This document shows positions 1-64,000 of a stretch of 64,000 nucleotides of DNA, piece after piece (within the stretch, counting starts at the first letter, position 1; each line of letters begins with the position of its first letter). The notes below the pieces were generated by a model. That model saw nothing but the letters and a program-made list of their open reading frames with translations, had not been told where the DNA came from and did not search any database. The position numbers were made by a program, and so were the translations under genes. This DNA is from an uncultured Oscillospiraceae bacterium (GTDB lineage Bacteria > Bacillota > Clostridia > Oscillospirales > Oscillospiraceae), in NCBI GenBank assembly GCA_947630755.1, contig CANRIU010000005.1, positions 1 to 64,000 of the forward strand, read 5' to 3'.

Positions 1-557
1 AGGTGTGTCAGCGCCGCCGCGGCCATGGCGGAGGCAGAGCCTATCTCCGCCTGGCAGCCGCACTCCGCGCCGGAAATGCTGGCCCTGCCGGCGATTATCG
101 CGCCGACTCCCGCGGCGACATACAGTGCCTCGACAACTCTCTCCTCCGGCGCGCCCAGCGCCTCGGCGCAGGGTATGAGCACCGCCGGCAGCACCCCGCA
201 GGCCCCTGCCGTGGGGGCGGCGACAATGCGCTTCATGCATGCGTTGCACTCCCCCATTCTCAGCGCCGTGGCGAGCATCCTCCCCACCAGCGGCCCGGAG
301 ATATTTCTGCCGGAGCGCACATAGTCCTCCATAAGGCCCCCGTCCCCGCCAGAGAGCCCGCTGAGCGACCTCTGGTCCCGGTCGTAGCCCCGGTCCGCCT
401 CCCGCATGACGGAGAGCATGGACGCCATGGTGTTCCAGGACTCCTCCGGCGTCACCTCCCGCTCCTGGCAGTCTGAGGTCTGTATCGTCCTCCAAAGAGG
501 AAGGCCCGTCTTCTCGGACAGCTCCAGAAGCTCCGAACAGGATGAATATGCCGTCAT
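1..557 (-). CDS. sdaAA: L-serine dehydratase, iron-sulfur-dependent, alpha subunit (partial, C-terminus beyond window)
   Basis: Deaminates L-serine to pyruvate and ammonia together with the beta subunit encoded just upstream, in the cytoplasm. About 185 residues are visible; the ORF track misses it because the gene runs off the window edge. The translation contains GAECGCQAEIGSASAM, the conserved cysteine-containing segment of the alpha subunit, near the end of the visible part. The start overlaps the sdaAB stop as ATGA, so the two are translationally coupled. The family is usually about 290-300 residues, so roughly 110 residues are missing. The identification is by motif and by pairing with sdaAB. 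Confidence 0.93.
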   Translation of the reverse strand, partial: MTAYSSCSELLELSEKTGLPLWRTIQTSDCQEREVTPEESWNTMASMLSVMREADRGYDRDQRSLSGLSGGDGGLMEDYVRSGRNISGPLVGRMLATALRMGECNACMKRIVAAPTAGACGVLPAVLIPCAEALGAPEERVVEALYVAAGVGAIIAGRASISGAECGCQAEIGSASAMAAAALTH

Positions 558-1225
558 TTTGACTCCTCCCCTGGATTAAGCCTTGTCACCTTATGTACTC
601 CCTCGATGGCTGTAATTGCGACCTTCACGCTGTATGGTATCCTCTGGTCGCACTCAATGACCATTATGGCTCTGCCACCCCGCTCCTCGCGCTCCACCCG
701 GAGCTTGGACATATTGATCCCCCGGGCGGCTACGCACCCGGTGACCCGGCTCACATAGCCCGGCTGGTCGCCGCAGCGGACGATGAGCGTCGGCGCCTCG
801 CCGGAGAAACTCACCGACAGACCGTCCAGCTCAAACACTCTTATCCGCCCGCCCCCCGGCGAGCAGGCCCCCAGCTCCATTCTCTCGCCCTCCGGCGATG
901 CGACGGTTATAATGGCGGAGTTCGGATGGGCGTCCCGGAGCACCGTCTCGCCTATCTCAAACTCCATCCCCCGCTCCCGGGCAAGCTCGAAGCTGTATGG
1001 GATGCGGCTGTCGTCCGGGTCCATCCCCATGAGCCCCGCGACAATGGCCCTCGGCGTCCCGTGGCCCTCCCCGGTGGAGGCGAAGGACCCCGCTAAAAGT
1101 ATCCTCGCCCGGCTGGGCTCGCCCCCCAGAAGCCGCCTTGTGATCTGCCCGATCCTCACCGCCCCCGCGGTGTGAGAGCTGGACGGCCCCACCATCACCG
1201 GGCCCAGGATGTCAAAGATATTCAT
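554..1225 (-). CDS. sdaAB: L-serine dehydratase, iron-sulfur-dependent, beta subunit
   Basis: Beta chain of the oxygen-sensitive [4Fe-4S] serine dehydratase. The 223-residue protein begins MNIFDILGPVMVGPSSSHTAG, the signature of the serine dehydratase beta domain. It continues with GSFASTGEGHGT and ends with an ACT-like domain from about residue 145 (LIVRCGDQPGYVSRVTGCVA), which in this family senses or positions serine. The length matches the Bacillus and Clostridium beta subunit. The ATG has a GGAAGGAG-type ribosome binding site. Its stop overlaps the sdaAA start, giving a two-gene operon. Confidence 0.95.
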   Translation of the reverse strand: MNIFDILGPVMVGPSSSHTAGAVRIGQITRRLLGGEPSRARILLAGSFASTGEGHGTPRAIVAGLMGMDPDDSRIPYSFELARERGMEFEIGETVLRDAHPNSAIITVASPEGERMELGACSPGGGRIRVFELDGLSVSFSGEAPTLIVRCGDQPGYVSRVTGCVAARGINMSKLRVEREERGGRAIMVIECDQRIPYSVKVAITAIEGVHKVTRLNPGEESK

Positions 1226-1270
1226 ATCTCCCCGCTCCTTCCCAACAAAAAGTTCAAGAGGTACGCTAAC

Positions 1271-1996
1271 TTACAGCTTTCGTGTATATCTGCATTTTGG
1301 GTATGCCGAACAGCCGTAAAAGCGGCCGTACCTTCCGTCCCGCAGGACAAGCCTGCTTCCGCATAGAGGACATTTGGTTTTCAGGTTTTCAACGTGCTCG
1401 CGCTTTTCTTTCTCACTCTTTCCGGTACAGCTCTGCAGCTTATCCGCCATTTGCCCAAGCCGCTCAGGGGAATAAACCGAACCTCTGGCGTTCAACAGGA
1501 TGCGCAACCGCCTCAGCATATCCGGTCGGCGTACGATCACCGTCTCCCCGGTATCCTGCGGGACCTTTTTCAAAGTACATCGCTCGGAAAATACTATTAA
1601 CGATGTAAAATCGCATACGGACATATCCAGAAATCCTGCCAACACCCTGATGTGAGAGGCGTTTTGGCGAATGGGATTGTAAAACTGATTTCTGTCGCCG
1701 TTTCTCAAAGACTGGGTCCAGTATCTCTGGTCTGCCTCGCCAAAAATCCACCCGCTGTAATTCTTGCTCTCGAACACAAAAATGCCCTTCTCGTGGAGCA
1801 TCAGCAGGTCAATCTCGATCGTCCCGCTTCCGGTCGGCAGGTACAGGTTTTTCAGAACATAAAAATATCCCTCAAGATTGTGGTTCGTGAGGGCAAATTC
1901 CGTGGAGTACTCCCCAAACTGTCCGGCATCCTTATAATGAAGCAATGCCCTGATGGGGCCGGGCTGTTCACCCTTTAAGATCTCAAGCAATCCCAT
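1271..1996 (-). CDS. NERD-domain protein with C-terminal topoisomerase-type zinc finger
   Basis: A 241-residue protein. Residues 30-150 match the nuclease-related domain (NERD): [27 protein letters not shown] is the typical D...E-x-K core of the PD-(D/E)XK-like fold, with the K in ESKNYSGWI. The C-terminus carries a four-cysteine zinc finger (CPLCGSRL...[13 protein letters not shown]) of the kind found at the end of topoisomerase I. This architecture is common in Firmicutes and its substrate is unknown; DNA processing is inferred. It lies 27 bp downstream of the topoisomerase-like gene on the same strand. Its base composition is visibly more AT-rich than its neighbours, which may indicate transfer. 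Confidence 0.8.
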
Positions 1997-2023
1997 TGAT
2001 CTTTTTTCGCTCCCGCTGACCGC

Positions 2024-4009
2024 TTACGATATATCCGCAAGGTCCAGATACTTGTACCCGTCGGAGGCGATGTGGTCCTTGCGGGCCTGAATGTTGTCCC
2101 CGAGGAGCATATCGAACACCCTCGCCGTCTCCTCCGCGTCGGCGGGCATTACCTTTATGAGCCTTCTCGTCTCCGGGTTCATGGTGGTCATCCACATCAT
2201 GTCCGGGTCGTTTTCACCAAGTCCCTTGGACCTGGCGACGGTGTACTTTTTGTTTCCCAGCTTTGCGAGTATGTCCGCCTTCTCCCGCTCGGTGTAGGCA
2301 AACCATGTCTTCTCCCCGCAGTTTATCTCATAGAGCGGCGACTCAGCGATAAAGACCTTCCCCTCCTCGATGAGCTTCGGCATGAGCCTGTATATCATGG
2401 TGAGTATCAGCGTCCTTATCTGGTAGCCGTCAAAGTCCGCGTCGGTGCAGATTATGACCTTGCTCCACCGAAGGGAGTCCATGTCGAAGGCCGTGAGGTC
2501 GCTTTTGAGCTTCACCGGGACGCTGACGCCGCAGCCCATGACCTTCACAAGGTCGGTGATGATGTCGCTTTTGAATATTCTGGCGTAGTCGGCCTTGAGG
2601 CAGTTTAATATCTTGCCCCGCACGGGCATCACGCCCTGAAACTCCGCGTCCCGGGAGAGCTTCACGCTGCCGAGAGCGGAGTCCCCCTCCACGATGTAGA
2701 GCTCCCGGCGGGTCACGTCTCTGGAGCGGCAGTCCACGAATTTCTGCACCCGGTTCGCAATGTCGATATTTCCGGAGAGCTTCTTTTTTATGGTCACTCT
2801 TGCCCGCTCCGCCTGCTCACGGGAGCGCTTGTTCACAAGTATCTGGTCGCAGATCCGGTCGGCCTCCGCCTTGTGCTCGATAAAATAAATCTCAAGCTGC
2901 GAGCGCAAAAACTCCGTCATCGCCTGCTGGATAAACCTGTTGGTTATGGCCTTTTTCGTCTGGTTTTCGTAGCTCGTCTGGGTGGAGAAGCAGTTGGTGA
3001 CTAAAATAAGGCAGTCGGCAATGTCCTGAAAGCTTATTTTCGTCTCATTTTTCTGGTACTTATTCCCCTGCCGGAGGTAAGCGTCCACGGCGGAGACAAA
3101 GGCGGACCTCGCGGCCTTGTCCGGTGCGCCCCCGTGCTCAAGCCAGCTGGAGTTGTGGTAATACTCGATGAGATTCACGTTGTTTGAGAAGCAGAACGCC
3201 GCCGAGAGCTTCACCTTGTAGTCCGGCTTGTCCTCCCGGTCCCGGCCCTTCCGCTCGCCCTCGATAAAATATGGGGCCGTGAGGGCGCTGTCCCCGGCAA
3301 GCTCCGCGACATAGTCGAGTATTCCGTGCTCGTACAGATACTCCGTCTCCTCAAATTTGCTCCCCGCCTGAAAGCGGAACACAAATTTGACGCCGGGGTT
3401 CACGACCGACTGCTTTTTCAGCACGTCCTCGAAGTACTCCCGGGGAATATTCGTGTCGGTAAAGACCTCCCGGTCGGGCCGCCACTTCATCGAAGAGCCG
3501 GTCCGCCGTCCGCCGTAGGGCTCGGATTTAAGGCCGCCCACGTTCTCCCCCTTTTCAAAGTGGAGGGAGTATTTCTTCCCGTCACGCCACACGGTCACGT
3601 CCATGTACTCCGAGGAGTACTGCGTGGCACATGTGCCAAGACCGTTTAAGCCCAGTGAGTACTCGTAGTCCCCGCCGTCGGTATTCTTGTATTTTCCCCC
3701 GGCGTAGAGCTCGCAAAAGACAAGCTCCCAGTTGTAGCGCTTCTCCACCGGGTTCCAGTCCACGGGGCACCCCCGCCCGAAGTCCTCCACCTCGATGGAG
3801 CCGTCGGAGTACCGGGTGAGATTTATCACCGAGCCGTGTCCCTCTCTCGCCTCGTCGATGGAGTTTGACAATATCTCAAATACAGAGTGCTCGCACCCCT
3901 CCAGCCCATCGGAGCCGAAAATGACGCCGGGGCGCTTGCGCACCCGGTCAGCGCCCTTGAGCTGGCTTATGCTGTCGTTGCCGTATTCCGCTTTCGCACC
4001 TTTTCTCAT
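2024..4009 (-). CDS. Type IIA topoisomerase ATPase/TOPRIM subunit (GyrB/ParE-like), no partner A subunit nearby
   Basis: A 661-residue GyrB/ParE homologue. It shows the GHKL ATPase N-box (EILSNSIDEAREG), VEDFGRGCPVD, an ATP-lid GLNGLGT, and the TOPRIM motifs VEGDSALGS and DADFDGYQIRTL, with RGKILN between them. The C-terminus ends in the expected NPETRRL...DNIQARKDHI segment. Canonical GyrB has EGDSAGGSA and GLHGVGAS, so this is a divergent clostridial paralogue rather than the housekeeping gyrB. ATG 4009 follows AGGTGA at 5 nt spacing and is preferred over GTG 4018. The usual parC/gyrA partner is not adjacent; the next gene is the NERD protein. Confidence 0.85.
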   Translation of the reverse strand: MRKGAKAEYGNDSISQLKGADRVRKRPGVIFGSDGLEGCEHSVFEILSNSIDEAREGHGSVINLTRYSDGSIEVEDFGRGCPVDWNPVEKRYNWELVFCELYAGGKYKNTDGGDYEYSLGLNGLGTCATQYSSEYMDVTVWRDGKKYSLHFEKGENVGGLKSEPYGGRRTGSSMKWRPDREVFTDTNIPREYFEDVLKKQSVVNPGVKFVFRFQAGSKFEETEYLYEHGILDYVAELAGDSALTAPYFIEGERKGRDREDKPDYKVKLSAAFCFSNNVNLIEYYHNSSWLEHGGAPDKAARSAFVSAVDAYLRQGNKYQKNETKISFQDIADCLILVTNCFSTQTSYENQTKKAITNRFIQQAMTEFLRSQLEIYFIEHKAEADRICDQILVNKRSREQAERARVTIKKKLSGNIDIANRVQKFVDCRSRDVTRRELYIVEGDSALGSVKLSRDAEFQGVMPVRGKILNCLKADYARIFKSDIITDLVKVMGCGVSVPVKLKSDLTAFDMDSLRWSKVIICTDADFDGYQIRTLILTMIYRLMPKLIEEGKVFIAESPLYEINCGEKTWFAYTEREKADILAKLGNKKYTVARSKGLGENDPDMMWMTTMNPETRRLIKVMPADAEETARVFDMLLGDNIQARKDHIASDGYKYLDLADIS

Positions 4010-4053
4010 GCATTTCACCTATATATTGTGTTGTTTCTTAGTATAACCGATTT

Positions 4054-4082
4054 ATTATACCATATATTTTGTATCAATGCAA
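4054..4082 (-). promoter_or_regulatory. Candidate sigma-A promoter for the topoisomerase-like gene
   Basis: On the minus strand an extended -10, TGG-TATAAT (4059-4054), follows a weak -35 TTGCAT (4082-4077) with 17 nt between the hexamers. It lies about 45 nt upstream of the ATG at 4009. Confidence 0.55.
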
Positions 4083-4109
4083 GATGTTTCCTGCATAGTG
4101 CATGAGGGC

Positions 4110-4154
4110 AAAAAAACTCTCCTCTTTTACACTGACAAAGAGGAGAGTTTTTTC
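4110..4154 (-). terminator. Rho-independent terminator after the FAD oxidoreductase gene
   Basis: A perfect 10-bp stem (CTCTCCTCTT/AAGAGGAGAG) with an 11-nt loop, flanked by A7 and T6-7 tracts, so a U-run follows on either strand. It sits 8 nt after the stop of the minus-strand FAD oxidoreductase gene and closes that long operon. Confidence 0.85.
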
Positions 4155-4162
4155 ATTTTGCC

Positions 4163-5491
4163 TCAAAGATATGTCGCCCCGCGGCGCTCAAGCTCCGCGG
4201 CCACTTCCCTGCCATTGACTGCCCCGGCGGCTATGTTGCGCTCCAGCGCCATCGCGGCCGCCACTCCCGCGGCCTCGCCCAGAGCCCGGCAGGTGTACTG
4301 TATCCGAAACGCCGACTGGGCTATGAAGTCAGCTCCGATGCATCTGCCCGCCACAAGGAGATTATCAAATCCCCGCACTGTCAGGCACCTGTATGGCACC
4401 TCATACCAGGGCCGGGCGCTGTCGGGCTCCACCGCGCTGTGCTCAAGGCTCGTCCCGTGGATGTCCACGGGGTAGGCCGACTGGGCGACCCGGTCCGGGA
4501 ATTTCCGAAGGCTTACCACGTCCTCCCCGGTGAGGATATAGTCCGTGGCGATCCTCCGGCTCTCCCTCACGCCCACCATGGAGGCGATTTGAGAGACGTA
4601 GGCGTTCTCAAAACCGGGGAAATATTTCCTGTAAAACCTCATCTGGCGACTTATTGCCTCCCGGCCCATTATCGCGGCCCGGGTCAGCTCCTCCGGGTCC
4701 GTTGCGTCGGAGAGCTCCGGAAACTCCGGGTGGTTCATCGCCAGCGTGTCGGGCCTTCCGGGAACGCCGAAGGTCTGCCAGTAGGCGAGGTCCGATTCGT
4801 TGAGGTCCCCGGCTTTAAGGGCGCTTTCAAATACAGGCGATAGGGCGCAGCCGCCGTCACTTGTCACGGCCGCATACGCAAGCCGCCCGCCTCCCGCGCC
4901 GTATGCGGTGTGGTGAAGACCCGATCTCTCCGCCATCTCGTCGAGAAACGCGGAAAATCTGCCCATGTCCACGCCGCCCACCATGTAACGGAGGGACATG
5001 GGCTGATTTTTCCCCGTCTCCGGGTGGCCCCGGCGGTAGTCCGCCCCGGCGAAGGCGCAGACATCCCCGTCGCCCGTGCAGTCGATAAACATGTCCCCCT
5101 CCACACGCTCAAGCCCCCGCTTGTCGGCAGCGGCGAGCCCTGTGACGTGACCGGAGTCCGCGTCGGCGCCGCACACATTGACGCCGTAGATGATATGCAC
5201 CCCGGCGTCCAGGCACATCCGCTCAAGCTTAGTTGAGAGCACCAGCGGGTCGAAGGCCCGGGATGTCCCGACGCGCTTTGTGAGGTATGAATTAACCACA
5301 CCCCCCGGCATCCGCCCGGACATCATTGGGGTCACAAGCGCCTCCGTCGCCGTCCCGCCTGGAGAGCTTGCGCTCTCTATGAGGAGCACCTCCCGCCCGG
5401 ACTCCGCCGCAGCCACAGCCGCGAAAACCCCCGCCGTCCCGGCGCCGCAGACAACTATCTCCGAACGCGCCAAAAGCGGTAAATCTCTCAT
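4163..5491 (-). CDS. FAD-dependent oxidoreductase (PF12831-like)
   Basis: A 442-residue flavoprotein. The N-terminus has the dinucleotide-binding glycine motif VVCGAGTAGVFAAVAAAESG followed by LIESASSPGGTATEA, and FIDCTGDGDVCAFAG is the second FAD-contact motif typical of this family, which is often found in sugar-degradation loci. The ORF track starts 49 codons earlier, but ATG 5491 has a strong GGGGAGGAGAG site 3-4 nt away and overlaps the upstream amidohydrolase stop as ATGA, so I use it. It is the last gene of the transporter/amidohydrolase operon. The substrate is unknown; oxidation of a sugar-derived or cyclic hydroxy compound is an inference from context. Confidence 0.8.
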   Translation of the reverse strand: MRDLPLLARSEIVVCGAGTAGVFAAVAAAESGREVLLIESASSPGGTATEALVTPMMSGRMPGGVVNSYLTKRVGTSRAFDPLVLSTKLERMCLDAGVHIIYGVNVCGADADSGHVTGLAAADKRGLERVEGDMFIDCTGDGDVCAFAGADYRRGHPETGKNQPMSLRYMVGGVDMGRFSAFLDEMAERSGLHHTAYGAGGGRLAYAAVTSDGGCALSPVFESALKAGDLNESDLAYWQTFGVPGRPDTLAMNHPEFPELSDATDPEELTRAAIMGREAISRQMRFYRKYFPGFENAYVSQIASMVGVRESRRIATDYILTGEDVVSLRKFPDRVAQSAYPVDIHGTSLEHSAVEPDSARPWYEVPYRCLTVRGFDNLLVAGRCIGADFIAQSAFRIQYTCRALGEAAGVAAAMALERNIAAGAVNGREVAAELERRGATYL

Positions 5492-6219
5492 TTTCTCTCC
5501 TCCCCTTTCAAAAATCTCTCCGGATTTCTCCCCATTATCCCGTCCCTCAGCTCCCCGGGCACATTGATTACCGCGCTCTCCAGACACTGAAGCGGCGACA
5601 TCGACCCGAAAACGAGCCTGTCCGCGGGAAAGGCGCACACCTCGAAGGGAAACAGATCATGGCAGAGCCCCGACGTGTCCGCCCAGACATTCTCCGGCGG
5701 GTCCGGCAGCATATCCAGCTCCCCCCGGTAAAATCCCGTGAACAAAAACCGGGTCTCCGGCGTTTTCGACGCAAGCTCCGCCCATTTGAGGATGTCCACC
5801 TCACGCTGACGCAGGAGGTACTCAAGCCGCCTGTCCTCCAGCCGCGCTGTCAAAAGCACCGGAAGCCCCAGCTCGCCCGCAAGGCGCGCAAGCTCCGAGG
5901 CCCCGGGGCACTCATAGCCGTGTATCCCCGGGTAGAGCCTCACCGCCCCGGCGGACCCTGCGTGGCGCTCAAGCTCCGCCGCGGCGTGGGGAAGGTCGGG
6001 ATTTACGCAGACCGCCGCCCTGAATCCCTTCTCCCTCAGAAGCTCCGCCAGCTCCCCGTCCGCCTCCCAGGGGTCGTTATAAAAAATCGCGTCAAGGCTG
6101 GATATTAGCCCCCCGCCTATGCCGTATTTTTTCAAATGCTCAAGCTCCGCCCCGATTTCGCCGTTTCTCAGCCTCCGAAAGGGCCAGTGCCCGGCGAAGG
6201 CCGACAGGTCATAGTACAT
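5488..6219 (-). CDS. Amidohydrolase-family TIM-barrel protein (second of a tandem pair)
   Basis: A 243-residue protein resembling amidohydrolase-2 proteins: it starts MYYDLSAFAGHWPFR, a form of the D-x-H-x-H region, and ends GRNPERFL, a typical end of the fold (compare RRNAAELF in its neighbour). Only one histidine lies where the N-terminal HxH metal motif is expected. The later aspartate region (FGSMSPLQ) also lacks the FGTD seen in its neighbour, so metal binding may be weakened or lost. It overlaps the upstream amidohydrolase by 11 bp and the FAD gene by 4 bp, so the three are tightly coupled. The substrate is unknown. Confidence 0.7.
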   Translation of the reverse strand: MYYDLSAFAGHWPFRRLRNGEIGAELEHLKKYGIGGGLISSLDAIFYNDPWEADGELAELLREKGFRAAVCVNPDLPHAAAELERHAGSAGAVRLYPGIHGYECPGASELARLAGELGLPVLLTARLEDRRLEYLLRQREVDILKWAELASKTPETRFLFTGFYRGELDMLPDPPENVWADTSGLCHDLFPFEVCAFPADRLVFGSMSPLQCLESAVINVPGELRDGIMGRNPERFLKGEERK

Positions 6220-6970
6220 CCGAAAGTCCCCCCTTCGGGAAAAGCTCCGCCGCGTTGCGCCGTAATATGAGCTCCAGCTCCCCCTCCGAGAGCCCCGCGC
6301 CCAGCGCCTGCCCCAGGCTCATGGCGCAGGCGCCGGGCATATCCGTCCCGAAAAGTATCCTCCCCGCCCCCAGCATCGATACGGCATAGGGCAGGTCGTC
6401 CTCCCGGCAGTTTGAGCCCGAGAAGTCCGCCCACACGTTGGGGACATCCCGGATAAGCGGCACCCCGTGGTAGCAGTTGCCCCCCAGGTGCGCCATTATG
6501 AACCTCACCTCCGGGAATCGAAGCGCCGCCCGGCGGAGCTCCGCCGCCGTGGACTCCCCGGGGAGCATCCCCGCCGTCTTGGCGTAGGTGTGGACGAGCA
6601 CGGGCACGCCCTCGTCGGCGCAGTAGCGGTAGAGCCTGTCGCAGCAGGCATCGTCGCACCGGCGCGACACCCACAGCTTCATCCCCAGCATCCCCTGCTC
6701 CTCCACGCCCCTTTTCAGAACGTCCAGGGCGTTGCCGTGCTCCGGTGAAACGGTGACGTACCCCCGGAAAATACTCTCCTCCCGCAAAAGCGCCCCGGTC
6801 ATGTCGTTGAGCTCCCGGACCTCCTCCTCGTCCGGGACGTGGCTGCCCAGAGCGGAGACAAAAATGGCGCCTATCCCGAATCTCTCCGCGGCGCGCAAAA
6901 GCAGGGCGGAGTCCTCACGGACCCTGCCCCGCCATATGTGCGCGTGAATATCGATTATCTTACCCCTCAT
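6209..6970 (-). CDS. Amidohydrolase (amidohydrolase-2 family)
   Basis: A 253-residue metal-dependent hydrolase of the amidohydrolase-2 family. It has the metal-binding DIHAHIW motif at residues 7-13, VLVHTYAKT, FIMAHLGGNCYHG and LFGTDMPG, which correspond to the conserved H, H and D of the barrel. ATG 6970 follows GGCGGAG and is preferred over the upstream ORF start at 7036. It overlaps the YesL-like gene by 11 bp and the next amidohydrolase by 11 bp. Relatives act as hydrolases or decarboxylases on small rings or amides; the substrate here cannot be told from sequence. Confidence 0.75.
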   Translation of the reverse strand: MRGKIIDIHAHIWRGRVREDSALLLRAAERFGIGAIFVSALGSHVPDEEEVRELNDMTGALLREESIFRGYVTVSPEHGNALDVLKRGVEEQGMLGMKLWVSRRCDDACCDRLYRYCADEGVPVLVHTYAKTAGMLPGESTAAELRRAALRFPEVRFIMAHLGGNCYHGVPLIRDVPNVWADFSGSNCREDDLPYAVSMLGAGRILFGTDMPGACAMSLGQALGAGLSEGELELILRRNAAELFPKGGLSDVL

Positions 6971-7676
6971 TTTCTCCGCCCCTGACAAGAAGCTCCCTGA
7001 GCCTCGGGAAGAGCTCCCGGGCTGACCATGTGACAAGGAGCGCCGGTCCCAAAATAAGGAACCCCAAAAACGTGACGCTTATCCACTTATAGAGCACCGC
7101 GATAAACAAAAGGTGCACCAGCGTCACCAAAATCCCCTTTTTTCCCGAGAGAGGTATCATAAAAATGGCGTTTTTCCATATCTGCGTGAGCTTCAGATCC
7201 ACAAGGGCGACCTGGGAAAAGGCGAGTATGGAGAACTGCATCAGCACATACGCCCCCAGAAACAGCGTGACCAGCATCCACGCGGGCCTGTTCGTCATGA
7301 AAAGCGTCAGCACGATGATGTACAAAAAGGGCAGCATCACCGCCATAGTCAGGCACCCCTGGACAAAATTCGCCCTGTAGCTCTGCAAAAACGTCCTGCG
7401 CCCTCGGCTCGCGTCCATGGAGCAGTAGCGAAAGGCAATGTCATACTCCGCCGCGATGGCCGGGCCCGCGGGTATGAGCAGCAGGAAAAAGCCGATGAAC
7501 GCGGCGGAGCCCCCCGCCGCGAGGAACATATACGCGCAAAAGAGACTGGGCAGGAAAAACAGTATGAACCCGAAATTCCCCACAAATATTTTAAAGAAAT
7601 TGTCAAGTATAGGCCTCTCCTTCTCCGGCGCATAGGGATTAACGGAGCGGCGGCGCTTGCGCTTCACCTTTTCCAA
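6960..7676 (-). CDS. YesL-like (DUF624) integral membrane protein
   Basis: A 238-residue membrane protein with about five hydrophobic segments, preceded by a basic N-terminus (EKVKRKRRRSVNPYAPEKERP). DUF624/YesL proteins are routinely encoded beside carbohydrate ABC transporters of the YesOPQ type, which fits here directly after the two permeases. I place the start at TTG 7676, seven codons inside the tracked ORF, because AAAGGAGGT sits 6 nt upstream. The role is unknown; an accessory or regulatory role in transport is inferred from conserved context. Confidence 0.75.
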   Translation of the reverse strand: MEKVKRKRRRSVNPYAPEKERPILDNFFKIFVGNFGFILFFLPSLFCAYMFLAAGGSAAFIGFFLLLIPAGPAIAAEYDIAFRYCSMDASRGRRTFLQSYRANFVQGCLTMAVMLPFLYIIVLTLFMTNRPAWMLVTLFLGAYVLMQFSILAFSQVALVDLKLTQIWKNAIFMIPLSGKKGILVTLVHLLFIAVLYKWISVTFLGFLILGPALLVTWSARELFPRLRELLVRGGENEG

Positions 7677-7707
7677 TGAAATACCTCCTTTACGCATATA
7701 CGGCGAC

Positions 7708-7737
7708 GGGGCCGATCATCCGCCCATGAACCGGCCC
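7708..7737 (-). other. Intra-operon hairpin between permease and YesL-like gene
   Basis: A short inverted repeat (GGGCCG/CGGCCC) with a large loop in the 68-bp gap. There is no U-run. It may affect mRNA stability; support is weak. Confidence 0.3.
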
Positions 7738-7744
7738 TACGCGC

Positions 7745-8602
7745 TTATTTAAGCCCAGATGTGGTGGCGATACCGCCAAGGAACTGCTTCTGGCAGATGA
7801 AGAAGATGATGATAAGCGGTACCGTGAACACGGAGTTAGCCGCCATCAGCAGCTCCCACTGGGTCTTCGCGGACAATGTGAAGGACTTAAGTCCAATGGC
7901 TATGGTGTACTTCGCGGAGTCCTGAATATAGATCAGCGGTCCGGAGAAGTCGTTCCAGCAGCCGACGAACACCAGCACCCCGGCGGTGGTGAGAACAGGC
8001 CCGCACAGGGGGTAGATGATGCTGAAAAGTATCCTCAAATCGTTTGCCCCGTCTATTCGCGCCGCCTCAACAAGGCTGTTGGGCAGGCCCTTCATAAACT
8101 GCCGCATGAGGTATATGTAATACGGCGTGCCGAGGAAGAAGGGCAGAATCAGCGGGACATAGGTGTTGACAAGGCCCAGCTTGCTCCAGGTGATGTACAT
8201 GGGTATCTGGGTTACCTGTCCGGGGATCATCATGGTGGCGAGAATAATGGGGAAGATGACCTTTGCGCCCTTCCAAGGCACCATGGTGATGGAGTAGGCG
8301 ACCATCGGCGTCACCAGCAGCACGCCCAGCACCGGCGTGAGGGAGGTGACAAGGGTGTTCTTTATGTATGTGCCGAAGTCCACTATCCGGAACACCTTCG
8401 CGTAGTTGCCCCACTGGGGATTGTCGGGTATCCACTTTATGGGGAACTCCATAAGTCCTGCGTTGGCCTTCAGGGACGTGGAGAGCATCCACAAAAGGGG
8501 CATTATGAAGATGAAGCACAGGCACACAAGGAAGACGTACTTTATGACGTTGACGACAAAGCGCTTGAGCATAAGCAGCGGGGAGGTTTTTCTCTTAGTC
8601 AT
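7745..8602 (-). CDS. Carbohydrate ABC transporter permease (MalG/YesQ type)
   Basis: A 285-residue inner-membrane permease with six predicted transmembrane segments. The EAA loop EAARIDGANDLRILFSIIYPL, which docks the ATPase, is near residues 190-210. The family is the CUT1 sugar permeases. The start has AAGGAGGT at 7 nt. It pairs with the permease encoded 13 bp upstream and the solute-binding protein before it. No ATP-binding subunit is in the cluster, so a shared MsmK-type ATPase encoded elsewhere is expected. Import of an oligosaccharide or amino sugar is inferred from the adjacent nag-like genes. Confidence 0.92.
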   Translation of the reverse strand: MTKRKTSPLLMLKRFVVNVIKYVFLVCLCFIFIMPLLWMLSTSLKANAGLMEFPIKWIPDNPQWGNYAKVFRIVDFGTYIKNTLVTSLTPVLGVLLVTPMVAYSITMVPWKGAKVIFPIILATMMIPGQVTQIPMYITWSKLGLVNTYVPLILPFFLGTPYYIYLMRQFMKGLPNSLVEAARIDGANDLRILFSIIYPLCGPVLTTAGVLVFVGCWNDFSGPLIYIQDSAKYTIAIGLKSFTLSAKTQWELLMAANSVFTVPLIIIFFICQKQFLGGIATTSGLK

Positions 8603-8615
8603 ATGTCATACCTCC

Positions 8616-9629
8616 TTATTCGATGTCGTAGGAGACCATCTTGTTGCTCACCTTCATGGCCACAAAGGTGACGATCATGACGATAACGAACAGCACCATC
8701 GCCAGCGCGCAGGCGTAGCCCATGTGCAGGTAGTCGAAGGCCTCCCGGTACAGGTTTATCGCGTAAAACAGCAGTGAATCCGATGGCCCTCCTCCCGTTA
8801 CCTGCGAGGTCGTGGTGAACATGTTGAACATGAACGCCTGAGTGAAGTACTGGAACATATTGATTATGCCCATGATGAACTGGAACTGAATGGTGGGGCT
8901 TATGAGGGGGATGGTTATCCTCCAGAATCTTGTCCAGCGGTTGGCGCCGTCCAGCTCCGCCGCCTCATAAAAGTGCGTGGGCACGCCCCGCAGGGCCGCG
9001 AGCCCTATGACCGCCGTGCCTCCGCAGCCCCAGCAGCCCATGATGATAAGCGTCATCTTGGTCCACTTGGGGTCGTTTATCCAAGACGGCGGCTTGAAGG
9101 AGAAGGGCAGGAAATCCTTTACCGCCTGGGGGATGATGGAGTAGAACTCCTTCAGTCCCTGATTGACGATACCGTAGCGGGAATTCATCAGCCACATGAA
9201 AAGGAGCGCCGAGGCCATGGAGGGAACCATCGCCGGGATGTAGAGGATAGTGCGCACCAGCGGCATACCCTTGGCCTTTATGTTCATGACAAGGGACATG
9301 AGCATGGCAAAGCTTATCGATATTGGAAGGCCGATAATGACCATGTATGCCGTATTCTTGAGGCTCTTTATGACGTACTTGTCCTGTACAAGGTTAGTGT
9401 AGTTGTCCAGTCTCACCCAGTTGGGGGAGCGGAAGGAGTTGAAATCTGTAAAGCTGTAATAAATTGCCGAGCATATGGGGTAGATTTTAAAGCAGCAGAA
9501 GCCAATTATCCACGGAAGGGCAAAGCCGAAGCCTATCCAGAAAAAGCGTCTCTGGCGAACGCTCTTTGTGTGCTTCTTCTCCAGCGTCGGCTCGCCTGTC
9601 GACGCGGCGGACCTGATCTTCTTTGCCAA
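8616..9629 (-). CDS. Carbohydrate ABC transporter permease (MalF/YesP type)
   Basis: A 337-residue permease with an early transmembrane helix (FWIGFGFALPWIIGFCCFKIYP) and the EAA motif EAAELDGANRWTRFWRITIPLISP near residue 225. It is the first of the two CUT1 permeases. The reading frame opens with TTG (TTG GCA AAG AAG), 8 nt after AAAGGAG; no ATG fits better. The charged N-terminal 25 residues precede the first membrane segment. It is co-directional with the binding protein, 120 bp downstream of it, with a hairpin between them. Confidence 0.92.
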   Translation of the reverse strand: MAKKIRSAASTGEPTLEKKHTKSVRQRRFFWIGFGFALPWIIGFCCFKIYPICSAIYYSFTDFNSFRSPNWVRLDNYTNLVQDKYVIKSLKNTAYMVIIGLPISISFAMLMSLVMNIKAKGMPLVRTILYIPAMVPSMASALLFMWLMNSRYGIVNQGLKEFYSIIPQAVKDFLPFSFKPPSWINDPKWTKMTLIIMGCWGCGGTAVIGLAALRGVPTHFYEAAELDGANRWTRFWRITIPLISPTIQFQFIMGIINMFQYFTQAFMFNMFTTTSQVTGGGPSDSLLFYAINLYREAFDYLHMGYACALAMVLFVIVMIVTFVAMKVSNKMVSYDIE

Positions 9630-9669
9630 TCAGCTCACTCCTTTCTGTGTTTCTCTATGCCGGGATATG

Positions 9670-9704
9670 GGGGAAGCGGGCAGGTCATCCCCACCCGCCT
9701 CCCC
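9670..9704 (-). other. Hairpin between binding-protein and permease genes
   Basis: An 11-bp stem with one mismatch (GGGGAAGCGGG against CCCGCCTCCCC) in the 120-bp gap after the solute-binding gene, without a U-run. Such stem-loops often stabilise the highly expressed binding-protein part of the mRNA; that role is inferred. Confidence 0.5.
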
Positions 9705-9749
9705 GTGGTAAATCAGAAGGACGATATGAACGATTTGATACGCGCCTGA

Positions 9750-11282
9750 TTACTTCGCCTGATAGCTGAAGGGTATGTAGGGATTCTCGTTTGCCAGGGG
9801 CTGAATGTCGGCGACGATGGCCTCAACAGCCTCCATCGGGGTCATGTTGCCCGCGAAGACCTCTCCGGAGTAGGTGCCGAGGGCGTTGATGTACTCATTG
9901 ACATAAGCGCAGGTGGGGAAGCTCTGGAGGGGGACATTGGCGAACACGTCGCACAGGAATTCAAGGTTCTTCTTGACCTGAGCGCCCTCATCCGGGTTCT
10001 CCTTGGCGGCGGCGATCTGGTCGCCGAGGTCGCCGGCAAGAGCCGCAAGGGCCTGCTTGTGGGCGTAGAAGGAGCCGTTGTTGTTCTCGCCGAGGGCAAA
10101 CTCCACGGCGGTCTCGGGGCTGGTCAGGGACTGGAGGACCTCCCAGGTCTCATCGGGGTGCTCGGTACGGGCATTGACCTCCCAGACGTTGCCGCCCAGC
10201 ATCGCCATCTCGGTGCCGCCGGTGACGTTGGGGAACAGGCCCATGCTCCACTGAACATTGGAGAGATTGTTGGCGGGGTCGTTGACGAGCTTGGCGAAGG
10301 TTCCGGCAAGGCCCTCGGAATTCCAGCGCATCGCAAGCTCACCGGTGAGCACGGGGTCGGAGGCGGAGGCGCGGTTGCCGGAGACGGTGGAGGCGAAGTC
10401 CTGAACGGTCAGGTAATCCCAGCCGAACTCGTCCTCATAGAGCTTGTAGACGGACTGGATCCACTCGAACATGTAGGCGACAGCCTCTTTGTCGGCGGGG
10501 ACGGTCACGCCGTCATCGGCGATCCACTGGGTGTTGAAGACGGCGGGCATCATAACGGTGTCGAACCAGGGCATGTTGGGCAGGAGGCCCAGACGGGCGA
10601 TGTCGCCGTTCTCATCGGCCTTGGTGCAGTCCTTGATGCACTGGAGGAGCTCGTCGGTGTTGGCGGGGTGATGATCCCAGCCGCACTCGGCAAGGATGTC
10701 GTCACGGTAGAACATGACGGTGGTGGTGATGGAGTTGGGGACGCTGTAATACTTGCCGTTGAAGTTGCAAAGCGCCAGGACGCTGGGAACGAAGTCGTTG
10801 AACCACTCGGCGGGAGCGGCGTCATAGTAGGGGGTGAGGTCCAGAAGTCCGCCCTCGTTGGCCCATGTGGGGGCGTTGTTCCACTGGTTCATGAAGATGT
10901 CGGGAGTGGAGCCGCCGGCGATAGCGGTCTGGGCATCGGTGGCGGACTTGGCTCCGGTGACGGTGACATGGATGTTGGAGTGGGTGGCGTTGAACTCCTC
11001 AGCCCACTTGGTGTAGTAGTAGTGGGGGGCGCCGTTCTCGGTGGTCTCGCCGAACTGGTGCCACACGGTCACTTCCACGACCTCGCCGGGATCGGCGGGT
11101 GTCTCAGGAGTGCTGGGAGTCTCGGGATTGTTGGGAGTCTCGGGCGTGCTGGGTGTATTGGGCGTGCTGGGTGTGTTGGGTGTGTCGGGCGTATCCGGGT
11201 TGTCACTCCCGCCGCAGGCGGCGAGGGCGAGGACCATGCAGAGAGCCAGAACGACCGCGAACAGCTTCTTCATCTTTTTCAC
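9750..11282 (-). CDS. Extracellular sugar-binding lipoprotein (family 1 solute-binding protein)
   Basis: A 510-residue ABC transporter receptor. It has a signal peptide with lipobox LALAAC (lipid-modified Cys at about 23). This is followed by a threonine/proline linker of repeated PxTP units (PDTPDTPNTPSTP...) of about 35 residues, which tethers the receptor to the membrane. The mature domain opens EVTVWHQFGE and carries AIAGGSTPDIFMNQW, typical of family 1 receptors. Translation begins at GTG 11282 with AAGGAGGA 6 nt upstream. It heads the transporter operon. The ligand is unknown, though the neighbouring GH20, NagA and NagB genes make a hexosamine-containing sugar likely. Confidence 0.93.
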   Translation of the reverse strand: MKKMKKLFAVVLALCMVLALAACGGSDNPDTPDTPNTPSTPNTPSTPETPNNPETPSTPETPADPGEVVEVTVWHQFGETTENGAPHYYYTKWAEEFNATHSNIHVTVTGAKSATDAQTAIAGGSTPDIFMNQWNNAPTWANEGGLLDLTPYYDAAPAEWFNDFVPSVLALCNFNGKYYSVPNSITTTVMFYRDDILAECGWDHHPANTDELLQCIKDCTKADENGDIARLGLLPNMPWFDTVMMPAVFNTQWIADDGVTVPADKEAVAYMFEWIQSVYKLYEDEFGWDYLTVQDFASTVSGNRASASDPVLTGELAMRWNSEGLAGTFAKLVNDPANNLSNVQWSMGLFPNVTGGTEMAMLGGNVWEVNARTEHPDETWEVLQSLTSPETAVEFALGENNNGSFYAHKQALAALAGDLGDQIAAAKENPDEGAQVKKNLEFLCDVFANVPLQSFPTCAYVNEYINALGTYSGEVFAGNMTPMEAVEAIVADIQPLANENPYIPFSYQAK

Positions 11283-11346
11283 AATAGTTCCTCCTTAAAA
11301 AATTAATTTCGTCTTTATTCAGGCTATCCTCTTTGCCTGTATTTAC

Positions 11347-11375
11347 ATTTTAACAGCATCTTACCCAAATGTCTT
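11347..11375 (-). promoter_or_regulatory. Candidate sigma-A promoter for the transporter operon
   Basis: Minus-strand -35 AAGACA (11375-11370), 17-nt spacer and -10 TAAAAT (11352-11347), about 65 nt upstream of the GTG start of the binding protein. Confidence 0.6.
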
Positions 11376-11424
11376 GACAAATCATCCTAAGAATCACGCA
11401 ATTTGTACAATGGTGTGTATTCTT

Positions 11425-12558
11425 TTACCAATTACTCAAAATATCATACACCGTATCCCGGAGCTTCGGATGGAGTATCTGTATCGACAGGCCGGACTCG
11501 CACATGGCCTCGGCGAAAAAAAGCGCCAACTCATTTGCCGGGTCCACGAGACAGTACGCCCCGGCGTAGCCGTCCCAGCCGAACTCCCCGGCGGGGACGC
11601 CGCTTGCACCCCTCTCTACCCGCACCCGCACACCGAGGCCGTAGGAGTAGTCCCCCCTGGTGGCGGGGCTCTCCGCCTGGAATTCCCCTCTCAGCGCCCC
11701 CAGGGCGTCGGAGGACATGAGCTTCACGCTCTCCGGTCTCAGGAGCACATAGCCGTTTTTCGCCCTTCCCCCCAGTGACAGCGCGGTGATCAGCTTCATG
11801 TAGTCGTCCACGGTGCTCATAAGCCCCGCGCCGCCGGACTCATACTCCGGGGAGAACCTGAATTTGTTGTGCTGCCCGTAGGGCCTTATGCTCCCCGGCC
11901 CCAGGTGAAGATACTGTGTGGACAGCCGCGCAAGCTGTTCCCCGGTCGGGAAGAAGGTTGTGTCCTCCATCCCCATCGGCTCCGTTATCTCCCGGCGTAT
12001 GAGCTCACTCAGCGGCATCCCGGATGCCTCCGCCAGGACCGCCCCCAGCACGTCGTGGCACAGGCTGTAGGCGAAGTGCTCCCCCGGGTCAAAGCCGAAG
12101 GGGTCCTCCGCCAGCGCCGCAGCCAGTTTCCTCGTGGAGCGCCGCCCCTCCCGGAGCGCCCGCCTCACCGCCGGGCGGTCAAGCTCGTAGTCTAGCCCCC
12201 CGGTCATGTTAAGGAGGTGGCGAACAAGCAGCGCGCCCTTCGCCGGGCGCACCCTCTCCCCCTCCCGCACGGTTATGTCCGCAAACTCCGGAAGGTACCG
12301 GCTCACAGGCGCGTCAAGGTCTATCAGCCCCCGCTCCAAAAGCCTCAGCGCCGCGGTGACGGTGAAGAGCTTCCCCGCGGAGTATATCCAGTATGTGTCC
12401 CGTGCCGACACGGGCCGTTTGCTCTCCAGATCTGCGTACCCCGCCATGTGGCGGTAGACCGTCTCCCCGCCCAGCGCCAGGGCGCAGTCGCACCCGGGTA
12501 TGGAGTACTCCGGGTAAAGACTGTCAAGGAATTTTGTGAGCCTGTCAAATCTGTCCAT
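11425..12558 (-). CDS. Serine beta-lactamase-fold hydrolase (class C/PBP4*-like), paralogue 1
   Basis: A 377-residue protein of the beta-lactamase/transpeptidase-like family (PF00144). The nucleophile motif SxxK is SAGK (about residue 60, in YWIYSAGKLFTVTAALRLLERG). YSL in EHFAYSLCHDVLG stands where the YxN motif is found, and FGWDGYAGAY replaces the HTG-type box near the C-terminus. No signal peptide is visible, so it is probably cytoplasmic, acting as an esterase or peptidase rather than in resistance. It is a clear paralogue of the gene at 24340-25479 (shared MRDTYW/ARDTYW, RYLPE, DPGEHF, QFGWDG/EFGWDG). It lies between the regulator and the transporter operon. Confidence 0.82.
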   Translation of the reverse strand: MDRFDRLTKFLDSLYPEYSIPGCDCALALGGETVYRHMAGYADLESKRPVSARDTYWIYSAGKLFTVTAALRLLERGLIDLDAPVSRYLPEFADITVREGERVRPAKGALLVRHLLNMTGGLDYELDRPAVRRALREGRRSTRKLAAALAEDPFGFDPGEHFAYSLCHDVLGAVLAEASGMPLSELIRREITEPMGMEDTTFFPTGEQLARLSTQYLHLGPGSIRPYGQHNKFRFSPEYESGGAGLMSTVDDYMKLITALSLGGRAKNGYVLLRPESVKLMSSDALGALRGEFQAESPATRGDYSYGLGVRVRVERGASGVPAGEFGWDGYAGAYCLVDPANELALFFAEAMCESGLSIQILHPKLRDTVYDILSNW

Positions 12559-12577
12559 TTTTTCCCTCTTTTCTCAA

Positions 12578-12606
12578 ATACGGACCCAATAATATTGGGT
12601 CCGTAT
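12578..12606 (-). terminator. Perfect hairpin between the AraC-type regulator and the beta-lactamase-fold gene
   Basis: A 13-bp perfect inverted repeat (ATACGGACCCAAT / ATTGGGTCCGTAT) with a 3-nt loop. It begins 4 nt after the regulator stop. The U-run is poor (GTATTTG), so it may be a weak terminator or an operator. Confidence 0.55.
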
Positions 12607-12609
12607 CTG

Positions 12610-14124
12610 TCAGCTTATATTCTTTTTCGCCGTGGTCCTGTACTCCCTCGGGGATATTCCCCGGAGCTTTTTGAATGTCCGTGAGAAGTGCGTCGGCTCG
12701 TGGAAGCCCACGTTCTGCCCTATCTCGATTATGGACAGGTCCGTCTCCCTCAAAAGCGTCATCGACTGCTCGATCCGCTTCTCCATCAGGTACTCCACAA
12801 ACGTCTTCCCCGTGAGCAGCTTGAAGATGTAGCAGAAATACGTCTTTGACACCATGGAGATCCGGCACATCCCCTCCAGCGTCAGGGGCTGGTCGTAGTT
12901 TTCGTCGATGTACTTCACCGCCAGCTCCACCATGCCCCGGTATTTGTCGAAAACCTGATTTGCCTCCCCGCCCTCTCCGGTGCTGCCGTACTCTCTCGCG
13001 AATATGAGCAGCAGCTGGAGTATCTGGAGCTGAAGGAAATCCTCAAAGAAGTCCGCCCCCCGCTGGTACTCCTCCAGCATGGAGGTCATAAGCCTCTCCA
13101 CCTGCCGCTGTCCGCTGCGGCTGAAGGTGAGCTTCGGCTGTATGCGGTAAAAGTCGCTCTGGAAAAGCATTGTGAAGGAGATGTTCTGCGTTATCTCCCG
13201 TATCTTGTCGTATGGCTCCACGTTGTGGTGGAGAAGGCTCTCCATGTCAAACTCGCAGCATATTATTGAGCTGTCCTCCCCCAGCGTCGTGGAGTGTATC
13301 ACCTTCGGCGGGATGTAAAACGCGTCCCCCACACTCATGGTGTAGCGCTGCCCCTCCACCTGGTGGACGCAGCTGCCCTGAGTGATGTACCATATCTGGG
13401 AGTAGTCGTGGTAGTGGGGCTCAAAGCCCGACTGCCGCGGAGAGTCCATCTCAAAGATCTTGCACATGGAGCTCTTGTCAAAGCCCGCGCTGGAGCGCAT
13501 GAACCCCGCCGTGTCGAATATGGAGTCCGGCGACACCGTGCGCCTGCGCCGCCGCTCATAGTCCGTGAGCTTGTCCCGGATGAGCTTCCACGCCGCGTCG
13601 AACTCCTCCCGGCTCTGGCTCTCCGGCAGAAGCGTCCCGGAGGTGTCCGGTACAAAGCCGAATTTCCGGTAAATGTTTATCGCCCTGTAGTTTCTCGTGT
13701 GGGTGAGCAGGAACATCCCGCAGCTCTCTCCCTCGGCCCGGTAGATCTCCACTATCCGCTCCGTGAGGGCGCTGACCAGCCCCCGGCGGAGCATCCCCGG
13801 CACCACGCACAGCCAGTGAAGCCGCTCCATGCCCTTCTCGGGCCACAGCGCGGCGGTGGCTACGGCGCGGCGGCGCCTGTCGCAGACGAATACCATCCGG
13901 CGCCCGAGCAGCTCCTGCCTCTGGGAAAACTCCTCCTCAAATGTCTTTCGCGCCTCGCCGATGTCGGGAAAGACCCCCATGCTGCACTGTATCTGGCACC
14001 ATGCATCCTCCATTCCCGGTTTGAAGAACTCAAAGGCATACCCCTCCGGCAGAGGCGCGCTGATGGACAGCGGCTCCATGCACACCATCGCCACAGGGTA
14101 ATAGGGCATATTCCTCTCCGGCAT
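12610..14124 (-). CDS. GNAT acetyltransferase domain fused to AraC-family transcription regulator
   Basis: A 504-residue three-part protein. Residues 1-170 form a GNAT-like domain (LHWLCVVPGMLRRGLVSALTERIVEIYRAE is the acetyl-CoA loop; NYRAINIYRKFGFVP the C-terminal strand). Residues 225-330 are a cupin-type sensor (HYHDYSQIWYITQGSCVHQVEG). Residues 400-498 are the two-helix-turn-helix AraC DNA-binding domain (LTLEGMCRISMVSKTYFCYIFK, IIEIGQNVGFHEPTHFSRTFKKLRG). ATG 14124 follows GGAGGG. It lies between the sugar catabolic run and the transporter operon, so it probably senses a sugar through the cupin and controls one or both. The GNAT moiety is unusual for AraC proteins. Confidence 0.85.
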   Translation of the reverse strand: MPERNMPYYPVAMVCMEPLSISAPLPEGYAFEFFKPGMEDAWCQIQCSMGVFPDIGEARKTFEEEFSQRQELLGRRMVFVCDRRRRAVATAALWPEKGMERLHWLCVVPGMLRRGLVSALTERIVEIYRAEGESCGMFLLTHTRNYRAINIYRKFGFVPDTSGTLLPESQSREEFDAAWKLIRDKLTDYERRRRRTVSPDSIFDTAGFMRSSAGFDKSSMCKIFEMDSPRQSGFEPHYHDYSQIWYITQGSCVHQVEGQRYTMSVGDAFYIPPKVIHSTTLGEDSSIICCEFDMESLLHHNVEPYDKIREITQNISFTMLFQSDFYRIQPKLTFSRSGQRQVERLMTSMLEEYQRGADFFEDFLQLQILQLLLIFAREYGSTGEGGEANQVFDKYRGMVELAVKYIDENYDQPLTLEGMCRISMVSKTYFCYIFKLLTGKTFVEYLMEKRIEQSMTLLRETDLSIIEIGQNVGFHEPTHFSRTFKKLRGISPREYRTTAKKNIS

Positions 14125-14460
14125 CCTCTATTCCCTCCTTCAGAAAAAACACTTTTCCGCGTCGGATCCGCCGCGCCCTTGCGGCAGTCCTCTCAAGCGG
14201 AGGGCCCCAATTCTCATATAATGTAATTTTACCACCAATTTAAGGATTTTCAATAGTTTTTCGTAAATCCGGGAAAAATTTTTTTCAATTATTTCCGTTT
14301 CACGGTGTATTTAGTGAAATAAAGTATCAGTGAATCATTGAAAAAATGCGCCTTTTTCTTTTCGGCGGGTATATTGTTTCCCGCGCAGCCCCCGTCCAGG
14401 CCTGTCAAAAACACCATATCATTTTTTGTGTCATTCCCCCGCACTCTTTTTCCGACATTA
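14125..14460. other. AT-rich intergenic region upstream of the regulator
   Basis: About 340 bp without a convincing gene. The short minus-strand ORF track entry here (14289-14543) crosses the terminator and lacks a ribosome binding site, so it is not accepted. The AT-rich stretch 14220-14340 probably holds the promoter of the GNAT-AraC gene, but no hexamer pair stood out. Confidence 0.4.
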
Positions 14461-14492
14461 TAAGAAAGGGCGCGGCAAAATTGCCGCGCCCT
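14461..14492 (-). terminator. Terminator of the amino-sugar operon
   Basis: A perfect 12-bp GC-rich stem (AGGGCGCGGCAA/TTGCCGCGCCCT) with a 2-nt loop, followed on the minus strand by TTTCTTAT. It starts about 30 nt after the stop of the DUF4127 gene. Confidence 0.8.
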
Positions 14493-14523
14493 CCCCCCTA
14501 TGTCCCTGATCCCCGACCCAGGG

Positions 14524-16023
14524 TCACTCGTAAGCAATATCAAGGTCCACCTCGAACATCCGCCGCCAGGGCAGTGCCACGGAGACTATCTTTATCCTCC
14601 TGCACTCGGAGGACATATAGCTCTCCAAAAAGCTGTTGAGGCGGTTTTCCACACACCTTGCGGCCCTCCCCTGGCGCTCTCCCGCGTCAAAGTAGTCAAG
14701 CCCAAGCTTCGGAAGGTCCTCCCGGACAGTGTCCCAGCGGACTATCGTCCCGTAGCCGCAGTCCTCAAGGTATCTCAGGGCCAGAAAGTCCCTGTGTATC
14801 TGGTCGTCCCCCTCGTACAGGTACCTCACCCCCTGGGCGATGGCAGTCCCCATGGTGTTGGAGGAGGTGTTCCACCCGGCGTACCCCGCCAGGTCCATCA
14901 GCCTCTCCGAGGCGTCCAGCATATCCAGAAGCTCCAGGTCCCCGCCGTTCAAATACGCGTTGTCGCAGATGCTCACCGGCGTGCCCGCGTCCATTCTCCG
15001 GCACAGCTCCGCGAAAAACGGGGTGAGCCCCCGCCCCACGTCGTAGTCCGGGTTGAGCCTCGGCTGTACGGCGGCGTTTGTCATGTTCTGGGCCGGAGCC
15101 GTGACGCCGAGGATGAAGTCCGCGTCGTCCGGGTCCAGCTCCTCCCGGCAGCCCGCCGCCAGAAGCTGATATTTCACCGTCTCCCCCAGGGGCCTGTCCT
15201 CGTAAAGGGGCACCAGCGACTGGGCGCCCACGGCGGCGTACTGTACGAACACCGCGGGGGTGCGGTTCTCTATGGCGTTGCGCATACGGGTGAGGAGCGT
15301 CATGCCCAGCTCGTCGGCGCCGGGGTATATGAGCACCCTGTTTTGCAGGCTCTTCTCCCGGACGATGAGCCGCACCTTGGCCTGGTCCATGGCGGTCCAG
15401 CCCATGGGCGAGGCGTCGTCCTGGGGTATGCACAGAAAATCTATGCACCCGTCCTCCACATAGTCCAGCACCGCCATGTTCAGCTTCAGGTTCATCTCCC
15501 TGCGGAAGAGGTAGTCCCCCAGCTCGTCCGGCGGGATCTCCTCCTCCAGGGCGTCGGCCTCGTCCCTCGCCGCCATGTCGCCGTGGAGGGCCCTCTGGCG
15601 GGCGGCGCCCAGCCTGTGTATCCTCTCCCCCCAAACCCCGTAATATTCCGGCTCCTCGTCGTTCACGTTCGTCTTGGGGCAGCGCATTATGCAGTTGAAG
15701 CCGTAGACCAGCATATCCGGGTTGTCCTCCCGGAGCTGCCGGAGGAGCGTCAGCCTCTCCATCAGCTCCTCCCGGGTGAGGCTGTGGAGCCTCGACGGTA
15801 TAAGCCCACCGTAGAGGAGCATGTCCAGTGAAATTATAAGTCCCTCGGCGTCGGAGCACTCGCGGGCGAGAAACTCCCTTATGTCCTCCCAGGCCGCGGG
15901 CGTCCTCTTGTCGCCCAGCCGCTCCGGCACAACAAGCTCCAGCGTCCCTCCCCGTGAGAGCATCATGGGGAATTTCAGGTTGCAGGGCCGCTCGTCCAGC
16001 GGCAGGAATACTATCTTATGCAT
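14524..16023 (-). CDS. DUF4127 family protein
   Basis: A 499-residue protein matching DUF4127: it begins HKIVFLPLDERPCN, the family hallmark, and contains MLLYGGLIPSRLH, FLCIPQDDASPMGWTAMDQ and YPGADELGM. No signal peptide or membrane helix is visible. The family is found in Firmicutes sugar loci and has no established activity known to me; the conserved acidic residues and its place at the end of a glycoside-degradation operon suggest a carbohydrate enzyme, an inference. ATG 16023 with AAAGGG upstream is preferred to the tracked start six codons earlier. It is separated from the preceding gene by 35 bp. Confidence 0.85.
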   Translation of the reverse strand: MHKIVFLPLDERPCNLKFPMMLSRGGTLELVVPERLGDKRTPAAWEDIREFLARECSDAEGLIISLDMLLYGGLIPSRLHSLTREELMERLTLLRQLREDNPDMLVYGFNCIMRCPKTNVNDEEPEYYGVWGERIHRLGAARQRALHGDMAARDEADALEEEIPPDELGDYLFRREMNLKLNMAVLDYVEDGCIDFLCIPQDDASPMGWTAMDQAKVRLIVREKSLQNRVLIYPGADELGMTLLTRMRNAIENRTPAVFVQYAAVGAQSLVPLYEDRPLGETVKYQLLAAGCREELDPDDADFILGVTAPAQNMTNAAVQPRLNPDYDVGRGLTPFFAELCRRMDAGTPVSICDNAYLNGGDLELLDMLDASERLMDLAGYAGWNTSSNTMGTAIAQGVRYLYEGDDQIHRDFLALRYLEDCGYGTIVRWDTVREDLPKLGLDYFDAGERQGRAARCVENRLNSFLESYMSSECRRIKIVSVALPWRRMFEVDLDIAYE

Positions 16024-16058
16024 GGGGTCACACCCTTTCATTGTGCCGCGGGCTCACC

Positions 16059-17339
16059 TTACGCCCTGTCGACTTCCTCCATCTTCACAAGTCTCCCGCC
16101 CTCACGCCGGGAGACCTCCGCGGCGAGGCCCATGAGGTGGCTCTCCACCGACGCGTCGATGCCCGTGAGGCCCTCCACGCTTCCGGACTCAATAAGCCCG
16201 CAAAGGTAGTGCATCATGCCGAAGTCCCCGCCGCCGTGTCCGGCGTACTCCTCCTGCAAAAGCCCTAAGTCAATGACCTCCTCGGGCTCTCCGAAGCGGT
16301 GGATAAAGAGCCTGTTCGCGTCCAGGTCCCCCACGATGTCCCCCATCGTCCCCGTGACCTTCACGGAGCGGTAGCATCTCTCAGTGAAGGCCGAGACGGT
16401 GAAGGTCGCCAGCACGCCGTTGGCAAACTCCATGTTTATCGTCTGCCTGTCGGCCACGTCGTTGTCGCAGTGGAATACGCATCTGCCGTAGGGCCCTGTG
16501 CGCATCGCCTCGTAAAGGCTCTCCTCCGTGGGGTGGTCCACCAGCACGTTTCCGGGCCAGCGCGGGCCGACATGGCGTATGCCGCTCGCCTCGTTCGTTA
16601 TGTATATCTTCTCCGCGTCGTAGGGGCAGGCGTCCTTCACGGCGCAGTCAAGGCACCGCAGGGCCGAGCCCTCCGGGGCGTTTTCGCTTTTAAAGTAGTC
16701 CAGTGACCCGAAGCTCTGTACGCTTACGCACCTGTCCCCGGCAAGCCAGCGCAGTATGTCCATGTCGTGGCAGCACTTCGCCAGTATCATGGGGCTGGAC
16801 TCGTCCTCCCGGCGCCAGTTGCCCCGGACGTAGCTGTGGGCGAAGTGCCAGTAGGCGACGTGCTCCATGGCGTCTATCGTCTCCAGCCTCCCCACGGTCC
16901 CCTCCCGGAGAAGCCGCTCAAGGGTGGAGTAAAACTGCGTATATCGAAGGACGTGGCACACCACCACCGCCCTTTTGCACTGGTGGGCCTTCTCCCGCAG
17001 TGCCACGCACTCCTCCGCCGAGGCGGAGATGGGCTTCTCCAGCAGCAGGTGGTATCCCTTCTCCAGCGCAGCCATGGCGGGGCGTATGTGGAGCTGGTCC
17101 TGAGTTGAAATGACCATCACATCCGCAAGCCGCGGCGCCGCCAGCATACTGAGGTCCGAGTCAAAGCACATATCCTCCGGCACGCCGTAGCGCTCCCGGA
17201 GCATCCTGAGCCTCTCCGGCTTTATGTCCGCCCCGGCGACGACCTTCATCTTGTCCGGGAACGCCTTCGCAAAGGGCGCGTATGCCTCCAGCCCCCTGTT
17301 CCCGCAGCCGCATATCGCGACGGTAATGGGTTTTGACAT
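16059..17339 (-). CDS. Gfo/Idh/MocA family oxidoreductase (426 residues)
   Basis: NAD(P)-dependent sugar oxidoreductase or an NAD-using glycoside-cleaving relative. The Rossmann motif is VAICGCGNRGLEAYAPF at the N-terminus. LLLEKPISAS is the conserved EKP catalytic segment near residue 95, and LAKCCHDMDILRWLAG matches the H/D active-site strand. A cysteine cluster (CLDCAVKDACPY) around residue 225 is seen in a subset of long Gfo/Idh/MocA proteins and could bind a metal. ATG 17339 has GAGGAGGAG at 7 nt. It follows the GH20 gene by 14 bp, so they are co-transcribed. The substrate is not determined. Confidence 0.88.
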   Translation of the reverse strand: MSKPITVAICGCGNRGLEAYAPFAKAFPDKMKVVAGADIKPERLRMLRERYGVPEDMCFDSDLSMLAAPRLADVMVISTQDQLHIRPAMAALEKGYHLLLEKPISASAEECVALREKAHQCKRAVVVCHVLRYTQFYSTLERLLREGTVGRLETIDAMEHVAYWHFAHSYVRGNWRREDESSPMILAKCCHDMDILRWLAGDRCVSVQSFGSLDYFKSENAPEGSALRCLDCAVKDACPYDAEKIYITNEASGIRHVGPRWPGNVLVDHPTEESLYEAMRTGPYGRCVFHCDNDVADRQTINMEFANGVLATFTVSAFTERCYRSVKVTGTMGDIVGDLDANRLFIHRFGEPEEVIDLGLLQEEYAGHGGGDFGMMHYLCGLIESGSVEGLTGIDASVESHLMGLAAEVSRREGGRLVKMEEVDRA

Positions 17340-17353
17340 ATTGAATCTCCTCC

Positions 17354-19231
17354 TCAAATGTCTATCTTGCAGGCGGAAACTATCTCCCCCACGGCGTAGC
17401 TTCCAAAGAGCGACCCGTCGGGCAGCCTTGTGTAGGACAGCACCTTCTCATAAAGCTCCGGAAGCGTCTCCGCCCCGCCGGAGGCCCAGTCAAGGCACCT
17501 GTCCCGGGCCGTGGAGAGCCTTGCCTCCACCGCCCCCAGCCTTCCGTCGATTATCTCAAAGCCGTAGGGCTTGTTCGTGGTATTCCAGAGCCTCCGCCAC
17601 ACAAGCCTCAGCTCCTCCACATCCCCGATGGTCCCCGTGAGCCCCTCGGCAAGCTCCCGCACAAGCTCCCTGTCCCCGGCCCTGACGGCGGGAATGGAGC
17701 GCTGGTGCCACAGGCATTTGGATGAGAGCGCCCGGGCAAGCTTTTCGTAAAACTCCCAGAGCAGCGCGTAAGCCCCGCCCTCTCCGGCGTATGAGCCGTA
17801 CTCCGCCTCCAGCCTTTTGTAGTGGGAGGCCATGTCCATCCCCGCCGTGTCGTCGGCGTAGAGCTGCACGAGGGGGTCCTGATACAGCAGGAACTTCGCG
17901 GCGTTCACCGGCCGCATGGGCCCGGCCTTCATCCCGGGCACGGTGTTGAACCGCGACAGCGCGTAAAATCTCTCAAGCTCCCCGCCGCAGCACGTCTTAA
18001 GGCGCTCCGCCATCCATCCCTCGTCATACCCGCCGGTGTACTCAAACTCCGCGTAGAGCTGCATACCCGCCAGGGACGCCAGGATGTTCGTCTCCGCGCC
18101 GTTGTCTCCCCAGGCGCACCCCACGCAGAAGGGCACGCCCGCCTCCTTCGCGGCCTCCAGGCCGCTCAGTGAATTTGCCAGCGCCTTTTTGTAGTCCGGC
18201 GCGGGACCGGACCATGTCCAAAGTCCCCCGGCGAACAGTGTCTCGCCCCCCAGCAGCCTGTGCTTGCGGAGCATCTCCGCATGTTCCTCTTTTTTCTCGT
18301 GGTAGTAATCCCAGTACATTATCCCCACGTCCGGGAGGGCGCTGGCAATTGACTCCGGGGTGGGATCCCCGGTGTCGTAATAGCCGCCTGTGGGCGAATC
18401 AGGTCTGAAAAACATATCTCCCCACATCATGGGCTTAAGGCCCATCTCGACGCACATATCCCGCACGCGCTTTAAATGGCGGCGGATTATGTCGTGGGGC
18501 GGCTCGTAGCCGTGGATGGTCACATGCCGTCCGAGGCCGATGCCGTGGGCCTCGTCCATGCCGATGTGTATCCTCCTCGTGCGGTAGGGCGCGCTGGCTG
18601 CCCGGAGCATTGCGGCGATGAATTTGTACGTCTCCTCGTCGTCGCACAGCAGCACCTCGCCGTTGTCCATGAATTTCTGCATCTCGGGCCAGCGCAGGGC
18701 GCGGTTCAAGTGCCCCAGCGTCTGGATAAAGGGTATGAGCTCTATCCCCAGCGTAAAGGCGTAGTCGTCAAGCTCCGCAAGCTCCTTTTGCGTGTACCTG
18801 CCCCGCATGTATCCGAAGTACGGGTACTCCGGCACCTCGTATGTCTCCTCGGTGTACATCATAGCGCAGTCCATGCCCATGAGGGCCATTTTCCGCAGCA
18901 CCGCCTTCAGCGTTGGGATATTCGGCACGGCGTTTCGCGAGGCGTCCACCATGTACCCCGTCTCAAAGCAGGACCGCTCTGCGCGCTCCATATCCTCCCC
19001 GTCCCGGAGCTCTGCGAGCAGGGATATGGCCCTGTATGCGTGGACAGGCTTTGCCCAGCCTATCCTTATCTCCCCGCCCTTTTTGCGGACCTCCGGCCCG
19101 GGGGCGCGGAAAAGCTCCACCTCGGCGCCGGAGCCGGAAAGCTCTATCCCCAACTCCGGCGCAAGCTCCGCCATGGCGGCCTCGAACCTCTCCGGCAGAA
19201 CGCCTGTGAAATTAAATTTCATCTTTTTCAT
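17354..19231 (-). CDS. Glycoside hydrolase family 20 beta-N-acetylhexosaminidase
   Basis: A 625-residue enzyme expected to remove terminal beta-linked N-acetylglucosamine or N-acetylgalactosamine. The catalytic Asp-Glu pair lies in RRIHIGMDEAHGIGLG, the GH20 hallmark. It is preceded by GIELIPFIQTLGHLNRALRW in the barrel and followed by PMMWGDMFFR. No signal peptide is visible, so it probably acts inside the cell on imported oligosaccharides, consistent with the nearby ABC importer. The C-terminal ~200 residues are an alpha-helical extension found in the short GH20 subgroup. ATG 19231 follows GAGAGGA. It is 18 bp downstream of nagB. Confidence 0.9.
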   Translation of the reverse strand: MKKMKFNFTGVLPERFEAAMAELAPELGIELSGSGAEVELFRAPGPEVRKKGGEIRIGWAKPVHAYRAISLLAELRDGEDMERAERSCFETGYMVDASRNAVPNIPTLKAVLRKMALMGMDCAMMYTEETYEVPEYPYFGYMRGRYTQKELAELDDYAFTLGIELIPFIQTLGHLNRALRWPEMQKFMDNGEVLLCDDEETYKFIAAMLRAASAPYRTRRIHIGMDEAHGIGLGRHVTIHGYEPPHDIIRRHLKRVRDMCVEMGLKPMMWGDMFFRPDSPTGGYYDTGDPTPESIASALPDVGIMYWDYYHEKKEEHAEMLRKHRLLGGETLFAGGLWTWSGPAPDYKKALANSLSGLEAAKEAGVPFCVGCAWGDNGAETNILASLAGMQLYAEFEYTGGYDEGWMAERLKTCCGGELERFYALSRFNTVPGMKAGPMRPVNAAKFLLYQDPLVQLYADDTAGMDMASHYKRLEAEYGSYAGEGGAYALLWEFYEKLARALSSKCLWHQRSIPAVRAGDRELVRELAEGLTGTIGDVEELRLVWRRLWNTTNKPYGFEIIDGRLGAVEARLSTARDRCLDWASGGAETLPELYEKVLSYTRLPDGSLFGSYAVGEIVSACKIDI

Positions 19232-19249
19232 TTTATCCTCTCGATCTCT

Positions 19250-20008
19250 TTAAAGAAGCGCCGCGCTGTCCCTGTCGAGGTAGAGCGTCGCGTTATTATG
19301 CCGCCGGAGTATGGACGCGGGGCAGCTCTCGGAAATGGGGCCCAGCACCGTGTCCCTCACCGCTCTGGCCTTCGCCGACGCCGGGACGACGCAGAATACC
19401 CTCTCCGGCGCGGTGAGCGCCGGGATAGTCAGCGTCAGGGCCGTCCTCGGCACCTCGTCCAGGGACTTGAAGCACCCGTCGTGGACCTGCTGCATCCGGC
19501 AAACCTGGTCAAGCTCCACCGTCTTCACCGTCTCCGGGTCGTCAAACCTGGCCACATGGGGGTCGTTGAAGGCAATGTGCCCGTTCTCCCCGATGCCCAT
19601 TACGACTATGTCCGCGGGGTATTTTTTCAAAAGCTCCCCGTAGCGCCGCGCCTCCGCCTCCGGGTCCGCGGTGCAGTCCATGCACCGCACCTCCCCGAAG
19701 GGCACCCTGTCAAAGAGCGCCCGGCGCAGGAAATTTGCAAAGCCCTGGGGCGCGTCCGGGCGAAGGCCGATGTACTCGTCCATGTGGAAGGCCCTGACCC
19801 GGAACCAGTCTATCCTGTCCGACGCCGCGAGGGCGGAGAGCACCTCGTTCTGGCTGGGGGCCGCCGCGAAGATAATGTTGCAGCCGCCCTTCTCCTCAAT
19901 GACGCGCTCCACCGCGTCCTCGATGTCCGCCGCCGCCGCCCTGCCCATCTGCAGGCGGTTGGGGTAAGTGCGGACCCTGAGCCTGTCCGAAGTAAAGCTC
20001 ATTCCCAA
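19250..20008 (-). CDS. nagB: Glucosamine-6-phosphate deaminase
   Basis: Converts glucosamine-6-phosphate to fructose-6-phosphate and ammonia in the cytoplasm. The 252-residue sequence carries FHMDEYIGL and VMGIGENGHIAFNDP, the NagB active-site motifs, and a late HNNATLYLD segment. The length matches bacterial NagB. The frame opens at TTG 20008, 7 nt after AGAGGTG; ATG 20002 is an alternative with 13 nt spacing. It lies 6 bp after nagA, which supplies its substrate, and just before the GH20 gene. Confidence 0.93.
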   Translation of the reverse strand: MGMSFTSDRLRVRTYPNRLQMGRAAAADIEDAVERVIEEKGGCNIIFAAAPSQNEVLSALAASDRIDWFRVRAFHMDEYIGLRPDAPQGFANFLRRALFDRVPFGEVRCMDCTADPEAEARRYGELLKKYPADIVVMGIGENGHIAFNDPHVARFDDPETVKTVELDQVCRMQQVHDGCFKSLDEVPRTALTLTIPALTAPERVFCVVPASAKARAVRDTVLGPISESCPASILRRHNNATLYLDRDSAALL

Positions 20009-20014
20009 AACCGC

Positions 20015-21184
20015 TCACCTCTCATATCGCACCTCACCGTCGGTGAGGACGTACTTTATCTCCATGTCGTCGTCGAAGATCACAATGTCCGCCGCCCTGC
20101 CCGGGAGCAGCAGCCCCGTCCTGTCGGCTATCCCCGCCGCTCTCGCCGGGGTCTCCGTCATCATCCTGACGGCCTCCCCCAGAGGCGCGCCGCCGATGGT
20201 GCTCATGGTCCTGACAAGCCTGTCGGTGGTGCATATGCTGCCGGCAAAGGCCATCCTGTCCGGCATCTTTGCCACGCCGTCCTCCAGTATCACCCGCTGA
20301 CCGTTGGCAAGGCTCCCCAGTATGCTCTCTCCCCCGGTCTGTCCCGCCGCCCGCATGGCGTCGGTGACAAGGCAAAGCCGCCTCGAGCCTATGAACCTGT
20401 ACGCCGTCTCAAGCAGCGGCCCCGGCAGGTGGCACCCGTCGGCTATGACCTCGCTGGTGAGGGAGTCGAGCAGATACGCGCTCTCCAGCACCCCCGCCCG
20501 GCGAAAGCCCATGTGGCGTGTTATGGTGGACATGGCGGAGTACAGGTGCGTCACATGGCTGTACCCGTGCCGCACGGCCCTCACAACGTCGTCGTACTGC
20601 GCGTCCGAGTGCCCTATGCTTCCGACGATGCCCTTTTGCTCCATCCAGTCGCCCATCTCCAGCGCCCCGGCCCTCTCCGGGGCCACGGTCCAGCGCCGTA
20701 TGTCGGGGCACAGCTCAAAAAGCGCCCTGTACTCCTCCGGGTCCGGGTCGCGGATGTACGCCGGGTCCTGCGCGCCGCACTGGCTCACCGCCAGATACGG
20801 CCCCTCCACATGGACCCCGAAGAATTTGGCCCCGTCACTGAAGCCCTCCCGGCAGGAGTTGTATGTCCTCAGCGCCGCCTCCAGCTCCTCCCGCCCCGCG
20901 GCGAGGGTCGTGGGCAGCATCCCCGTGGTCCCGTGGGTGAGGTGCAGCCGGGACGCCCCGTGAAATGCCTCCCGCGTCCCGTCCATGAAGTCGTGCCCGC
21001 CTCCGCCGTGAACGTGGATGTCAATGAACCCGTGGGAGAGGTAAAGTCCCCTCCCGTCTATGTACGTCTCCCCGGAAAGGCTCCCCCGGGACCCTATCGC
21101 GGCAATTACGCCGCCCTCGATGCCCACCTCCCCGGGGTCGATTATCCCCCCGGAGGCGACAAGCACGTTTCTTATTACTCTCAT
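20015..21184 (-). CDS. nagA: N-acetylglucosamine-6-phosphate deacetylase
   Basis: Removes the acetyl group from GlcNAc-6-phosphate to give the NagB substrate. A 389-residue amidohydrolase-superfamily protein with the motifs FIDIHVHGGGGHDFMDG, FGVHVEGPYL (metal-binding Glu), GSIGHSDAQYD and THLYSAM (metal histidines) and LVTDAM (catalytic Asp). The canonical HLFNAM is HLYSAM here. ATG 21184 is preferred to the tracked start three codons earlier because GGGGAT then sits about 8 nt upstream. It is in the middle of the catabolic operon, with nagB 6 bp downstream. Confidence 0.93.
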   Translation of the reverse strand: MRVIRNVLVASGGIIDPGEVGIEGGVIAAIGSRGSLSGETYIDGRGLYLSHGFIDIHVHGGGGHDFMDGTREAFHGASRLHLTHGTTGMLPTTLAAGREELEAALRTYNSCREGFSDGAKFFGVHVEGPYLAVSQCGAQDPAYIRDPDPEEYRALFELCPDIRRWTVAPERAGALEMGDWMEQKGIVGSIGHSDAQYDDVVRAVRHGYSHVTHLYSAMSTITRHMGFRRAGVLESAYLLDSLTSEVIADGCHLPGPLLETAYRFIGSRRLCLVTDAMRAAGQTGGESILGSLANGQRVILEDGVAKMPDRMAFAGSICTTDRLVRTMSTIGGAPLGEAVRMMTETPARAAGIADRTGLLLPGRAADIVIFDDDMEIKYVLTDGEVRYER

Positions 21185-21217
21185 GGCGATCATCCCCGGA
21201 TCAGTTAATGAATAAAT

Positions 21218-22066
21218 TTAATGAGCATTCAAAAGCCCCTTAAGCGCCCTGGCGCTCTCCCGCGTGGCCTCCATGCCCCCGTCGGTAAATTCCTCTCCGG
21301 AGGGCACTCGCATCTGCTCCTCCGTAAGGGTCTTTCCCTTGCGGTAGTGCGTCTCAAGGCTGAGCCACCCGTCGTACCCGTCGGCGGCGAGCCTCTTGAG
21401 CACATCTGCCCAGCCCACAAGCCCCTCCCCGGGGGCGACGCACTCGGGGCCTCCGGCTCCCGGGACCGCGTCCTTCACATGGACGTGGGCGATATACGGC
21501 CTCACCGCCTCGTACCCCTCCGGGAACGGTCTCTCCCCCAGCGGGTCGAAAAGGTCGTTTCCCGGGTCGTACACCGCGGCAAAGGCGTCGTCGTCAAGAA
21601 GCTTGAGCACCCTCGCGAGGGCCGCGTGGTTCGTGGTGTTCACGCTGGGGTCCGCCTCCAGCGCAAGGCGCTTTCCGCCCTTTTTTATGTCCTCCCGGAA
21701 GCCGTAGAGGTGCCCAGCGCAGACCTCCGGCGGCAACGGGCCGCCGGAGGGTGCGAAAAACGCAAACCCCCTAACAAGTCCCGCGCCGAGGATGTCCGCC
21801 GCCTCCATGAGGCGCATAAGCTTGTCCCGCTCCCCGGCTCTGTCCTCCGGGGCGCATTTGCAAAAGCTCCCGGCGATGCAGGGGACAAAAAGCCCCTCGC
21901 CCTCGAGCCTCCGCCTCCACTCCCGAAGCGTCCCCGTGGGCACGGCGTCTATGGGCATCCCCTCGACGCTCCTGAGCTCCACCCCGGAAAATCCCTCCGA
22001 CAACGCAAGCCCCACAGCCTCCTCAAAGCTCTGCGTGGCCTCGTCGGTGATAAATGAAAGTCTCAT
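21218..22066 (-). CDS. Sugar phosphate isomerase/epimerase (AP-endonuclease-2 TIM barrel)
   Basis: A 282-residue xylose-isomerase-like TIM barrel. Visible metal-site elements are LALEADPSVNTTNH, AAVYDPGNDLFD and YIAHVHVKDA, the E, D and H positions conserved in the IolE/YcjR-like group, and WLSLETHYRKG near the end. These proteins isomerise or epimerise keto-sugars, often beside Gfo/Idh/MocA dehydrogenases, as here (25 bp after one). The start has GGGGGAGA close by. Exact substrate unknown; an oxidised hexosamine or 3-keto sugar is a reasonable inference. Confidence 0.85.
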   Translation of the reverse strand: MRLSFITDEATQSFEEAVGLALSEGFSGVELRSVEGMPIDAVPTGTLREWRRRLEGEGLFVPCIAGSFCKCAPEDRAGERDKLMRLMEAADILGAGLVRGFAFFAPSGGPLPPEVCAGHLYGFREDIKKGGKRLALEADPSVNTTNHAALARVLKLLDDDAFAAVYDPGNDLFDPLGERPFPEGYEAVRPYIAHVHVKDAVPGAGGPECVAPGEGLVGWADVLKRLAADGYDGWLSLETHYRKGKTLTEEQMRVPSGEEFTDGGMEATRESARALKGLLNAH

Positions 22067-22090
22067 CTTCTCCCCCGCGTCAAAAGCCCG

Positions 22091-23122
22091 TCATAATCTC
22101 ACGGGAAGCCCCGTCCTGGAGGACTCGTATATGGCGCATATCACCCGTATCGCGGGTATGGCGTCCTCCGGCGGGAGCATTACCTCCCTGTCCTCCCGGA
22201 CGGCCTGGGCGATGTCCCGCAGAAGCGTAATGTGCCCGTGTATCGCTATGTTCACGTTGCTGCCGGAGCCGCCCATGGCGCCGCCCACCTTGTCCGGGCG
22301 TGCCGGGGCATCGGCCTCGTCAATAAACCTCCACTCCGTTATCCCCTCGTCGTTGAAGGCCACGGTCCCCCTGGAGCCGTGTATGACGAAGGCGGTGGAG
22401 AAGCCGGGGTAGGCCGATGTGGCGCTCTTTATGACGCACACGGACCCGTCCTTCATCTGAAGCACAGCCGCCGCCGTGTCCTCCACGTCAATGTCGTGGG
22501 CCAGCGTCGCCGCCCTTCCGTAGACGGACTCCACCTCGCCCCCCAGCATCCAGAGTATCAGGTCCACCCCGTGGACACCCTGATTCATAACGGCGCCGCC
22601 GCCGTCCAGCTCCCAGGTCCCCCGCCAGTCTCCGCTGTCGTAGTAAGCCTGGTCCCGGTAATATCTCAGGTCCGCCTCGGCAAGGCACACCCGCCCCAGC
22701 TTTCCCTCCCGGACGGCGTTCCGGACGGCTATGGCGGAGGGCATGGTCCGGCGCTGGTGGATGCTCTGCATCTTAACTCCCGCGTCCCGGGCGGCCTTCG
22801 CCGCCGCCTCTGCCCGCTCCGGCGTTATCTCCAGCGGCTTTTCGCAGACGATGTGCTTGCCTGCCCTCGCCGCCATCTCGCAGATCTGCCCGTGTATGCC
22901 GCTGGGCACGCACACGCACACGATGTCCACATCGGGGTCCGCCAGGATCGCCTCATCGTCGTAGTAGACCTTCTGCACGCCGTGCTCTTTGGCGTATTTG
23001 TCCGCCCTCTCCGGCACCGTGTCGCAGCAGGCGTAGAGCACGCAGCCCTCGCCCTTGAGGGCCTTCAGCGCCATCGCGTGGGTAAATGCTATGACCCCGC
23101 AGCCGATTATTCCAAAATTCAT
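22091..23122 (-). CDS. Gfo/Idh/MocA family oxidoreductase (343 residues)
   Basis: An NAD(P)-binding sugar oxidoreductase. The N-terminus IIGCGVIAFTHAMALKAL is the Rossmann loop. HIVCEKPLEITPE contains the catalytic-lysine EKP motif, SIHQRRTMPSA follows, and GAVMNQGVHGVDLILWMLG matches the active-site H/D helix of the family. GGAGG precedes ATG 23122 by 7 nt. It lies 25 bp upstream of the isomerase and 72 bp downstream of a second dehydrogenase. Paired dehydrogenases with an isomerase often perform oxidation-epimerisation-reduction or keto-sugar chemistry. Confidence 0.9.
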   Translation of the reverse strand: MNFGIIGCGVIAFTHAMALKALKGEGCVLYACCDTVPERADKYAKEHGVQKVYYDDEAILADPDVDIVCVCVPSGIHGQICEMAARAGKHIVCEKPLEITPERAEAAAKAARDAGVKMQSIHQRRTMPSAIAVRNAVREGKLGRVCLAEADLRYYRDQAYYDSGDWRGTWELDGGGAVMNQGVHGVDLILWMLGGEVESVYGRAATLAHDIDVEDTAAAVLQMKDGSVCVIKSATSAYPGFSTAFVIHGSRGTVAFNDEGITEWRFIDEADAPARPDKVGGAMGGSGSNVNIAIHGHITLLRDIAQAVREDREVMLPPEDAIPAIRVICAIYESSRTGLPVRL

Positions 23123-23194
23123 ATTTATCCTCCCGGGCGCGCCGCGCCCCAGCCCGTCAAATGCTTTACTTCCTTTTTGCAGGGAAGGCCCAAA

Positions 23195-24136
23195 TCAAAG
23201 CGCGTACATCTTCCCCGCGGCGGCGCCGTAGCCCCGCTTAAACTCCGGCCCGTCAAAGCTCGGCCCGTCCTCCGAAAGCTCCGAGAGCTTCACCGCCGCC
23301 CCTCCGGCGGCCCTTGACGCCGCCCCGGCGAGGGCGATCTTCACGCTCTCCGTGAGGGCCTCCACCCCCGCGAGGAGGTTCGGCTTCCCCTCCATGAAGT
23401 CCGCGATCTGCTCCATGAGCGCGTCATAGAGCCGCCCGGAGTTTATCTTCAGTACAAATGTGTTCTTCGTCGTTATCACCGTCAGCGTGAAGGGCTGCCA
23501 TGTGCCCGTCATGCAGGTGTAGACGGCGCTTTTACCGTCGGCGAAGGATATATGCCAGCTCTCCGCGTACTTGCCCCCGGCCTCGCCCCGGCCCATGTAG
23601 CGCACCTCCCGCGCCCCGGTCCCGAGTAGTCCGCCGATGGCCTCCACAATATGTATGCCGTAGTTGAACTCATCCACTCCCGTGGTTCCGAGGACGGTGA
23701 TTATCTCCCCCCGCTCAGCTTCCGGCACGGCCAAAAACTCCTGTATCTCGTAGCAGTACCTGGCGCTGGAGGAGCCCAGCACCACCGCGCCCTCCCTTAC
23801 AAGGCGCTCAAGCTTACGCACGTCCCTCAGATTCCCCACCGCGGGCTTGTCGAGGAACACGGGCTTTCCCGCGTTTATAAAGGGCATCGCGCACCTTATG
23901 TGCTCCTCCCAGTCACAGCCCTGGATGAAGCCTATGTCGCACATTCCAGCAAGCTCCTCCAGCGTCCCGCAGCGCCTCTCAAGGCCGTAACGCTCAATGA
24001 AGCCCTCAACCTCCTCCGGTCCCCGGAAGGAGTCGTTGTATACCCCCACATATCCCATGCGCCCGGACTTCTTCATGGAGTCTGCAAAGCCCATGGGGTG
24101 GGATGTGTCTATGTTTACCGCACCAACTCTGATCAT
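23195..24136 (-). CDS. Gfo/Idh/MocA-like oxidoreductase (313 residues), first gene of the amino-sugar run
   Basis: A divergent member of the family: MIRVGAVNIDTSHPMGFADSM replaces the usual glycine-rich loop. The EKP motif appears as FLDKPAVGNLRD, and DEFNYGIHIVEAIGGLLG supplies the active-site His region. Altered cofactor binding is possible. ATG 24136, preceded by GGGAGGA at 7 nt, is used rather than the tracked start 31 codons upstream. It is divergent from the second beta-lactamase-fold gene and probably the first gene of the operon that ends at the terminator near 14.47 kb. A TATAAT-like -10 lies near 24213-24218 on this strand, without a clear -35. Confidence 0.82.
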   Translation of the reverse strand: MIRVGAVNIDTSHPMGFADSMKKSGRMGYVGVYNDSFRGPEEVEGFIERYGLERRCGTLEELAGMCDIGFIQGCDWEEHIRCAMPFINAGKPVFLDKPAVGNLRDVRKLERLVREGAVVLGSSSARYCYEIQEFLAVPEAERGEIITVLGTTGVDEFNYGIHIVEAIGGLLGTGAREVRYMGRGEAGGKYAESWHISFADGKSAVYTCMTGTWQPFTLTVITTKNTFVLKINSGRLYDALMEQIADFMEGKPNLLAGVEALTESVKIALAGAASRAAGGAAVKLSELSEDGPSFDGPEFKRGYGAAAGKMYAL

Positions 24137-24299
24137 CACGGTATCCTCCCATAATCTGTATATTGTTTCCCTGCGGCGGATCTGTCCGCACACATTTTCC
24201 CACACTGTAATTATATAACTACCCTGCACAATTTTCCTGTTTAATTGTCCAGCTTTTATTGCAATTTATCAAATTATCTACCACAACGGGACCCATTTG

Positions 24300-24308
24300 T
24301 GTTATACT
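24300..24308 (+). promoter_or_regulatory. Extended -10 promoter for the second beta-lactamase-fold gene
   Basis: TGT-TATACT, an extended -10, 32 nt upstream of the ATG. No good -35 is present, as is usual for extended -10 promoters. Confidence 0.5.
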
Positions 24309-24339
24309 TGACAAAAATCTCAAATTGGAGGCCCGCGCC

Positions 24340-25479
24340 ATGCCTGACTTTGACAAGCTTGCCGAATATATCGACACTCTCTCCCGGGATTTCGACATCC
24401 CCGCGTCCTCCTGCGCCGCGGCTCTGGAGGGCGAGGTCGTCTGGTCCCACTGCTCCGGATTCTCCGACGAGGCCCGCACCCGCCCCGCCTCCATGCGCGA
24501 CACCTACTGGCTCTACTCCGCGACGAAGCTCTTCACCTGCGCAGCGCTGCTGCGCCTTGTGGAGCGGGGCCTTCTCTCCCTCGAGGACCCCGTCTCCAAA
24601 TATCTCCCGGAGTACGCCCGCCTCACCGTCCGGGAGGGCGATTCCCTCCGCCCGGCGAGGGGGCCCATGCTCATCCGCCACCTCTTCACCATGACGAGCG
24701 GCCTTGACTACGACCTTCAGCGCCCCGCCCTGAAGAACGCCCTCTCCCGCCCCGGGGAGCTCACCACCCGCTCTCTCGCCCGTGCCCTCGCCCAGGACCC
24801 CCTGCGCTTCGACCCGGGGGAGCACTTCCTGTACAGTCTCTCCCACGACGTGCTCGCCGCCGTAGCGGAGGTGATCACCGGGCAGCGGTTCTCGGAATAT
24901 TTAAACGACAGCATCATCCGCCCCCTGGGCATGGTCGACGTCACCTTCCACCCCACCTTAGAGCAGCTCTCCCGCCTCTCGGCCCAGTACGCCCACGATT
25001 ACAGGACCCCCCGCGCCACTCCCATAGGGCAGAAAAACACCTTCAACATCTGCGACGGCTGGGAGTCCGGCGGCGGCGGGCTTCTCGGCACGGTGGAGGA
25101 CTACATCAGGCTCCCCGCCGCCCTCGCCAACGGTGGCAGGGCAGGTAACGGCTGGCAGGTCCTCCTCCCCGAGACTATACGGGCGATGTCCGCCCCCCGG
25201 CTCTCCCGGGTCCCTCTTGAGGATTTTCGCCGCCGCAGCCCGGCGGATCTCGCCCACAGCTATGGCCTTGGCGTCCGCGTGCTCACGGACCCCGGCCGCA
25301 GCACCGGCAGCCCCGGACAGTTCGGCTGGGACGGCGCCGCCGGAGCATTTGTAATCGTCGACCCCGCCCACCGCGCCGCCCTCTTCTACGCCCAGCACGT
25401 CTGCACCTCCTATGTCACCTACCAGCAGATCCACCCGACCCTCCGCAGGCTCTTTGCCGAGGCCCTCAACAATAAATAA
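24340..25479 (+). CDS. Serine beta-lactamase-fold hydrolase, paralogue 2
   Basis: A 379-residue PF00144-type protein with the nucleophile motif SATK (YWLYSATKLFTCAALLRLVERG) and YSL in EHFLYSLSHDVLA where the YxN motif is expected. GQFGWDGAAGAF is the late active-site box. It has no signal peptide. It is alignable over its whole length with the protein at 11425-12558. The tracked ORF starts 27 codons earlier; ATG 24340 with TTGGAGG 8 nt upstream is the better start. It is transcribed away from the amino-sugar operon and convergently with the Dlt-like operon. Esterase or peptidase activity is likely; substrate unknown. Confidence 0.82.
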   Translation: MPDFDKLAEYIDTLSRDFDIPASSCAAALEGEVVWSHCSGFSDEARTRPASMRDTYWLYSATKLFTCAALLRLVERGLLSLEDPVSKYLPEYARLTVREGDSLRPARGPMLIRHLFTMTSGLDYDLQRPALKNALSRPGELTTRSLARALAQDPLRFDPGEHFLYSLSHDVLAAVAEVITGQRFSEYLNDSIIRPLGMVDVTFHPTLEQLSRLSAQYAHDYRTPRATPIGQKNTFNICDGWESGGGGLLGTVEDYIRLPAALANGGRAGNGWQVLLPETIRAMSAPRLSRVPLEDFRRRSPADLAHSYGLGVRVLTDPGRSTGSPGQFGWDGAAGAFVIVDPAHRAALFYAQHVCTSYVTYQQIHPTLRRLFAEALNNK

Positions 25480-25491
25480 AAAAGCGCAAAA

Positions 25492-25523
25492 AATCGCCGC
25501 AGGGGCTGTTGCCCTGCGGCGAT
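25492..25523 (+). terminator. Hairpin after the second beta-lactamase-fold gene
   Basis: A 12-bp perfect stem (ATCGCCGCAGGG/CCCTGCGGCGAT) with a 7-nt loop, 13 nt after the stop. The left side has A6, the right side lacks a strong U-run; repeat copy A follows 6 nt later and may complete termination. Confidence 0.6.
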
Positions 25524-25528
25524 CATAT

Positions 25529-25559
25529 TGTCGAAAAAGCCCTTCGGGCTTTTCCGGCA
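25529..25559. repeat. Dispersed palindromic repeat, copy A
   Basis: Arms TGTCGAAAAAGCCC and GGGCTTTTCCGGCA around a TTC loop. It is one of four related elements (also 42025, 45565, 47485). It lies 5 nt after the stop of the minus-strand deacetylase gene and provides a U-rich arm, so it can act as a bidirectional terminator. Confidence 0.75.
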
Positions 25560-25563
25560 CAGC

Positions 25564-27411
25564 TTATCTCTTTCCCTTCATGGCGGCAATGAGCTCCCCG
25601 GCGTCGGGGAACGCGTCGCCGTATATCCTGTGCATCGCCCCCAGGCACTGGGGAAGCCCCTTGACAAGGGTGTTCACGCCGTACCTCGTGCTCAGCGTCA
25701 CGTTCACTCCGCACTGTGTGAGCGCCCACTGGCTGAGTATGTCGTACCCCCCACCCGGGTAGGCCAGCACGTCCACCCGCTCCCCGGTGACGGCCTCTAT
25801 CTGGCTGCGGCTGCGTTCGAAGTCCTTCTGAAGCGCCCGGACGTACTCCTCCTCGTCCTCGTCCTCAAACCTCAAAAGCGTCTCCCGCACATGCCCCCCC
25901 GTCTCGAATGGCGGCCACTGGTGCATATCGTATGTGTGGCTCTGTATGGATATGACGCCGGAGCTTGACATCTCCGCCATCTCCTCCTCGTCAAAGTGGG
26001 GCGTCATAACAAATTCCGTGTCCTTGTAAAACTCCTTGTGCCCCACTGAGACGCCGATGACGAATATCGTCGCCCTCATGCCGTACTTCTCCAAAAGCGG
26101 GTATGCGTACTCGTAATTTGAGTAGTACCCGTCGTCAAAGGTTATGACGACGCACTTCTCCGGAAGCTCCGTCCCCCGGTAAACATAGTCCTCCAAGTCC
26201 CTGAAGGTCACGCTCTCGTACCCGGCCTTTCTGAGCGCCGCGAGCTGGCCCTCCAGCATGGACACCGTCGCCCCCTCCTCGCCGTCGGGCACGATGTTGT
26301 GGTACACAAGTATCGGCACGTCCTTCGTCCACTCGTCTGTCCGGGGCCGGGAGGCGAAAACCGCGTCGTTTCTCTCCACAAGCTCCACTGCGTTCTCCCG
26401 GGTCACATACACCCCGAAGTCCTCCGGGACATACACATCCCCGTTTCCGAACATCCTCGCCAGAGCCATGGACCCCACGCAGTTGCGAAAATGGGTGAGA
26501 TCGTAAAAATACCTCGGCTCCGTGCTCACGCTGCTTATGGAGAAGTCCCAGTAGTCCGTGACCTCGGCAAGGGAGGTGTAAAACTCCTCCGCCTCCTGCC
26601 TGTCCACGCCCTGCATATACCCCGAGTACACCGGCCCGCAGACCACGATAAGGTTGACCCCAGCCTCATCGCACATTTCCTTTATCCTGACAAGGCTCTC
26701 CATCGCCTGCGCCGTCTTTTTCAGCGGCACATGGTAGGTGGGGTAGTCCGCAAAGCCGCTGTACTGCTCTATGGCCTCGTACTCCTCAAGGCCGCTTATT
26801 GGCTCCGCGTCCCGCTCCCGCTTGTCGTAGCAGCCCGTCTTTACGTCAAATACGTCGTAGGGCTCCGCCAGAAGCTCGTCCTTGAAGAAGCTTCTCACCT
26901 TGTCTATGGCGTAGTTTGGGTCAAGGAACAGATACTTCCAGTAAAACGCCGCCAGGGAGCTTTCGTCCACCCGGGCGTGCATCGCCCCCGTCAGGTTGTC
27001 AATGCCCGGGTCGTCGTAGGTGTGCCCGTTGTCGATGTACACGTTCAGAAGTATGTTTTTGACGGTGTAGTTTTTGATTATATATCTCACAAAATCCTCG
27101 GAGTCCAGCATATCCGCCCCGTAGGTGAAGAGATTATAAAACCTCGCGTCCATATACTCGTCAAGCTCCTCCACCGGGAAGGAGCTGGTGGAGGAGCAGC
27201 CGATGATGTATGAGTCGTACTCGTCGCAGTGCCTGTCAAGGTACTCTATCTTCCCCACCCTGGGGTTCAGCGTCTGGCTGTAGGAGTCCCAGTGGAATAT
27301 CACGTCCCCGAACACCCCGAAGGGGTCCACCAGCACGTTGAAGGCCAGCGTCAGAAGCCCGAAGGCGAGGACGGTGCACACAAAGGCGACAAGCCATTTT
27401 TTTGAGCTCAC
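25564..27411 (-). CDS. Fusion of DltD/AlgX-like SGNH domain with NodB polysaccharide deacetylase
   Basis: A 615-residue, membrane-anchored, extracytoplasmic protein. Residues 8-28 form one transmembrane anchor. Residues 30-340 are an SGNH/DHHW-like domain with the serine block YIIGCSSTS (residues 68-75) and the D-x-x-H block DLTHF (Asp304, His307). Residues 365-610 are a NodB deacetylase: ITFDDGY (423-429), SHTYDMH (491-497; one residue longer than HSxxH) and LAYPGGGYD. GTG 27411 follows GAGGAGGG. It is the last gene of the Dlt-like operon, in the place of dltD. A role in transferring an acyl group to, and deacetylating, a surface glycan is inferred. Confidence 0.85.
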   Translation of the reverse strand: MSSKKWLVAFVCTVLAFGLLTLAFNVLVDPFGVFGDVIFHWDSYSQTLNPRVGKIEYLDRHCDEYDSYIIGCSSTSSFPVEELDEYMDARFYNLFTYGADMLDSEDFVRYIIKNYTVKNILLNVYIDNGHTYDDPGIDNLTGAMHARVDESSLAAFYWKYLFLDPNYAIDKVRSFFKDELLAEPYDVFDVKTGCYDKRERDAEPISGLEEYEAIEQYSGFADYPTYHVPLKKTAQAMESLVRIKEMCDEAGVNLIVVCGPVYSGYMQGVDRQEAEEFYTSLAEVTDYWDFSISSVSTEPRYFYDLTHFRNCVGSMALARMFGNGDVYVPEDFGVYVTRENAVELVERNDAVFASRPRTDEWTKDVPILVYHNIVPDGEEGATVSMLEGQLAALRKAGYESVTFRDLEDYVYRGTELPEKCVVITFDDGYYSNYEYAYPLLEKYGMRATIFVIGVSVGHKEFYKDTEFVMTPHFDEEEMAEMSSSGVISIQSHTYDMHQWPPFETGGHVRETLLRFEDEDEEEYVRALQKDFERSRSQIEAVTGERVDVLAYPGGGYDILSQWALTQCGVNVTLSTRYGVNTLVKGLPQCLGAMHRIYGDAFPDAGELIAAMKGKR

Positions 27412-27423
27412 TTCACACCCTCC

Positions 27424-28971
27424 TCATATTCGCCCGTAGATAAACTCCCCGGCGCCGCTGCCCGCGCTTATCACCCCGAAGATGAGTATCACCGCAAGGG
27501 GCACGGCGATGGCGAGCCACTGGACGAAGGCCCCCCGCTTTGCAAGGTACGCCCGTATCCCGACTCCCCGCTCCTCGATATACTCCGCCGCCAGCACCAC
27601 GGCGCAGCCCGCCGCCACCAGCGCCAGATCAAAAAAGCTCATGCCAAGCCCCGTCACCACCCCCGGAAGCTCCCGGAGGCGCAGGTCAAAGACGGACCTT
27701 TTGAGCATCACAAGTGACATCTTGAGCCACGGCGCCCTTGTCAGGTACCGCCCGACGAACACCACAAGGGATGTCCTCACAATGCAAAAGGCCCTGTAAA
27801 GCCCGCCGCTCTCATTCACCTTCAGCGCCTTTTTCACCCGCGTGTAAAAGGGCGCAAGAAGTATGGACGATGTGATTATCGCCCCGTTATAAAGCCCGTA
27901 GGCGAGGAACGTCAAATTCGCCCCGTGCCATATGCCGATTATGAAGTAGACAATAAACGTCGCCAGCGACGTGGGCAATATCCTCCCCAGCTTCCCGCTC
28001 AGGTGCTTTCTTGAGAATCGCCCCAGCGCCGCGAAGGGCTTTGACAGGCTCAGGGGATAGAACACATAGTCCCGCATCCACCCGCCGAGGGTCATGTGCC
28101 ACCTGCGCCAGAACTCCGCCAGCGACAGGGAGAATATGGGCCGCCGGAAGTTTTCCGCCATATTAATGCCGAAAAGCCCCGCCGTCCCCCGGACGATGTC
28201 TATCCCTCCGGAGAAGTCGCAGTAAAGCTCGATGGTGTACATCAGCACCGCAAACACCGACGCGCACCCGGGGTACGCGCCCGCGTTGGCGTACACCGCC
28301 CCCACAACTGTCCCGGCGCGGCTAGCAATGACCAGCTTTTTGAAATACCCCCACATCATGAGCTGTATGCCGTCCCGGACCTCGTCCGTGTCCGGCCTTC
28401 TCCCGGCAAAAAGCTGCGGTGCCAGATGCTCGAACCTGTCTATCGGCCCCTGGACCATCTGGGGGAAGAAGCACACAAAGAGAAGATACCTGGGAAAGCT
28501 CCGCTCCGCCGCCGTCTTGCCCCGGGACACATCCGCCACATAGCCTATGGACTGGAAGATGTAAAATGAGATGCCCATCGGCACCACAAGCCCCAGCGCG
28601 GGAAGCCGGAGGAAGGCCAGGCTCTCCGACACGAAGTCCCAGTATTTTATGGCGAAAAGCATCCCGAAATTCACGGCGCAGGCCGCCCCGGTGACGAGAT
28701 GCCGCCTCCTGTCGTGGGACCTTTTTGAGCTCCGGCGCTGCTCGCCGTCCATAGCCGCCCGGCGGTCGTTCTCCCGCTGGAGCAGAAGGGCGGCAAAATA
28801 TGTGGTCACTGCCGTGACCGCCATATACGCCGCGGCGGCGGGTCCCCCCGCCGCGTAAAATATTACGCTCGCCGCCAGCAGCGCCCACCATCTCACCCTC
28901 TGGGGAAGCACCCGGTAGACCACCGCCAGCAGCGCAGCAAAGCCCGCAAAGGCGAAGGACGTGATGGACAT
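27424..28971 (-). CDS. MBOAT family O-acyltransferase (DltB-like)
   Basis: A 515-residue multi-pass membrane protein of the MBOAT family. It shows VPMGISFYIFQSIGYVADV, FFPQMVQGPIDRF, LYCDFSGGIDI, FWRRWHMTLGGWMRDYVFYPL and the catalytic histidine in FIIGIWHGANLTF. These proteins carry an acyl or aminoacyl group from a cytoplasmic carrier to the outside; DltB does so with D-alanine, AlgI with acetyl. The start shares one base with the stop of the carrier-protein gene (TAATG), and the SGNH-deacetylase follows 12 bp later. Adjacency to the adenylation enzyme and carrier favours a DltB-like role. Confidence 0.9.
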   Translation of the reverse strand: MSITSFAFAGFAALLAVVYRVLPQRVRWWALLAASVIFYAAGGPAAAAYMAVTAVTTYFAALLLQRENDRRAAMDGEQRRSSKRSHDRRRHLVTGAACAVNFGMLFAIKYWDFVSESLAFLRLPALGLVVPMGISFYIFQSIGYVADVSRGKTAAERSFPRYLLFVCFFPQMVQGPIDRFEHLAPQLFAGRRPDTDEVRDGIQLMMWGYFKKLVIASRAGTVVGAVYANAGAYPGCASVFAVLMYTIELYCDFSGGIDIVRGTAGLFGINMAENFRRPIFSLSLAEFWRRWHMTLGGWMRDYVFYPLSLSKPFAALGRFSRKHLSGKLGRILPTSLATFIVYFIIGIWHGANLTFLAYGLYNGAIITSSILLAPFYTRVKKALKVNESGGLYRAFCIVRTSLVVFVGRYLTRAPWLKMSLVMLKRSVFDLRLRELPGVVTGLGMSFFDLALVAAGCAVVLAAEYIEERGVGIRAYLAKRGAFVQWLAIAVPLAVILIFGVISAGSGAGEFIYGRI

Positions 28972-29198
28972 TACTTCTCCCTGGCCCTGTTTACAAGCTC
29001 ACAGATGGTCTCCGCACTGGCGAAATTCTCCGGCACCAGGTCGTCCACATCTATCTGCACGTCGTAGGCCGACATCAGCTCCGAGACTATCATCACGATG
29101 TCGAGGCTCGTCAGTATCCCGTCCTCCACAAGGTCCTTCTCCGTCTCAAAGTCCACTCCCGGACACACGCTCTGAAGTATCCCGATAAGCTCGTCCAT
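28971..29198 (-). CDS. Acyl/aminoacyl carrier protein (DltC-like)
   Basis: A 75-residue acidic carrier protein. The expected phosphopantetheine attachment serine is in GILTSLDIVMIV; the usual DSL motif is TSL here. Length, acidity and four-helix pattern fit an acyl or D-alanyl carrier protein. It would be charged by the adenylation enzyme encoded upstream and deliver its cargo to the MBOAT protein, whose gene overlaps it by one base. AAAGGA lies about 12 nt before the ATG. No phosphopantetheinyl transferase gene is in the window. Confidence 0.85.
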   Translation of the reverse strand: MDELIGILQSVCPGVDFETEKDLVEDGILTSLDIVMIVSELMSAYDVQIDVDDLVPENFASAETICELVNRAREK

Positions 29199-29207
29199 TT
29201 TGCCAAA

Positions 29208-29993
29208 TCATCCTTTCATCAAAACCTGGGACGTATATCCGTCCCGGCAAAAGCCTCTCTTCTCATATACCGCCAGCGCTGCGGCGTTCTCCCGACCGGT
29301 CCAGACGGTGAGCCCCGCCCCGGGGTATTTTCCGATGAGCGCGTCCACCAGCTCCCCGCCGATGCCCTCGCCGCGAAATGACCTCTCCACCGCGAGCTGC
29401 CGTATCTCCCCCCGCCGTCCGGCAAGGGAGAACCGCAGCACCCCCGCGATAACGGAGCCCGACCTTGCCGCGAGCACAAGCCCCCGGTCAATGTCCTCCC
29501 GGAGCTGTGCCTCCCCGGGAAGGCACCCGGTCAGCGCGTCAAAGCTCCCCCGCAGAAGCTCCGCCACGGCCTCCGCCTCCCCCGGCAGAGCCGGGGAGAT
29601 TTCCGTCCCCGCAAAGCCCCCTGCGGACCCCGCAGCATCAGGAGATCCGCTCTCCTCCGCCCCCCGGGCCCTGCGGGCGAGCCTCACTCTCTCAAGTATG
29701 ACCCTGTATCCCGCGTCCTTGAATATCTCCGCCGCCCCCGTAACTCTTTGGGAGTTCGGTATCTCCGTCACAACCATCCCCGGAAGCTCCGGCACGGGTC
29801 CCGACGTCATGAGAAAGCTGAGCGCCTCCCAGCTCTCCCTCCGGCGGAGTATGAAAAGCCCGTTCTCGAGCTTTAGTATCCGCAGCTCATCCCGCCGCAG
29901 CCCTGCCGGGTCGGCAAGATTCGTCATAAGCCCCGGCCTTAGATATTTCGGTATGAGCGCCGCGGCCTCCTCATAGCTCGCCCTTTCTGGCAT
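29208..29993 (-). CDS. GNAT family N-acetyltransferase inside the Dlt-like operon
   Basis: A 261-residue protein. The C-terminal half (about 125-260) is a GNAT domain with IRQLAVERSFRGEGIGGELVDALI, the acetyl-CoA pyrophosphate loop R-G-x-G-I-G, and AALAVYEKRGFCRDGY. The N-terminal 120 residues (ending in a Gly/Ala/Ser linker) are not recognised and may be a degenerate GNAT repeat (SWEALSFLM, AEIFKDAGYRVIL). It overlaps the adenylation gene by 23 bp and precedes the carrier gene by 9 bp, so it is a true operon member. Acetylating the amino acid or carrier-bound cargo is one possibility. Confidence 0.78.
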   Translation of the reverse strand: MPERASYEEAAALIPKYLRPGLMTNLADPAGLRRDELRILKLENGLFILRRRESWEALSFLMTSGPVPELPGMVVTEIPNSQRVTGAAEIFKDAGYRVILERVRLARRARGAEESGSPDAAGSAGGFAGTEISPALPGEAEAVAELLRGSFDALTGCLPGEAQLREDIDRGLVLAARSGSVIAGVLRFSLAGRRGEIRQLAVERSFRGEGIGGELVDALIGKYPGAGLTVWTGRENAAALAVYEKRGFCRDGYTSQVLMKG

Positions 29994-31491
29994 CCTCGTA
30001 TTCCCTCCTGAGGGCCGGCCTGTCCACCTTGCCGTTTCTGTTTCGCGGCAGGACCCGGCTGCGCCTGAATATGTTCGGTATCATGTACCTGGGCACCAGC
30101 TCCCGAAGTCTCCGGACGATCTCCTCCTTCTCCGCGTCCCCCTCGTAGGCGCATACGATCCTGTCCTCCGCCTCGTCGTAGAAGCACACGGCGCACCGCA
30201 CGCCCTCCACGGCGGAGAGGGCCGTCTCTATCTCCCCCAGCTCTATCCTGTATCCCAGGTGCTTTATCTGCCCGTCGGAGCGGCTGGAGAAGTACAAAAG
30301 CCCGTCCTCCCCCAGATGCGCAAGATCCCCCGTGCGGTAAACCGTATCGGGCCAGTCCGGATTCAGTGGATTTTGAATGAACGCCCCCCGGGTCCTCTCG
30401 CTGTCGCCGAAGTACCCCATCGCAAGCCCCGTGCCCCTGACGCATATCTCCCCGGTCTCACCTGAGGCGACGGGCTTTAAGTCCTCGCCCAGGAGCATTA
30501 TCTCCATGTTCCCGCAGGCCCTGCCTATGGGTATCGGCTCGTGATCCTCAAACTCCCTGTCTATCCTGTACCAGGCGCAGTCCACCGTCACCTCCGTCGG
30601 CCCGTAGAGGTTTATGAACTCCGCCTCCGGCAGCGCCCTGCGCCAGATATTCAGATCCCTTGCGCGCAGCGTCTCCCCGCCGAGTATCACCTTCCGCACC
30701 GACCCCGGCGCGGCCCTCTCAAGTATCCCCGAGCCCGCCGTCATGGCGAAGGCCGACGTGGCCCATATGAGCGTGGTGACTCCCCGCCTGTCAAGCTCCT
30801 CGATAAGCAGCTTCGGGAACATGAAGCACTTTCCCGGCAGTATGTGCGCCGTCGCGCCGCACTTCACCGTCAGCCACAGGTCCTTCACCGACAGGTCAAA
30901 GTAAAACGGCGCCTGATTGCCCATCACATCCGCGTCCGTTATGCCGCACTCCGGCGCCATCCACTCCAAAAAATCGATGAGCGCCCTGTGGGGTATGACT
31001 ATCCCCTTCGGAGCCCCGGTGGAGCCGGAGGTGAATATCATGTACGCGGGGTCAGAATCTATGACCCCCGCCCGACGCCTCTCCAGCTCCTCCGCCCTGG
31101 GAGGGACGGAGTACAGCTCCGGCGTCAGTGCTCCTGCGGTAAAACAGTCCCGCAGGTCGTCCCGGCTCTCCGCCAGCACCGCCTCGGGCCTGAGCCTCTC
31201 AACGATCCCCTTCAGCCGCATTTCCGGCATTTTCCTGTCAAGGGGCACATAGAAGCACCCCGCGGCGAGAACCCCCATTATCGCCGAGACCGCGGCAACG
31301 CTGCGCTCGCACAGCACCGCCACCGGGCGGCCCCTGCGGCAGCCCATGTCCGTGAGGGCCGTCCCCACAGCCAGCGCCCGCCTTAAAAGCTCCCCGAAGG
31401 TCAGCTCCTCCCGCCCGTCGGAGAACGCCGTCTTCTCCGGCATCCTCCCGGCGGTATCCATGAGGTATTGGAAAGCATTCCTGATGTTCAC
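29971..31491 (-). CDS. Amino acid adenylation enzyme (DltA-like)
   Basis: A 506-residue stand-alone adenylation domain of the ANL superfamily. Core motifs are visible: A3 YMIFTSGSTGAPKGI, A4 APFYFDLSVKDLW (the Asp that holds the substrate amino group), A5 NLYGPTEVTVDCAW, A7 YRTGDLA and A10 NRNGKVDRPALR with the catalytic lysine. Length and A4/A5 match DltA, which loads D-alanine onto DltC. The specificity here is not proven. Translation begins at GTG 31491 with GGAGG 7 nt upstream. It is the first gene of the five-gene operon. Confidence 0.88.
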   Translation of the reverse strand: MNIRNAFQYLMDTAGRMPEKTAFSDGREELTFGELLRRALAVGTALTDMGCRRGRPVAVLCERSVAAVSAIMGVLAAGCFYVPLDRKMPEMRLKGIVERLRPEAVLAESRDDLRDCFTAGALTPELYSVPPRAEELERRRAGVIDSDPAYMIFTSGSTGAPKGIVIPHRALIDFLEWMAPECGITDADVMGNQAPFYFDLSVKDLWLTVKCGATAHILPGKCFMFPKLLIEELDRRGVTTLIWATSAFAMTAGSGILERAAPGSVRKVILGGETLRARDLNIWRRALPEAEFINLYGPTEVTVDCAWYRIDREFEDHEPIPIGRACGNMEIMLLGEDLKPVASGETGEICVRGTGLAMGYFGDSERTRGAFIQNPLNPDWPDTVYRTGDLAHLGEDGLLYFSSRSDGQIKHLGYRIELGEIETALSAVEGVRCAVCFYDEAEDRIVCAYEGDAEKEEIVRRLRELVPRYMIPNIFRRSRVLPRNRNGKVDRPALRREYEDARKGEL

Positions 31492-31563
31492 TCCGTGGCC
31501 TCCGATGCCGCGCCGGAAATTCCGCGCTCTTCCACAAAAAAGCGCGCAAAACGCGATTTAAAC

Positions 31564-31592
31564 AGTCTACCATATGCCCCCGAAAAAGTCAA
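31564..31592 (-). promoter_or_regulatory. Promoter of the Dlt-like operon
   Basis: Minus-strand -35 TTGACT (31592-31587), 17-nt spacer, -10 TAGACT (31569-31564), 73 nt upstream of the GTG start. Confidence 0.65.
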
Positions 31593-31624
31593 GCTCCGCC
31601 CCCCTCTCCGGCAATTTTCCCCTC

Positions 31625-31653
31625 TTGAAAAAAGCGCCAGAAAGTGGTATTTT
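31625..31653 (+). promoter_or_regulatory. Promoter of the GH2 gene
   Basis: -35 TTGAAA, 17-nt spacer, -10 TATTTT, about 94 nt upstream of the ATG. It is divergent from the Dlt-like promoter, whose -35 lies 33 bp away. Confidence 0.5.
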
Positions 31654-31746
31654 TAAGTTACCTTCCGTAAAAGCGGAAATTTGAATAACACCCGCCTTTT
31701 ATGGCGCAAACCGCGCAGAAGATACATCCGATAAGGAGGCGTCAAA

Positions 31747-33402
31747 ATGTCATCCTGGTCTGACGAGTACCCCCGCCCGCTCCTTCGCCGGAAAAGCTTC
31801 CTCCCCATTCAAAGCGGCTGGACGCTGAACGGCGCGCCCATAAGCCTCCCCTTCCCGCCGGAGGCGGAGCTCTCCGGATTTCCCGGCGTCCCCGGGGAGA
31901 GGCTCGAATACCGCGTCTCCTTCCCCATCCCCCGGGACTTTCGCCGCCCGGGCGAGCGACTTGTTCTCCACTTCGGCGCCGTGGACCAGTGGTGCGAGGT
32001 CAGCCTCAACGGCCATCCCGCCGCCCGGCACGAGGGCGGCTACCTCCCCTTTGAGGTTGACATAACTGATTTTGCCGCCGATGAGAACCTGCTCCTTGTA
32101 ACGGCCTTCGACAATTTCGACACCGACTACCCCTACGGCAAACAGAGCCCCCGCCCCCACGGCATGTGGTACACGGGCATCTCCGGCATATGGCAGCCCG
32201 TCTGGCTGGAGTCCGTCCCGGAGCGCGGCGCCGTCCGCGGCATAAGGGTCCTGCCGGACCTTCACGGCGCGGATTTGGAAATCGATACCGACGCGGAGTC
32301 TGTCACCGTCACCGTCCCGGAGCTTGGCCTGTCCCTCCCCGCCCCCGGCGGGAAGGTCCGGGTGGAGGTGCCCTCCCCGGTGCTCTGGACGCCGGAGGAG
32401 CCCAGGCTCTACGGCTTCACCGTCGCCACCCCGGCGGAGACGGTGGAGAGCTACTTTGCCCTGCGGACCGTCACGGTGGAAGAGCTCTGCGGTCACAGGC
32501 GCATCCTTTTGAACTCAAAGCCCATATTCCTCCACGCCGTCCTGGACCAGGGCTACTACCCCGGCGGGATTTTCCTGCCGGAGGCCCCCGGCGGCTATGA
32601 GGAGGACATACTTCGCATGAAGGCCCTGGGCTTCAACGCCCTTCGCAAGCACATAAAGCTGGAGCCGGAGGCGTTTTACTCCGCCTGCGACAGGCTCGGT
32701 ATGCTGGTGCTTCAGGATATGGTGAACTCCGGGGAGTACGACTTCCTCCGGGACACGCTCCTTCCGACCATCGGTCTCAGGCGCAGGTCCGACACCCGCC
32801 GCCCGGTCTCCAAAAGGCGCCGGACGCTCTTTGAGGACACCGTCTCCGGGGCGCAGCGCCGCCTCTTCTCCCACCCCTGCGTGGTTGGCTACACGATTTT
32901 TAACGAGGGCTGGGGCCAGTACGAATCCGACAGGATAGTCACCCAGTGCGCCCTCCGGGACCCCTCCCGGTTCTATATCGCCGCCTCCGGCTGGTTCGCC
33001 CAGAGCGGCGGCGACGGGGAGAGCCGCCACATCTACTTCCGCACAACGCAGCTCCGCTCCTCCCGCCCGGAAAAGTTTCTTTTTCTGTCGGAGTGCGGCG
33101 GCTTCTCCCGCCGGGTGGAGGGCCACGTCCGGGAAGACAGGAAAAACTACGGTTACGGCGCGAGGAAAAATTCTCAAAAGGCGTTGACGGACAAGATTTT
33201 GTCCATGTACGGGAAAATGGTCCTCCCCTCCATAAAAAACGGCCTCTGCGGCTGCGTCTACACGCAGCTTTCCGACGTGGAGGGGGAGACAAACGGCCTC
33301 TACACCTTCGACAGGGAGGTCCTGAAGGTGGATCCGGATAAAATGCTGGAGCTCTCCCAGGCCCTGTCCCAGGAGCACCTGCGCCAAACGAATTCCTTCT
33401 GA
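31747..33402 (+). CDS. Glycoside hydrolase family 2 protein (beta-galactosidase/glucuronidase-like)
   Basis: A 551-residue GH2 enzyme. The N-terminal jelly-roll sugar-binding domain (FGAVDQWCEVSLNGHPAARHEGGYLPFEVDIT, MWYTGISGIWQPVWLES) is followed by an immunoglobulin-like domain and the TIM barrel. The acid/base glutamate is in YTIFNEGWGQY and the likely nucleophile in FLSECGGF. LRMKALGFNALRKHIKLEPE is the typical barrel entry. It lacks a signal peptide, so it acts in the cytoplasm. It is shorter than LacZ and lacks the small C-terminal domains. ATG 31747 has AAGGAGG. Monocistronic. Confidence 0.88.
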   Translation: MSSWSDEYPRPLLRRKSFLPIQSGWTLNGAPISLPFPPEAELSGFPGVPGERLEYRVSFPIPRDFRRPGERLVLHFGAVDQWCEVSLNGHPAARHEGGYLPFEVDITDFAADENLLLVTAFDNFDTDYPYGKQSPRPHGMWYTGISGIWQPVWLESVPERGAVRGIRVLPDLHGADLEIDTDAESVTVTVPELGLSLPAPGGKVRVEVPSPVLWTPEEPRLYGFTVATPAETVESYFALRTVTVEELCGHRRILLNSKPIFLHAVLDQGYYPGGIFLPEAPGGYEEDILRMKALGFNALRKHIKLEPEAFYSACDRLGMLVLQDMVNSGEYDFLRDTLLPTIGLRRRSDTRRPVSKRRRTLFEDTVSGAQRRLFSHPCVVGYTIFNEGWGQYESDRIVTQCALRDPSRFYIAASGWFAQSGGDGESRHIYFRTTQLRSSRPEKFLFLSECGGFSRRVEGHVREDRKNYGYGARKNSQKALTDKILSMYGKMVLPSIKNGLCGCVYTQLSDVEGETNGLYTFDREVLKVDPDKMLELSQALSQEHLRQTNSF

Positions 33403-33459
33403 AAGCAAGAGCCTCCGTCCGCCCCGGAAGCTTGAGCCCCCTTGCCCTTTTCCGACAGC

Positions 33460-33498
33460 CGAAACCGCCCCGGCGATGTGATCGCCGGGGCGGTTTCG
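33460..33498. terminator. Bidirectional hairpin between GH2 and CAP-domain genes
   Basis: A perfect 18-bp stem (arms CGAAACCGCCCCGGCGAT and its complement) with a 3-nt loop, midway between convergent stop codons. U-runs are weak on both sides. Confidence 0.75.
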
Positions 33499-33535
33499 TA
33501 TTCAAATTTTACATACTGCCCGGGAACCCCGATGC

Positions 33536-34135
33536 TCACTTCACAAACAGCAGCGACCAGAACTGGCGCCCGGCGGCGTTGGTGTACCACCCCGCGCCCA
33601 CCTTCGTGAACTTCTCGTTGAGTACGTTGGCCCGGTGTCCCTCGCTGTTCATCCATCCCTCCACAACGTGCTCGGGGGACAGATACCCTCCGGCGAGGTT
33701 CTCTCCGGTGTACTTCATGCTTACGCCCGTGTCCTCAAGGACCGTCTTGTACCTTGTGCCGTCGGGACGTGTGTGGGAAAAGCTGGACGCCGCCTCCTGC
33801 GCGCGGATCATGGCGCAGTCGCGTATCACCGCCACCTCCTCCAGGGGGTCGAGGCCGTTGGCAACGCGCTCTTCATTAATAAGCTCCACCACCCGGCGGG
33901 CGATCTTCTGCTCCTCGGTGAGCTCCGGCTCCTCCTCATCCGGCTCCTCCGGCTCCTCGCCGTCCTCATCGCCGTCCGGCAGCTCGTCCAGGGGCGGCAG
34001 CTCGTCGCCGATGTGCTCCATGTCCTCGGGAAGGTCCATATCCGCCGGGTCCGGCTCTCCGCTGAATTCCCCGCCGCACCCCGCGATCGACAGCATCATC
34101 CCCAGAGCAAGCAAAAAAGCAAGATATTTTTTCAT
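33536..34135 (-). CDS. CAP/SCP-domain lipoprotein
   Basis: A 199-residue surface protein. It has a lipoprotein signal with lipobox SIAGC (LALGMMLSIAGCGGEF) and a very acidic linker of about 50 residues (DEDGEEPEEPDEEEPELTEE). The CAP domain begins at about residue 75: VVELINEERVANGLDPL, SFSHTRPDG, GENLAGGY, VVEGWMNSEGHRANVLN, WSLLFVK. The conserved H and E residues of the CAP cavity are present. Relatives in Firmicutes include YkwD-type proteins linked to sporulation and envelope functions. ATG 34135 follows GGGGTG. Function not established. Confidence 0.88.
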   Translation of the reverse strand: MKKYLAFLLALGMMLSIAGCGGEFSGEPDPADMDLPEDMEHIGDELPPLDELPDGDEDGEEPEEPDEEEPELTEEQKIARRVVELINEERVANGLDPLEEVAVIRDCAMIRAQEAASSFSHTRPDGTRYKTVLEDTGVSMKYTGENLAGGYLSPEHVVEGWMNSEGHRANVLNEKFTKVGAGWYTNAAGRQFWSLLFVK

Positions 34136-34157
34136 AAAAAGCACCCCGCAGTTTATT

Positions 34158-34163
34158 ATTATA
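34158..34163 (-). promoter_or_regulatory. -10 element for the CAP-domain gene
   Basis: A minus-strand TATAAT, 23 nt upstream of the ATG in an AT-rich stretch; no clear -35. Confidence 0.4.
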
Positions 34164-34250
34164 CTACTTTATATTTATCACATTTAAGCCCGCGGGTCAA
34201 CAGGTCCGCCCCGTTGATTTCACCGGAAAACACGTTATTTTCCCTCGCCT

Positions 34251-34604
34251 TCACTGCTCCTCTTCCCCGCTCTCCTCCTCTTTCTCCCGGCGGCGCTCAA
34301 GCCACGCCTTAATGCCCCCGTTGTAGCCGCCCGTCACCCAGGCCGCTGCAAATCCCAGAAGCGCCCCGCCGATGGCAAACAGCATGACGATGAATATTAC
34401 TATCCCCACCACCTGATTGCCGGAGATGTCACCTATGGAGTACTCTCCAAAAAATCCCCTATACTCCGCGAAGGCGATGATAAATCCCGTCAGGATCAGC
34501 ATCGCCGGTATACACCGCAGCAGCTTATGCCTCACAAGCTTGCTCAGCGCAAGCTGCATCACGAAGAACGCCGCCGCCACCAGGGCGCAGTTCACAATAT
34601 TCAT
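34251..34604 (-). CDS. Small integral membrane protein of unknown function
   Basis: A 117-residue protein with three hydrophobic segments (about 5-20, 30-46 and 65-92) and a charged cytoplasmic tail (ERRREKEEESGEEEQ). I do not recognise a family. ATG 34604 has AAGGGGGAAAGG upstream. It lies 48 bp after fprA on the same strand and may be co-transcribed with it. Confidence 0.7.
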   Translation of the reverse strand: MNIVNCALVAAAFFVMQLALSKLVRHKLLRCIPAMLILTGFIIAFAEYRGFFGEYSIGDISGNQVVGIVIFIVMLFAIGGALLGFAAAWVTGGYNGGIKAWLERRREKEEESGEEEQ

Positions 34605-34652
34605 GGCCTTTCCCCCTTTTCACAAATGGTCCCCGCGATTTTCGCTTTCGGC

Positions 34653-35813
34653 TCAGCCCATTATCTCCCGGGCCAGGGCCTCGATCTGCGCCTCGTTCTC
34701 CGGCGTCATGGAGCCCATTATCCTCACGGAATTTTCCGCGAATTTAACGTCCCTGCACCCCTCCAGCATTGCTCTCATGGTCTTTGCCGCCATTGGCGCC
34801 CAGGAGCCGTTCTCGATAAAGCCCACAGTGCGGTTTTTGTAGCCGTGCTCCGCCAAGGTCTCGATAAACTCCCGCATGAAGGGGAATATCCCCCCGTTGT
34901 AGGTGGTCGTCGCCAGGACCATTCTCCCGTAGCGGAATGCGTCCTCCACTGCCTCCGCCATGTCGTCCCGTGCAAGGTCCGTGATGGCGGCTTTGGGGCA
35001 GCCCAGCTCCTCCAGCTTCGCCTTCAGAAGCTCCGCCGCCGCCCTTGTGTGCCCGTAGACGGAGGTGTAGGCGATGACCACGCCCTCGCTCTCCACACCG
35101 TAGCTGGACCAGATGTCATAGAGGTTTACATAATATCCTATATCCTCGGTGAGCACCGGACCGTGGAGGGGGCAGATGGCGGCAATGTCCAGCGCCGCGG
35201 CCTTTTTCAGCACCGCCTGCACCTGCTGGCCAAACTTGCCCACGATGCCGAAGTAGTACCTGCGCGCCTCGCAGGCCCAGCCCTCCTCGTCCTCCACGTC
35301 GAGGGCGCCGAATTTTCCGAACCCGTCGGCGGAGAAGAGGGTCCTGGCCTCTGGGTCGTAGGTCATGATTACCTCGGGCCAGTGGACCATTGGCGCGGCT
35401 ATGAAGCTCAGTGTGTGCCCGCCCAGGTCCAGTGTGGCGCCCCCGCCCACAACCAGGCGGCGGTCCGGGTAGTCCGTGCCGAAGTAGTTTTTCATCATCT
35501 TGAACGCCCCGGCGGAGGAGACTATCACCGCCTCGGGGTACGCCGCCATAAACGCCTCGATGGAGCCGGAGTGGTCGGGCTCCATGTGCTGCACCACCAG
35601 GTAGTCGGGCTTTCCGCCCTCCAGAGCGGCGGAGACGTTTCCGAGCCACTCGTCCGTAAAGTGCCTGTCCACGCTGTCCATGACCGCAGTCCTCTCACCA
35701 CGGACGACGTAGGAATTGTATGCCATGCCGTTTGGCACAACGTACTGCCCCTCAAAGAGGTCTATTTCGTGGTCGTTGACGCCGACGTAAATAATGTCCT
35801 TTGAAATATCCAT
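34653..35813 (-). CDS. fprA: Flavodiiron protein (A-type flavoprotein, FprA)
   Basis: A 386-residue cytoplasmic enzyme that reduces O2 to water (or NO to N2O), protecting anaerobes. The beta-lactamase-like diiron domain contains QHMEPDHSG (H-x-E-x-D-H ligands), MVHWPEVIMTYDPEARTLFSADGFGKFG and CPLHGPVL. The flavodoxin domain from about 250 has IAYTSVYGHTRAAAELL for FMN binding. Length matches clostridial FprA without a fused rubredoxin. ATG 35813 with TTGGAGG is used; the ORF track starts 43 codons earlier. It is divergent from the oxygen-sensitive dehydratase operon, which fits a protective role. Confidence 0.93.
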   Translation of the reverse strand: MDISKDIIYVGVNDHEIDLFEGQYVVPNGMAYNSYVVRGERTAVMDSVDRHFTDEWLGNVSAALEGGKPDYLVVQHMEPDHSGSIEAFMAAYPEAVIVSSAGAFKMMKNYFGTDYPDRRLVVGGGATLDLGGHTLSFIAAPMVHWPEVIMTYDPEARTLFSADGFGKFGALDVEDEEGWACEARRYYFGIVGKFGQQVQAVLKKAAALDIAAICPLHGPVLTEDIGYYVNLYDIWSSYGVESEGVVIAYTSVYGHTRAAAELLKAKLEELGCPKAAITDLARDDMAEAVEDAFRYGRMVLATTTYNGGIFPFMREFIETLAEHGYKNRTVGFIENGSWAPMAAKTMRAMLEGCRDVKFAENSVRIMGSMTPENEAQIEALAREIMG

Positions 35814-35865
35814 AAAAAAGCCTCCAAGCCTGTTTTTTTGCCGGAAAAAACTCCCGTTATCCGAT

Positions 35866-35894
35866 ATTTTATCACACTGTACTTTTTTTCGCAA
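35866..35894 (-). promoter_or_regulatory. Promoter of fprA
   Basis: Minus-strand -35 TTGCGA (35894-35889), 17-nt spacer, -10 TAAAAT (35871-35866), 53 nt upstream of ATG 35813. Confidence 0.6.
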
Positions 35895-35933
35895 CTGTCT
35901 TTCGCCGTTATTTCGCAAACTGACTGAAATGCT

Positions 35934-35962
35934 TTGACACATGCTGACATATATGTTAAAAT
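35934..35962 (+). promoter_or_regulatory. Promoter of the CooC/2-hydroxyacyl-CoA dehydratase operon
   Basis: Consensus -35 TTGACA, 17-nt spacer, -10 TAAAAT, 60 nt upstream of ATG 36023. It is among the strongest sigma-A matches in the window. Confidence 0.75.
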
Positions 35963-36022
35963 TACGTCAGCAGCGGACAAAAAAAGGCGGTTTACGCCGA
36001 AAAATGAATGGAGGAATGTACT

Positions 36023-36799
36023 ATGGAGGATCGCGGCGCGGTCATCATCGCGATGACCGGAAAGGGCGGAGTTGGGAAGACCTCCCTTGCAGCCATCATG
36101 GTCGGCGAGCTTGTGCGGGAATTTCCCGGAAAGCGCATCCTCGCCATCGACGCGGACCCCGCGGTGGGGCTCAGCACCGCCCTCGGGGTGGAGGTGGAGA
36201 CGACCGTTGACGACATCCGCCGGGAATTCGTCAGCACCGTGGAGGGCGGCGACAGCCGCTCCGCGCTGGAGCTTCTGGGCGACGCCCGCTTTCGGCTCTT
36301 TGACGCGCTGGTGGAGGCGGAGGGCTTCTCCTTCCTCGCCATCGGCAGGCCAGAGGCCGCCGGGTGCTACTGCAAGGTCAACTCCTACCTCAAAGACGTG
36401 ATAAGCGTCCTGTCGTCAAATTTCGACTACATAGTCATAGACGGCGAGGCCGGCATCGAGCAGGTGAACAGGCGCGTGATGGAGAAGGTCACCCACCTTG
36501 TCCTTGTCACAGACGCCAGCCGCAAGGGTGTGCAGGTCATACACACCATCCGAGATGTGGCGAGGGACCTTGTGATGTATGAGCGCGCCGGGGCTATCCT
36601 GAACCGCCTCCCCGCCTCCGCCATGGAGCGTGGCGTGGACATCGGTGACATACCCGTTCTCGCCGCCATACCCGCGGACGACGCCCTTGCGGGGCTTGAC
36701 ATCGAGGGCAGCAGCGTCCTTGAGCTCCCGGACGGCTCACCTGTCCGCGCGGGAGTGCGCCGGGCGCTTTGCGGCCTCGGGATATTAAAGGAGGAATAA
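36023..36799 (+). CDS. CooC-type nickel-chaperone ATPase (MinD/ParA family)
   Basis: A 258-residue P-loop ATPase. Visible are the deviant Walker A MTGKGGVGKTSLAA (from about residue 11), the Walker A' region ILAIDADPAVGLSTALG, and VIDGEAGIEQVNRR. It also has GCYCKVNSYLKD with the C-x-C pair (Cys115, Cys117) that in CooC binds Ni at the dimer interface. CooC loads nickel into carbon monoxide dehydrogenase or acetyl-CoA synthase. No such complete enzyme is in the window; the gene instead heads an operon of 2-hydroxyacyl-CoA dehydratase genes. ATG 36023 with GGAGGA at 7 nt is preferred to ATG 36008. The next gene begins one base after its stop. Confidence 0.85.
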   Translation: MEDRGAVIIAMTGKGGVGKTSLAAIMVGELVREFPGKRILAIDADPAVGLSTALGVEVETTVDDIRREFVSTVEGGDSRSALELLGDARFRLFDALVEAEGFSFLAIGRPEAAGCYCKVNSYLKDVISVLSSNFDYIVIDGEAGIEQVNRRVMEKVTHLVLVTDASRKGVQVIHTIRDVARDLVMYERAGAILNRLPASAMERGVDIGDIPVLAAIPADDALAGLDIEGSSVLELPDGSPVRAGVRRALCGLGILKEE

Positions 36800-36800
36800 G

Positions 36801-37985
36801 ATGAGGGACTTAAGACACCTCTACTACCTTGAAAATCTCCTTCAGGAGAACAATAACGAGCTTGTGCGAAAGGCCCGGGAGGAGGGTCGGCGCTGCGTGG
36901 GCACCGTCTGCTACCAGATCCCGGAGGTGCTTTTGAATCTCCCGGGGATATTCTCCGTGCGCCTTCGCGCTCCCCGCACTGGGTCCATGGAGATGGGCAC
37001 CTACTACATGACCTCCCTCACCTGCGAATACTGCCGCGCCCTGCTGGAGCGGGGCCTTGAGGGTGGATACAGGTTTATAGACTGCCTCATGGAGCCGGCC
37101 AGCTGCTCCCAGATGGCGGACTGCACCGAGAACCTTGAGAAGCTCGACCTTTTAGGCCCCGGCTTCTTCGTCCAACACGTCGACACCCCCATGAAGGACG
37201 ACCTGAACGGCATCGAGCACATGATAAAAATGTGCCGGGTCCGTGTCCTTGACAGGCTCCACGAGGCCTTCGGGATAGACGTCTCCGACGAGGCCATAAA
37301 AAAGGCCGTCGCCGTCCACAACGAGGTCTGCGACCTCATCACCGAGATTGGCAACTACCGGAAGGACCTGCGTCCCCGGATAACCGGGTATGAGTTTGCC
37401 GTTCTCTGCCTTGCCACATACTGCTGCCCCAAGGACCTGCTGCTGCCCATACTCCGGGAGACGGCCCAGGAGCTCCGGACCCGTGAGCCCGACGAGAAGT
37501 CCCCCTGGCGCGTGCGCGTGGCCGTCGCCGGGGCGGAGATAGACGACCCCGACTTCATAAAGCTCATCGAGGACACCGGGGCCTACGTCGCCGTGGACCG
37601 CTACTGCTTCGGCTCCTTCCCCGGCCGCAGCAGGATAGAGCTTTCGGACAACGAGGACATCCTCACCCAGATATGCCGCAAGTATGTCACCGAGTGCCAG
37701 TGCCCCAGGTTCATGAACACCTCCAAGGTCGCGGGCCGCAAGGAGTACATCGACTCTCTCGCCCGGGAGTACTCCTGCGACGGGATAATACTTCAGCAGA
37801 TAAACTTCTGCAACTTCTGGGGCTATGAGCGCGCCGGGGGGATGCATGTGCTGACTCACGACTACAGCTGGCCCGTTCTCAGCCTCGACCGCCCCTACGT
37901 TGTGGGCGTCTCCGGGCAGATTCGCACCCGTGTACAGGCATTTATCGAGCGCGTGGAGCTCAAAAAGCTGGGAGGTAACGACTGA
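36801..37985 (+). CDS. 2-hydroxyacyl-CoA dehydratase family subunit (HgdB/FldC-like, 394 residues)
   Basis: A 394-residue member of the 2-hydroxyglutaryl-CoA dehydratase D-component family. RRCVGTVCYQIPEVLLNLPGIFSVRLRAP corresponds to the N-terminal cluster-binding segment. TCEYCRALLERGLEG and EPASCSQMADC add cysteines that can ligate a [4Fe-4S] cluster, and QQINFCNFWGYE matches the C-terminal K/N-F-C-x-x-W motif. The family removes water from (R)-2-hydroxyacyl-CoA through a ketyl radical or reduces benzoyl-CoA-like rings. The substrate is unknown. It overlaps the next subunit gene by one base. Confidence 0.85.
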   Translation: MRDLRHLYYLENLLQENNNELVRKAREEGRRCVGTVCYQIPEVLLNLPGIFSVRLRAPRTGSMEMGTYYMTSLTCEYCRALLERGLEGGYRFIDCLMEPASCSQMADCTENLEKLDLLGPGFFVQHVDTPMKDDLNGIEHMIKMCRVRVLDRLHEAFGIDVSDEAIKKAVAVHNEVCDLITEIGNYRKDLRPRITGYEFAVLCLATYCCPKDLLLPILRETAQELRTREPDEKSPWRVRVAVAGAEIDDPDFIKLIEDTGAYVAVDRYCFGSFPGRSRIELSDNEDILTQICRKYVTECQCPRFMNTSKVAGRKEYIDSLAREYSCDGIILQQINFCNFWGYERAGGMHVLTHDYSWPVLSLDRPYVVGVSGQIRTRVQAFIERVELKKLGGND

Positions 37986-39523
37986 TGGGAAAAGCGATAA
38001 ATTCCGAGCCCCTGGGAAAATTCTACAAGGGCGGCAAGACCCGCACCCGCCGGGAGTGGCGGGGCGTCCGTGACACCTTCTACGACTACACCTGCTGGCT
38101 CCACAACTGGGGCTCCATGATAAAATTCCTTGCAAAGCCCCAGAATCTGAAGGGCTTCCTCCACTACCGCTGGATGCAGAACTATCTTGCCACCCCCGAC
38201 TTCATCGACCGCCACACCGAGGGCCTTCGGGGACCCCAGTTGAGAGTCGCCCACAAGGAGTTTGACTTCATCGTCTCCCACGTCTGCGACACCATGACCG
38301 CCATCTTCGCCGGGGACAGGGCCATCGGCGGCAAGGAGAAGGTCTGGCGCCAGACCGTGGTCATGGACGAGAACATGATGACCCAGATAATGAACGGCTT
38401 TCCCAACCTCAAGGCCAGATGCGTCCAGATACCCATCGTCTATATGCCCTCCACCGTCCAGCAGGAGGGCGTGCTCTACTACATAGACCGTGCCCAGGAG
38501 TTCGGCATCCCCGGGGACGTGTGCCCCATGCCTGCGGCGGAGCTTGGCGCGGTGCTGGAGGACGACTTCCCGAAGACCGGCATCTGCGCCCTCCAGTGCA
38601 ACACCACCTGCGACGGCTCCCTCATGGGCAACGGCATAGAGGAGCGCCGCTACGGCATCCCCACCCACCAGGTCGCCGTCCCCATCCGCTACACCGACCC
38701 CGCCACCCGGGACTACGCCGCTCAGGAGATAAAAAACGCCATAAAATTCGTGGAGGAGCAGACAGGCGAGAAGTGGGACTGGGACTACTACTTTAAAAAC
38801 ATAAGGAACTTCAACCGTGAGACGGAGTACTTCCGCCAGTGGCTGGAGGTCTCCCGCACCGAGTACCCCCAGGTCATAGGCAACAACGTGGCCCTCTACC
38901 GGGACGCCTACTACCAGGTCGCCGGAGGCCGTGACGAGGCCTTCGTTGAAAACGAGCGGGAGATTTGCGAGATAATGGAGAAGGCCTACCTCGACAGGAC
39001 CCCCGTGGTGAGCACCGTCCGCCACCGGGCAATACTCTGGGGCGTCCAGGCCCAGTACTACACCGCCTTCCCCCTGTGGCTCCAAAACTGCTGGGGAATA
39101 GTCCCCCTCATCGACATGCTGAGCCTCACCTCCACCGACATCTACAGCGAGGACGACAAAGAGCAGGCGTACTACGACATGGCGGACATGTACGCCAAGA
39201 TGAATATGCGCAACCGCTCCGAGGGCGGCTATGAGGTTGGCGTGGAGGACCTCTGGCGCTTCTGCGAGGAATTCAACGCCGACGTTGTCATAATGTACGA
39301 GCACATCGGCTGCAAGTCCATGACGGGCTACCACGGCCTTTTCGATCAGGAGGCCGCGAAGCACGGCGTCCACCTCATCTGGGTCACCCACGGCCTCATG
39401 GACCCCCGCAAGGCCAGCCGCCAGAGTATGCGCACCGATGTCAACCGCTATATGCGCGCGGTGCTCAACGAGGAGCCCTTAGACCCGTCCCTTGAGGAGT
39501 TTGACGACTCTAACGCCTGGTAA
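37985..39523 (+). CDS. 2-hydroxyacyl-CoA dehydratase family subunit (long, 512 residues)
   Basis: A 512-residue partner subunit. The C-terminal half is recognisable as 2-hydroxyacyl-CoA dehydratase (RHRAILWGVQAQYYTAFPLWLQNCWGIVPLIDM, FNADVVIMYEHIGCKSMTGYHGLFDQ). The N-terminal part has FIVSHVCDTMTAI, GIPGDVCPMPAAELG and CALQCNTTCDG, a cysteine-rich set. It is longer than typical HgdA or FldB (about 380-480). It is rich in aromatic residues near the N-terminus (WLHNWGSMIKFL). The stop is 15 bp before the activase start. With the shorter subunit it probably forms the heterodimer that the activase reduces. Confidence 0.82.
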   Translation: MGKAINSEPLGKFYKGGKTRTRREWRGVRDTFYDYTCWLHNWGSMIKFLAKPQNLKGFLHYRWMQNYLATPDFIDRHTEGLRGPQLRVAHKEFDFIVSHVCDTMTAIFAGDRAIGGKEKVWRQTVVMDENMMTQIMNGFPNLKARCVQIPIVYMPSTVQQEGVLYYIDRAQEFGIPGDVCPMPAAELGAVLEDDFPKTGICALQCNTTCDGSLMGNGIEERRYGIPTHQVAVPIRYTDPATRDYAAQEIKNAIKFVEEQTGEKWDWDYYFKNIRNFNRETEYFRQWLEVSRTEYPQVIGNNVALYRDAYYQVAGGRDEAFVENEREICEIMEKAYLDRTPVVSTVRHRAILWGVQAQYYTAFPLWLQNCWGIVPLIDMLSLTSTDIYSEDDKEQAYYDMADMYAKMNMRNRSEGGYEVGVEDLWRFCEEFNADVVIMYEHIGCKSMTGYHGLFDQEAAKHGVHLIWVTHGLMDPRKASRQSMRTDVNRYMRAVLNEEPLDPSLEEFDDSNAW

Positions 39524-39538
39524 TTGGAGGATACTATA

Positions 39539-40327
39539 ATGAAATATTTTGGAGGCTGCGATGTGGGCTCCACCTACACCAAGGCCGTTATACTGGATGA
39601 AAACGGAAAAATCGTGTCCCACACCACACTTCACAGCAAGATAAACCCGGAGAAATCCGCGCGCCTCGCCATGGACGATGTCCTCTCAAAGGCCGGGCTC
39701 ACAAGTGAGCGCGACCTTGCCTACCTCATCGGCACGGGCTACGGGCGCAACAAGGTCCCCTTCGCCGATGAGAACATATCCGAGATCTCCTGCCACGCCA
39801 TGGGCGTCCACGTCACCGACCCCACCGTTAAGGCAATAATCGACATCGGCGGTCAGGACGTGAAGGGCATCGCCGTGGACACCGACGGCACGGTGAAGAA
39901 CTTCGCCATGAACGACAAGTGCGCCGCCGGCACCGGCCGCTTTTACGAGGCCATGGCCCGCAGCTTTGAGATGAGCCTGGAGGAATTTTCCAATCTCTCC
40001 CTCTCCGCCAAAAACGTCATCCCCATCACCGCCCAGTGCACCGTCTTTGCCGAGAGCGAGGTCATAAGCCTCGTGGGCGAGGGCAAGCCCATGGACGAGG
40101 TCGCCGCCGGGATCCAGATGTCCGTGGCAAAGCGCTGCTTCGTCATGGCTAAAAAGGCCGGGGCCACGGACTCCATCGCCCTCACAGGCGGCTGCGCCAA
40201 GAACGCCGGGCTTAAAAAGGCCATCGAGCAGGACCTGCACCTCAAGGTCATAGAGCTTAAGACCGACCCCCAGCTCATGGGCGCCCTGGGCGCGGCTGAG
40301 TACGCCAGAAGGAAAGGCAGGAAGTGA
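39539..40327 (+). CDS. 2-hydroxyacyl-CoA dehydratase activase (HgdC/FldI-like)
   Basis: A 262-residue homodimeric [4Fe-4S] ATPase that injects one electron into the dehydratase at the cost of ATP. The ASKHA nucleotide-binding fold begins GGCDVGSTYTKAVI and contains IIDIGGQDVKGI and LTGGCAKNAGL. The bridging cluster ligands are the cysteines in NDKCAAGTGRF and TAQCTVFAESEV, spaced as in HgdC. ATG 39539 follows GGAGG at 8 nt; the tracked start five codons earlier is less likely. Its presence shows that the two upstream subunits belong to a radical-type dehydratase or reductase. Confidence 0.92.
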   Translation: MKYFGGCDVGSTYTKAVILDENGKIVSHTTLHSKINPEKSARLAMDDVLSKAGLTSERDLAYLIGTGYGRNKVPFADENISEISCHAMGVHVTDPTVKAIIDIGGQDVKGIAVDTDGTVKNFAMNDKCAAGTGRFYEAMARSFEMSLEEFSNLSLSAKNVIPITAQCTVFAESEVISLVGEGKPMDEVAAGIQMSVAKRCFVMAKKAGATDSIALTGGCAKNAGLKKAIEQDLHLKVIELKTDPQLMGALGAAEYARRKGRK

Positions 40328-40331
40328 TAAA

Positions 40332-40508
40332 ATGAAATTTTTCAGGTTATTTTTGAAAGCAGCCGCCGTCCTGGCCGGGATCTTCGCCGCGCTGACGGCC
40401 CTGTCCATGGTGGTCTACTTCTTCAACCTTGACATGAAGGCCGCGGCCCTGGCCCAGCCTCTGGTCAACAAAATATACAGCTTCAGAAAGCGTGAGCCCC
40501 TGCCGTGA
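40332..40508 (+). CDS. 58-residue single-pass membrane protein within the dehydratase operon
   Basis: A short ORF below the cut-off of the track: MKFFRLFLKAAAVLAGIF... then a hydrophobic segment to about residue 32 (one transmembrane helix) and a basic tail (KIYSFRKREPLP). It starts 4 bp after the activase stop and its stop overlaps the GTG of the next gene, so spacing argues for a real coupled gene. I recognise no family. It could anchor part of the system at the membrane. Confidence 0.65.
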   Translation: MKFFRLFLKAAAVLAGIFAALTALSMVVYFFNLDMKAAALAQPLVNKIYSFRKREPLP

Positions 40509-41206
40509 CAGCGCCTCTTTTTGACGGGCTGATAGGCGAGCTTTCCGCCCTGACATCCTCCGCCCGCCCGCTGGAGCTCCGTGATTGGGAGGACGCGGGC
40601 CGACGGAATCTCGTCCTGCAGAGCGAGATGGCCTACGAGCTCGGCGCGGGCAGGCTCCCGGCGGTGAGCGTCTTTCTCGCCTCCCCGGGGGACGCGGTCC
40701 CGGAGGGCGACCGCGCCTTCCTTCTGGGTCCGGACCTCCCAGGCATCAGCGGGAACGCCCCCTACGCCCGCGCCGCCCTCATCCGCGTAAGCCCCGAGGT
40801 ATGGGAGAACGAGTCCTCCCTCTACTCCGCCCTCACCGCCCTGAAAAACGCCAGATACTCCGCAAATCCCCGGGGCTACATGCCCCGGGTCGACTCCAGC
40901 GCCGGAAGGGAGCCCGTCCGCGTGAGCCGCGGCGCCCTCTCCCGGGGCCTCGGCTTCTCCGGCGTGGCCCGCTGCTACGCCGCGGCCTACCACAGGCGCC
41001 CCGAGGCCCTTGGCGTCACCCAGATCTTCATCACCGACCCCGGCTTTGACTACGCCGCCCTGGGCGCTCTCTCCCGCCGCTCCGGGGAGATAATCGCGGC
41101 GCTGGACCACATCCTTAAGGACTTCAAAATGGACTGCTCCACCTGCTCTCTCCAAACCGTCTGTAACGAGGTGGAGGGTCTCCGGGAGCTTCACTTCAAA
41201 AAATGA
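40505..41206 (+). CDS. Acetyl-CoA synthase (AcsB/CdhC) middle-domain-like protein, stand-alone
   Basis: A 233-residue protein. By eye it follows the middle domain of acetyl-CoA synthase: EMAYELGAGRLPAV corresponds to DMYVEMGGNRTPAF of the Moorella AcsB sequence as I recall it. FLLGPDLPGI corresponds to EVIGPDIDQI, the RVSRGALSRGLGF region to RVSKDAVAKGFRF, and VTQIFITDPG to VQVTIFTDEA. The C-terminal A-cluster domain is absent. Instead it ends with a cysteine motif DCSTCSLQTVCNEVEG that could bind a metal cluster. The frame opens with GTG, overlapping the small membrane gene by 4 bp. With CooC in the same operon, a nickel or CoA-related role is inferred. Confidence 0.6.
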   Translation: MTAPLFDGLIGELSALTSSARPLELRDWEDAGRRNLVLQSEMAYELGAGRLPAVSVFLASPGDAVPEGDRAFLLGPDLPGISGNAPYARAALIRVSPEVWENESSLYSALTALKNARYSANPRGYMPRVDSSAGREPVRVSRGALSRGLGFSGVARCYAAAYHRRPEALGVTQIFITDPGFDYAALGALSRRSGEIIAALDHILKDFKMDCSTCSLQTVCNEVEGLRELHFKK

Positions 41207-41211
41207 CCCAG

Positions 41212-41244
41212 CCCCCGCGAGTTTTCCCGCGGGGGGATTTTTTT
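41212..41244 (+). terminator. Terminator of the dehydratase operon
   Basis: An 8-bp GC stem (CCCCCGCG/CGCGGGGG), 8-nt loop, then T7, beginning 5 nt after the last stop. Confidence 0.88.
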
Positions 41245-41328
41245 GACGCCCATTTGCCGTTTTGATGCAAAAGCGCTGTATCATGTCCCGTGAGCATTTG
41301 GAAAAAACCTGTCCGTGGAGGCGATAAC

Positions 41329-41979
41329 GTGCGTCCTGCTTTGATATTTGCTCTGCTTCTGGCGCTGACAGCGCTGTGCTCCTGCTCCCCCGACGCCCCG
41401 GAGCCGGAGGCGGGGGACATCCCCGTAGGCAGCGCCGCGCTCCCGGACCCGGAGCCCTCCCCCGGTTCGGAGCCCTCCGGGACCGGGGAATCCCCCGAGC
41501 CTCTCGGCCCGGATATGATCGACTGGACCATCGAGGGCCTGGGCACCGTGCGCTTCACCCTCGTGGAGGCGAAAATGTGCAAAACCCTTGACGAGGCCGG
41601 GGTCTACGCCAGCTCCTCCCGGGCCTCCATCTACGATAACTACCTCTTCGTGTCCATGAAGGTCCGGCGTCTCGAGGACTGGGGGGACCTGGGGGATGTG
41701 GAGTACACCTGCTCAGCCGAGGACTTCACCATGTTCAGCCCCAACTACGACCACCCCGAGTCCTCGATAAACTACTCCCCCGACCTGTCCGGGCTCGCCG
41801 GGGAGGTCGATTATCATAACTACGACTATCCCCTGCCGCCCATGGGCGGCGAGGCGGAGCTGGAGGTCATCTTCGGCGTCACAAACTGGACCCTCGATGA
41901 GATAAATAAAAACGGCACCCTGTGGCTGGCGAATACCTCCGCCTCCGCCTTCCTGATGCTGTTCTCCGATAATATGTAG
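41329..41979 (+). CDS. Lipoprotein of unknown function
   Basis: A 216-residue exported protein. It has a signal peptide RPALIFALLLALTALCSC with a lipobox cysteine, then a Pro/Ser/Glu-rich linker (about 40 residues). A globular domain of about 150 residues follows (IEGLGTVRFTLVEAKMCKTLDEAGVY, NYLFVSMKVRR, GEAELEVIFGVTN), resembling the DUF4352-like immunoglobulin domains of secreted Gram-positive proteins, though not securely. GTG 41329 with TGGAGG 6-7 nt upstream is chosen over the upstream ATG 41290. Monocistronic. Confidence 0.7.
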   Translation: MRPALIFALLLALTALCSCSPDAPEPEAGDIPVGSAALPDPEPSPGSEPSGTGESPEPLGPDMIDWTIEGLGTVRFTLVEAKMCKTLDEAGVYASSSRASIYDNYLFVSMKVRRLEDWGDLGDVEYTCSAEDFTMFSPNYDHPESSINYSPDLSGLAGEVDYHNYDYPLPPMGGEAELEVIFGVTNWTLDEINKNGTLWLANTSASAFLMLFSDNM

Positions 41980-42024
41980 TCATTTGAAATTTGTGATCGT
42001 GCGCCGTTTTCCCCGCGCGCCCCC

Positions 42025-42055
42025 TGTCGAAAAAGCCCGAAGGGCCTTTTTGACA
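42025..42055. repeat. Dispersed palindromic repeat, copy B
   Basis: Arms TGTCGAAAAAGCCC and GGGCCTTTTTGACA with loop GAA. It lies between the convergent lipoprotein gene and the YhaN-like gene and can terminate both. Confidence 0.75.
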
Positions 42056-42104
42056 GTATGACGCCGCCGCCAATACTGGCGGCGGCGTTGCTGTTCGGCC
42101 ATTT

Positions 42105-44384
42105 TTATTCCCTTATTACCTTCACGCCCTCCAGGCCCTCCGCCATGTCCGCCTCCCGGGAGTGGCAGGAAAACAGGATTATCTGGCGCTTTTTTCCCAG
42201 CCTCGCCAGAAGCTCCACCGCCGCCCGGCAGCGCCCGTCGTCAAAGTTAGCCAGGGCGTCGTCGAGGATTATGGGGCAGGGGTCCTCCCCTCCGAGAAGC
42301 AGCTCGCAAAGCGCCAGCCGGAGGGAGAAGTATATCTCGTCCCCGGTGCCGTCGGACAGGGCTATTGCCCGCCTCGTCTCCGGGCTCCCGGACTCCTTCG
42401 CCCCGGCCTCAAAGCCCTTGTCGAAGTACAGCCTCTCGTAGCGCCCTCCGGTCAGCTCCTCCATTATCTCCCCGGCAAGGCGGCTTACCTCCGGCGAGAA
42501 CCGCGTCTGGAGCTCGGTGTTGGCCTCCCCCAGCGTCTCTATCGCCAGCGTCAGCGCCGCGTAGCTCCGCTGCTCGCTCTCGAGCCGCTCCGTAAGCGCC
42601 TGGATCCGCCCCTCGATGACCGCCGGGTCCCCCAGCGTCCTCTGGGCGCCAAGAGCCAGGTCGTAGCGGCTCCTGTCCGCCGCCATCTGGGCCCGGGCCC
42701 GCTCCAGGGCTGCGACGGTGTCCTCCCTGTTTCTCAGGGGCATGGGCAGGTATGTGTCGTCCTCCTCCCCGTCCCCGTCGTAGGATGCCGCCAGCGTCTC
42801 ATATACGTTTCGGGCGGCGACGGCGTCAAACTCCGCCTTTGTCAGGGCCGCGATGGTCCGCTCCGTCTCCGAAAGGGCCTCCATTATCTCCTCGCCGGAG
42901 GTCACCTCCGGCATGAATGCCTTGAGCTTCTCCACTGCCCTCTCCCCCGCCTCCTGGGCGGCGGCTCCGGCGCTCTCATAGGCCTGCCGGGCTGAGTCCC
43001 TGGCGGCGCGCTTCTGCTCCTCCTCCCGGCACACAAGGCTGTACGCCCCCAGAAGTGCCGAGAGCTTCTCCACGGACTGGACGCCGTACTTCTCAAGCAG
43101 CTCCCGGAGCTCGTCCCCGGCATTCCTCCGCTGGGGGAGCTTAATGAACATAAGCGCCAGCCCCGCCGCGCCCAGAAGAAGCGACACGATTATTCCCGGC
43201 AGATTAAACTTAAGTCCCTCGGCGGCCCCGCCCAGTATCCCCGGCAGGAGCCCCGTTGTCAGCGCCAGCCCCACAAGGGCTATGGCGCATATCACGGCGG
43301 GAATAATCTTCGGTATGCGCGGAGCTTTCACCCGCGCCGCCTTCGTCTCAAGCTCCCTTCCCCGGGCAATGTCGGCGTTGACCTCCTTCTCGTCACTGCC
43401 GTTTAAGGGCGACGCCTCCCGCCTTGTCGCCGCGTCCACCAGCTCCTTCTCCGCCCGCCACAGGGCCCGCTCGGCGTCGTTTGCCACCTTTTTAAGGGGC
43501 ATCACCGCCGCCGCGGCCTCCCGGATGTCGTTTATGTCCTCCCGGGTCATGCGGTGACCGTTCCTGGTGACAAGCTTATCGAGCCTCGCGGCCTCCGCCT
43601 CCGTCTCCTCGGCGGCCTTTCGCGCCTCCCGGAGCTTCCGGGCGGCCGCCCGCCTGTCCAGCTTATCGTGGGTCACAAGGTCATTTTCCATGCCCCTTAT
43701 CTGCGTCTCCTGCCGCTCGAGGGAGAATCGCAGGCTCGCCAGCTCCTCGCTGGAGCTCTCTATCCGCTCCAGCGCCGCCCGGCTCTCCTTTATCTCCTGC
43801 TCTATGGCGGGGATGGAGCCGGACTTGTTGTATTTGAGCTTCCTCTGCCAGCGCCGCAGGGCCTCGCCCGCGTCGCTGAAGCTCGTGTCCTCGTCGCCGG
43901 AGGAGACTATCCCCTGTATCTTCCGCTCCAGCTCCCCCGTCTGGTTCACGCGGATGTCCAGCCGACGGATAAACGCCGTGCGCTCAAAGACCTGCTTTGA
44001 CACGCCCGTGAGCTTCTCCCCGGCGTTCTCGCCGTTCATGTCCTCAATAAACTCCGCCGTCCCGGTGTAGACAGCGAAGAAGTTCTTCATGGGGCTCGCG
44101 CCCTTTGAGGTCCGCTGGATGGTCACGCTCCTGCCGGCGTGCTCCGCCTCCATGGTCCCCACCATGGCGCCGCCGTCCCAGGGCCGATAGCGGGTCTTAA
44201 CGCTCAGCGACCCCGCCTTATCCCGCTCCGAGGTGTCCACCCCGTAGAGCATGGCGTTTAAAAACGCGCACCAGGTGGTCTTTCCGTACTCGTTGGGCGC
44301 GTTTATCACCGTAAGCCCCGGTCCGGGCTCAAGAGTGGCGTTTTTGAGCTTCCCGAAGGTCGCCGTGAGCTTCTTTATCTTCAC
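42105..44384 (-). CDS. YhaN/SbcC-like AAA ATPase with coiled coils
   Basis: A 759-residue Rad50/SbcC-type ATPase. The N-terminus has the P-loop NAPNEYGKTTWCAFLNAMLYG, an atypical Walker A of the YhaN group. The middle contains two long coiled-coil stretches (about 180-330, 430-600) interrupted by hydrophobic segments near 355-415 (IPAVICAIALVGLALTTGLL, GIIVSLLLGAAGLALMFI), which suggest membrane association. The C-terminus has the Walker B-like PIILDDALANFDDGRC and the H-loop FSCHSREADM. It overlaps the YhaO-like nuclease gene by 4 bp; the pair probably processes DNA ends. Confidence 0.87.
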   Translation of the reverse strand: MKIKKLTATFGKLKNATLEPGPGLTVINAPNEYGKTTWCAFLNAMLYGVDTSERDKAGSLSVKTRYRPWDGGAMVGTMEAEHAGRSVTIQRTSKGASPMKNFFAVYTGTAEFIEDMNGENAGEKLTGVSKQVFERTAFIRRLDIRVNQTGELERKIQGIVSSGDEDTSFSDAGEALRRWQRKLKYNKSGSIPAIEQEIKESRAALERIESSSEELASLRFSLERQETQIRGMENDLVTHDKLDRRAAARKLREARKAAEETEAEAARLDKLVTRNGHRMTREDINDIREAAAAVMPLKKVANDAERALWRAEKELVDAATRREASPLNGSDEKEVNADIARGRELETKAARVKAPRIPKIIPAVICAIALVGLALTTGLLPGILGGAAEGLKFNLPGIIVSLLLGAAGLALMFIKLPQRRNAGDELRELLEKYGVQSVEKLSALLGAYSLVCREEEQKRAARDSARQAYESAGAAAQEAGERAVEKLKAFMPEVTSGEEIMEALSETERTIAALTKAEFDAVAARNVYETLAASYDGDGEEDDTYLPMPLRNREDTVAALERARAQMAADRSRYDLALGAQRTLGDPAVIEGRIQALTERLESEQRSYAALTLAIETLGEANTELQTRFSPEVSRLAGEIMEELTGGRYERLYFDKGFEAGAKESGSPETRRAIALSDGTGDEIYFSLRLALCELLLGGEDPCPIILDDALANFDDGRCRAAVELLARLGKKRQIILFSCHSREADMAEGLEGVKVIRE

Positions 44385-45469
44385 CTTCCCGCCTCCTCCC
44401 TGCCCTCCAGGACAGCCGCGCCGTACCTTGCCGCCGCGAGAATGATTTTCCGCTCCTCCTCGTCCTGCTCCCCGTCGTATCTCTCCCGCAGTCTCTTGAG
44501 GAACATCCCCCGCAGGCTGTCCTCCCCGGCGCCCTCCCAGACGTCCCTCGCCTGACGAACAGCGCTCTTCACCGTGACATGGTAGAATTTATCAGCCACC
44601 GCCTCCCGGATGGCTTCGGTGTCCGCCTCCCCGGAAAACTCGCCCTTGAGGAGTATCCTGCCGATGTCCCGGGGGAAGCCCTCCCCCACGGCGCGCTTTA
44701 CCGCCTCCAGGGCGTCCCGCTCCCCGGTGAGGTCCGCCTCGATTATCCTGTACTCCCTGCCGCCGATGGGAACGAAGTCCAGCTCCGCCCGCCCCCGGTC
44801 CAGGGTCCCCTTGATATAGCCCTTCGGCCCCGTCTCGTCAAAGCCCCGCCCCTCCAGACACCCGGGGTAGGCGTAGTACGTCTCCCCCGCCTTTTTTATG
44901 CCGGAGAAGGTGTGGACGTGCCCCAGCGCCAGATACGCAAGCCCCGTCCTCGCTATCTCGTCCTCTGTCACCGCGTTGTAGCGGCTTCTCGCCGCCACAT
45001 CCCCGTGGACCACCGCCAGCTCCAGAAAGTCCGTTTTTCCCAGACTGAAGTGTGACAGCAGCGGGTCGCAGGAGCCGGAGGAGAACCCCGCTCCCCACAC
45101 CCGCACCCCCAGCTCCGGTATCTCCACCGGGCGTATCTGGGGCGTCTTGAAAATATGTACGTTCTCCGGAAGCTCCATAAATGCGTAGGGAGATCTCGCC
45201 GTGTAGTAGTCGTGGTTTCCCGGGGCGATAAACACCCTGGCCTTCATCCCCGAAAGCACCGCCTTCAGCGTCTCGGTGGTCTCCCAGTACCCGGCCCCCG
45301 TGTCAAAAAGGTCCCCGGCGAGTAGCACGATGTCCACGTCCTCCGCCGCGTCGGCAAGCTTAAGCAGAAGCTCCCTCTGCTCCGCCCTGCGCTGTGCGGC
45401 CTTCTCCTCCGGCAGCGAGTAAAAGGGTGAGTCCATATGGAAGTCCGCCGCGTGGAGTATTTTTATCAT
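44381..45469 (-). CDS. YhaO/SbcD-like metallophosphoesterase (DNA repair exonuclease)
   Basis: A 362-residue calcineurin-like nuclease. Metal-binding motifs are HAADFHMDSPF, LLAGDLFDTG, APGNHDYYT, VVHGDVAA and LALGHVHTF, the five phosphoesterase motifs in order. The C-terminal region (about 250-350) is the capping/dimerisation part. ATG 45469 with GGAGGT about 10 nt upstream is chosen; the tracked start six codons earlier is TTG. It is encoded just before the YhaN-like ATPase with a 4-bp overlap and would act with it in double-strand-end processing. Confidence 0.9.
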   Translation of the reverse strand: MIKILHAADFHMDSPFYSLPEEKAAQRRAEQRELLLKLADAAEDVDIVLLAGDLFDTGAGYWETTETLKAVLSGMKARVFIAPGNHDYYTARSPYAFMELPENVHIFKTPQIRPVEIPELGVRVWGAGFSSGSCDPLLSHFSLGKTDFLELAVVHGDVAARSRYNAVTEDEIARTGLAYLALGHVHTFSGIKKAGETYYAYPGCLEGRGFDETGPKGYIKGTLDRGRAELDFVPIGGREYRIIEADLTGERDALEAVKRAVGEGFPRDIGRILLKGEFSGEADTEAIREAVADKFYHVTVKSAVRQARDVWEGAGEDSLRGMFLKRLRERYDGEQDEEERKIILAAARYGAAVLEGREEAGR

Positions 45470-45518
45470 CTGTGGTTCCACCTCCAAAAGGTCATCCTGT
45501 CAAAAGCTCAAAATCAAT

Positions 45519-45551
45519 ATTTTTTCCATCGACATGCCCGTCGGAAAAAAT
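45519..45551. repeat. Second palindromic repeat type, copy 1
   Basis: An imperfect inverted repeat ATTTTTTCC...CGACATG...CGTCGGAAAAAAT, 13 bp from repeat copy C. A near-identical unit occurs at 47341-47373, also upstream of a copy of the first repeat, so the two units form a composite. Confidence 0.7.
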
Positions 45552-45564
45552 CCGCAGTTCCCCC

Positions 45565-45595
45565 TGTCGAAAAAGCCCTTCGGGCTTTTTCGACA
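45565..45595. repeat. Dispersed palindromic repeat, copy C (perfect)
   Basis: A perfect 14-bp inverted repeat (TGTCGAAAAAGCCC and complement) with loop TTC, 7 nt after the stop of the cardiolipin synthase gene on the minus strand. It is the best-preserved copy and probably its terminator. Confidence 0.8.
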
Positions 45596-45602
45596 ATGCC
45601 AG

Positions 45603-47180
45603 TCACATCAGCGGCGCCACTATCTTCAAAAGCATCCCGAAAAATTTCACATGGAGCTTCTCGTGGGCGATGTCCTCCCTGGTCACCCGGTGGGATTTCG
45701 CCAGCGTCTCCTCGAAGTCCGCCCGTATGTCCTCTATCGCCGAGCACCCGCACAGAAGCGCCGCGCACTCAAAGTGGTGGTAGAAGCTCCGGTAGTCGAA
45801 GTTCACCGTCCCCACCACCGCCCTCACGCCGTCCGCGAGGACGACCTTTGCGTGGATAAATCCCGGCGTGTACTCATATATCTTCACCCCCGCCGCCACA
45901 AGCTGCGGGTAGTGGCTCTTTGCGAGCCAGAACGCGTATTTCTTGTCCGGAATGTGCGGCAGTATAAGCCTCACGTCCACCCCGCGCTTTGCCGCGAAGG
46001 TCAGCGCCGTCATCGCCTCCGCGTCCAGAATGAGGTATGGCGACATTATGTAAACATAGTCCCTCGCCGTGTTTATCAGGTGCAGGTAAGTCAGCTCCCC
46101 CACCTGCTCGTCGTCCATTGGGCTGTCGCCGTAGGGGACCACGACCCCGTCGGTGTCCTTCCGTATCTCCTCCGGCGCGGGCAGGTATCGCTCGTAGTGG
46201 CACCCGCCCACCCGCTCGTCGGCGTTCCACATCTGGAGGAACAGGAGCGTGAAGCTCCGCACGGCCTCCCCCTTCACCATTATCGCGGTATCCTTCCAGT
46301 GCCCGAAGCGCAGCTTTTCGTTTATGTACTCGTCCGCCAGATTCACCCCTCCGGTGAAGGCCACCTTCCCGTCAATCACGGCTATCTTCCTGTGGTCGCG
46401 GTTATTGTAGTGGGTGGAGACGAAGGGCCGCACCGGCGCGAAGGACTTGCACTTTATCCCCATGGCCTCCAGCTCCCTTGGGTATGAGTAGGGTATGCTG
46501 GAGAAGGCGCAGGTCCCGTCGTACATGAACCGGACCTCCACCCCCTCCCGGGCCTTCCGGGCAAGTATCTCCAGCAATGTGTCCCACATCCGCCCCGGGG
46601 AGACGATGAAGTACTCCATGAATATAAAGTGCTCCGCCTTCTCAAGCTCCTCCGTGAGCGCCGCGAATTTAAGCTCCCCCACAGGGAAATATTTCACCGA
46701 GCTTCCCGTGTATGCCGGGAACCCCGCCCTGTCCCGGAGGTATCTCGCCGCCTGAGCGCCGTCCGGGTCAGTTTTGGCAAGCTCCACGATGTTGTCCTCC
46801 TCCGGCGCGGGGTGGAGGTCAAAATAGGGCATGGTCTCCGCGGCGCAGCGGGATATGGCCCTCTGCACCGACCGATGCCCCAGGTCCAGCTTAATGAAGA
46901 AGTACAGCGGTATCCCCACCACCGGGACGATGGCGATTACGAAGCACCAGGTGAGCTTCACCGTGGGGTCGCTGGGCGTGTTGACCACATAGATTATCAT
47001 CAGCGCCGAGGCCACCGCTGACCCTAAGTGTATGTAGTCCCCCAGGCGCTCAAAGCCCACAATGAGCAGCACCAGCTGCGCCGCCAGAAGCAGCGTCACC
47101 AGGAACGTGCGCCCGGTCACAACGGAGATCACTCCCCGTTTTATCTTTGTCTTGTTGTCGGTAATCACAGGCGAGGACAT
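45603..47180 (-). CDS. cls: Cardiolipin synthase (phospholipase D family)
   Basis: A 525-residue membrane enzyme that condenses two phosphatidylglycerols into cardiolipin. Two N-terminal transmembrane helices (about 22-42 and 47-65, with a further hydrophobic segment PTVKLTWCFVIAIVPVVGIPLYFF) precede two PLD domains. The first HKD box is HYNNRDHRKIAVIDG, the second FIHAKVVLADG, each followed by the typical GG/N region (FTGGVNLADEY, VGTVNFDYRSF). Length matches ClsA of Firmicutes. GGAGGT lies 6 nt before ATG 47180. Monocistronic. Confidence 0.93.
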   Translation of the reverse strand: MSSPVITDNKTKIKRGVISVVTGRTFLVTLLLAAQLVLLIVGFERLGDYIHLGSAVASALMIIYVVNTPSDPTVKLTWCFVIAIVPVVGIPLYFFIKLDLGHRSVQRAISRCAAETMPYFDLHPAPEEDNIVELAKTDPDGAQAARYLRDRAGFPAYTGSSVKYFPVGELKFAALTEELEKAEHFIFMEYFIVSPGRMWDTLLEILARKAREGVEVRFMYDGTCAFSSIPYSYPRELEAMGIKCKSFAPVRPFVSTHYNNRDHRKIAVIDGKVAFTGGVNLADEYINEKLRFGHWKDTAIMVKGEAVRSFTLLFLQMWNADERVGGCHYERYLPAPEEIRKDTDGVVVPYGDSPMDDEQVGELTYLHLINTARDYVYIMSPYLILDAEAMTALTFAAKRGVDVRLILPHIPDKKYAFWLAKSHYPQLVAAGVKIYEYTPGFIHAKVVLADGVRAVVGTVNFDYRSFYHHFECAALLCGCSAIEDIRADFEETLAKSHRVTREDIAHEKLHVKFFGMLLKIVAPLM

Positions 47181-47286
47181 CTCGGCACCTCCGTGGCAAT
47201 AAAATTATCTTCATATTATAACATATTTCTCCCCCGCGGAAAACCCCTTTTTTACAAAAAGCATTAATTGTAAAATATATTGATTA

Positions 47287-47312
47287 TCCCCGCCGGCATA
47301 TGCCGACGGGGA
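47287..47312. other. Hairpin 1 of a structured intergenic region
   Basis: A near-perfect palindrome (TCCCCG-C-CGGCATATGCCG-A-CGGGGA) in the 350-bp gap between cls and the flotillin gene. It belongs to an array of five hairpins extending to 47515. Confidence 0.6.
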
Positions 47313-47340
47313 CAGCTTGTAAAATACTCAATTTTTTAAT

Positions 47341-47373
47341 ATTTTTTCCGGCGACATGTGCGTCGGAAAAAAT
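47341..47373. repeat. Second palindromic repeat type, copy 2
   Basis: ATTTTTTCC...CGACATG...CGTCGGAAAAAAT, matching the unit at 45519-45551 in most positions; the flanking AT-rich sequence (AATATTTTTTCC) also matches. Confidence 0.7.
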
Positions 47374-47380
47374 ACCTTTT

Positions 47381-47470
47381 GTCGCACAAGCGTGCGGCCC
47401 TTCGGGCCGTGCGCGCAGGGCGACAGCAGGGGAATTTCGCGTGAATTTCGCAAAATTCACGCGGGATTCC
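47381..47470. other. Two further hairpins between the composite repeat units
   Basis: Hairpin a, 47381-47424: outer stem GTCGC/GCGAC, inner stem GCGTGCGGCCC with GGGCCGTGCGC (two wobbles at RNA level), loop TTC. Hairpin b, 47431-47470: outer GGAAT/ATTCC and inner CGCGTGAATTT/AAATTCACGCG. No coding potential is seen. Confidence 0.6.
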
Positions 47471-47484
47471 CCGCACGTCCCCCT

Positions 47485-47515
47485 TGTCGGAAAAGCCCGC
47501 AGGGCTTTTTCGACA
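47485..47515. repeat. Dispersed palindromic repeat, copy D
   Basis: Arms TGTCGGAAAAGCCC and GGGCTTTTTCGACA with loop GCA, 15 nt after the flotillin stop codon on the minus strand; a likely terminator of that gene. Confidence 0.75.
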
Positions 47516-47530
47516 GTCTGCCCTAATGGC

Positions 47531-48950
47531 TTATTCGCCGATTTTCTCCTCCCCCGCCGCGGCGACCCTGCCGCCCACGATGGCGGAGATAAGGGCGGTG
47601 AGGTCCAGCCCCGTGGACTCCTTCATCCCGTCTATCACCTGATTTGCGCTGGACATGACGTCGCGGATGAGCTTTGTGGAGTTTCCGTCGCCGTACATGA
47701 CTATCTTGTCCGTCTGGGCAAGGGGCGCGGCGGCGCTGCCCACCACCTGGGGCAGGGCCGTGAGGTACATCTCGAGTATGGACGCCTCGCCCATCTTCTT
47801 CTGGGCCTCTGCCTTCTTCTCGATGGCCTCCGCCTCGGCGATGCCCTTGGCCCTGATGCCCTCGGCCTCCTGCTCCATGGCGTACCTCAACGCCTCAGCC
47901 TCTGCCCTTCTGGCCTCCGCCTGCTGCTCCGCCTCGTAGCGCTGGGCCTCCGCCTCCCTCTGGCGGCGGATGAGCTCCGCCTCGGCCTCCTTCTCGGCTT
48001 TGTACTTGAGGGCGTCGGCCTCCTTGCGGACCTCGGCGTCAAGCTTACGCTCGCGAAGGGCGATCTCCCGCTCGGCAAGCTCCGCCTCCTTCTCGCGCCG
48101 GGCTATGTCGGCGTTGGCCTTGGTTACCTCGATGGTCTTGCGCTGCTGCTCCTGCTGGAGAGTATGCCGCGTCGGCCTCGGCCCGCTTTGTGTCGGCCCG
48201 GACCTTCATGTCCGCCTGCTGGACGGCGAGCTCCGCGTTCTGCTCCGCGATCTGCTTCTCCGCCTGCACCTTCACGGCGTTGGCCTCCTGCTCGGCGTTG
48301 GCGTTGGCTATGGCAATGTCCCGCTGGGCGTTGGCCTTGGCTATCTGGGCGTTCTTGCGGATCTGCTCCACGTTGTCGATACCCATGTTCTCGATGGTCC
48401 CGGCGCCGTCCTTGAAGTTCTGGATGTTGAAGTTCACCACCTCGATGCCCAGCTTCTGCATGTCGGGGACCACGTTCTCCGTGATTTTCTTCGCCACACC
48501 CTGGCGGTCCTGCACCATCTCCTTGAGGCCCACGGAGCCCACTATCTCACGCATGTTGCCCTCCAGGACCTGTGTCACAAGGGATATGAGCTCCTGGCGG
48601 CTCATGCCGAGAAGCGACTCCGACGCCTTCTTCAAAAGCTCCGGGTCGGAGCTTATCTTGATGTTTGCCACGCCGTCAACGGTCACGTTGATGAACTCGT
48701 TGGTGGGCACGGCCTCGCTGGTTTTAACGTCCACCTGCATGACCCGTAGCGACAGCTTGTCAACCCGCTCAAAGAACGGCACCCGCCACCCGGCCCTGCC
48801 GATGAGTATGCGCTTTTTCCCAAGCCCCGAGATTATGTACGCCGTGTCCGGGGGAGCCTTCAGGTACCCGAGAACGAGCAGCGTTATCGCCGCGGCGGCG
48901 GCGATGATGCCGATTATGGCGCCTACGGGGATGTTGATGTTTGACGGCAT
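47531..48950 (-). pseudogene. Flotillin/SPFH-domain protein, interrupted by a frameshift
   Basis: The N-terminal frame (from ATG 48950, AAAGGAGG at 8 nt) gives a membrane segment GAIIGIIAAAAAITLLVLGY, then the SPFH domain (KKRILIGRAGWRVPFFERVDKLSLRVMQVDV, VTQVLEGNMREIVGS) and the start of the Ala/Glu-rich flotillin coiled coil. At about 48161, after ADAAY, the frame shifts. Reading on in the other frame restores LQQEQQRKTIEVTKANAD and the rest through GEEKIGE. One extra base or two missing bases explain it (the span of 1420 nt is not a multiple of 3). Intact, the protein would be about 472 residues and act as a membrane microdomain scaffold. A sequencing error is possible; the rest is undamaged. 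Confidence 0.85.
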
Positions 48951-49001
48951 GATTTTTTCCTCCTTTAAAATAATTTCTCTCTGCCTCGGGAGCATATAAA
49001 C

Positions 49002-49037
49002 AAAAAAGACGCTCACGGCAAAAAAGCCGTAAACGTC
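49002..49037 (-). terminator. Riboswitch expression-platform terminator upstream of flotillin
   Basis: On the minus strand a 12-bp stem (GACGTTTACGGC with GCCGTGAGCGTC, two G-U pairs), a T6 loop and a T6 tail. Its left arm includes GTTTACG, the 3' strand of the aptamer P1 stem, so the two structures exclude each other. Confidence 0.85.
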
Positions 49038-49124
49038 TCGCTGTCATATGACCGCGCCCGCCGGGTCCTGCGACCGTGCTGACGGCGGCGCGTACCCCTT
49101 CCGGGGTGCTACTCCCTGTTTACG
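49028..49124 (-). ncRNA. Probable yybP-ykoY (Mn2+) riboswitch aptamer upstream of the flotillin gene
   Basis: On the minus strand the RNA starts at CGTAAAC, which pairs with GTTTACG at the end (P1). The conserved AGGGAGTAGC follows, then hairpin P2 (ACCCC-GGAA-GGGGT), ACGCGCC, GTCAGCACGGTCG (compare the family's GTCAACATACTCG) and AGCGAGAC before P1'. These are the conserved blocks of the yybP-ykoY family as I recall it. The promoter -10 lies 6 nt upstream, so transcription starts at the aptamer. Ligand stabilisation of P1 would prevent the terminator, an ON switch. The family is assigned by eye. Confidence 0.7.
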
Positions 49125-49129
49125 TTAAT

Positions 49130-49158
49130 AATTTAACACACTTTTCTCCCCCTGTCAA
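49130..49158 (-). promoter_or_regulatory. Promoter of the riboswitch-flotillin transcript
   Basis: Minus-strand consensus -35 TTGACA (49158-49153), 17-nt spacer, -10 TAAATT (49135-49130). Expected start is at the first base of the aptamer. Confidence 0.75.
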
Positions 49159-49261
49159 GAGGGTTTGTTAAAAAACTATCTAATTTTTTGCGCGCTCCCC
49201 CTCAATCTCTCCTCCTCCCGGCTTATCCGCTCATTTTGCAATGTTTTTTCGCGATTTAGGA

Positions 49262-49270
49262 TGTTATAAT
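49262..49270 (+). promoter_or_regulatory. Extended -10 promoter for the DUF3737 gene
   Basis: TGT-TATAAT, extended -10, about 52 nt upstream of ATG 49322; no clear -35. Confidence 0.5.
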
Positions 49271-49321
49271 TTTTAAAGATGAGCAAAAAATTACACTCCT
49301 ATGAAAGGAAATGCGTTATAT

Positions 49322-50161
49322 ATGGAAGAAATTCGCTCCCTTCGCCTCACCGGAGAGAGGGCGCTCTTTATGAGCCGCGGTCTCAGGGTCGTTGACACTA
49401 TCTTCGACGACGGCGAATCCCCCTTAAAGGAGAGCCGTGACATAGAGCTTGAAAACTGTATGTTCAAGTGGAAGTACCCTCTGTGGTACTGCCGCGGCGT
49501 CAAGGTCACCGACTGCCAGTGGTTTGAGATGGCCCGGGCCGGGGTGTGGTACACCGAGCACATGACCGTGGACCGGGCGGTAATAGAGGCGCCCAAGAAC
49601 TTCCGCCGCTGCTGGGACCTGACCCTCCGGCGGGTGGACATGCCGAACGCGGCGGAGACGCTGTGGAGCTGCGACGGTGTGACGCTGGAGGACGTGTCCG
49701 CCCGCGGGGACTACTTCGCCATGAACACGGAGAACATAACCGTCAGGAATCTCCGCCTCGTGGGAAACTACTCCTTCGACGGCGGCAAAAACGTGGTGGT
49801 GGAGGACTCCCGGCTCCTCTCAAAGGACGCCTTCTGGAACGGTGAGAACGTCACTGTCCGCAATAGCTTCATCTCCGGCGAGTACCTGGGCTGGAACGGA
49901 CATAACCTCACCTTTGAAAACTGCACCATCGAGAGCCTTCAGGGCATGTGCTACATAGACAACCTGGTCATGCGAAACTGCAAGCTCCTCAACACCACCC
50001 TGGCCTTTGAGTACTCCACGGTGGAGGCGGACATCGTCGGGAAGATAGACTCCGTAATTAACCCCACCTCCGGCGCCATCCGGGCCGACTCCATCGGCGA
50101 GCTCATTTTGGAGCGGGACAAAATAGACCCCGCGAAAACGAAAATCATCGTGAGAGCGTGA
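49322..50161 (+). CDS. DUF3737 family right-handed beta-helix protein
   Basis: A 279-residue protein matching DUF3737: it begins RSLRLTGERALFMSRGLRVVDTIFDDGESPLKES and shows regularly spaced short strands with repeated N/D-C or N-S turns (LENCMFKWKYPLWYC, VEDSRLLSKDAFWN, VRNSFISGEYLGWN, FENCTIESLQG). This pattern is typical of a pectate-lyase-like beta-helix. No signal peptide. The biochemical role of the family is not known to me. ATG 49322 (with AAAGGA 12 nt upstream) or ATG 49301 could be the start. It is followed 12 bp later by a hypothetical gene and then an aminotransferase on the same strand. Confidence 0.85.
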   Translation: MEEIRSLRLTGERALFMSRGLRVVDTIFDDGESPLKESRDIELENCMFKWKYPLWYCRGVKVTDCQWFEMARAGVWYTEHMTVDRAVIEAPKNFRRCWDLTLRRVDMPNAAETLWSCDGVTLEDVSARGDYFAMNTENITVRNLRLVGNYSFDGGKNVVVEDSRLLSKDAFWNGENVTVRNSFISGEYLGWNGHNLTFENCTIESLQGMCYIDNLVMRNCKLLNTTLAFEYSTVEADIVGKIDSVINPTSGAIRADSIGELILERDKIDPAKTKIIVRA

Positions 50162-50173
50162 GGAGGCGTCCAT

Positions 50174-50842
50174 ATGGGGACCACATACAGCTGGTACTAT
50201 GTAAAAAATCAGGGCCAGACCCGGGAGGACCTGCGGGCTGGTGTCGCGAAACTGCCGAAGGATGCCCTGGACCCCGCCGCCGAGTCTCTGACCCGCAGGG
50301 TCGTAGATGAGCTCCTGAAGCGCCTCGAGACCCTTCCCCCGCAGCTCCGGGAGCAGGCCGAGGCGCAGATTAGAAAAATGGAGAGCGGCGATACCGTCTA
50401 CGCAGCATATAAACAGGATGCCCTCTTCTTCCCGGTGTTCGCCACCCACCTCTGCGAGGGGTACAACGCCGGCTCCCGGGACTGCGAGAGCCTTTATAAA
50501 ATTTTCCGCGCCCCCGTTCTGGCCTTCTCCGTCTTTGACAGCGACGCGGCCTTCGTGTCCTTCTTTGACGGCAGGGCGCGGGGTGACTTCGCCAGGGTGC
50601 CGGAGGGGTATGAGGAGTACGACAGCGAGCACTACTCCGCCGCCTTCCCCGATTTTCTTTTGGAGCTCTGCCCCCCGGAGAGCCGGGATGAGGTGCGGCG
50701 GATATGGGATGATCCCGACTGGGTCTTTGCCGACGACAAGGTCTCGGAGATAACCCGGCTTCTCGGCGTCCCCATGCTGATCGACGCCGACCCGAATCGG
50801 GGTCCTGGGACCGAGGGCTGGGAGATCCTTGAGACGGAATGA
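50174..50842 (+). CDS. Hypothetical protein (222 residues)
   Basis: I recognise no family. It opens MGTTYSWYYVKNQGQTREDLRA, contains a helical acidic segment (VVDELLKRLETLPPQLREQAEAQIRKMESGD), then an alpha/beta region with aromatic residues (LAFSVFDSDAAFVSFFD, GYEEYDSEHYSAAFPDFLLELC). No signal peptide or membrane helix. GAGGAGG precedes ATG 50174. It lies between the DUF3737 and aminotransferase genes with short gaps (12 and 21 bp), so all three are likely co-transcribed. Confidence 0.7.
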   Translation: MGTTYSWYYVKNQGQTREDLRAGVAKLPKDALDPAAESLTRRVVDELLKRLETLPPQLREQAEAQIRKMESGDTVYAAYKQDALFFPVFATHLCEGYNAGSRDCESLYKIFRAPVLAFSVFDSDAAFVSFFDGRARGDFARVPEGYEEYDSEHYSAAFPDFLLELCPPESRDEVRRIWDDPDWVFADDKVSEITRLLGVPMLIDADPNRGPGTEGWEILETE

Positions 50843-50863
50843 TTTTTGATTTGGAGCTCTTAA

Positions 50864-52045
50864 ATGAAGTACGATTTTGACCAGCTTCCCTCCCGGCGGG
50901 GCACCGGGTCCCTCAAGTGGGACGAGTGCGCCCCCGGTGAGCTTCCCATGTGGGTAGCCGACATGGACTTCCCCGCCGCGCCGGAGATACGCCGGGCCAT
51001 CGAGGACCGGGCCGCCCACGGGGTATTCGGCTACAACATCGTCCCGGAGGAGTGGTACGACGCTTATATCGGCTGGTGGAGCCGCCGCCACAGCTTTGAG
51101 ATGGACCGGGACTGGCTCATATCCTGCACGGGCGTGGTCCCGGCAATCTCCTCCTGCGTGAGAAAGCTCACCACCCCGGCGGAGAAGGTCCTCATCGAGA
51201 CACCCGTCTACAACATCTTTTTCAACTCGATCCTCAATAACGGCCGCGTGCCTATGGAGTGCCCCCTTGTCCGGGACGGGGAGGGCTACCATAGAGATTT
51301 GGACAGGCTTGAGCTGGCCATGTCCGACCCCCAGGTGAGCCTTATGATACTCTGCAACCCCCACAACCCCGTAGGCAGGCTATGGACCCGGGAGGAGCTC
51401 GCCGCTGTGGGAGAGATGGCCCGGGCCCACGGCGTCACCGTTATCTCCGATGAGATACACTGCGACATCACCGCCCCCGGGAGCGAGTATGTGCCCTTCG
51501 CCTCGGCCTCTCCCGCCTGCCGGGAAATATCCGTCACCTGCATCGCCCCCACAAAGGCCTTCAATCTGGCGGGGCTCCAGACAGCGGCAGTGTGCGTACC
51601 CAATCCCCTGCTGCGCCACAAGGTCTGGCGGGCGCTCAACACCGACGAGGCGGCGGAGCCCAACTCCTTCGCCGTCACCGCCACCGTCGCCGCCTTCACT
51701 AAGGGCGGTGAGTGGCTGGACCAGCTTCGCGAGTACCTCTTTGCCAACAGGCAGGCTGCGGAGAGCGAGCTCTCCCGCCTTGTCCCGGAGGTCGGCATAA
51801 TCAGGGGCCGCGCAACCTACCTCCTCTGGCTCGACTGCTCCGGGGTGACCGACAGCGCCGAGGACCTCTGCTCTTTCATCCGAAGCTCCACCGGGCTCTA
51901 TATATCCCCCGGCGGACAGTTTGGCTCCGGCGGTGAAAAATTCGTCCGTGTCAACCTCGCCCTCCCCAGGGCGATGCTCCTTGACGGAATGGAGAGATTT
52001 GCCCGGGGCGTCAGGGCTTACGAAAATCAGCTTCAAAAAAAGTAA
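50864..52045 (+). CDS. MalY/PatB-type PLP-dependent aminotransferase / cystathionine beta-lyase
   Basis: A 393-residue fold-type I PLP enzyme. It begins YDFDQLPSRRGTGSLKWD and has LPMWVADMDFPAAPEI, the diagnostic start of the MalY/PatB group. LCNPHNPVGRLWTREEL and VISDEIHCDI follow, and the PLP lysine is in CIAPTKAFNLAGLQ. Members cleave cystathionine or other C-S bonds, releasing homocysteine or thiols, ammonia and pyruvate. It is last in the plus-strand trio and ends at a strong terminator. Confidence 0.92.
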   Translation: MKYDFDQLPSRRGTGSLKWDECAPGELPMWVADMDFPAAPEIRRAIEDRAAHGVFGYNIVPEEWYDAYIGWWSRRHSFEMDRDWLISCTGVVPAISSCVRKLTTPAEKVLIETPVYNIFFNSILNNGRVPMECPLVRDGEGYHRDLDRLELAMSDPQVSLMILCNPHNPVGRLWTREELAAVGEMARAHGVTVISDEIHCDITAPGSEYVPFASASPACREISVTCIAPTKAFNLAGLQTAAVCVPNPLLRHKVWRALNTDEAAEPNSFAVTATVAAFTKGGEWLDQLREYLFANRQAAESELSRLVPEVGIIRGRATYLLWLDCSGVTDSAEDLCSFIRSSTGLYISPGGQFGSGGEKFVRVNLALPRAMLLDGMERFARGVRAYENQLQKK

Positions 52046-52050
52046 AAAAA

Positions 52051-52083
52051 ATCCGGTCCGCACCGTTGCGGACCGGATTTTTT
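52051..52083 (+). terminator. Terminator after the MalY/PatB gene
   Basis: A 12-bp perfect stem (ATCCGGTCCGCA/TGCGGACCGGAT), 4-nt loop, T6 tail and an A8 leader, 5 nt after the stop. Confidence 0.92.
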
Positions 52084-52175
52084 GTCCAAAAACCTTTACT
52101 TTATTCAAATTCAGCTCAAGTTTTCTTCAATATTATATTAAATTTTTTCTGTTTTTCAGCAGATACTCAGAAATT

Positions 52176-52313
52176 TTATCTCCAAAATTCCGGATTTTTC
52201 AGCTTTTCTACGCTGCCTATGACGGCTGCGAAGCCCATAGGTGCGGGAATTGGTGTCCTGACCAGGGTGCTCCTTCTGGCGTTATCCTTTCTATTAGTAT
52301 CGTGCTTTTTCAT
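52176..52313 (-). CDS. Putative 45-residue basic peptide
   Basis: ATG 52313 has a strong TTTGGAGGA site 7 nt upstream. The product begins MKKHDTNRKDNARRS and ends VEKLKNPEFWR: a basic N-terminus, a Pro/Ala/Gly-rich centre (TPIPAPMGFAAVIGS) and an aromatic end. No homologue is recognised. It has its own -10 box and an operator-like palindrome, which supports a real gene despite its size. The tracked 99-residue ORF extends upstream without a site. Confidence 0.5.
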   Translation of the reverse strand: MKKHDTNRKDNARRSTLVRTPIPAPMGFAAVIGSVEKLKNPEFWR

Positions 52314-52336
52314 AGTCATTTCCTCCAAAGATTTTT

Positions 52337-52353
52337 TGTTGTCCCTGACAACA
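52337..52353. promoter_or_regulatory. Operator-like palindrome at the start of the small-peptide transcript
   Basis: TGTTGTC-CCT-GACAACA, a perfect 7-bp inverted repeat covering the predicted transcription start (the -10 is 6 nt upstream on the minus strand). A repressor binding here would block initiation. Confidence 0.5.
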
Positions 52354-52359
52354 CCGGAT

Positions 52360-52365
52360 ATTATA
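52360..52365 (-). promoter_or_regulatory. -10 box for the small peptide
   Basis: A minus-strand TATAAT with no good -35. The region just upstream holds several copies of TGCGCAA or its complement within 60 bp, which may be additional binding sites. Confidence 0.45.
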
Positions 52366-52445
52366 AGGCTTTTTTGCGCAATAAGAATTGCTCTCTTTGC
52401 GCAATTACATTGCGTTTCTTGCGCATAAAACCGCCCTTTTACCCG

Positions 52446-52584
52446 TAATCCCGGAGCACTGACCCAAAGTCTCAAAAAAGTTCACAAAATAATGCAAATC
52501 AGCCCGTTTGCCCCATAATCCCGGAGCACTGGCCCAAAGTCTCAAAAAAATTCACAAAATGATGCAAATCAGCCCGTTTGCCCC
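52446..52584. repeat. 70-bp tandem duplication covering the spoIVA 3' end
   Basis: Two 69-nt copies (52446-52514 and 52516-52584) separated by one base differ at only three positions. The right copy contains the last codons and stop of spoIVA plus its 3' flank; the left copy lies entirely outside the gene and repeats the C-terminal codons (GANGLICIIL or nearly so) as an orphan. Confidence 0.9.
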
Positions 52585-54030
52585 GTCATTTATGATTTTT
52601 GTTACCGCTCCCCGCAGCTTTGACTGCGCCTCCGGCGGCATTTTCCGAATTTTTGTCTGCAATCCCTCCGCCGCTATCTGGTGCAATGATTTTCCAAACA
52701 GGTTTGACTCCCATATTTTCCCGGAATCCCCCTCAAATTCCTGGAGCAGGAAGTTTATCACGTCCTCGCTGGAGCGCTCGCCCCCCACCGCCGGGGAGAC
52801 CTCGGTCACCGTGTCCACCCCGATCATGTGGATACTTGGGGCGTTTGCCTTCAATCTTACGGAATATTTCCCGCTTTTTTTCACAATTTCCGGCTCCTGC
52901 AATGTCAGCTCCGATATGTCCGGCATCACCACGCCGTAGCCGTGCTCCCGCACGTCCTTCAAAGCGGGCTCCAGGCGGTCGTACTGCGCCTTCACTGCGG
53001 CAAGGTCCGAGAGCAGCCTCACCAGGTCCCCGTCGTCGGCGATGTCAAAGCCGGAGAGCTCCCCCACTGTCTCATAAAACAGCGACCGGGGCAGGTCCAT
53101 GTCTATTCCGGCGCAGCCCGTGCCCATGTCCAGCTCCCGGAGCCTTACGGAGCTCGCCTTGTCGCAGCCCGCAAGGCAGGATATGAAACCGTCCAGGTCG
53201 CGTATGAGCTCCGCGCCCTGCGCCCCCTCCCGGAGAGCTGCAAACACTGTCTCCCGTATGGGGTTATCCGTCCCCAGGGCTCCGAGCCACGCCGGGAGGT
53301 ATACGCCGATCTCGGTGAGGGGGAACTGGCGGAGCACCGCACCAATGATGGCGCTCACATCCTCGGCGGTGAGGGTCATGCAGTTTACCGCCATGACCTC
53401 CACGCCGTACCTTTGCGCAAGCTCCGCCCGGAGGGCCTCCGTCTCCTCCGCCTCCGGGTGAGCGGAGTTTAAGAGCATTATGAAGGGCTTTCCCAGGGCG
53501 GAGAGCTCCTCTGCCACCCTCTGCTCCGCCTGAACATACGCCTCCCGGGGAAGCTCCGTGACAGAGCCGTCGGTGGTCACCGCAAGGCCGATGGTGGAGT
53601 GCTCCGCTATCACCTTCCTTGTGCCCACCTCGGCGGCCCGGCGCATGGGTATCTCCTCCTCAAACCAGGGGGTGGTGACCATGCGCTCCGCGCCGTCCTC
53701 CGTGTCCCCCAGCGCCCCGTCCACCATGTATCCCACGCAGTCCACAAGGCGCACGGAGATCTCGGTCCTGTCATCGATGCTTATGGTCACGGCCTCCTCG
53801 GGCACGAACTTCGGCTCCGCGGTCATTATGGTCCTGCCGGAGCCGGACTGGGGCAGCTCGTCCCGGGCCCGCTCCCGCATATATACGTTGTCGATGCGCG
53901 GGATCACCATCGTCTCCATAAAGCGCTTTATAAATGTGGATTTTCCAGTCCTCACCGGACCTACCACGCCAATGTATATGTCGCCGCCCGTCCTCCGGGC
54001 AATATTCTCATAGATACTGCTCTTTTCCAA
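52552..54030 (-). CDS. spoIVA: Stage IV sporulation protein A (spore coat morphogenetic ATPase)
   Basis: A 492-residue ATPase that polymerises on the forespore surface and forms the basement layer of the spore coat. The N-terminus IYENIARRTGGDIYIGVVGPVRTGKSTFIKRFM contains the Walker A motif, and DCVGYMVDGA and TDGSV follow. The C-terminus GANGLICIIL matches the conserved end that contacts SpoVM/SipL partners. The length equals B. subtilis SpoIVA (492). The start is TTG 54030 with AAGGGGGT 7 nt upstream. This gene is the firmest evidence for an endospore former. The 3' end is tandemly duplicated. Confidence 0.96.
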   Translation of the reverse strand: MEKSSIYENIARRTGGDIYIGVVGPVRTGKSTFIKRFMETMVIPRIDNVYMRERARDELPQSGSGRTIMTAEPKFVPEEAVTISIDDRTEISVRLVDCVGYMVDGALGDTEDGAERMVTTPWFEEEIPMRRAAEVGTRKVIAEHSTIGLAVTTDGSVTELPREAYVQAEQRVAEELSALGKPFIMLLNSAHPEAEETEALRAELAQRYGVEVMAVNCMTLTAEDVSAIIGAVLRQFPLTEIGVYLPAWLGALGTDNPIRETVFAALREGAQGAELIRDLDGFISCLAGCDKASSVRLRELDMGTGCAGIDMDLPRSLFYETVGELSGFDIADDGDLVRLLSDLAAVKAQYDRLEPALKDVREHGYGVVMPDISELTLQEPEIVKKSGKYSVRLKANAPSIHMIGVDTVTEVSPAVGGERSSEDVINFLLQEFEGDSGKIWESNLFGKSLHQIAAEGLQTKIRKMPPEAQSKLRGAVTKIINDGANGLICIIL

Positions 54031-54122
54031 GCTTCAAACCCCCTTGAGATGTTTAAATCCGCGGTCTAATGAAGTCTATGGGGGCAAGCTCCGGGATATG
54101 ACGGCATTTGGGGACAAATTTA

Positions 54123-55781
54123 TTAACCCTCCCAGTCCCCGGCGGTGAAGTACTCCGGCTCGCCCTTTAAGGAGTGTCGGCAGTTGACAAAGCCCAGCTC
54201 GTCAAGGTCTGCCACGGTCCTGGTGTAGTATACGGTCCCGTAGTAGTCCTCAAGGTCAAGGCTGAGCCTCCCCGTCTCCCGGTCAAAGCGGCAGACTGTT
54301 TTGAGGGCCGTACCCTCGGGGCCGTGGGACTTTATCTCCTCCTGCATATCGGGGTTTACCCCGTAATCTCTGAGCCGCCCGTCGGGTCCTCGGGAGACGA
54401 TGCTCACGATCCCGCCGACCGGGCTCTCCGGCAGTATGGATATGAGCTCCGGCGTGCCGTCCCCGTCAATGTCCGAGCTGTATACCTCCGGCTCCTCCCC
54501 GGGGCGGGCCGGGACCTCGGCGACGCAGGTGAGCCTGCCGTCAAGCTCCACCCAAAAGTGCCACCAGTCCTGTCCGTCCCAGCCGGGGTCTGTGTGCTCT
54601 ATGCCCACCTTATAGCCGCTCTGTCCCAGCACATTCTCCACGGGGCGGGCATCCGTGGGCTCAAGCTCATCATATGTCAGGGGCAGGTATCCCATGTGGT
54701 CCGTGGCGCTCTCGGCAAAGCGCCGGAACCGGAGGGGCCCGAGGCCGGTGAAGGTCTCCCTGCGCTCGCCGCCCCCGGCGTAATTTATGACCTCAAAGAC
54801 ATTTTTCTCCGGGTCGTAGCGCTGGGAGACGGACTGGACCCACGCAAGGTCCTCAAAGCCCAGGTCCTCAAGCCAGGACGCGGGTATCTCCCCCACCCAG
54901 AAGTCCCCGTCAAAGTACCTGTATACCTTGACCTCCGTGACGCCGTCGCCGCCGTATATGTTGTTTGTGACGACCTCGGGCACGCCGTCCCCGTCCAGGT
55001 CCACACTGTAAGCCCCCATGCCGGAGTCCGGGAAGCCGAATACCTCCGCGACGCACCGCTCAGCGCCGTCTACGGCGACGTAGAAGTGCCAGTTGAAGAA
55101 GCTGTCGCCCTCCACCTCCACCCGGTAGTCCTCAAAGCCCATGAGGGTGTCGAAGGGATGGTAGAGGGGCGTCTCGTCCTTTTCGGATATGCTCCGTCCC
55201 AGCATCACCATGTCAAGGTATTTATATATATCGTCCATCTCCCGGACGTACACCGTGAGGTCGTAATAGACCCCGTCGAGCTCAAAGGAGGCTCTCGTGC
55301 GGTGCTTGCCCTCCCAGACCTCCTCCGGGTCCATCTCCACGGTGACGGCGACGCCGTTTCGCTTTAATTTCACGCCCTGGGCGCTGCTCTCCGGGCCGTT
55401 GAAGGAGCAGCTCAGCTCCAGGCTCTCCCCGTCAAGCTCCCCGGCGATGCGAAGGCTGTCCCAGCCGGAGGCGTCGGACACGTCGGTGTCCCTCCGGTGC
55501 TCAAGCTCTATGCCGGAGAGCACCGCCCCGGCGCTCTCCAGATTTCCGGCGAGAAGGCGCCCGCCGTAAAGCCGCTGGACCTCCTCAAGGCTTGAAAAGC
55601 TCTCCGTGGCAAGCTCCCCGGTGGAGCTGATTTTGCCCGGCAGGAAAAATACCAGCGCTGCCGCCGCGGCGAAGGCCGCCGCAATTACCGCCGCCCACCG
55701 CCAGCTTCTCCCTCTCCGGGGCGGGCGGATGAGGTCGTCGTCAATTTCGCCCATGGCGTCAAGAAGCTTGTCCTCATTCAT
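54123..55781 (-). CDS. Anti-sigma-factor-like membrane protein with FG-GAP/VCBS-type extracellular repeats
   Basis: A 552-residue single-pass protein. A short cytoplasmic region (MNEDKLLDAMGEIDDDLIRPPRRGRSW) precedes one transmembrane helix (about 28-48), then a large extracellular part. Two calcium-binding-like D-x-D-x-D-G units are visible: SVDLDGDGVPEVV and SSDIDGDGTPELI, as in FG-GAP/VCBS repeats. The N-terminus overlaps the ECF sigma gene by 8 bp, the classic sigma/anti-sigma arrangement. It probably holds the sigma factor at the membrane until an envelope signal is sensed; the signal is unknown. Confidence 0.75.
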   Translation of the reverse strand: MNEDKLLDAMGEIDDDLIRPPRRGRSWRWAAVIAAAFAAAAALVFFLPGKISSTGELATESFSSLEEVQRLYGGRLLAGNLESAGAVLSGIELEHRRDTDVSDASGWDSLRIAGELDGESLELSCSFNGPESSAQGVKLKRNGVAVTVEMDPEEVWEGKHRTRASFELDGVYYDLTVYVREMDDIYKYLDMVMLGRSISEKDETPLYHPFDTLMGFEDYRVEVEGDSFFNWHFYVAVDGAERCVAEVFGFPDSGMGAYSVDLDGDGVPEVVTNNIYGGDGVTEVKVYRYFDGDFWVGEIPASWLEDLGFEDLAWVQSVSQRYDPEKNVFEVINYAGGGERRETFTGLGPLRFRRFAESATDHMGYLPLTYDELEPTDARPVENVLGQSGYKVGIEHTDPGWDGQDWWHFWVELDGRLTCVAEVPARPGEEPEVYSSDIDGDGTPELISILPESPVGGIVSIVSRGPDGRLRDYGVNPDMQEEIKSHGPEGTALKTVCRFDRETGRLSLDLEDYYGTVYYTRTVADLDELGFVNCRHSLKGEPEYFTAGDWEG

Positions 55782-56337
55782 CGATATACTCCTCCCTTAC
55801 AAGATAGTCCCGAAGGCGCCGCCGCGTCCGCATGAGCATGGATTTCACCTTGCTTTTGGTGAAGCCAAAGCGCCTTGCCACATCGTCGATGGGCTCCAAA
55901 TACCAGTATCGCCGGACGAATACCGCCCGCTCCGTCTCCGAAAGCCCCCGCAAAAATGAGCTCACGGCCCGGGCAAGCTCCCCGGCCTCCACCTCGGCCT
56001 CCGGGGAGACGTTTGAGGGGATACACTCTGACAGCTCCTCCAGCGCGGCCCGTGTCTCCCCGCCGCCGCGCTTTTCCGCTCTCCCCCGCCGCCATACCTT
56101 CAGCGCCTCCCGCCGGGCGATTTTCGCCAGAAACGTCCTCAGATCCTCCGGCCTGTGGGGCGGAATGGCGTTCCACGCGCCGAGGTAGGCGTCGTTCACC
56201 GCCTCCTCCGCCTCGCGCTCATCCGGGAGTATCCTCCCCGCAACAGTAAGAAGGTACCGCCCGTACTTCTCCCCGGCCCGCTCTATGGCGCTCTCCGAGC
56301 GGCTCCAGAAAAGCTCCACGATCTCCTTGTCTCTCAT
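55774..56337 (-). CDS. ECF-type RNA polymerase sigma factor
   Basis: A 187-residue sigma-70-family factor. Region 2 is KEIVELFWSRSESAIERAGEKYGRYLLTVAGRILPDEREAEEAVNDAYLGAWNAIPPHRPEDLRTFLAKIARREALKVWR in outline, and region 4 is LSETERAVFVRRYWYLEPIDDVARRFGFTKSKVKSMLMRTRRRLRDYL. ATG 56337 follows GGGAGGG at 4 nt and is used rather than the tracked start 20 codons earlier. The next gene is its likely anti-sigma factor. The regulon is unknown, but these systems are usually autoregulated. Confidence 0.9.
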   Translation of the reverse strand: MRDKEIVELFWSRSESAIERAGEKYGRYLLTVAGRILPDEREAEEAVNDAYLGAWNAIPPHRPEDLRTFLAKIARREALKVWRRGRAEKRGGGETRAALEELSECIPSNVSPEAEVEAGELARAVSSFLRGLSETERAVFVRRYWYLEPIDDVARRFGFTKSKVKSMLMRTRRRLRDYLVREEYIDE

Positions 56338-56510
56338 TTCTCCCTCCCGCCTGTCTTTCACTCCGGCATCCGAAAATTTTCGTTTACCGTATACCATAAT
56401 ACACCCGAAAAAACGCCGTCGGTCGCAATAAGCGCAAAAAATCCGCCCCGGATTTCCGGGCGTTCCGCCCCATATTCTTTTGAATATTTTGTTAAACTTT
56501 TATTACTGTA

Positions 56511-56539
56511 TTGATTTTAATATTGTTCAAGTCTATAAT
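56511..56539 (+). promoter_or_regulatory. Promoter of the DUF2089 gene
   Basis: -35 TTGATT, 17-nt spacer, -10 TATAAT, 25 nt before the ATG, in a clearly AT-rich stretch. Confidence 0.75.
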
Positions 56540-56563
56540 TAATAATGTTAAAGGAGGGAGCGT

Positions 56564-56869
56564 ATGGCACTTCAGGTAATTCCGGAATGGATCGTCAATC
56601 TTGACGACGAGGACGTGTCCTTCATCAAAAAATTTCTCCTCGCGTCCGGGTCGCTAAAGGAAATGGCAAGACAGTATGAGGTAACTTATCCGACCGTCAG
56701 ATTAAGGCTTGACAGACTTATCCAGAAGATAAGGATAAACGACGATACGGAGAGCGAGCCGTATATCGCTCTCATCAAACGGCTTGCCATCAATGACAGG
56801 CTGGATTTCGACACGGCGAAGATCCTCATCAGCGAGTACAAAAAAACACGAAAGGAGCCTTCAAAATGA
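56564..56869 (+). CDS. DUF2089-family helix-turn-helix protein
   Basis: A 101-residue protein: IPEWIVNLDDEDVSFIKKFLLASGSLKEMARQYEVTYPTVRLRLDRLIQKI is the DUF2089/sigma-like helix-turn-helix. The C-terminal half is charged. AAAGGAGGG lies 5 nt before ATG. It overlaps the following membrane protein gene by 4 bp, a pairing usual for this family in Firmicutes. It probably represses or activates its own operon. Codon use is less GC-rich than that of the neighbours, hinting at recent transfer. Confidence 0.8.
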   Translation: MALQVIPEWIVNLDDEDVSFIKKFLLASGSLKEMARQYEVTYPTVRLRLDRLIQKIRINDDTESEPYIALIKRLAINDRLDFDTAKILISEYKKTRKEPSK

Positions 56870-57183
56870 TTTTTCCCCTCAGACTGCTCATCGCCCTGCT
56901 GCTGTTGGCAGGCGTAGCGGCCCTGCAGATATTCCTCTCCCTCCGGGAGAGCAGATGGCCCGGGCTTATTCTGCCAATCATTGCGTTTCTCTTCAGTCTG
57001 CTTTATCCGTTAAACATGATGGCCCCGCCGGAGGGTGTGACTGCCGGCTTCATTTTTCAAATGGTCCTTGTCTGGCTGTTAGGCAATATCCCGACCATAA
57101 TACTTCTGGCTGTATATTTCGGCTGCCGAGGCCGGCAGCGCCGCAAAAAGCAGATGGATAAAATGAATATACAGGATTTATGA
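56866..57183 (+). CDS. Small membrane protein paired with DUF2089
   Basis: A 105-residue protein with three transmembrane segments (about 5-22, 33-49, 63-86) and a basic C-terminus (RGRQRRKKQMDKMN). The ATG overlaps the DUF2089 stop (ATGA), so the two are translationally coupled. No specific family is recognised. It ends 17 nt before a strong hairpin shared with the convergent ABC gene. Confidence 0.7.
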   Translation: MIFPLRLLIALLLLAGVAALQIFLSLRESRWPGLILPIIAFLFSLLYPLNMMAPPEGVTAGFIFQMVLVWLLGNIPTIILLAVYFGCRGRQRRKKQMDKMNIQDL

Positions 57184-57199
57184 TTTATGTATCAGCAGG

Positions 57200-57233
57200 A
57201 AAAATCCCGCCGCAAAAACTGCGGCGGGATTTT
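57200..57233. terminator. Bidirectional terminator between the DUF2089 operon and the ABC-2 permease gene
   Basis: A 14-bp stem (AAAATCCCGCCGCA/TGCGGCGGGATTTT) with a 5-nt loop, with T or A tracts on both sides, between convergent genes. Confidence 0.9.
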
Positions 57234-57236
57234 CTG

Positions 57237-58463
57237 TTATGCGTTTTTTACGGCCTTGATGATGTCCCGGAGCTTTGGCGAGGCGCCGTAGAGCAGCACC
57301 CCCACACGGTATATCTTCGCCGCCAGCACGCCAACGCCCACGCAGGAGCCCAGAAGCACTGCGACGGAGAGGAGTATCTCCCACAGCGCCGGGTGGCTCA
57401 TGGCTATGCGGGTGAACATCGCCATGGGCGAGGTGAAGGGTATGTAGGAGCAGGCGACCATCATGGGGTTATCCACGCTCCCGCTGGTCATGGCGATGAC
57501 CACCACGATAAAGCCCATCACAAAGAGCATGTTTATGGGCATGGTGGAGGTGTTTATATCCTCCAGCTTCGACGCGGTGGAGCCCACCGCCCCGTAGAGA
57601 AAGGCGTAGATGAAAAATCCCAGCACGAAGAACACCAGCATCCACCCTAAAAGCGCCGGGGGCATGTCGAAGAACATGGAGATCATCTCCCAGCCCCCCA
57701 TGTAGCCGCTGTTGAGCTTATAGAAGGCCAGCGCCGAGCCGAACACGCACAGAAGCTGCAAAAGTCCCGCTGTGCAGGAGGCCACAACCTTGCCGAACAT
57801 CATGGATGTGGGCCGGGCGGAGGTGACAAGCAGCTCCATCGCCCGGGAGCTCTTCTCCGTCGCCACGTTGGTCGCAACCATCTGCCCGTAGAGGAGTATG
57901 ACCATGTACAGGGCGAAAATCATGATATAGGTGTAGAAGAAGTTCTGCCCCTGGTCCACGCCGAGGCTCTCCACCGTAAATCCCACGGCGGAGGACATTA
58001 TCCCCTGGGCATCCTCCGGCGAAACTCCCGCCTCCACCATCGCCCGGAGGCGGGAGAGCCCCGTGAGCACCTCCGACACCGCGGCGGCGGTCTCGTCGTA
58101 GATCGCCAGGTTGTCCACATAGTAGACAAAGTCCGAAAGCCCGTGGAGCTCCACGGCGCAGGCGGCATTGCCGCCAATGACCTCCGCCTTGACGTCGCCG
58201 CTCCCCGCCCTCACGTCGTAGTCCGGGAAGGCCGCGGCGAGGGCGTCGATGATCTCCCCGTCAGCGCCGGAGACGAGCATCACGTCCCGCTCGCCGCTCT
58301 CCACTGTGTCACCGTCATCACCCTCATTCAGGGCGGCGGATATGCGGGGGATGGATGTCACCACGGCGATAACGACCATGAGGAACACGGTTATTCCCAC
58401 AAAAATTTTGTTTTTCAGGTATCCCTTCAGCTCAAAGAGGAATATTTTGCCAAACTGTCCCAT
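57237..58463 (-). CDS. ABC-2 type transporter permease (NatB-like)
   Basis: A 408-residue membrane protein with one N-terminal helix (FVGITVFLMVVIAVVTSIP), a large extracytoplasmic domain (about 45-170) and five further helices, the NatB/ABC-2 topology. ATNVATEKSSRAMELLVTSARPTSMMFGKVVAS is the conserved coupling segment. ATG 58463 with GAGGGAG is chosen; the track starts 48 codons earlier inside the ATPase gene. It lies 4 bp after that gene, so the two form one exporter of unknown substrate (Na+ or a toxic compound in relatives). Confidence 0.88.
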   Translation of the reverse strand: MGQFGKIFLFELKGYLKNKIFVGITVFLMVVIAVVTSIPRISAALNEGDDGDTVESGERDVMLVSGADGEIIDALAAAFPDYDVRAGSGDVKAEVIGGNAACAVELHGLSDFVYYVDNLAIYDETAAAVSEVLTGLSRLRAMVEAGVSPEDAQGIMSSAVGFTVESLGVDQGQNFFYTYIMIFALYMVILLYGQMVATNVATEKSSRAMELLVTSARPTSMMFGKVVASCTAGLLQLLCVFGSALAFYKLNSGYMGGWEMISMFFDMPPALLGWMLVFFVLGFFIYAFLYGAVGSTASKLEDINTSTMPINMLFVMGFIVVVIAMTSGSVDNPMMVACSYIPFTSPMAMFTRIAMSHPALWEILLSVAVLLGSCVGVGVLAAKIYRVGVLLYGASPKLRDIIKAVKNA

Positions 58464-58467
58464 GCTC

Positions 58468-59355
58468 TCACTCCCTCTCCCCGGCGTACTCCACGAATAT
58501 ATCGTTGAGGCTGGGTTCAAAAACCCGTACCTCGTCGATGTCAAACTCCTCTGATAGCCTCCGCAGCACCGCCATCTTCTCACCCGGGTTTTGGAGCCTG
58601 ACGACAAGCTCCCCGCTGTCGTTTACGGCGCTTCCGGGGAAGGCGGCGGCGATTTTCCCGCTGTCGGCGGAGCGTATGGCGAGGCGGTCTCTGGGGTACT
58701 CCCGCTTTATCTCGTGCAGGTCCCCGGTGAGGACCACCACGCCCTTATTGATTATGGCGATGGAGTCGCAAAACTCCTCTATGTAGCTCATCTGGTGGGA
58801 GGAGAAGAGGACCACCTTGCCCCGGGCGATCTCCTCGCGCACCACGTCCTTCAAGAGCATGGCGTTCACCGGGTCAAGGCCGGAGAATGGCTCGTCGAGT
58901 ATGACTATCTCCGGGTCGTGGGCCAGGGCCGTGACAAGCTGTATCTTCTGCTGGTTGCCCTTGGAGAGGGTGTCCAGCCGCTTATTTCTGTACTCCGCCA
59001 TGCCCAGCCTCTCAAGCCACCTGTCCACGGACTTCACCGCCGCCGGGGTGTCCATGCCCTTGAGCTGGGCGAAGTAGACAAGCTGCTCTATTATCTTCTT
59101 TTTCGGGTAGAGGCCCCGCTCCTCGGGCAGGTAGCCTATGCCAACTTTCCTGTAATCTATGGGCTCCCCGTCCACCAGCACTGCGCCGGAGTCCGCCGGG
59201 AACACGCCCATGAGTATCCTTATCGACGTGGTCTTTCCCGCGCCGTTCCGGCCCAGAAGGCCGAAGGCCCTGCCGCTCCGGGCCGTGAAGCTCACGCCTG
59301 TGAGCACCTTTTTCTCTCCGAAGGACTTGTGGATGTCCCGAAGCTCAAGTCTCAT
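58468..59355 (-). CDS. ABC transporter ATP-binding protein (NatA-like)
   Basis: A 295-residue ATPase with Walker A GLLGRNGAGKTTSIRILMG, signature LSKGNQQKIQLVTALAHDPEIVILDEPFSGLDP (signature and Walker B together) and H-loop FSSHQMSYIEEF. The C-terminal extension (about 220-295, FEPSLNDIFVEYAGE) is typical of exporters of the DrrA/NatA type. ATG 59355 with AAAGGGGGA at 8 nt. It is paired with the permease downstream and preceded 16 bp upstream by coaX. Confidence 0.92.
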   Translation of the reverse strand: MRLELRDIHKSFGEKKVLTGVSFTARSGRAFGLLGRNGAGKTTSIRILMGVFPADSGAVLVDGEPIDYRKVGIGYLPEERGLYPKKKIIEQLVYFAQLKGMDTPAAVKSVDRWLERLGMAEYRNKRLDTLSKGNQQKIQLVTALAHDPEIVILDEPFSGLDPVNAMLLKDVVREEIARGKVVLFSSHQMSYIEEFCDSIAIINKGVVVLTGDLHEIKREYPRDRLAIRSADSGKIAAAFPGSAVNDSGELVVRLQNPGEKMAVLRRLSEEFDIDEVRVFEPSLNDIFVEYAGERE

Positions 59356-59371
59356 TTGTCCGTTCCCCCTT

Positions 59372-60151
59372 TTATGGTGACTGTTTTCTCCTGTTCCGGG
59401 CGTATATCTCCGCAAGGCCCGTGAGGACCAGATTGTCGCACACCCGGATCTCCCTCCGGCAGAGCGGTACTACCGCCCGGGCCGTGTCCCCCGTGGCGAC
59501 GACCTGTGCCGTGCAGCCCAGCTCCTCCTCCATTCTCCCGATCATCCCGTCCAGCATCGCCGCGGCGCCAAGCACCGCGCCGCTTCTCATGGAGTCCACG
59601 GTGTTCGTGCCGATCACCCGCTCCGGGGCCTCGAGGGAGATATTCGGAAGCTGGCTCGCGCCGGAGCTCAGCGCCGCAAGCCCCAAGGCCACCCCGGGGC
59701 AGATGGTGCCGCCGATAAATGACCCCGAGGCGTTTATGACGGAGATGGTCGTCGCCGTGCCCATTTCGATTATTATGATGGGCGGCTCATAGAGCCGCAG
59801 CGCCCCCGCCGCCGCCGCGATGAGGTCCGCGCCAGCCTGTGCCGGGTCGTCGATGAGTATGTTCACTCCGGTCTTGACGCCCTTGCCGAGGATAAGCGGG
59901 CTCACGCCAAGCGACAGCTCCACCGCCCTCGCGAAGGTGTTCGTCAGCGGCGGGACCACGGAGGCCATCGCCGCCCCCTCCAGCGCGCTCTGGTCGAGGT
60001 CATAGAAGGTGAAGAACCGCCGGAGGTCCGCTGCGTACTCAAAATGCGTTTTGGCCTTGTCCGTTGTTATCCGCGCGGTCCTGATTATCTCCCGCCCGCG
60101 CATACAGCCCAGGACGATGTGTGTGTTGCCGATGTCTACCGCCAGAAGCAT
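59372..60151 (-). CDS. coaX: Type III pantothenate kinase
   Basis: Phosphorylates pantothenate, the first step of coenzyme A synthesis. The 259-residue ASKHA-fold protein starts LLAVDIGNTHIVLG (phosphate-1 loop), has GADLIAAAAGAL and IIEMGTATTISVINASGSFIGGTICPG (phosphate-2 and substrate loops) and GTNTVDSMRSGAVLG. Length matches CoaX. The start follows GGGAGAGG by several bases. It is co-directional with the NIF3 gene upstream (27 bp) and the ABC genes downstream (16 bp). Confidence 0.95.
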   Translation of the reverse strand: MLLAVDIGNTHIVLGCMRGREIIRTARITTDKAKTHFEYAADLRRFFTFYDLDQSALEGAAMASVVPPLTNTFARAVELSLGVSPLILGKGVKTGVNILIDDPAQAGADLIAAAAGALRLYEPPIIIIEMGTATTISVINASGSFIGGTICPGVALGLAALSSGASQLPNISLEAPERVIGTNTVDSMRSGAVLGAAAMLDGMIGRMEEELGCTAQVVATGDTARAVVPLCRREIRVCDNLVLTGLAEIYARNRRKQSP

Positions 60152-60178
60152 AAGGCTCTACCTCTCCCGTTTCGCCGT

Positions 60179-60949
60179 TTATTCGGCGTAATAAAAGCTC
60201 TCCGGCTGCCTGTGGACGCCGGAAATGCGCACGTCAAGCTCCGGGTGGGCGCGGCGTATCGTCTCCGCCAGCACCGGGACCACCACGTTCTCCGTGGAGA
60301 AGTGTCCCGCGTCTATGAGATTTATCCCCAGCTCCCCGGCGTCTATAAACTGGTGGTGCTTCACATCGGCGGTGACGTAGGTGTCCGCCCCGGCCTCAAA
60401 CGCCTCCGTCATATTCCCTCCGCCGGAGCCTCCAAGGACCGCGACACGGCGCACAGCGCGGCCCGAGTCCACAAACCTCAGTCCGTCCGCGCCGAGAGCG
60501 CCCTTGACTATTTTAAGAAAGTCCCGAAGGGGCATCTCCGGTACATCCCCTATTCTCCCGCAGCTCTCCTCCCCGAAGGGCGCCACGCCCTCAAGGCCCA
60601 GCGTCCGGGCGAGGGCGTCATTTACGCCGCCGGGGGCAATGTCAAGATTTGTGTGCATACAGATCGCCGCCATGCCGCTTCCGGCGAGGGCCAGTACGCG
60701 CCTTCCCGCGATGTCGGAGCAGTTGACAGCTTTAAGCTCGAAAAACATGGGGTGGTGGGATACTATGAGCTGCGCGCCCATCTTCCGCCCCTCCTCGATG
60801 ACATCCAGCGTTATGTCCAGGGCGCACAGGACCCTGTCCGCCTCGTTCTCCCCGTCGCCCACAAGAAGCCCCACATTGTCAAAGCCCATCTTGAGGCGTG
60901 TGGGCGCAAGGGCCTCCAGCGTCGCCAATATTTCCTTTACCTTTGCCAT
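60179..60949 (-). CDS. NIF3-family dinuclear-metal protein (GTP cyclohydrolase I type 2-like)
   Basis: A 256-residue member of the NIF3/YqfO family: LKMGFDNVGLLVGDGENEADRVLCALDIT, QLIVSHHPMFFELKAVNC (metal-binding HH), AICMHTNLD (His) and HFSTENVVVPVLAE (His and Glu). Metal ligands are complete. It is the short form without the PII-like insert seen in YqfO. It overlaps trmK by 13 bp, the conserved trmK-yqfO order of Firmicutes. Function in the cell is unsettled. Confidence 0.92.
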   Translation of the reverse strand: MAKVKEILATLEALAPTRLKMGFDNVGLLVGDGENEADRVLCALDITLDVIEEGRKMGAQLIVSHHPMFFELKAVNCSDIAGRRVLALAGSGMAAICMHTNLDIAPGGVNDALARTLGLEGVAPFGEESCGRIGDVPEMPLRDFLKIVKGALGADGLRFVDSGRAVRRVAVLGGSGGGNMTEAFEAGADTYVTADVKHHQFIDAGELGINLIDAGHFSTENVVVPVLAETIRRAHPELDVRISGVHRQPESFYYAE

Positions 60950-61611
60950 TTTTCAACCTCCAAAAGCCTCTCCGCCGTCTCCTCTCTCAGACGGAGAATG
61001 TCCAAAAGCTGCCCCTCCTCCCGCCGCGACGCCCGCTCCATTCCAGCGGCGGCCCGGTTTAGGCGGGCAAGCTCCCCTTTCAGGTATTTTTCCAAAAGCG
61101 GCTCCCTCCGGTCCATGAGCGCGCCCATGAGGTCAAAGCCGCCCTCCCCCGCACGGGCGGAAAAGGCGGTGTAGAGCTTCCCGGCGTCCTCCGCGATCCT
61201 GGCGCCGACGCAGACAAAGCCGTGGGCATCAAGATACCCGCACAGCTCCCGGAGCTTGCTCTGGGGCTGGAGCACCAGCCGTGCCCGCCCCGCCCAGGGG
61301 CATTCGGATATTATGTCAACCATTGTCTCCCCGCCCATTCCGGCGATGACCACGGTGTCAAAGCTCCCGGGGACGGACGTGAGCCCGTCGGAGAGGTAGA
61401 AATCTATCCTCCCGTATACCCCCGCCGCCCGGGCGTTCTCCACCGCGGCGGCGAGGGGCCCCGGCCTTATGTCCGAGGCCGCGATGCGGCGGAAAAGCCC
61501 CTCCTCGGCAAAGTAGACAGGCAGGTATCCGTGGTCCGTGCCCACGTCCAACACGCTCTCCCCGGAGAGCGCGAGCTGCGCCACTGCGGCGAGCCTTCCA
61601 GAAAGCCTCAT
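60937..61611 (-). CDS. trmK: tRNA (adenine(22)-N1)-methyltransferase
   Basis: A 224-residue SAM-dependent enzyme that methylates A22 of tRNA. The N-terminus RLSGRLAAVAQLALSGESVLDVGTDHGYLPVYF holds the SAM-binding motif, and VVIAGMGGETMVDII and LVLQPQSKLRELCGYLDAHGF are characteristic of TrmK. The C-terminal helical region follows. ATG 61611 with CGGAGGA is chosen over the tracked start 14 codons upstream. It is the first gene of the trmK-NIF3 pair. Confidence 0.92.
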   Translation of the reverse strand: MRLSGRLAAVAQLALSGESVLDVGTDHGYLPVYFAEEGLFRRIAASDIRPGPLAAAVENARAAGVYGRIDFYLSDGLTSVPGSFDTVVIAGMGGETMVDIISECPWAGRARLVLQPQSKLRELCGYLDAHGFVCVGARIAEDAGKLYTAFSARAGEGGFDLMGALMDRREPLLEKYLKGELARLNRAAAGMERASRREEGQLLDILRLREETAERLLEVEKWQR

Positions 61612-61632
61612 AATTCCTCCGGAAAAAGTAAT

Positions 61633-61651
61633 GGCGAACTTATGTCCGCCC
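61633..61651. repeat. Degenerate half of the CTTATGTCCGCCC repeat
   Basis: GGCGAACTTATGTCCGCCC resembles the complete hairpin GGGCGGACTTATGTCCGCCC at 61779-61802, about 150 bp away; its left arm is altered. Confidence 0.5.
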
Positions 61652-61744
61652 ACAGAATGTTGACAAAGCTTCGCTTAAAATCAGCGCCCGTCCCTCAGGG
61701 GGATGCCCTTCGGTCACAGCGCGCCGGGTACCGACAAATCCCTT

Positions 61745-61775
61745 CCGTCGGCAAAGGCACAGCCTTTGCCGACGG
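61745..61775. repeat. Perfect hairpin (CCGTCGGCAAAGGC arms)
   Basis: A 14-bp perfect inverted repeat with loop ACA in the 200-bp gap between trmK and the DUF1858 gene. No U-run; more like a mobile palindromic element than a standard terminator. Confidence 0.7.
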
Positions 61776-61778
61776 CTC

Positions 61779-61802
61779 GAGGGCGGACTTATGTCCGCCC
61801 TC
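61779..61802. repeat. Perfect hairpin (GAGGGCGGAC arms)
   Basis: A 10-bp perfect inverted repeat with loop TTAT, 4 bp from the preceding hairpin and 14 bp after the stop of the DUF1858 gene. Confidence 0.7.
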
Positions 61803-61816
61803 ACCCGATTTTGATC

Positions 61817-62020
61817 TTACGCCTCCGAAGCGAGGAAGTCGTTGAGCTCCTCAAGGAACTCGTCGGGGTCCACGCCGTGGGCGTTGCAGGCCTGCTCAAT
61901 GCTCTCGCCTGTGGCGAAGGCGCATCCGAGGCAGTGCATCCCGATATTCATGAACAGGGGCTGAGCCTGGGGGGCCTTCATCATGACCTCGGCAACGATG
62001 GTATCTTTAGTAAATGCCAT
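61817..62020 (-). CDS. DUF1858 domain protein (hybrid-cluster-protein-associated redox disulfide domain)
   Basis: A 67-residue protein: MAFTKDTIVAEVMMKAPQAQPLFMNIGMHCLGCAFATGESIEQACNAHG in outline, with the C-x-x-C pair (HCLGC) of the DUF1858 family and the typical DxFLEELN end. ATG 62020 follows TTTTGGAGGT at 7 nt; the track starts 20 codons too early. The function is unknown, with redox or sulfur-trafficking roles proposed from domain context. Confidence 0.9.
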   Translation of the reverse strand: MAFTKDTIVAEVMMKAPQAQPLFMNIGMHCLGCAFATGESIEQACNAHGVDPDEFLEELNDFLASEA

Positions 62021-62101
62021 AAACAGCACCTCCAAAACATATTTCGCTCTTATTATACCCAGGACAATTCGTAATTTCAATAGGAAAAACGGAAAAATCC
62101 A

Positions 62102-63376
62102 TTAAATTCCGCCGCCATTTTCGCCCTTCCCGTTATTTTCGCCCTCTGTTCCCGGGCGTTTTTTTACTTTTTTGACTATGAATATGATTACCGCCGCGTC
62201 CAGCGCGAGAACTGCGGCGCCAAGGAGGAGCACAAGCCCTCCTGTCCCGCCGTCACTCTCACTCACACTCTCCGGGGTCCGGGCGCTTTTGAAGATGAGC
62301 TCAGGGCCGCGGCTTTCGTCACCTGCTCCGCCGCTGTCCCCGGCGCCCAGATTGTCGCCCATGCCCCAGGAGTGGACGGAGCCGTCCGTCTTTAAATACA
62401 AAAGCGTCTCCCCGCACAGGCCAAGTGCCGCGACGTATGAGTCAAGCTCCAGGCTGACGCTCTCCTCCGGGCCGGGACCGTAACTCAGACTGCCCTCCAC
62501 TGTGAGCTTTCCGTCTGTGGAGATGGTTGCGAGCAGCCCGTCGCCGCAGGCCGCCAACGCCACATCCTTCTTGACGGCCGCAGGCTTTTCCACCAGGGAA
62601 TCCACCAGCTGGAGGCTGGCGTCGATGTGCTCAAATATACCCCAGCGCCAGAGCCTGCCGTCATTCGTCACAGCGGCGGCAAAGCTCTCCCCAAGGCTCA
62701 CGGACCTTAAGTCCTCCAGGACCTTCTCGGGCTCCGGGTACTCCAAAATTGGCTCTCCGGTGTAGGGCTCTCCGAAGTCGCCCCACATCCAGAGCTCCCC
62801 GTTTTCCTTTATTATCGCGGCGCAGCAGCCCCGGCAGGTCACCGCCCGCACCCCGTCCATTATCCTGCGTGGCTCGGTAATGACCTCCCGGTCTGGGTTT
62901 TTAAGCTCCATCTCGTGGGCGCCCCAGACCCAGAGGCTCCCGTCCTCCTTCACTGCCGCGGCCAGCTCCCCGCCGATCCCGGCGGATCTGACGCCGTCCA
63001 TTATCTTTATAAAGCCCCCGGAGCAGCCCGGCTCCTCCCCGGTGACGGGCGTCTCATAATTTGACGCGCACCAAAGCCCGCCCTCCGAGTCTATGTACGC
63101 CAGGGCGCCGTCCCCAAAGAAGACGCCCCTGACCCCCTCCGCCGCCTTCACGGGCTCAGGAAGATAGTCGTCCAGGTCCTCAAAAATCGGGCGAAATACA
63201 AAATTCCGCCCCCACACCCACAGATTTCCCTCCTCTTCCACAGCTCCCCCCAGACTGCGTCCGACGGAGATAATGCCGTCGTTCACGCCGTCAACGCAGT
63301 CGTTTGCCAGGGCGGCGGTGGACACGGACATGGCAAGGGCGATAATTACCGCCAGAAAGATGAGCCTTTTTGACAT
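62102..63376 (-). CDS. Secreted RCC1-repeat (beta-propeller) protein with C-terminal membrane anchor
   Basis: A 424-residue surface protein. It has a signal peptide (LIFLAVIIALAMSVSTAALA), then at least five RCC1-like repeats marked by LWVWG, LWVWG, LWMWG, LWRWG and VHSWG. A Ser/Gly-rich spacer (SESDGGTGG) leads to a transmembrane helix (LVLLLGAAVLALDAAVIIFIV) and a basic stop-transfer tail. It is an RCC1-fold (seven-bladed propeller class) protein anchored outside the cell. ATG 63376 with GGAGGT at 6 nt. Function unknown; binding is more likely than catalysis. Confidence 0.82.
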   Translation of the reverse strand: MSKRLIFLAVIIALAMSVSTAALANDCVDGVNDGIISVGRSLGGAVEEEGNLWVWGRNFVFRPIFEDLDDYLPEPVKAAEGVRGVFFGDGALAYIDSEGGLWCASNYETPVTGEEPGCSGGFIKIMDGVRSAGIGGELAAAVKEDGSLWVWGAHEMELKNPDREVITEPRRIMDGVRAVTCRGCCAAIIKENGELWMWGDFGEPYTGEPILEYPEPEKVLEDLRSVSLGESFAAAVTNDGRLWRWGIFEHIDASLQLVDSLVEKPAAVKKDVALAACGDGLLATISTDGKLTVEGSLSYGPGPEESVSLELDSYVAALGLCGETLLYLKTDGSVHSWGMGDNLGAGDSGGAGDESRGPELIFKSARTPESVSESDGGTGGLVLLLGAAVLALDAAVIIFIVKKVKKRPGTEGENNGKGENGGGI

Positions 63377-63395
63377 GATTTGACCTCCAAATACG

Positions 63396-63427
63396 CACAA
63401 AAGGGGACGATGAACGTCCCCTTTGTG
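63396..63427 (-). terminator. Terminator after the zinc-ribbon gene
   Basis: A GC-rich stem (CACAAAAGGGGACG against CGTCCCCTTTGTG, one bulge) with a 5-nt loop, 34 nt after the stop of the zinc-ribbon gene and 20 nt before the RCC1 gene start. Confidence 0.75.
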
Positions 63428-63460
63428 TTGGCTTTTATTGAGCTGTGTCTGCCCTACAGC

Positions 63461-63742
63461 TTACGCCTGGTGCTCCCTCATCTTAGCGAAGCACTCGCTG
63501 CAATACACGGGGCGGTCAGACTTGGGCTCGAAGGGAACCTTCGCCTCGCCTCCGCAGTTGGCGCAGACGGCGGTGAAATACTCACGGGGGCCGCGCACAG
63601 CGTTCTTGCGGGCGTCACGGCAGGCCTTGCAGCGCTGGGGCTCGTTCTGGAAGCCGCGCTCAGCGTAGAACTCCTGCTCACCGGCGGTAAAGACGAATTC
63701 CTTGCCGCACTCTTTGCATACCAGTGTCTTGTCTTCGTACAT
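63461..63742 (-). CDS. Small protein with two zinc-ribbon-type CxxC pairs
   Basis: A 93-residue protein with four C-x-x-C pairs: LVCKECGKEF, RCKACRDAR, VCANCGGEA and YCSECFAKM, enough for two zinc sites. It is a widespread conserved Firmicutes protein annotated as zinc-ribbon domain. ATG 63742 with GAGGT about 7 nt upstream. It lies 75 bp downstream of the sigH end and may share its transcript. Function unknown. Confidence 0.88.
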   Translation of the reverse strand: MYEDKTLVCKECGKEFVFTAGEQEFYAERGFQNEPQRCKACRDARKNAVRGPREYFTAVCANCGGEAKVPFEPKSDRPVYCSECFAKMREHQA

Positions 63743-63817
63743 TTGTTGGACCTCACTTTGACATTTCTTGCCCTATGGGCTGTTTATTTGCGCCAGACTT
63801 AGCTGGTCAGCGCCTGG

Positions 63818-64000
63818 TCAGTCCGTCCGCGAAAGCTTGTGCCTTATGCGCTGGACGGCGTTATCGACGGATTTAACGCTCCTCCCCAATTTTGCGGCTA
63901 TATCTGTATAAGACAGCCCCTCCAGATAGAGGTCGAGCACGTCCCTTTCAAGGGATGAGAGCCTCTCGGCAAGCTCCGCCTGAAGCTCATCCGTCAATTC
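63818..64000 (-). CDS. sigH: RNA polymerase sigma factor SigH-type, C-terminal end (partial)
   Basis: The last 60 residues of a sigma-70-family factor entering from the right edge. LSSLERDVLDLYLEGLSYTDIAAKLGRSVKSVDNAVQRIRHKL is a region-4 helix-turn-helix that resembles B. subtilis SigH (VLVLYLDGKSYQEIS...SIDNALQRVKRKL), the regulator of early sporulation. It is absent from the ORF track because its start lies outside the window. The SigH assignment rests on region 4 alone. Confidence 0.8.
   Translation of the reverse strand, partial: ELTDELQAELAERLSSLERDVLDLYLEGLSYTDIAAKLGRSVKSVDNAVQRIRHKLSRTD

Follow-up and report, generated by a model that had tools for sequence, protein, structure and literature searches.

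Among the closest described relatives of the locus studied here are systems in which an MBOAT protein works with an SGNH partner, which in the characterised pairs transfers the acyl group onto the polymer (PMC12148441). An FxYxxF-type shuttle motif has been shown for PatA and DltX, and PatA/PatB-type pairs use an acyl-CoA donor and no carrier protein (PMC12148441). In the current account of MBOAT–SGNH systems, a carrier-protein donor goes together with a separate DltX, and a fused shuttle with an acyl-CoA donor (PMC12148441). Among deacetylases, PplD removes acetyl groups from a wall polysaccharide at its GlcNAc linkage unit (PMC8807736), and an FkbH enzyme with a small carrier protein is expected to yield glyceryl-ACP (PMC7489565).

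In the window, a 64,000-nucleotide stretch of DNA from an uncultured gut bacterium of the Oscillospiraceae, five genes lie tightly packed on the minus strand (25564–31491), encoding an adenylation enzyme (A-domain), a tandem GNAT, a carrier protein, an MBOAT and an SGNH–NodB fusion (Table 1). The spacing along the operon is −23, +9, −1 and +12 nt, the last value separating the MBOAT gene from the SGNH start. ORF coordinates and Pfam searches located all five genes named in the original prediction on this strand, and its operon claim was borne out in gene content and recurrence, while the start of the A gene had to be moved from 31592 to 31491. The proposed mirroring of dltABCD holds for the roles of the proteins but not for their arrangement, the actual order being A-(GNAT)-C-B-D and not A-B-C-D. 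A conserved-neighbourhood search, suggested with the prediction, recovered the same five-gene order in at least 16 further Clostridia loci with unrelated flanking genes, which rules out a chance neighbourhood; gene overlap and order are kept across families, whereas the flanks are not. The flanking genes themselves were mostly uninformative across loci, and a promoter scan gave counts near chance.

Table 1. Genes of the operon in the window.
Feature	Position	Strand	Product
A-domain (DltA-like role)	31491-29971	-	506 aa, GTG start
Tandem GNAT	29993-29208	-	261 aa
Carrier protein	29198-28971	-	75 aa
MBOAT (DltB-like)	28971-27424	-	515 aa
SGNH-NodB fusion	27411-25564	-	615 aa, GTG start

We consider it reasonably probable that the operon serves carrier-protein-dependent polymer O-acylation and N-deacetylation of one surface glycan. 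From the observed gene order, conservation, folds and motifs we infer every chemical step and the acceptor as follows. The A-domain would adenylate an alpha-amino acid, not clearly D-alanine, and charge the carrier protein with it at Ser31, and the GNAT, where present, would probably N-acetylate the amino acid or its thioester. On the cytoplasmic side, the MBOAT is predicted to accept the acyl group that the carrier delivers and, on the outer side, to place it on Tyr512 near its own C terminus. From there the acyl group would move to Ser73 in the SGNH half, which is anchored in the membrane, and on to a hydroxyl of the surface glycan. On this glycan, the fused CE4 domain may also strip GlcNAc-type residues of their N-acetyl groups, and the fusion would keep both modifications on one polymer.

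The fusion had been predicted to carry complete SGNH and NodB motifs, and the residues are indeed present at the named positions: G71-x-S73 and D304-x-x-H307 in the SGNH half, and TFDDG (D426, D427), H492, H497 and YPGG in the NodB half. In an alignment of 15 homologues, the Ser/Asp/His triad of the SGNH half (S73, D304, H307) and the NodB residues D426, D427, H492 and H497, which provide the Asp-His-His metal site and the catalytic Asp expected of a CE4 enzyme, are all invariant. The NodB half matches Pfam Polysacc_deac_1 (4e-25, residues 415–570), and the SGNH half has no Pfam family match. Full-length homologues occur in 15 of the 394 genomes of the order, which rules out an assembly artefact, and also on about two dozen named contigs, whose genomes partly overlap the other sets. 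Some relatives have lost the residues of one half, SGNH in L050–L053 and L091–L093 and NodB in L049, so that, judged from their sequences, the two activities are not always required together.

The same fusion was also found in a second setting, where its companions are another kind of MBOAT, a carrier protein and a glyceryl-ACP enzyme of the FkbH type (TIGR01686, 236–272 bits). It therefore appears that A-domain and FkbH can replace each other as donor module and that the final enzyme is kept; a carrier thioester would be the donor common to both classes, since the FkbH of the sister class is likewise accompanied by a carrier protein. In one Tissierellaceae genome (L102), NodB and SGNH are encoded by two genes, one on either side of the MBOAT gene, an unfused operon that would link both activities independently. 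An exchange at nitrogen would also suit these unfused neighbours in L102, as well as the presence on one chain of two active sites that are both conserved with either donor module. In such an exchange, CE4 would free the GlcNAc amine and SGNH would acylate it, so that the N-acetyl of the polymer gives way to an amide, aminoacyl or glyceryl, and no separate ester is gained. We regard such an exchange as unlikely: characterised MBOAT–SGNH pairs form O-esters (PMC12148441), and relatives that have lost one half or the other speak against a reaction that must always run through both steps. Replacement of the N-acetyl of a surface glycan by an amide is the strongest form of a speculative scheme of polymer editing, likewise of low probability. 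In this scheme, a single exported protein would both N-deacetylate the polymer and transfer to it an acyl group that can vary (aminoacyl from the A-domain, glyceryl from FkbH) and is delivered by the carrier via the MBOAT-fused shuttle.

Structure prediction of the fusion, a check proposed earlier, gave a two-domain AlphaFold model (pLDDT 87.5), in which an N-terminal hydrophobic helix, the predicted membrane anchor (about residues 3–28), is followed by a DltD-like SGNH domain and then the CE4 domain. Residues of about 26–343 match several DltD entries (Z 11.2–11.8 over 234–244 residues), and residues 358–615 match PgaB, PplD and IcaB (Z 26.7–28.6). Esterase-type SGNH folds, among them 1u8u and 6xpg, reach Z values on a par with those of DltD (12.0–12.5), as would be expected if the SGNH half hydrolysed acyl groups and another protein transferred them, in line with the label of SGNH-deacetylase given to it originally. 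However, the esterase matches cover only 155–175 residues; no protein of the genome, the fusion or any other, matches DltD by sequence model, the operon holds no other SGNH gene, and where the neighbourhood is intact the fusion almost always adjoins the MBOAT. A chain with two deacetylases is therefore quite improbable. With DltD among the nearest solved structures and acyl transfer as the activity of characterised partners (PMC12148441), the label is not supported: in all likelihood the SGNH half acts as an acyltransferase in the role of DltD, and only NodB is expected to deacetylate.

The MBOAT matches its Pfam family (8.1e-12) and is homologous to solved DltB structures (8e-26), but misses the DltB cut-off (TIGR04091, 157 bits vs 375). 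Alignment shows histidines at H292 and H349, the latter, within IGIWHG, being the invariant catalytic His of MBOAT–SGNH pairs. The protein ends in the window with FIYGRI, an acyl-shuttle motif whose Tyr512 is invariant in 8 aligned MBOATs, and hydropathy reveals two extra hydrophobic segments before it (residues 435–467 and 479–512). A motif of the type FIYxx[FI] or F-x-Y-x-x-F closes essentially every intact MBOAT among the relatives, its last position being I in the window and F or Y in most others. There is no room for a separate dltX between the operon genes, and upstream of the A gene a stretch of 255 nt contains no shuttle-motif ORF. Because the MBOAT itself bears the motif that Dlt keeps on DltX, the operon would unite an MBOAT-fused shuttle with a donor of the carrier-protein kind, which would mean that either type of shuttle is not tied to one type of donor.

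The A-domain matches Pfam AMP-binding (2.7e-71) and exceeds the cut-off of TIGR01733 (355 bits), but stays below those for DltA (TIGR01734, 271 bits vs 560; PRK04813, 280 vs 476). Its pocket code, DLKWIGLVDK (D199, L200, K203, W243, I269, G271, L295, V303, D304, K488), is conserved in relatives. The position equivalent to DltA Cys301, where we take a cysteine to mark the D-alanine pocket, is Gly271 in the window and Gly, Ala or Ser in relatives; the K239 and D331 equivalents presumably resemble the glutamate code of surfactin synthetase, a likeness too weak for use. As the pocket code does not look DltA-like, D-alanine is a doubtful substrate. The carrier protein scores just below the PP-binding cut-off (19.5 bits vs 20.8) and under both DltC cut-offs (29 bits vs 68; 18.5 vs 52). 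Its probable phosphopantetheine site is Ser31 (ILTSLDIV), and the Ser-Leu/Phe-Asp motif is conserved among operon relatives. By sequence, the A-domain is equally near peptide synthetases and DltA, which would fit the synthesis of a small molecule by A-domain, GNAT and carrier protein, with MBOAT and fusion adjacent only incidentally. We find this very unlikely, given the overlap and order that outlast the flanks, and given one subclade in which the A-domain code, a missing GNAT and a His-to-Gln change in the MBOAT co-occur.

The GNAT matches Pfam Acetyltransf_1 (1.6e-13); its C-terminal GNAT has the acetyl-CoA loop RGEGIG, and the N-terminal one is degenerate. The model (pLDDT 83) matches tandem GNATs, e.g., 7q3a, MshD and GlmA. 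Five sister operons lack the gene, which rules it out as a universally essential step and makes the GNAT reaction a weak step of our scheme. GNAT and NodB are both present in most operons of the window's class, but it is scarcely credible that the aminoacyl thioester receives an N-acetyl from GNAT inside the cell only for NodB to remove it after export. NodB is kept in GNAT-less operons and also in those of the FkbH class, where the glyceryl group expected as substituent would offer no amine, and the closest folds to the NodB half act on GlcNAc polymers.

As for the acceptor of the proposed O-acylation and N-deacetylation, the genome (89% complete) yielded neither a TagF-like enzyme (PF04464) nor a PNAG synthase over cut-off, and, among 14 sulfatase-fold matches, one 685-aa protein is nearer GacH than LtaS. 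Within the window, no polymer synthesis gene is linked to the operon. Its neighbours there are a serine hydrolase and a GH2, which are unlinked to the operon in two genomes of the same genus where both positions are known (G406 and G422). In other loci, genes for a GT4 and a Wzx-type flippase lie behind the fusion (L039), and FkbH-class operons contain GtrA/GT2 genes, which points to surface glycans.

With a donor that appears exchangeable and a constant final enzyme, the surface glycans of gut Clostridia would be predicted to carry amino acids and glycerate as substituents, and the fusion unites two charge-altering modifications otherwise made by separate enzymes. The open-access papers searched contain no description of an SGNH–NodB fusion with MBOAT, of FkbH or glycerate with MBOAT or of a bifunctional O-acetyltransferase/deacetylase; the joined form in a carrier-protein acylation operon is thus new to this literature, which neither treats the fusion operon as a standard dlt variant nor assigns its adenylation enzyme a substrate unrelated to the envelope.

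Compared with known systems, the FkbH and small carrier protein of the sister operons resemble a polyketide module, but sit beside MBOAT and SGNH–NodB with no polyketide synthase, and the window operon has no FkbH. The NodB half shares fold, metal-ligand motif and spacing with PgaB, IcaB and PplD, but here it stands behind a DltD-like transferase in an operon with an MBOAT acylation system. With the PatA/PatB-type pairs of peptidoglycan O-acetylation and of alginate and cellulose acetylation, the locus shares an FxYxxF-type shuttle on two extra TM helices of the MBOAT and a membrane-anchored SGNH partner separate from it; it differs in its carrier protein and A-domain (FkbH in sisters) and in the CE4 domain on the SGNH protein. 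The Dlt pathway (DltXABCD, D-alanylation of teichoic acids) has in common with it the A-domain and carrier-protein donor, a DltB-like MBOAT with the conserved His and a DltD-like SGNH, whereas here the order is A-C-B-D with a GNAT, the curated DltA, DltB and DltC cut-offs are not reached, the pocket code is not DltA-like, the shuttle is fused to the MBOAT with no dltX at the locus, and a CE4 domain is fused to the SGNH. Model cut-offs, pocket residues and shuttle position rule out a standard dlt operon. A simple dlt variant is likewise not supported, while the Dlt-like core of the original view stands: a carrier donor, a DltB-like MBOAT and a DltD-like SGNH with a complete CE4 on the same chain.

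The original prediction of a five-gene cluster ending in an SGNH–NodB fusion was confirmed: the fusion is real and conserved, and the gene order recurs elsewhere. The genes are closely packed, with intergenic gaps of -23, +9, -1 and +12 nt along the operon. The genome carrying the window (2.19 Mb in 98 contigs, 89% complete) yielded no second DltA-like match of comparable score and no DltD by sequence model; it encodes three MBOATs besides that of the operon.

Genes of the operon at 25564-31491 of the window, in 5' to 3' order
Product	Gene	Strand	Length	Basis
Amino-acid adenylation enzyme (A-domain)	1 of 5	minus		profile search
GNAT	2 of 5	minus		profile search
Carrier protein	3 of 5	minus	75 aa	profile search (score slightly below cut-off)
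MBOAT	4 of 5	minus		profile search
SGNH–NodB fusion	5 of 5	minus	615 aa	profile search (NodB half); motifs and structure model (SGNH half)

The complete A-domain–GNAT–carrier–MBOAT–fusion order was found at six loci (L035-L040) and in ten named contigs (L067-L070, L072-L075, L078 and L087), L068 and L069 being counted although they are cut within the A-domain gene. More genomes of the window's genus carry it (L182-L184, as well as L187, in which the MBOAT reading frame is interrupted), and operon flanks are almost never common to different loci. The genus is mixed: the window is of the A-domain type, genome G151 has the FkbH type described below, and genomes G036 and G379 lack the fusion.

Full-length fusion homologs (39-50% identity) were identified in 15 of the 394 genomes of the order, the window's included, as well as in some two dozen named contigs, each of them a Clostridia-type record. 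The SGNH residues S73, D304 and H307 and the NodB (CE4) residues D426, D427, H492 and H497 are invariant across 15 aligned sequences. In a wider set of relatives, pseudoenzyme halves occur: SGNH residues are lost and NodB is intact in L050-L053 and L091-L093, and two tandem copies at L049:12012-15391 have lost the NodB residues and retain SGNH. The predicted fusion structure (pLDDT 87.5) comprises an N-terminal helix, the SGNH domain and the CE4 domain, the latter matching PgaB (Z 28.6, 2.8 Å, 247 residues), PplD (Z 28.4) and IcaB (Z 26.7). The SGNH model matched DltD structures at Z 11.2-11.8 (rmsd about 4.7-5.2 Å, 234-244 residues); smaller SGNH esterases reach Z 12.5 over about 155-175 residues, so transferase and esterase are inseparable by fold alone. 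The half previously labelled an SGNH-deacetylase is better named a probable acyltransferase.

Modeling of the GNAT (pLDDT 83) gave a tandem GNAT resembling MAB_4324, mycothiol synthase and GlmA, with the acetyl-CoA loop RGEGIG intact in the second copy; the simplest guess is that it N-acetylates the amino acid or its thioester. Sister operons dispense with it, and the four-gene version occurs at L041, L071, L081, L082 and L096. The A-domain pocket code is DLKWIGLVDK in the window, near DxKWxGxVDK in most relatives, and DVKWMSLCNK in L041, L082 and L096. A GNAT accompanies 15 of 17 VDK-type A-domains versus 0 of 3 CNK-type (hypergeometric p 0.009, uncorrected), which, because the loci are related, is only suggestive of GNAT presence tracking the code. 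CNK-type operons also have WQG where other MBOATs have WHG. This replacement of the supposedly universal catalytic His by Gln occurs in a subclade (L041, L043, L082, L096) that, where the A-domain is available, shows the distinct code and lacks GNAT.

In a second class, the fusion accompanies a very different MBOAT and a protein with an FkbH domain (TIGR01686; the four examples tested score 236-272 bits). The branch between the two MBOAT clades measures about 3.6 changes per column. Most of these loci also encode a small carrier protein. The arrangement is present at nine loci, equivalent to about five independent lineages because several come from near-identical species. A single kind of fusion thus appears to be served by two dissimilar donor modules. 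FkbH-class MBOATs (L042, L044-L047, L079, L080, L084, L089, L095) contain WRRWN, and A-class MBOATs and the FkbH-less relatives L085 and L102 contain WRRWH instead; the motif may mark donor type.

In the Tissierellaceae contig L102, three separate genes in a row encode NodB (279 aa), MBOAT (472 aa) and SGNH (345 aa). Since its SGNH sits within the FkbH-class clade of the tree, this may represent fission or else an older arrangement; either way, both activities travel with the MBOAT even unfused. The GT4 glycosyltransferase and Wzx-type flippase directly after the fusion in L039, and the GtrA/GT2 protein that, with a large membrane protein, is co-directional in some FkbH-class operons, point to action on a surface glycan. 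PplD acts on a wall polysaccharide, whose GlcNAc linkage unit it N-deacetylates (PMC8807736). The window's genome also encodes a 685-aa sulfatase-fold protein (L157:1093-3150, contig C63), nearer the phosphoglycerol transferase GacH than lipoteichoic acid synthase, which possibly makes the acceptor polymer.

Same-genus genomes contain a second carrier-dependent set of A-domain, carrier protein and MBOAT (L189:4245-8689, L188:3278-6864, L191, L199). Downstream of it, L189, L191 and L199 encode an SGNH-like protein without a fusion partner, whose GDCEVYENFS motif suggests that Cys, not Ser, might be the nucleophile. Within the window, long plus-strand ORFs at 18476-21208 and 22232-23317, antisense to likely NagA/NagB-type genes and an oxidoreductase, are probably spurious products of a high-GC genome. 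At 36008-39523 (plus strand), a MinD/ArsA-type ATPase precedes two subunits resembling 2-hydroxyacyl-CoA dehydratase components, as judged by eye.

The proposed likeness to Dlt is sound as a working analogy but does not extend to the Dlt family proper, from which the operon departs in several tested features. Best NCBIfam matches include the DltA, DltB and DltC models, all below cut-off (A-domain, 271 bits versus 560; MBOAT, 157 versus 375; carrier protein, 29 versus 68), and the order does not mirror dltABCD, being A-GNAT-C-B-D. In Dlt, the MBOAT transfers D-Ala onto the separate microprotein DltX, at the tyrosine of its FxYxxF motif, whereas PatA systems have this motif fused onto the MBOAT and are said to lack carrier proteins (PMC12148441). 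The window MBOAT itself ends in EFIYGRI, preceded by two extra hydrophobic segments, and nearly all intact MBOATs, whichever class they belong to, terminate in an F/Y-x-Y-x-x-F/Y/I/V-type motif. This terminus, the carrier protein and the lack of a dltX-like ORF between the operon genes or just upstream suggest that, unlike PatA systems, this operon pairs its fused shuttle with a carrier-protein donor. We found no published description of the fused N-deacetylase, carrier and shuttle combination in the open-access literature; together with exchangeable donors, it makes this system a new variant of the MBOAT–SGNH theme.
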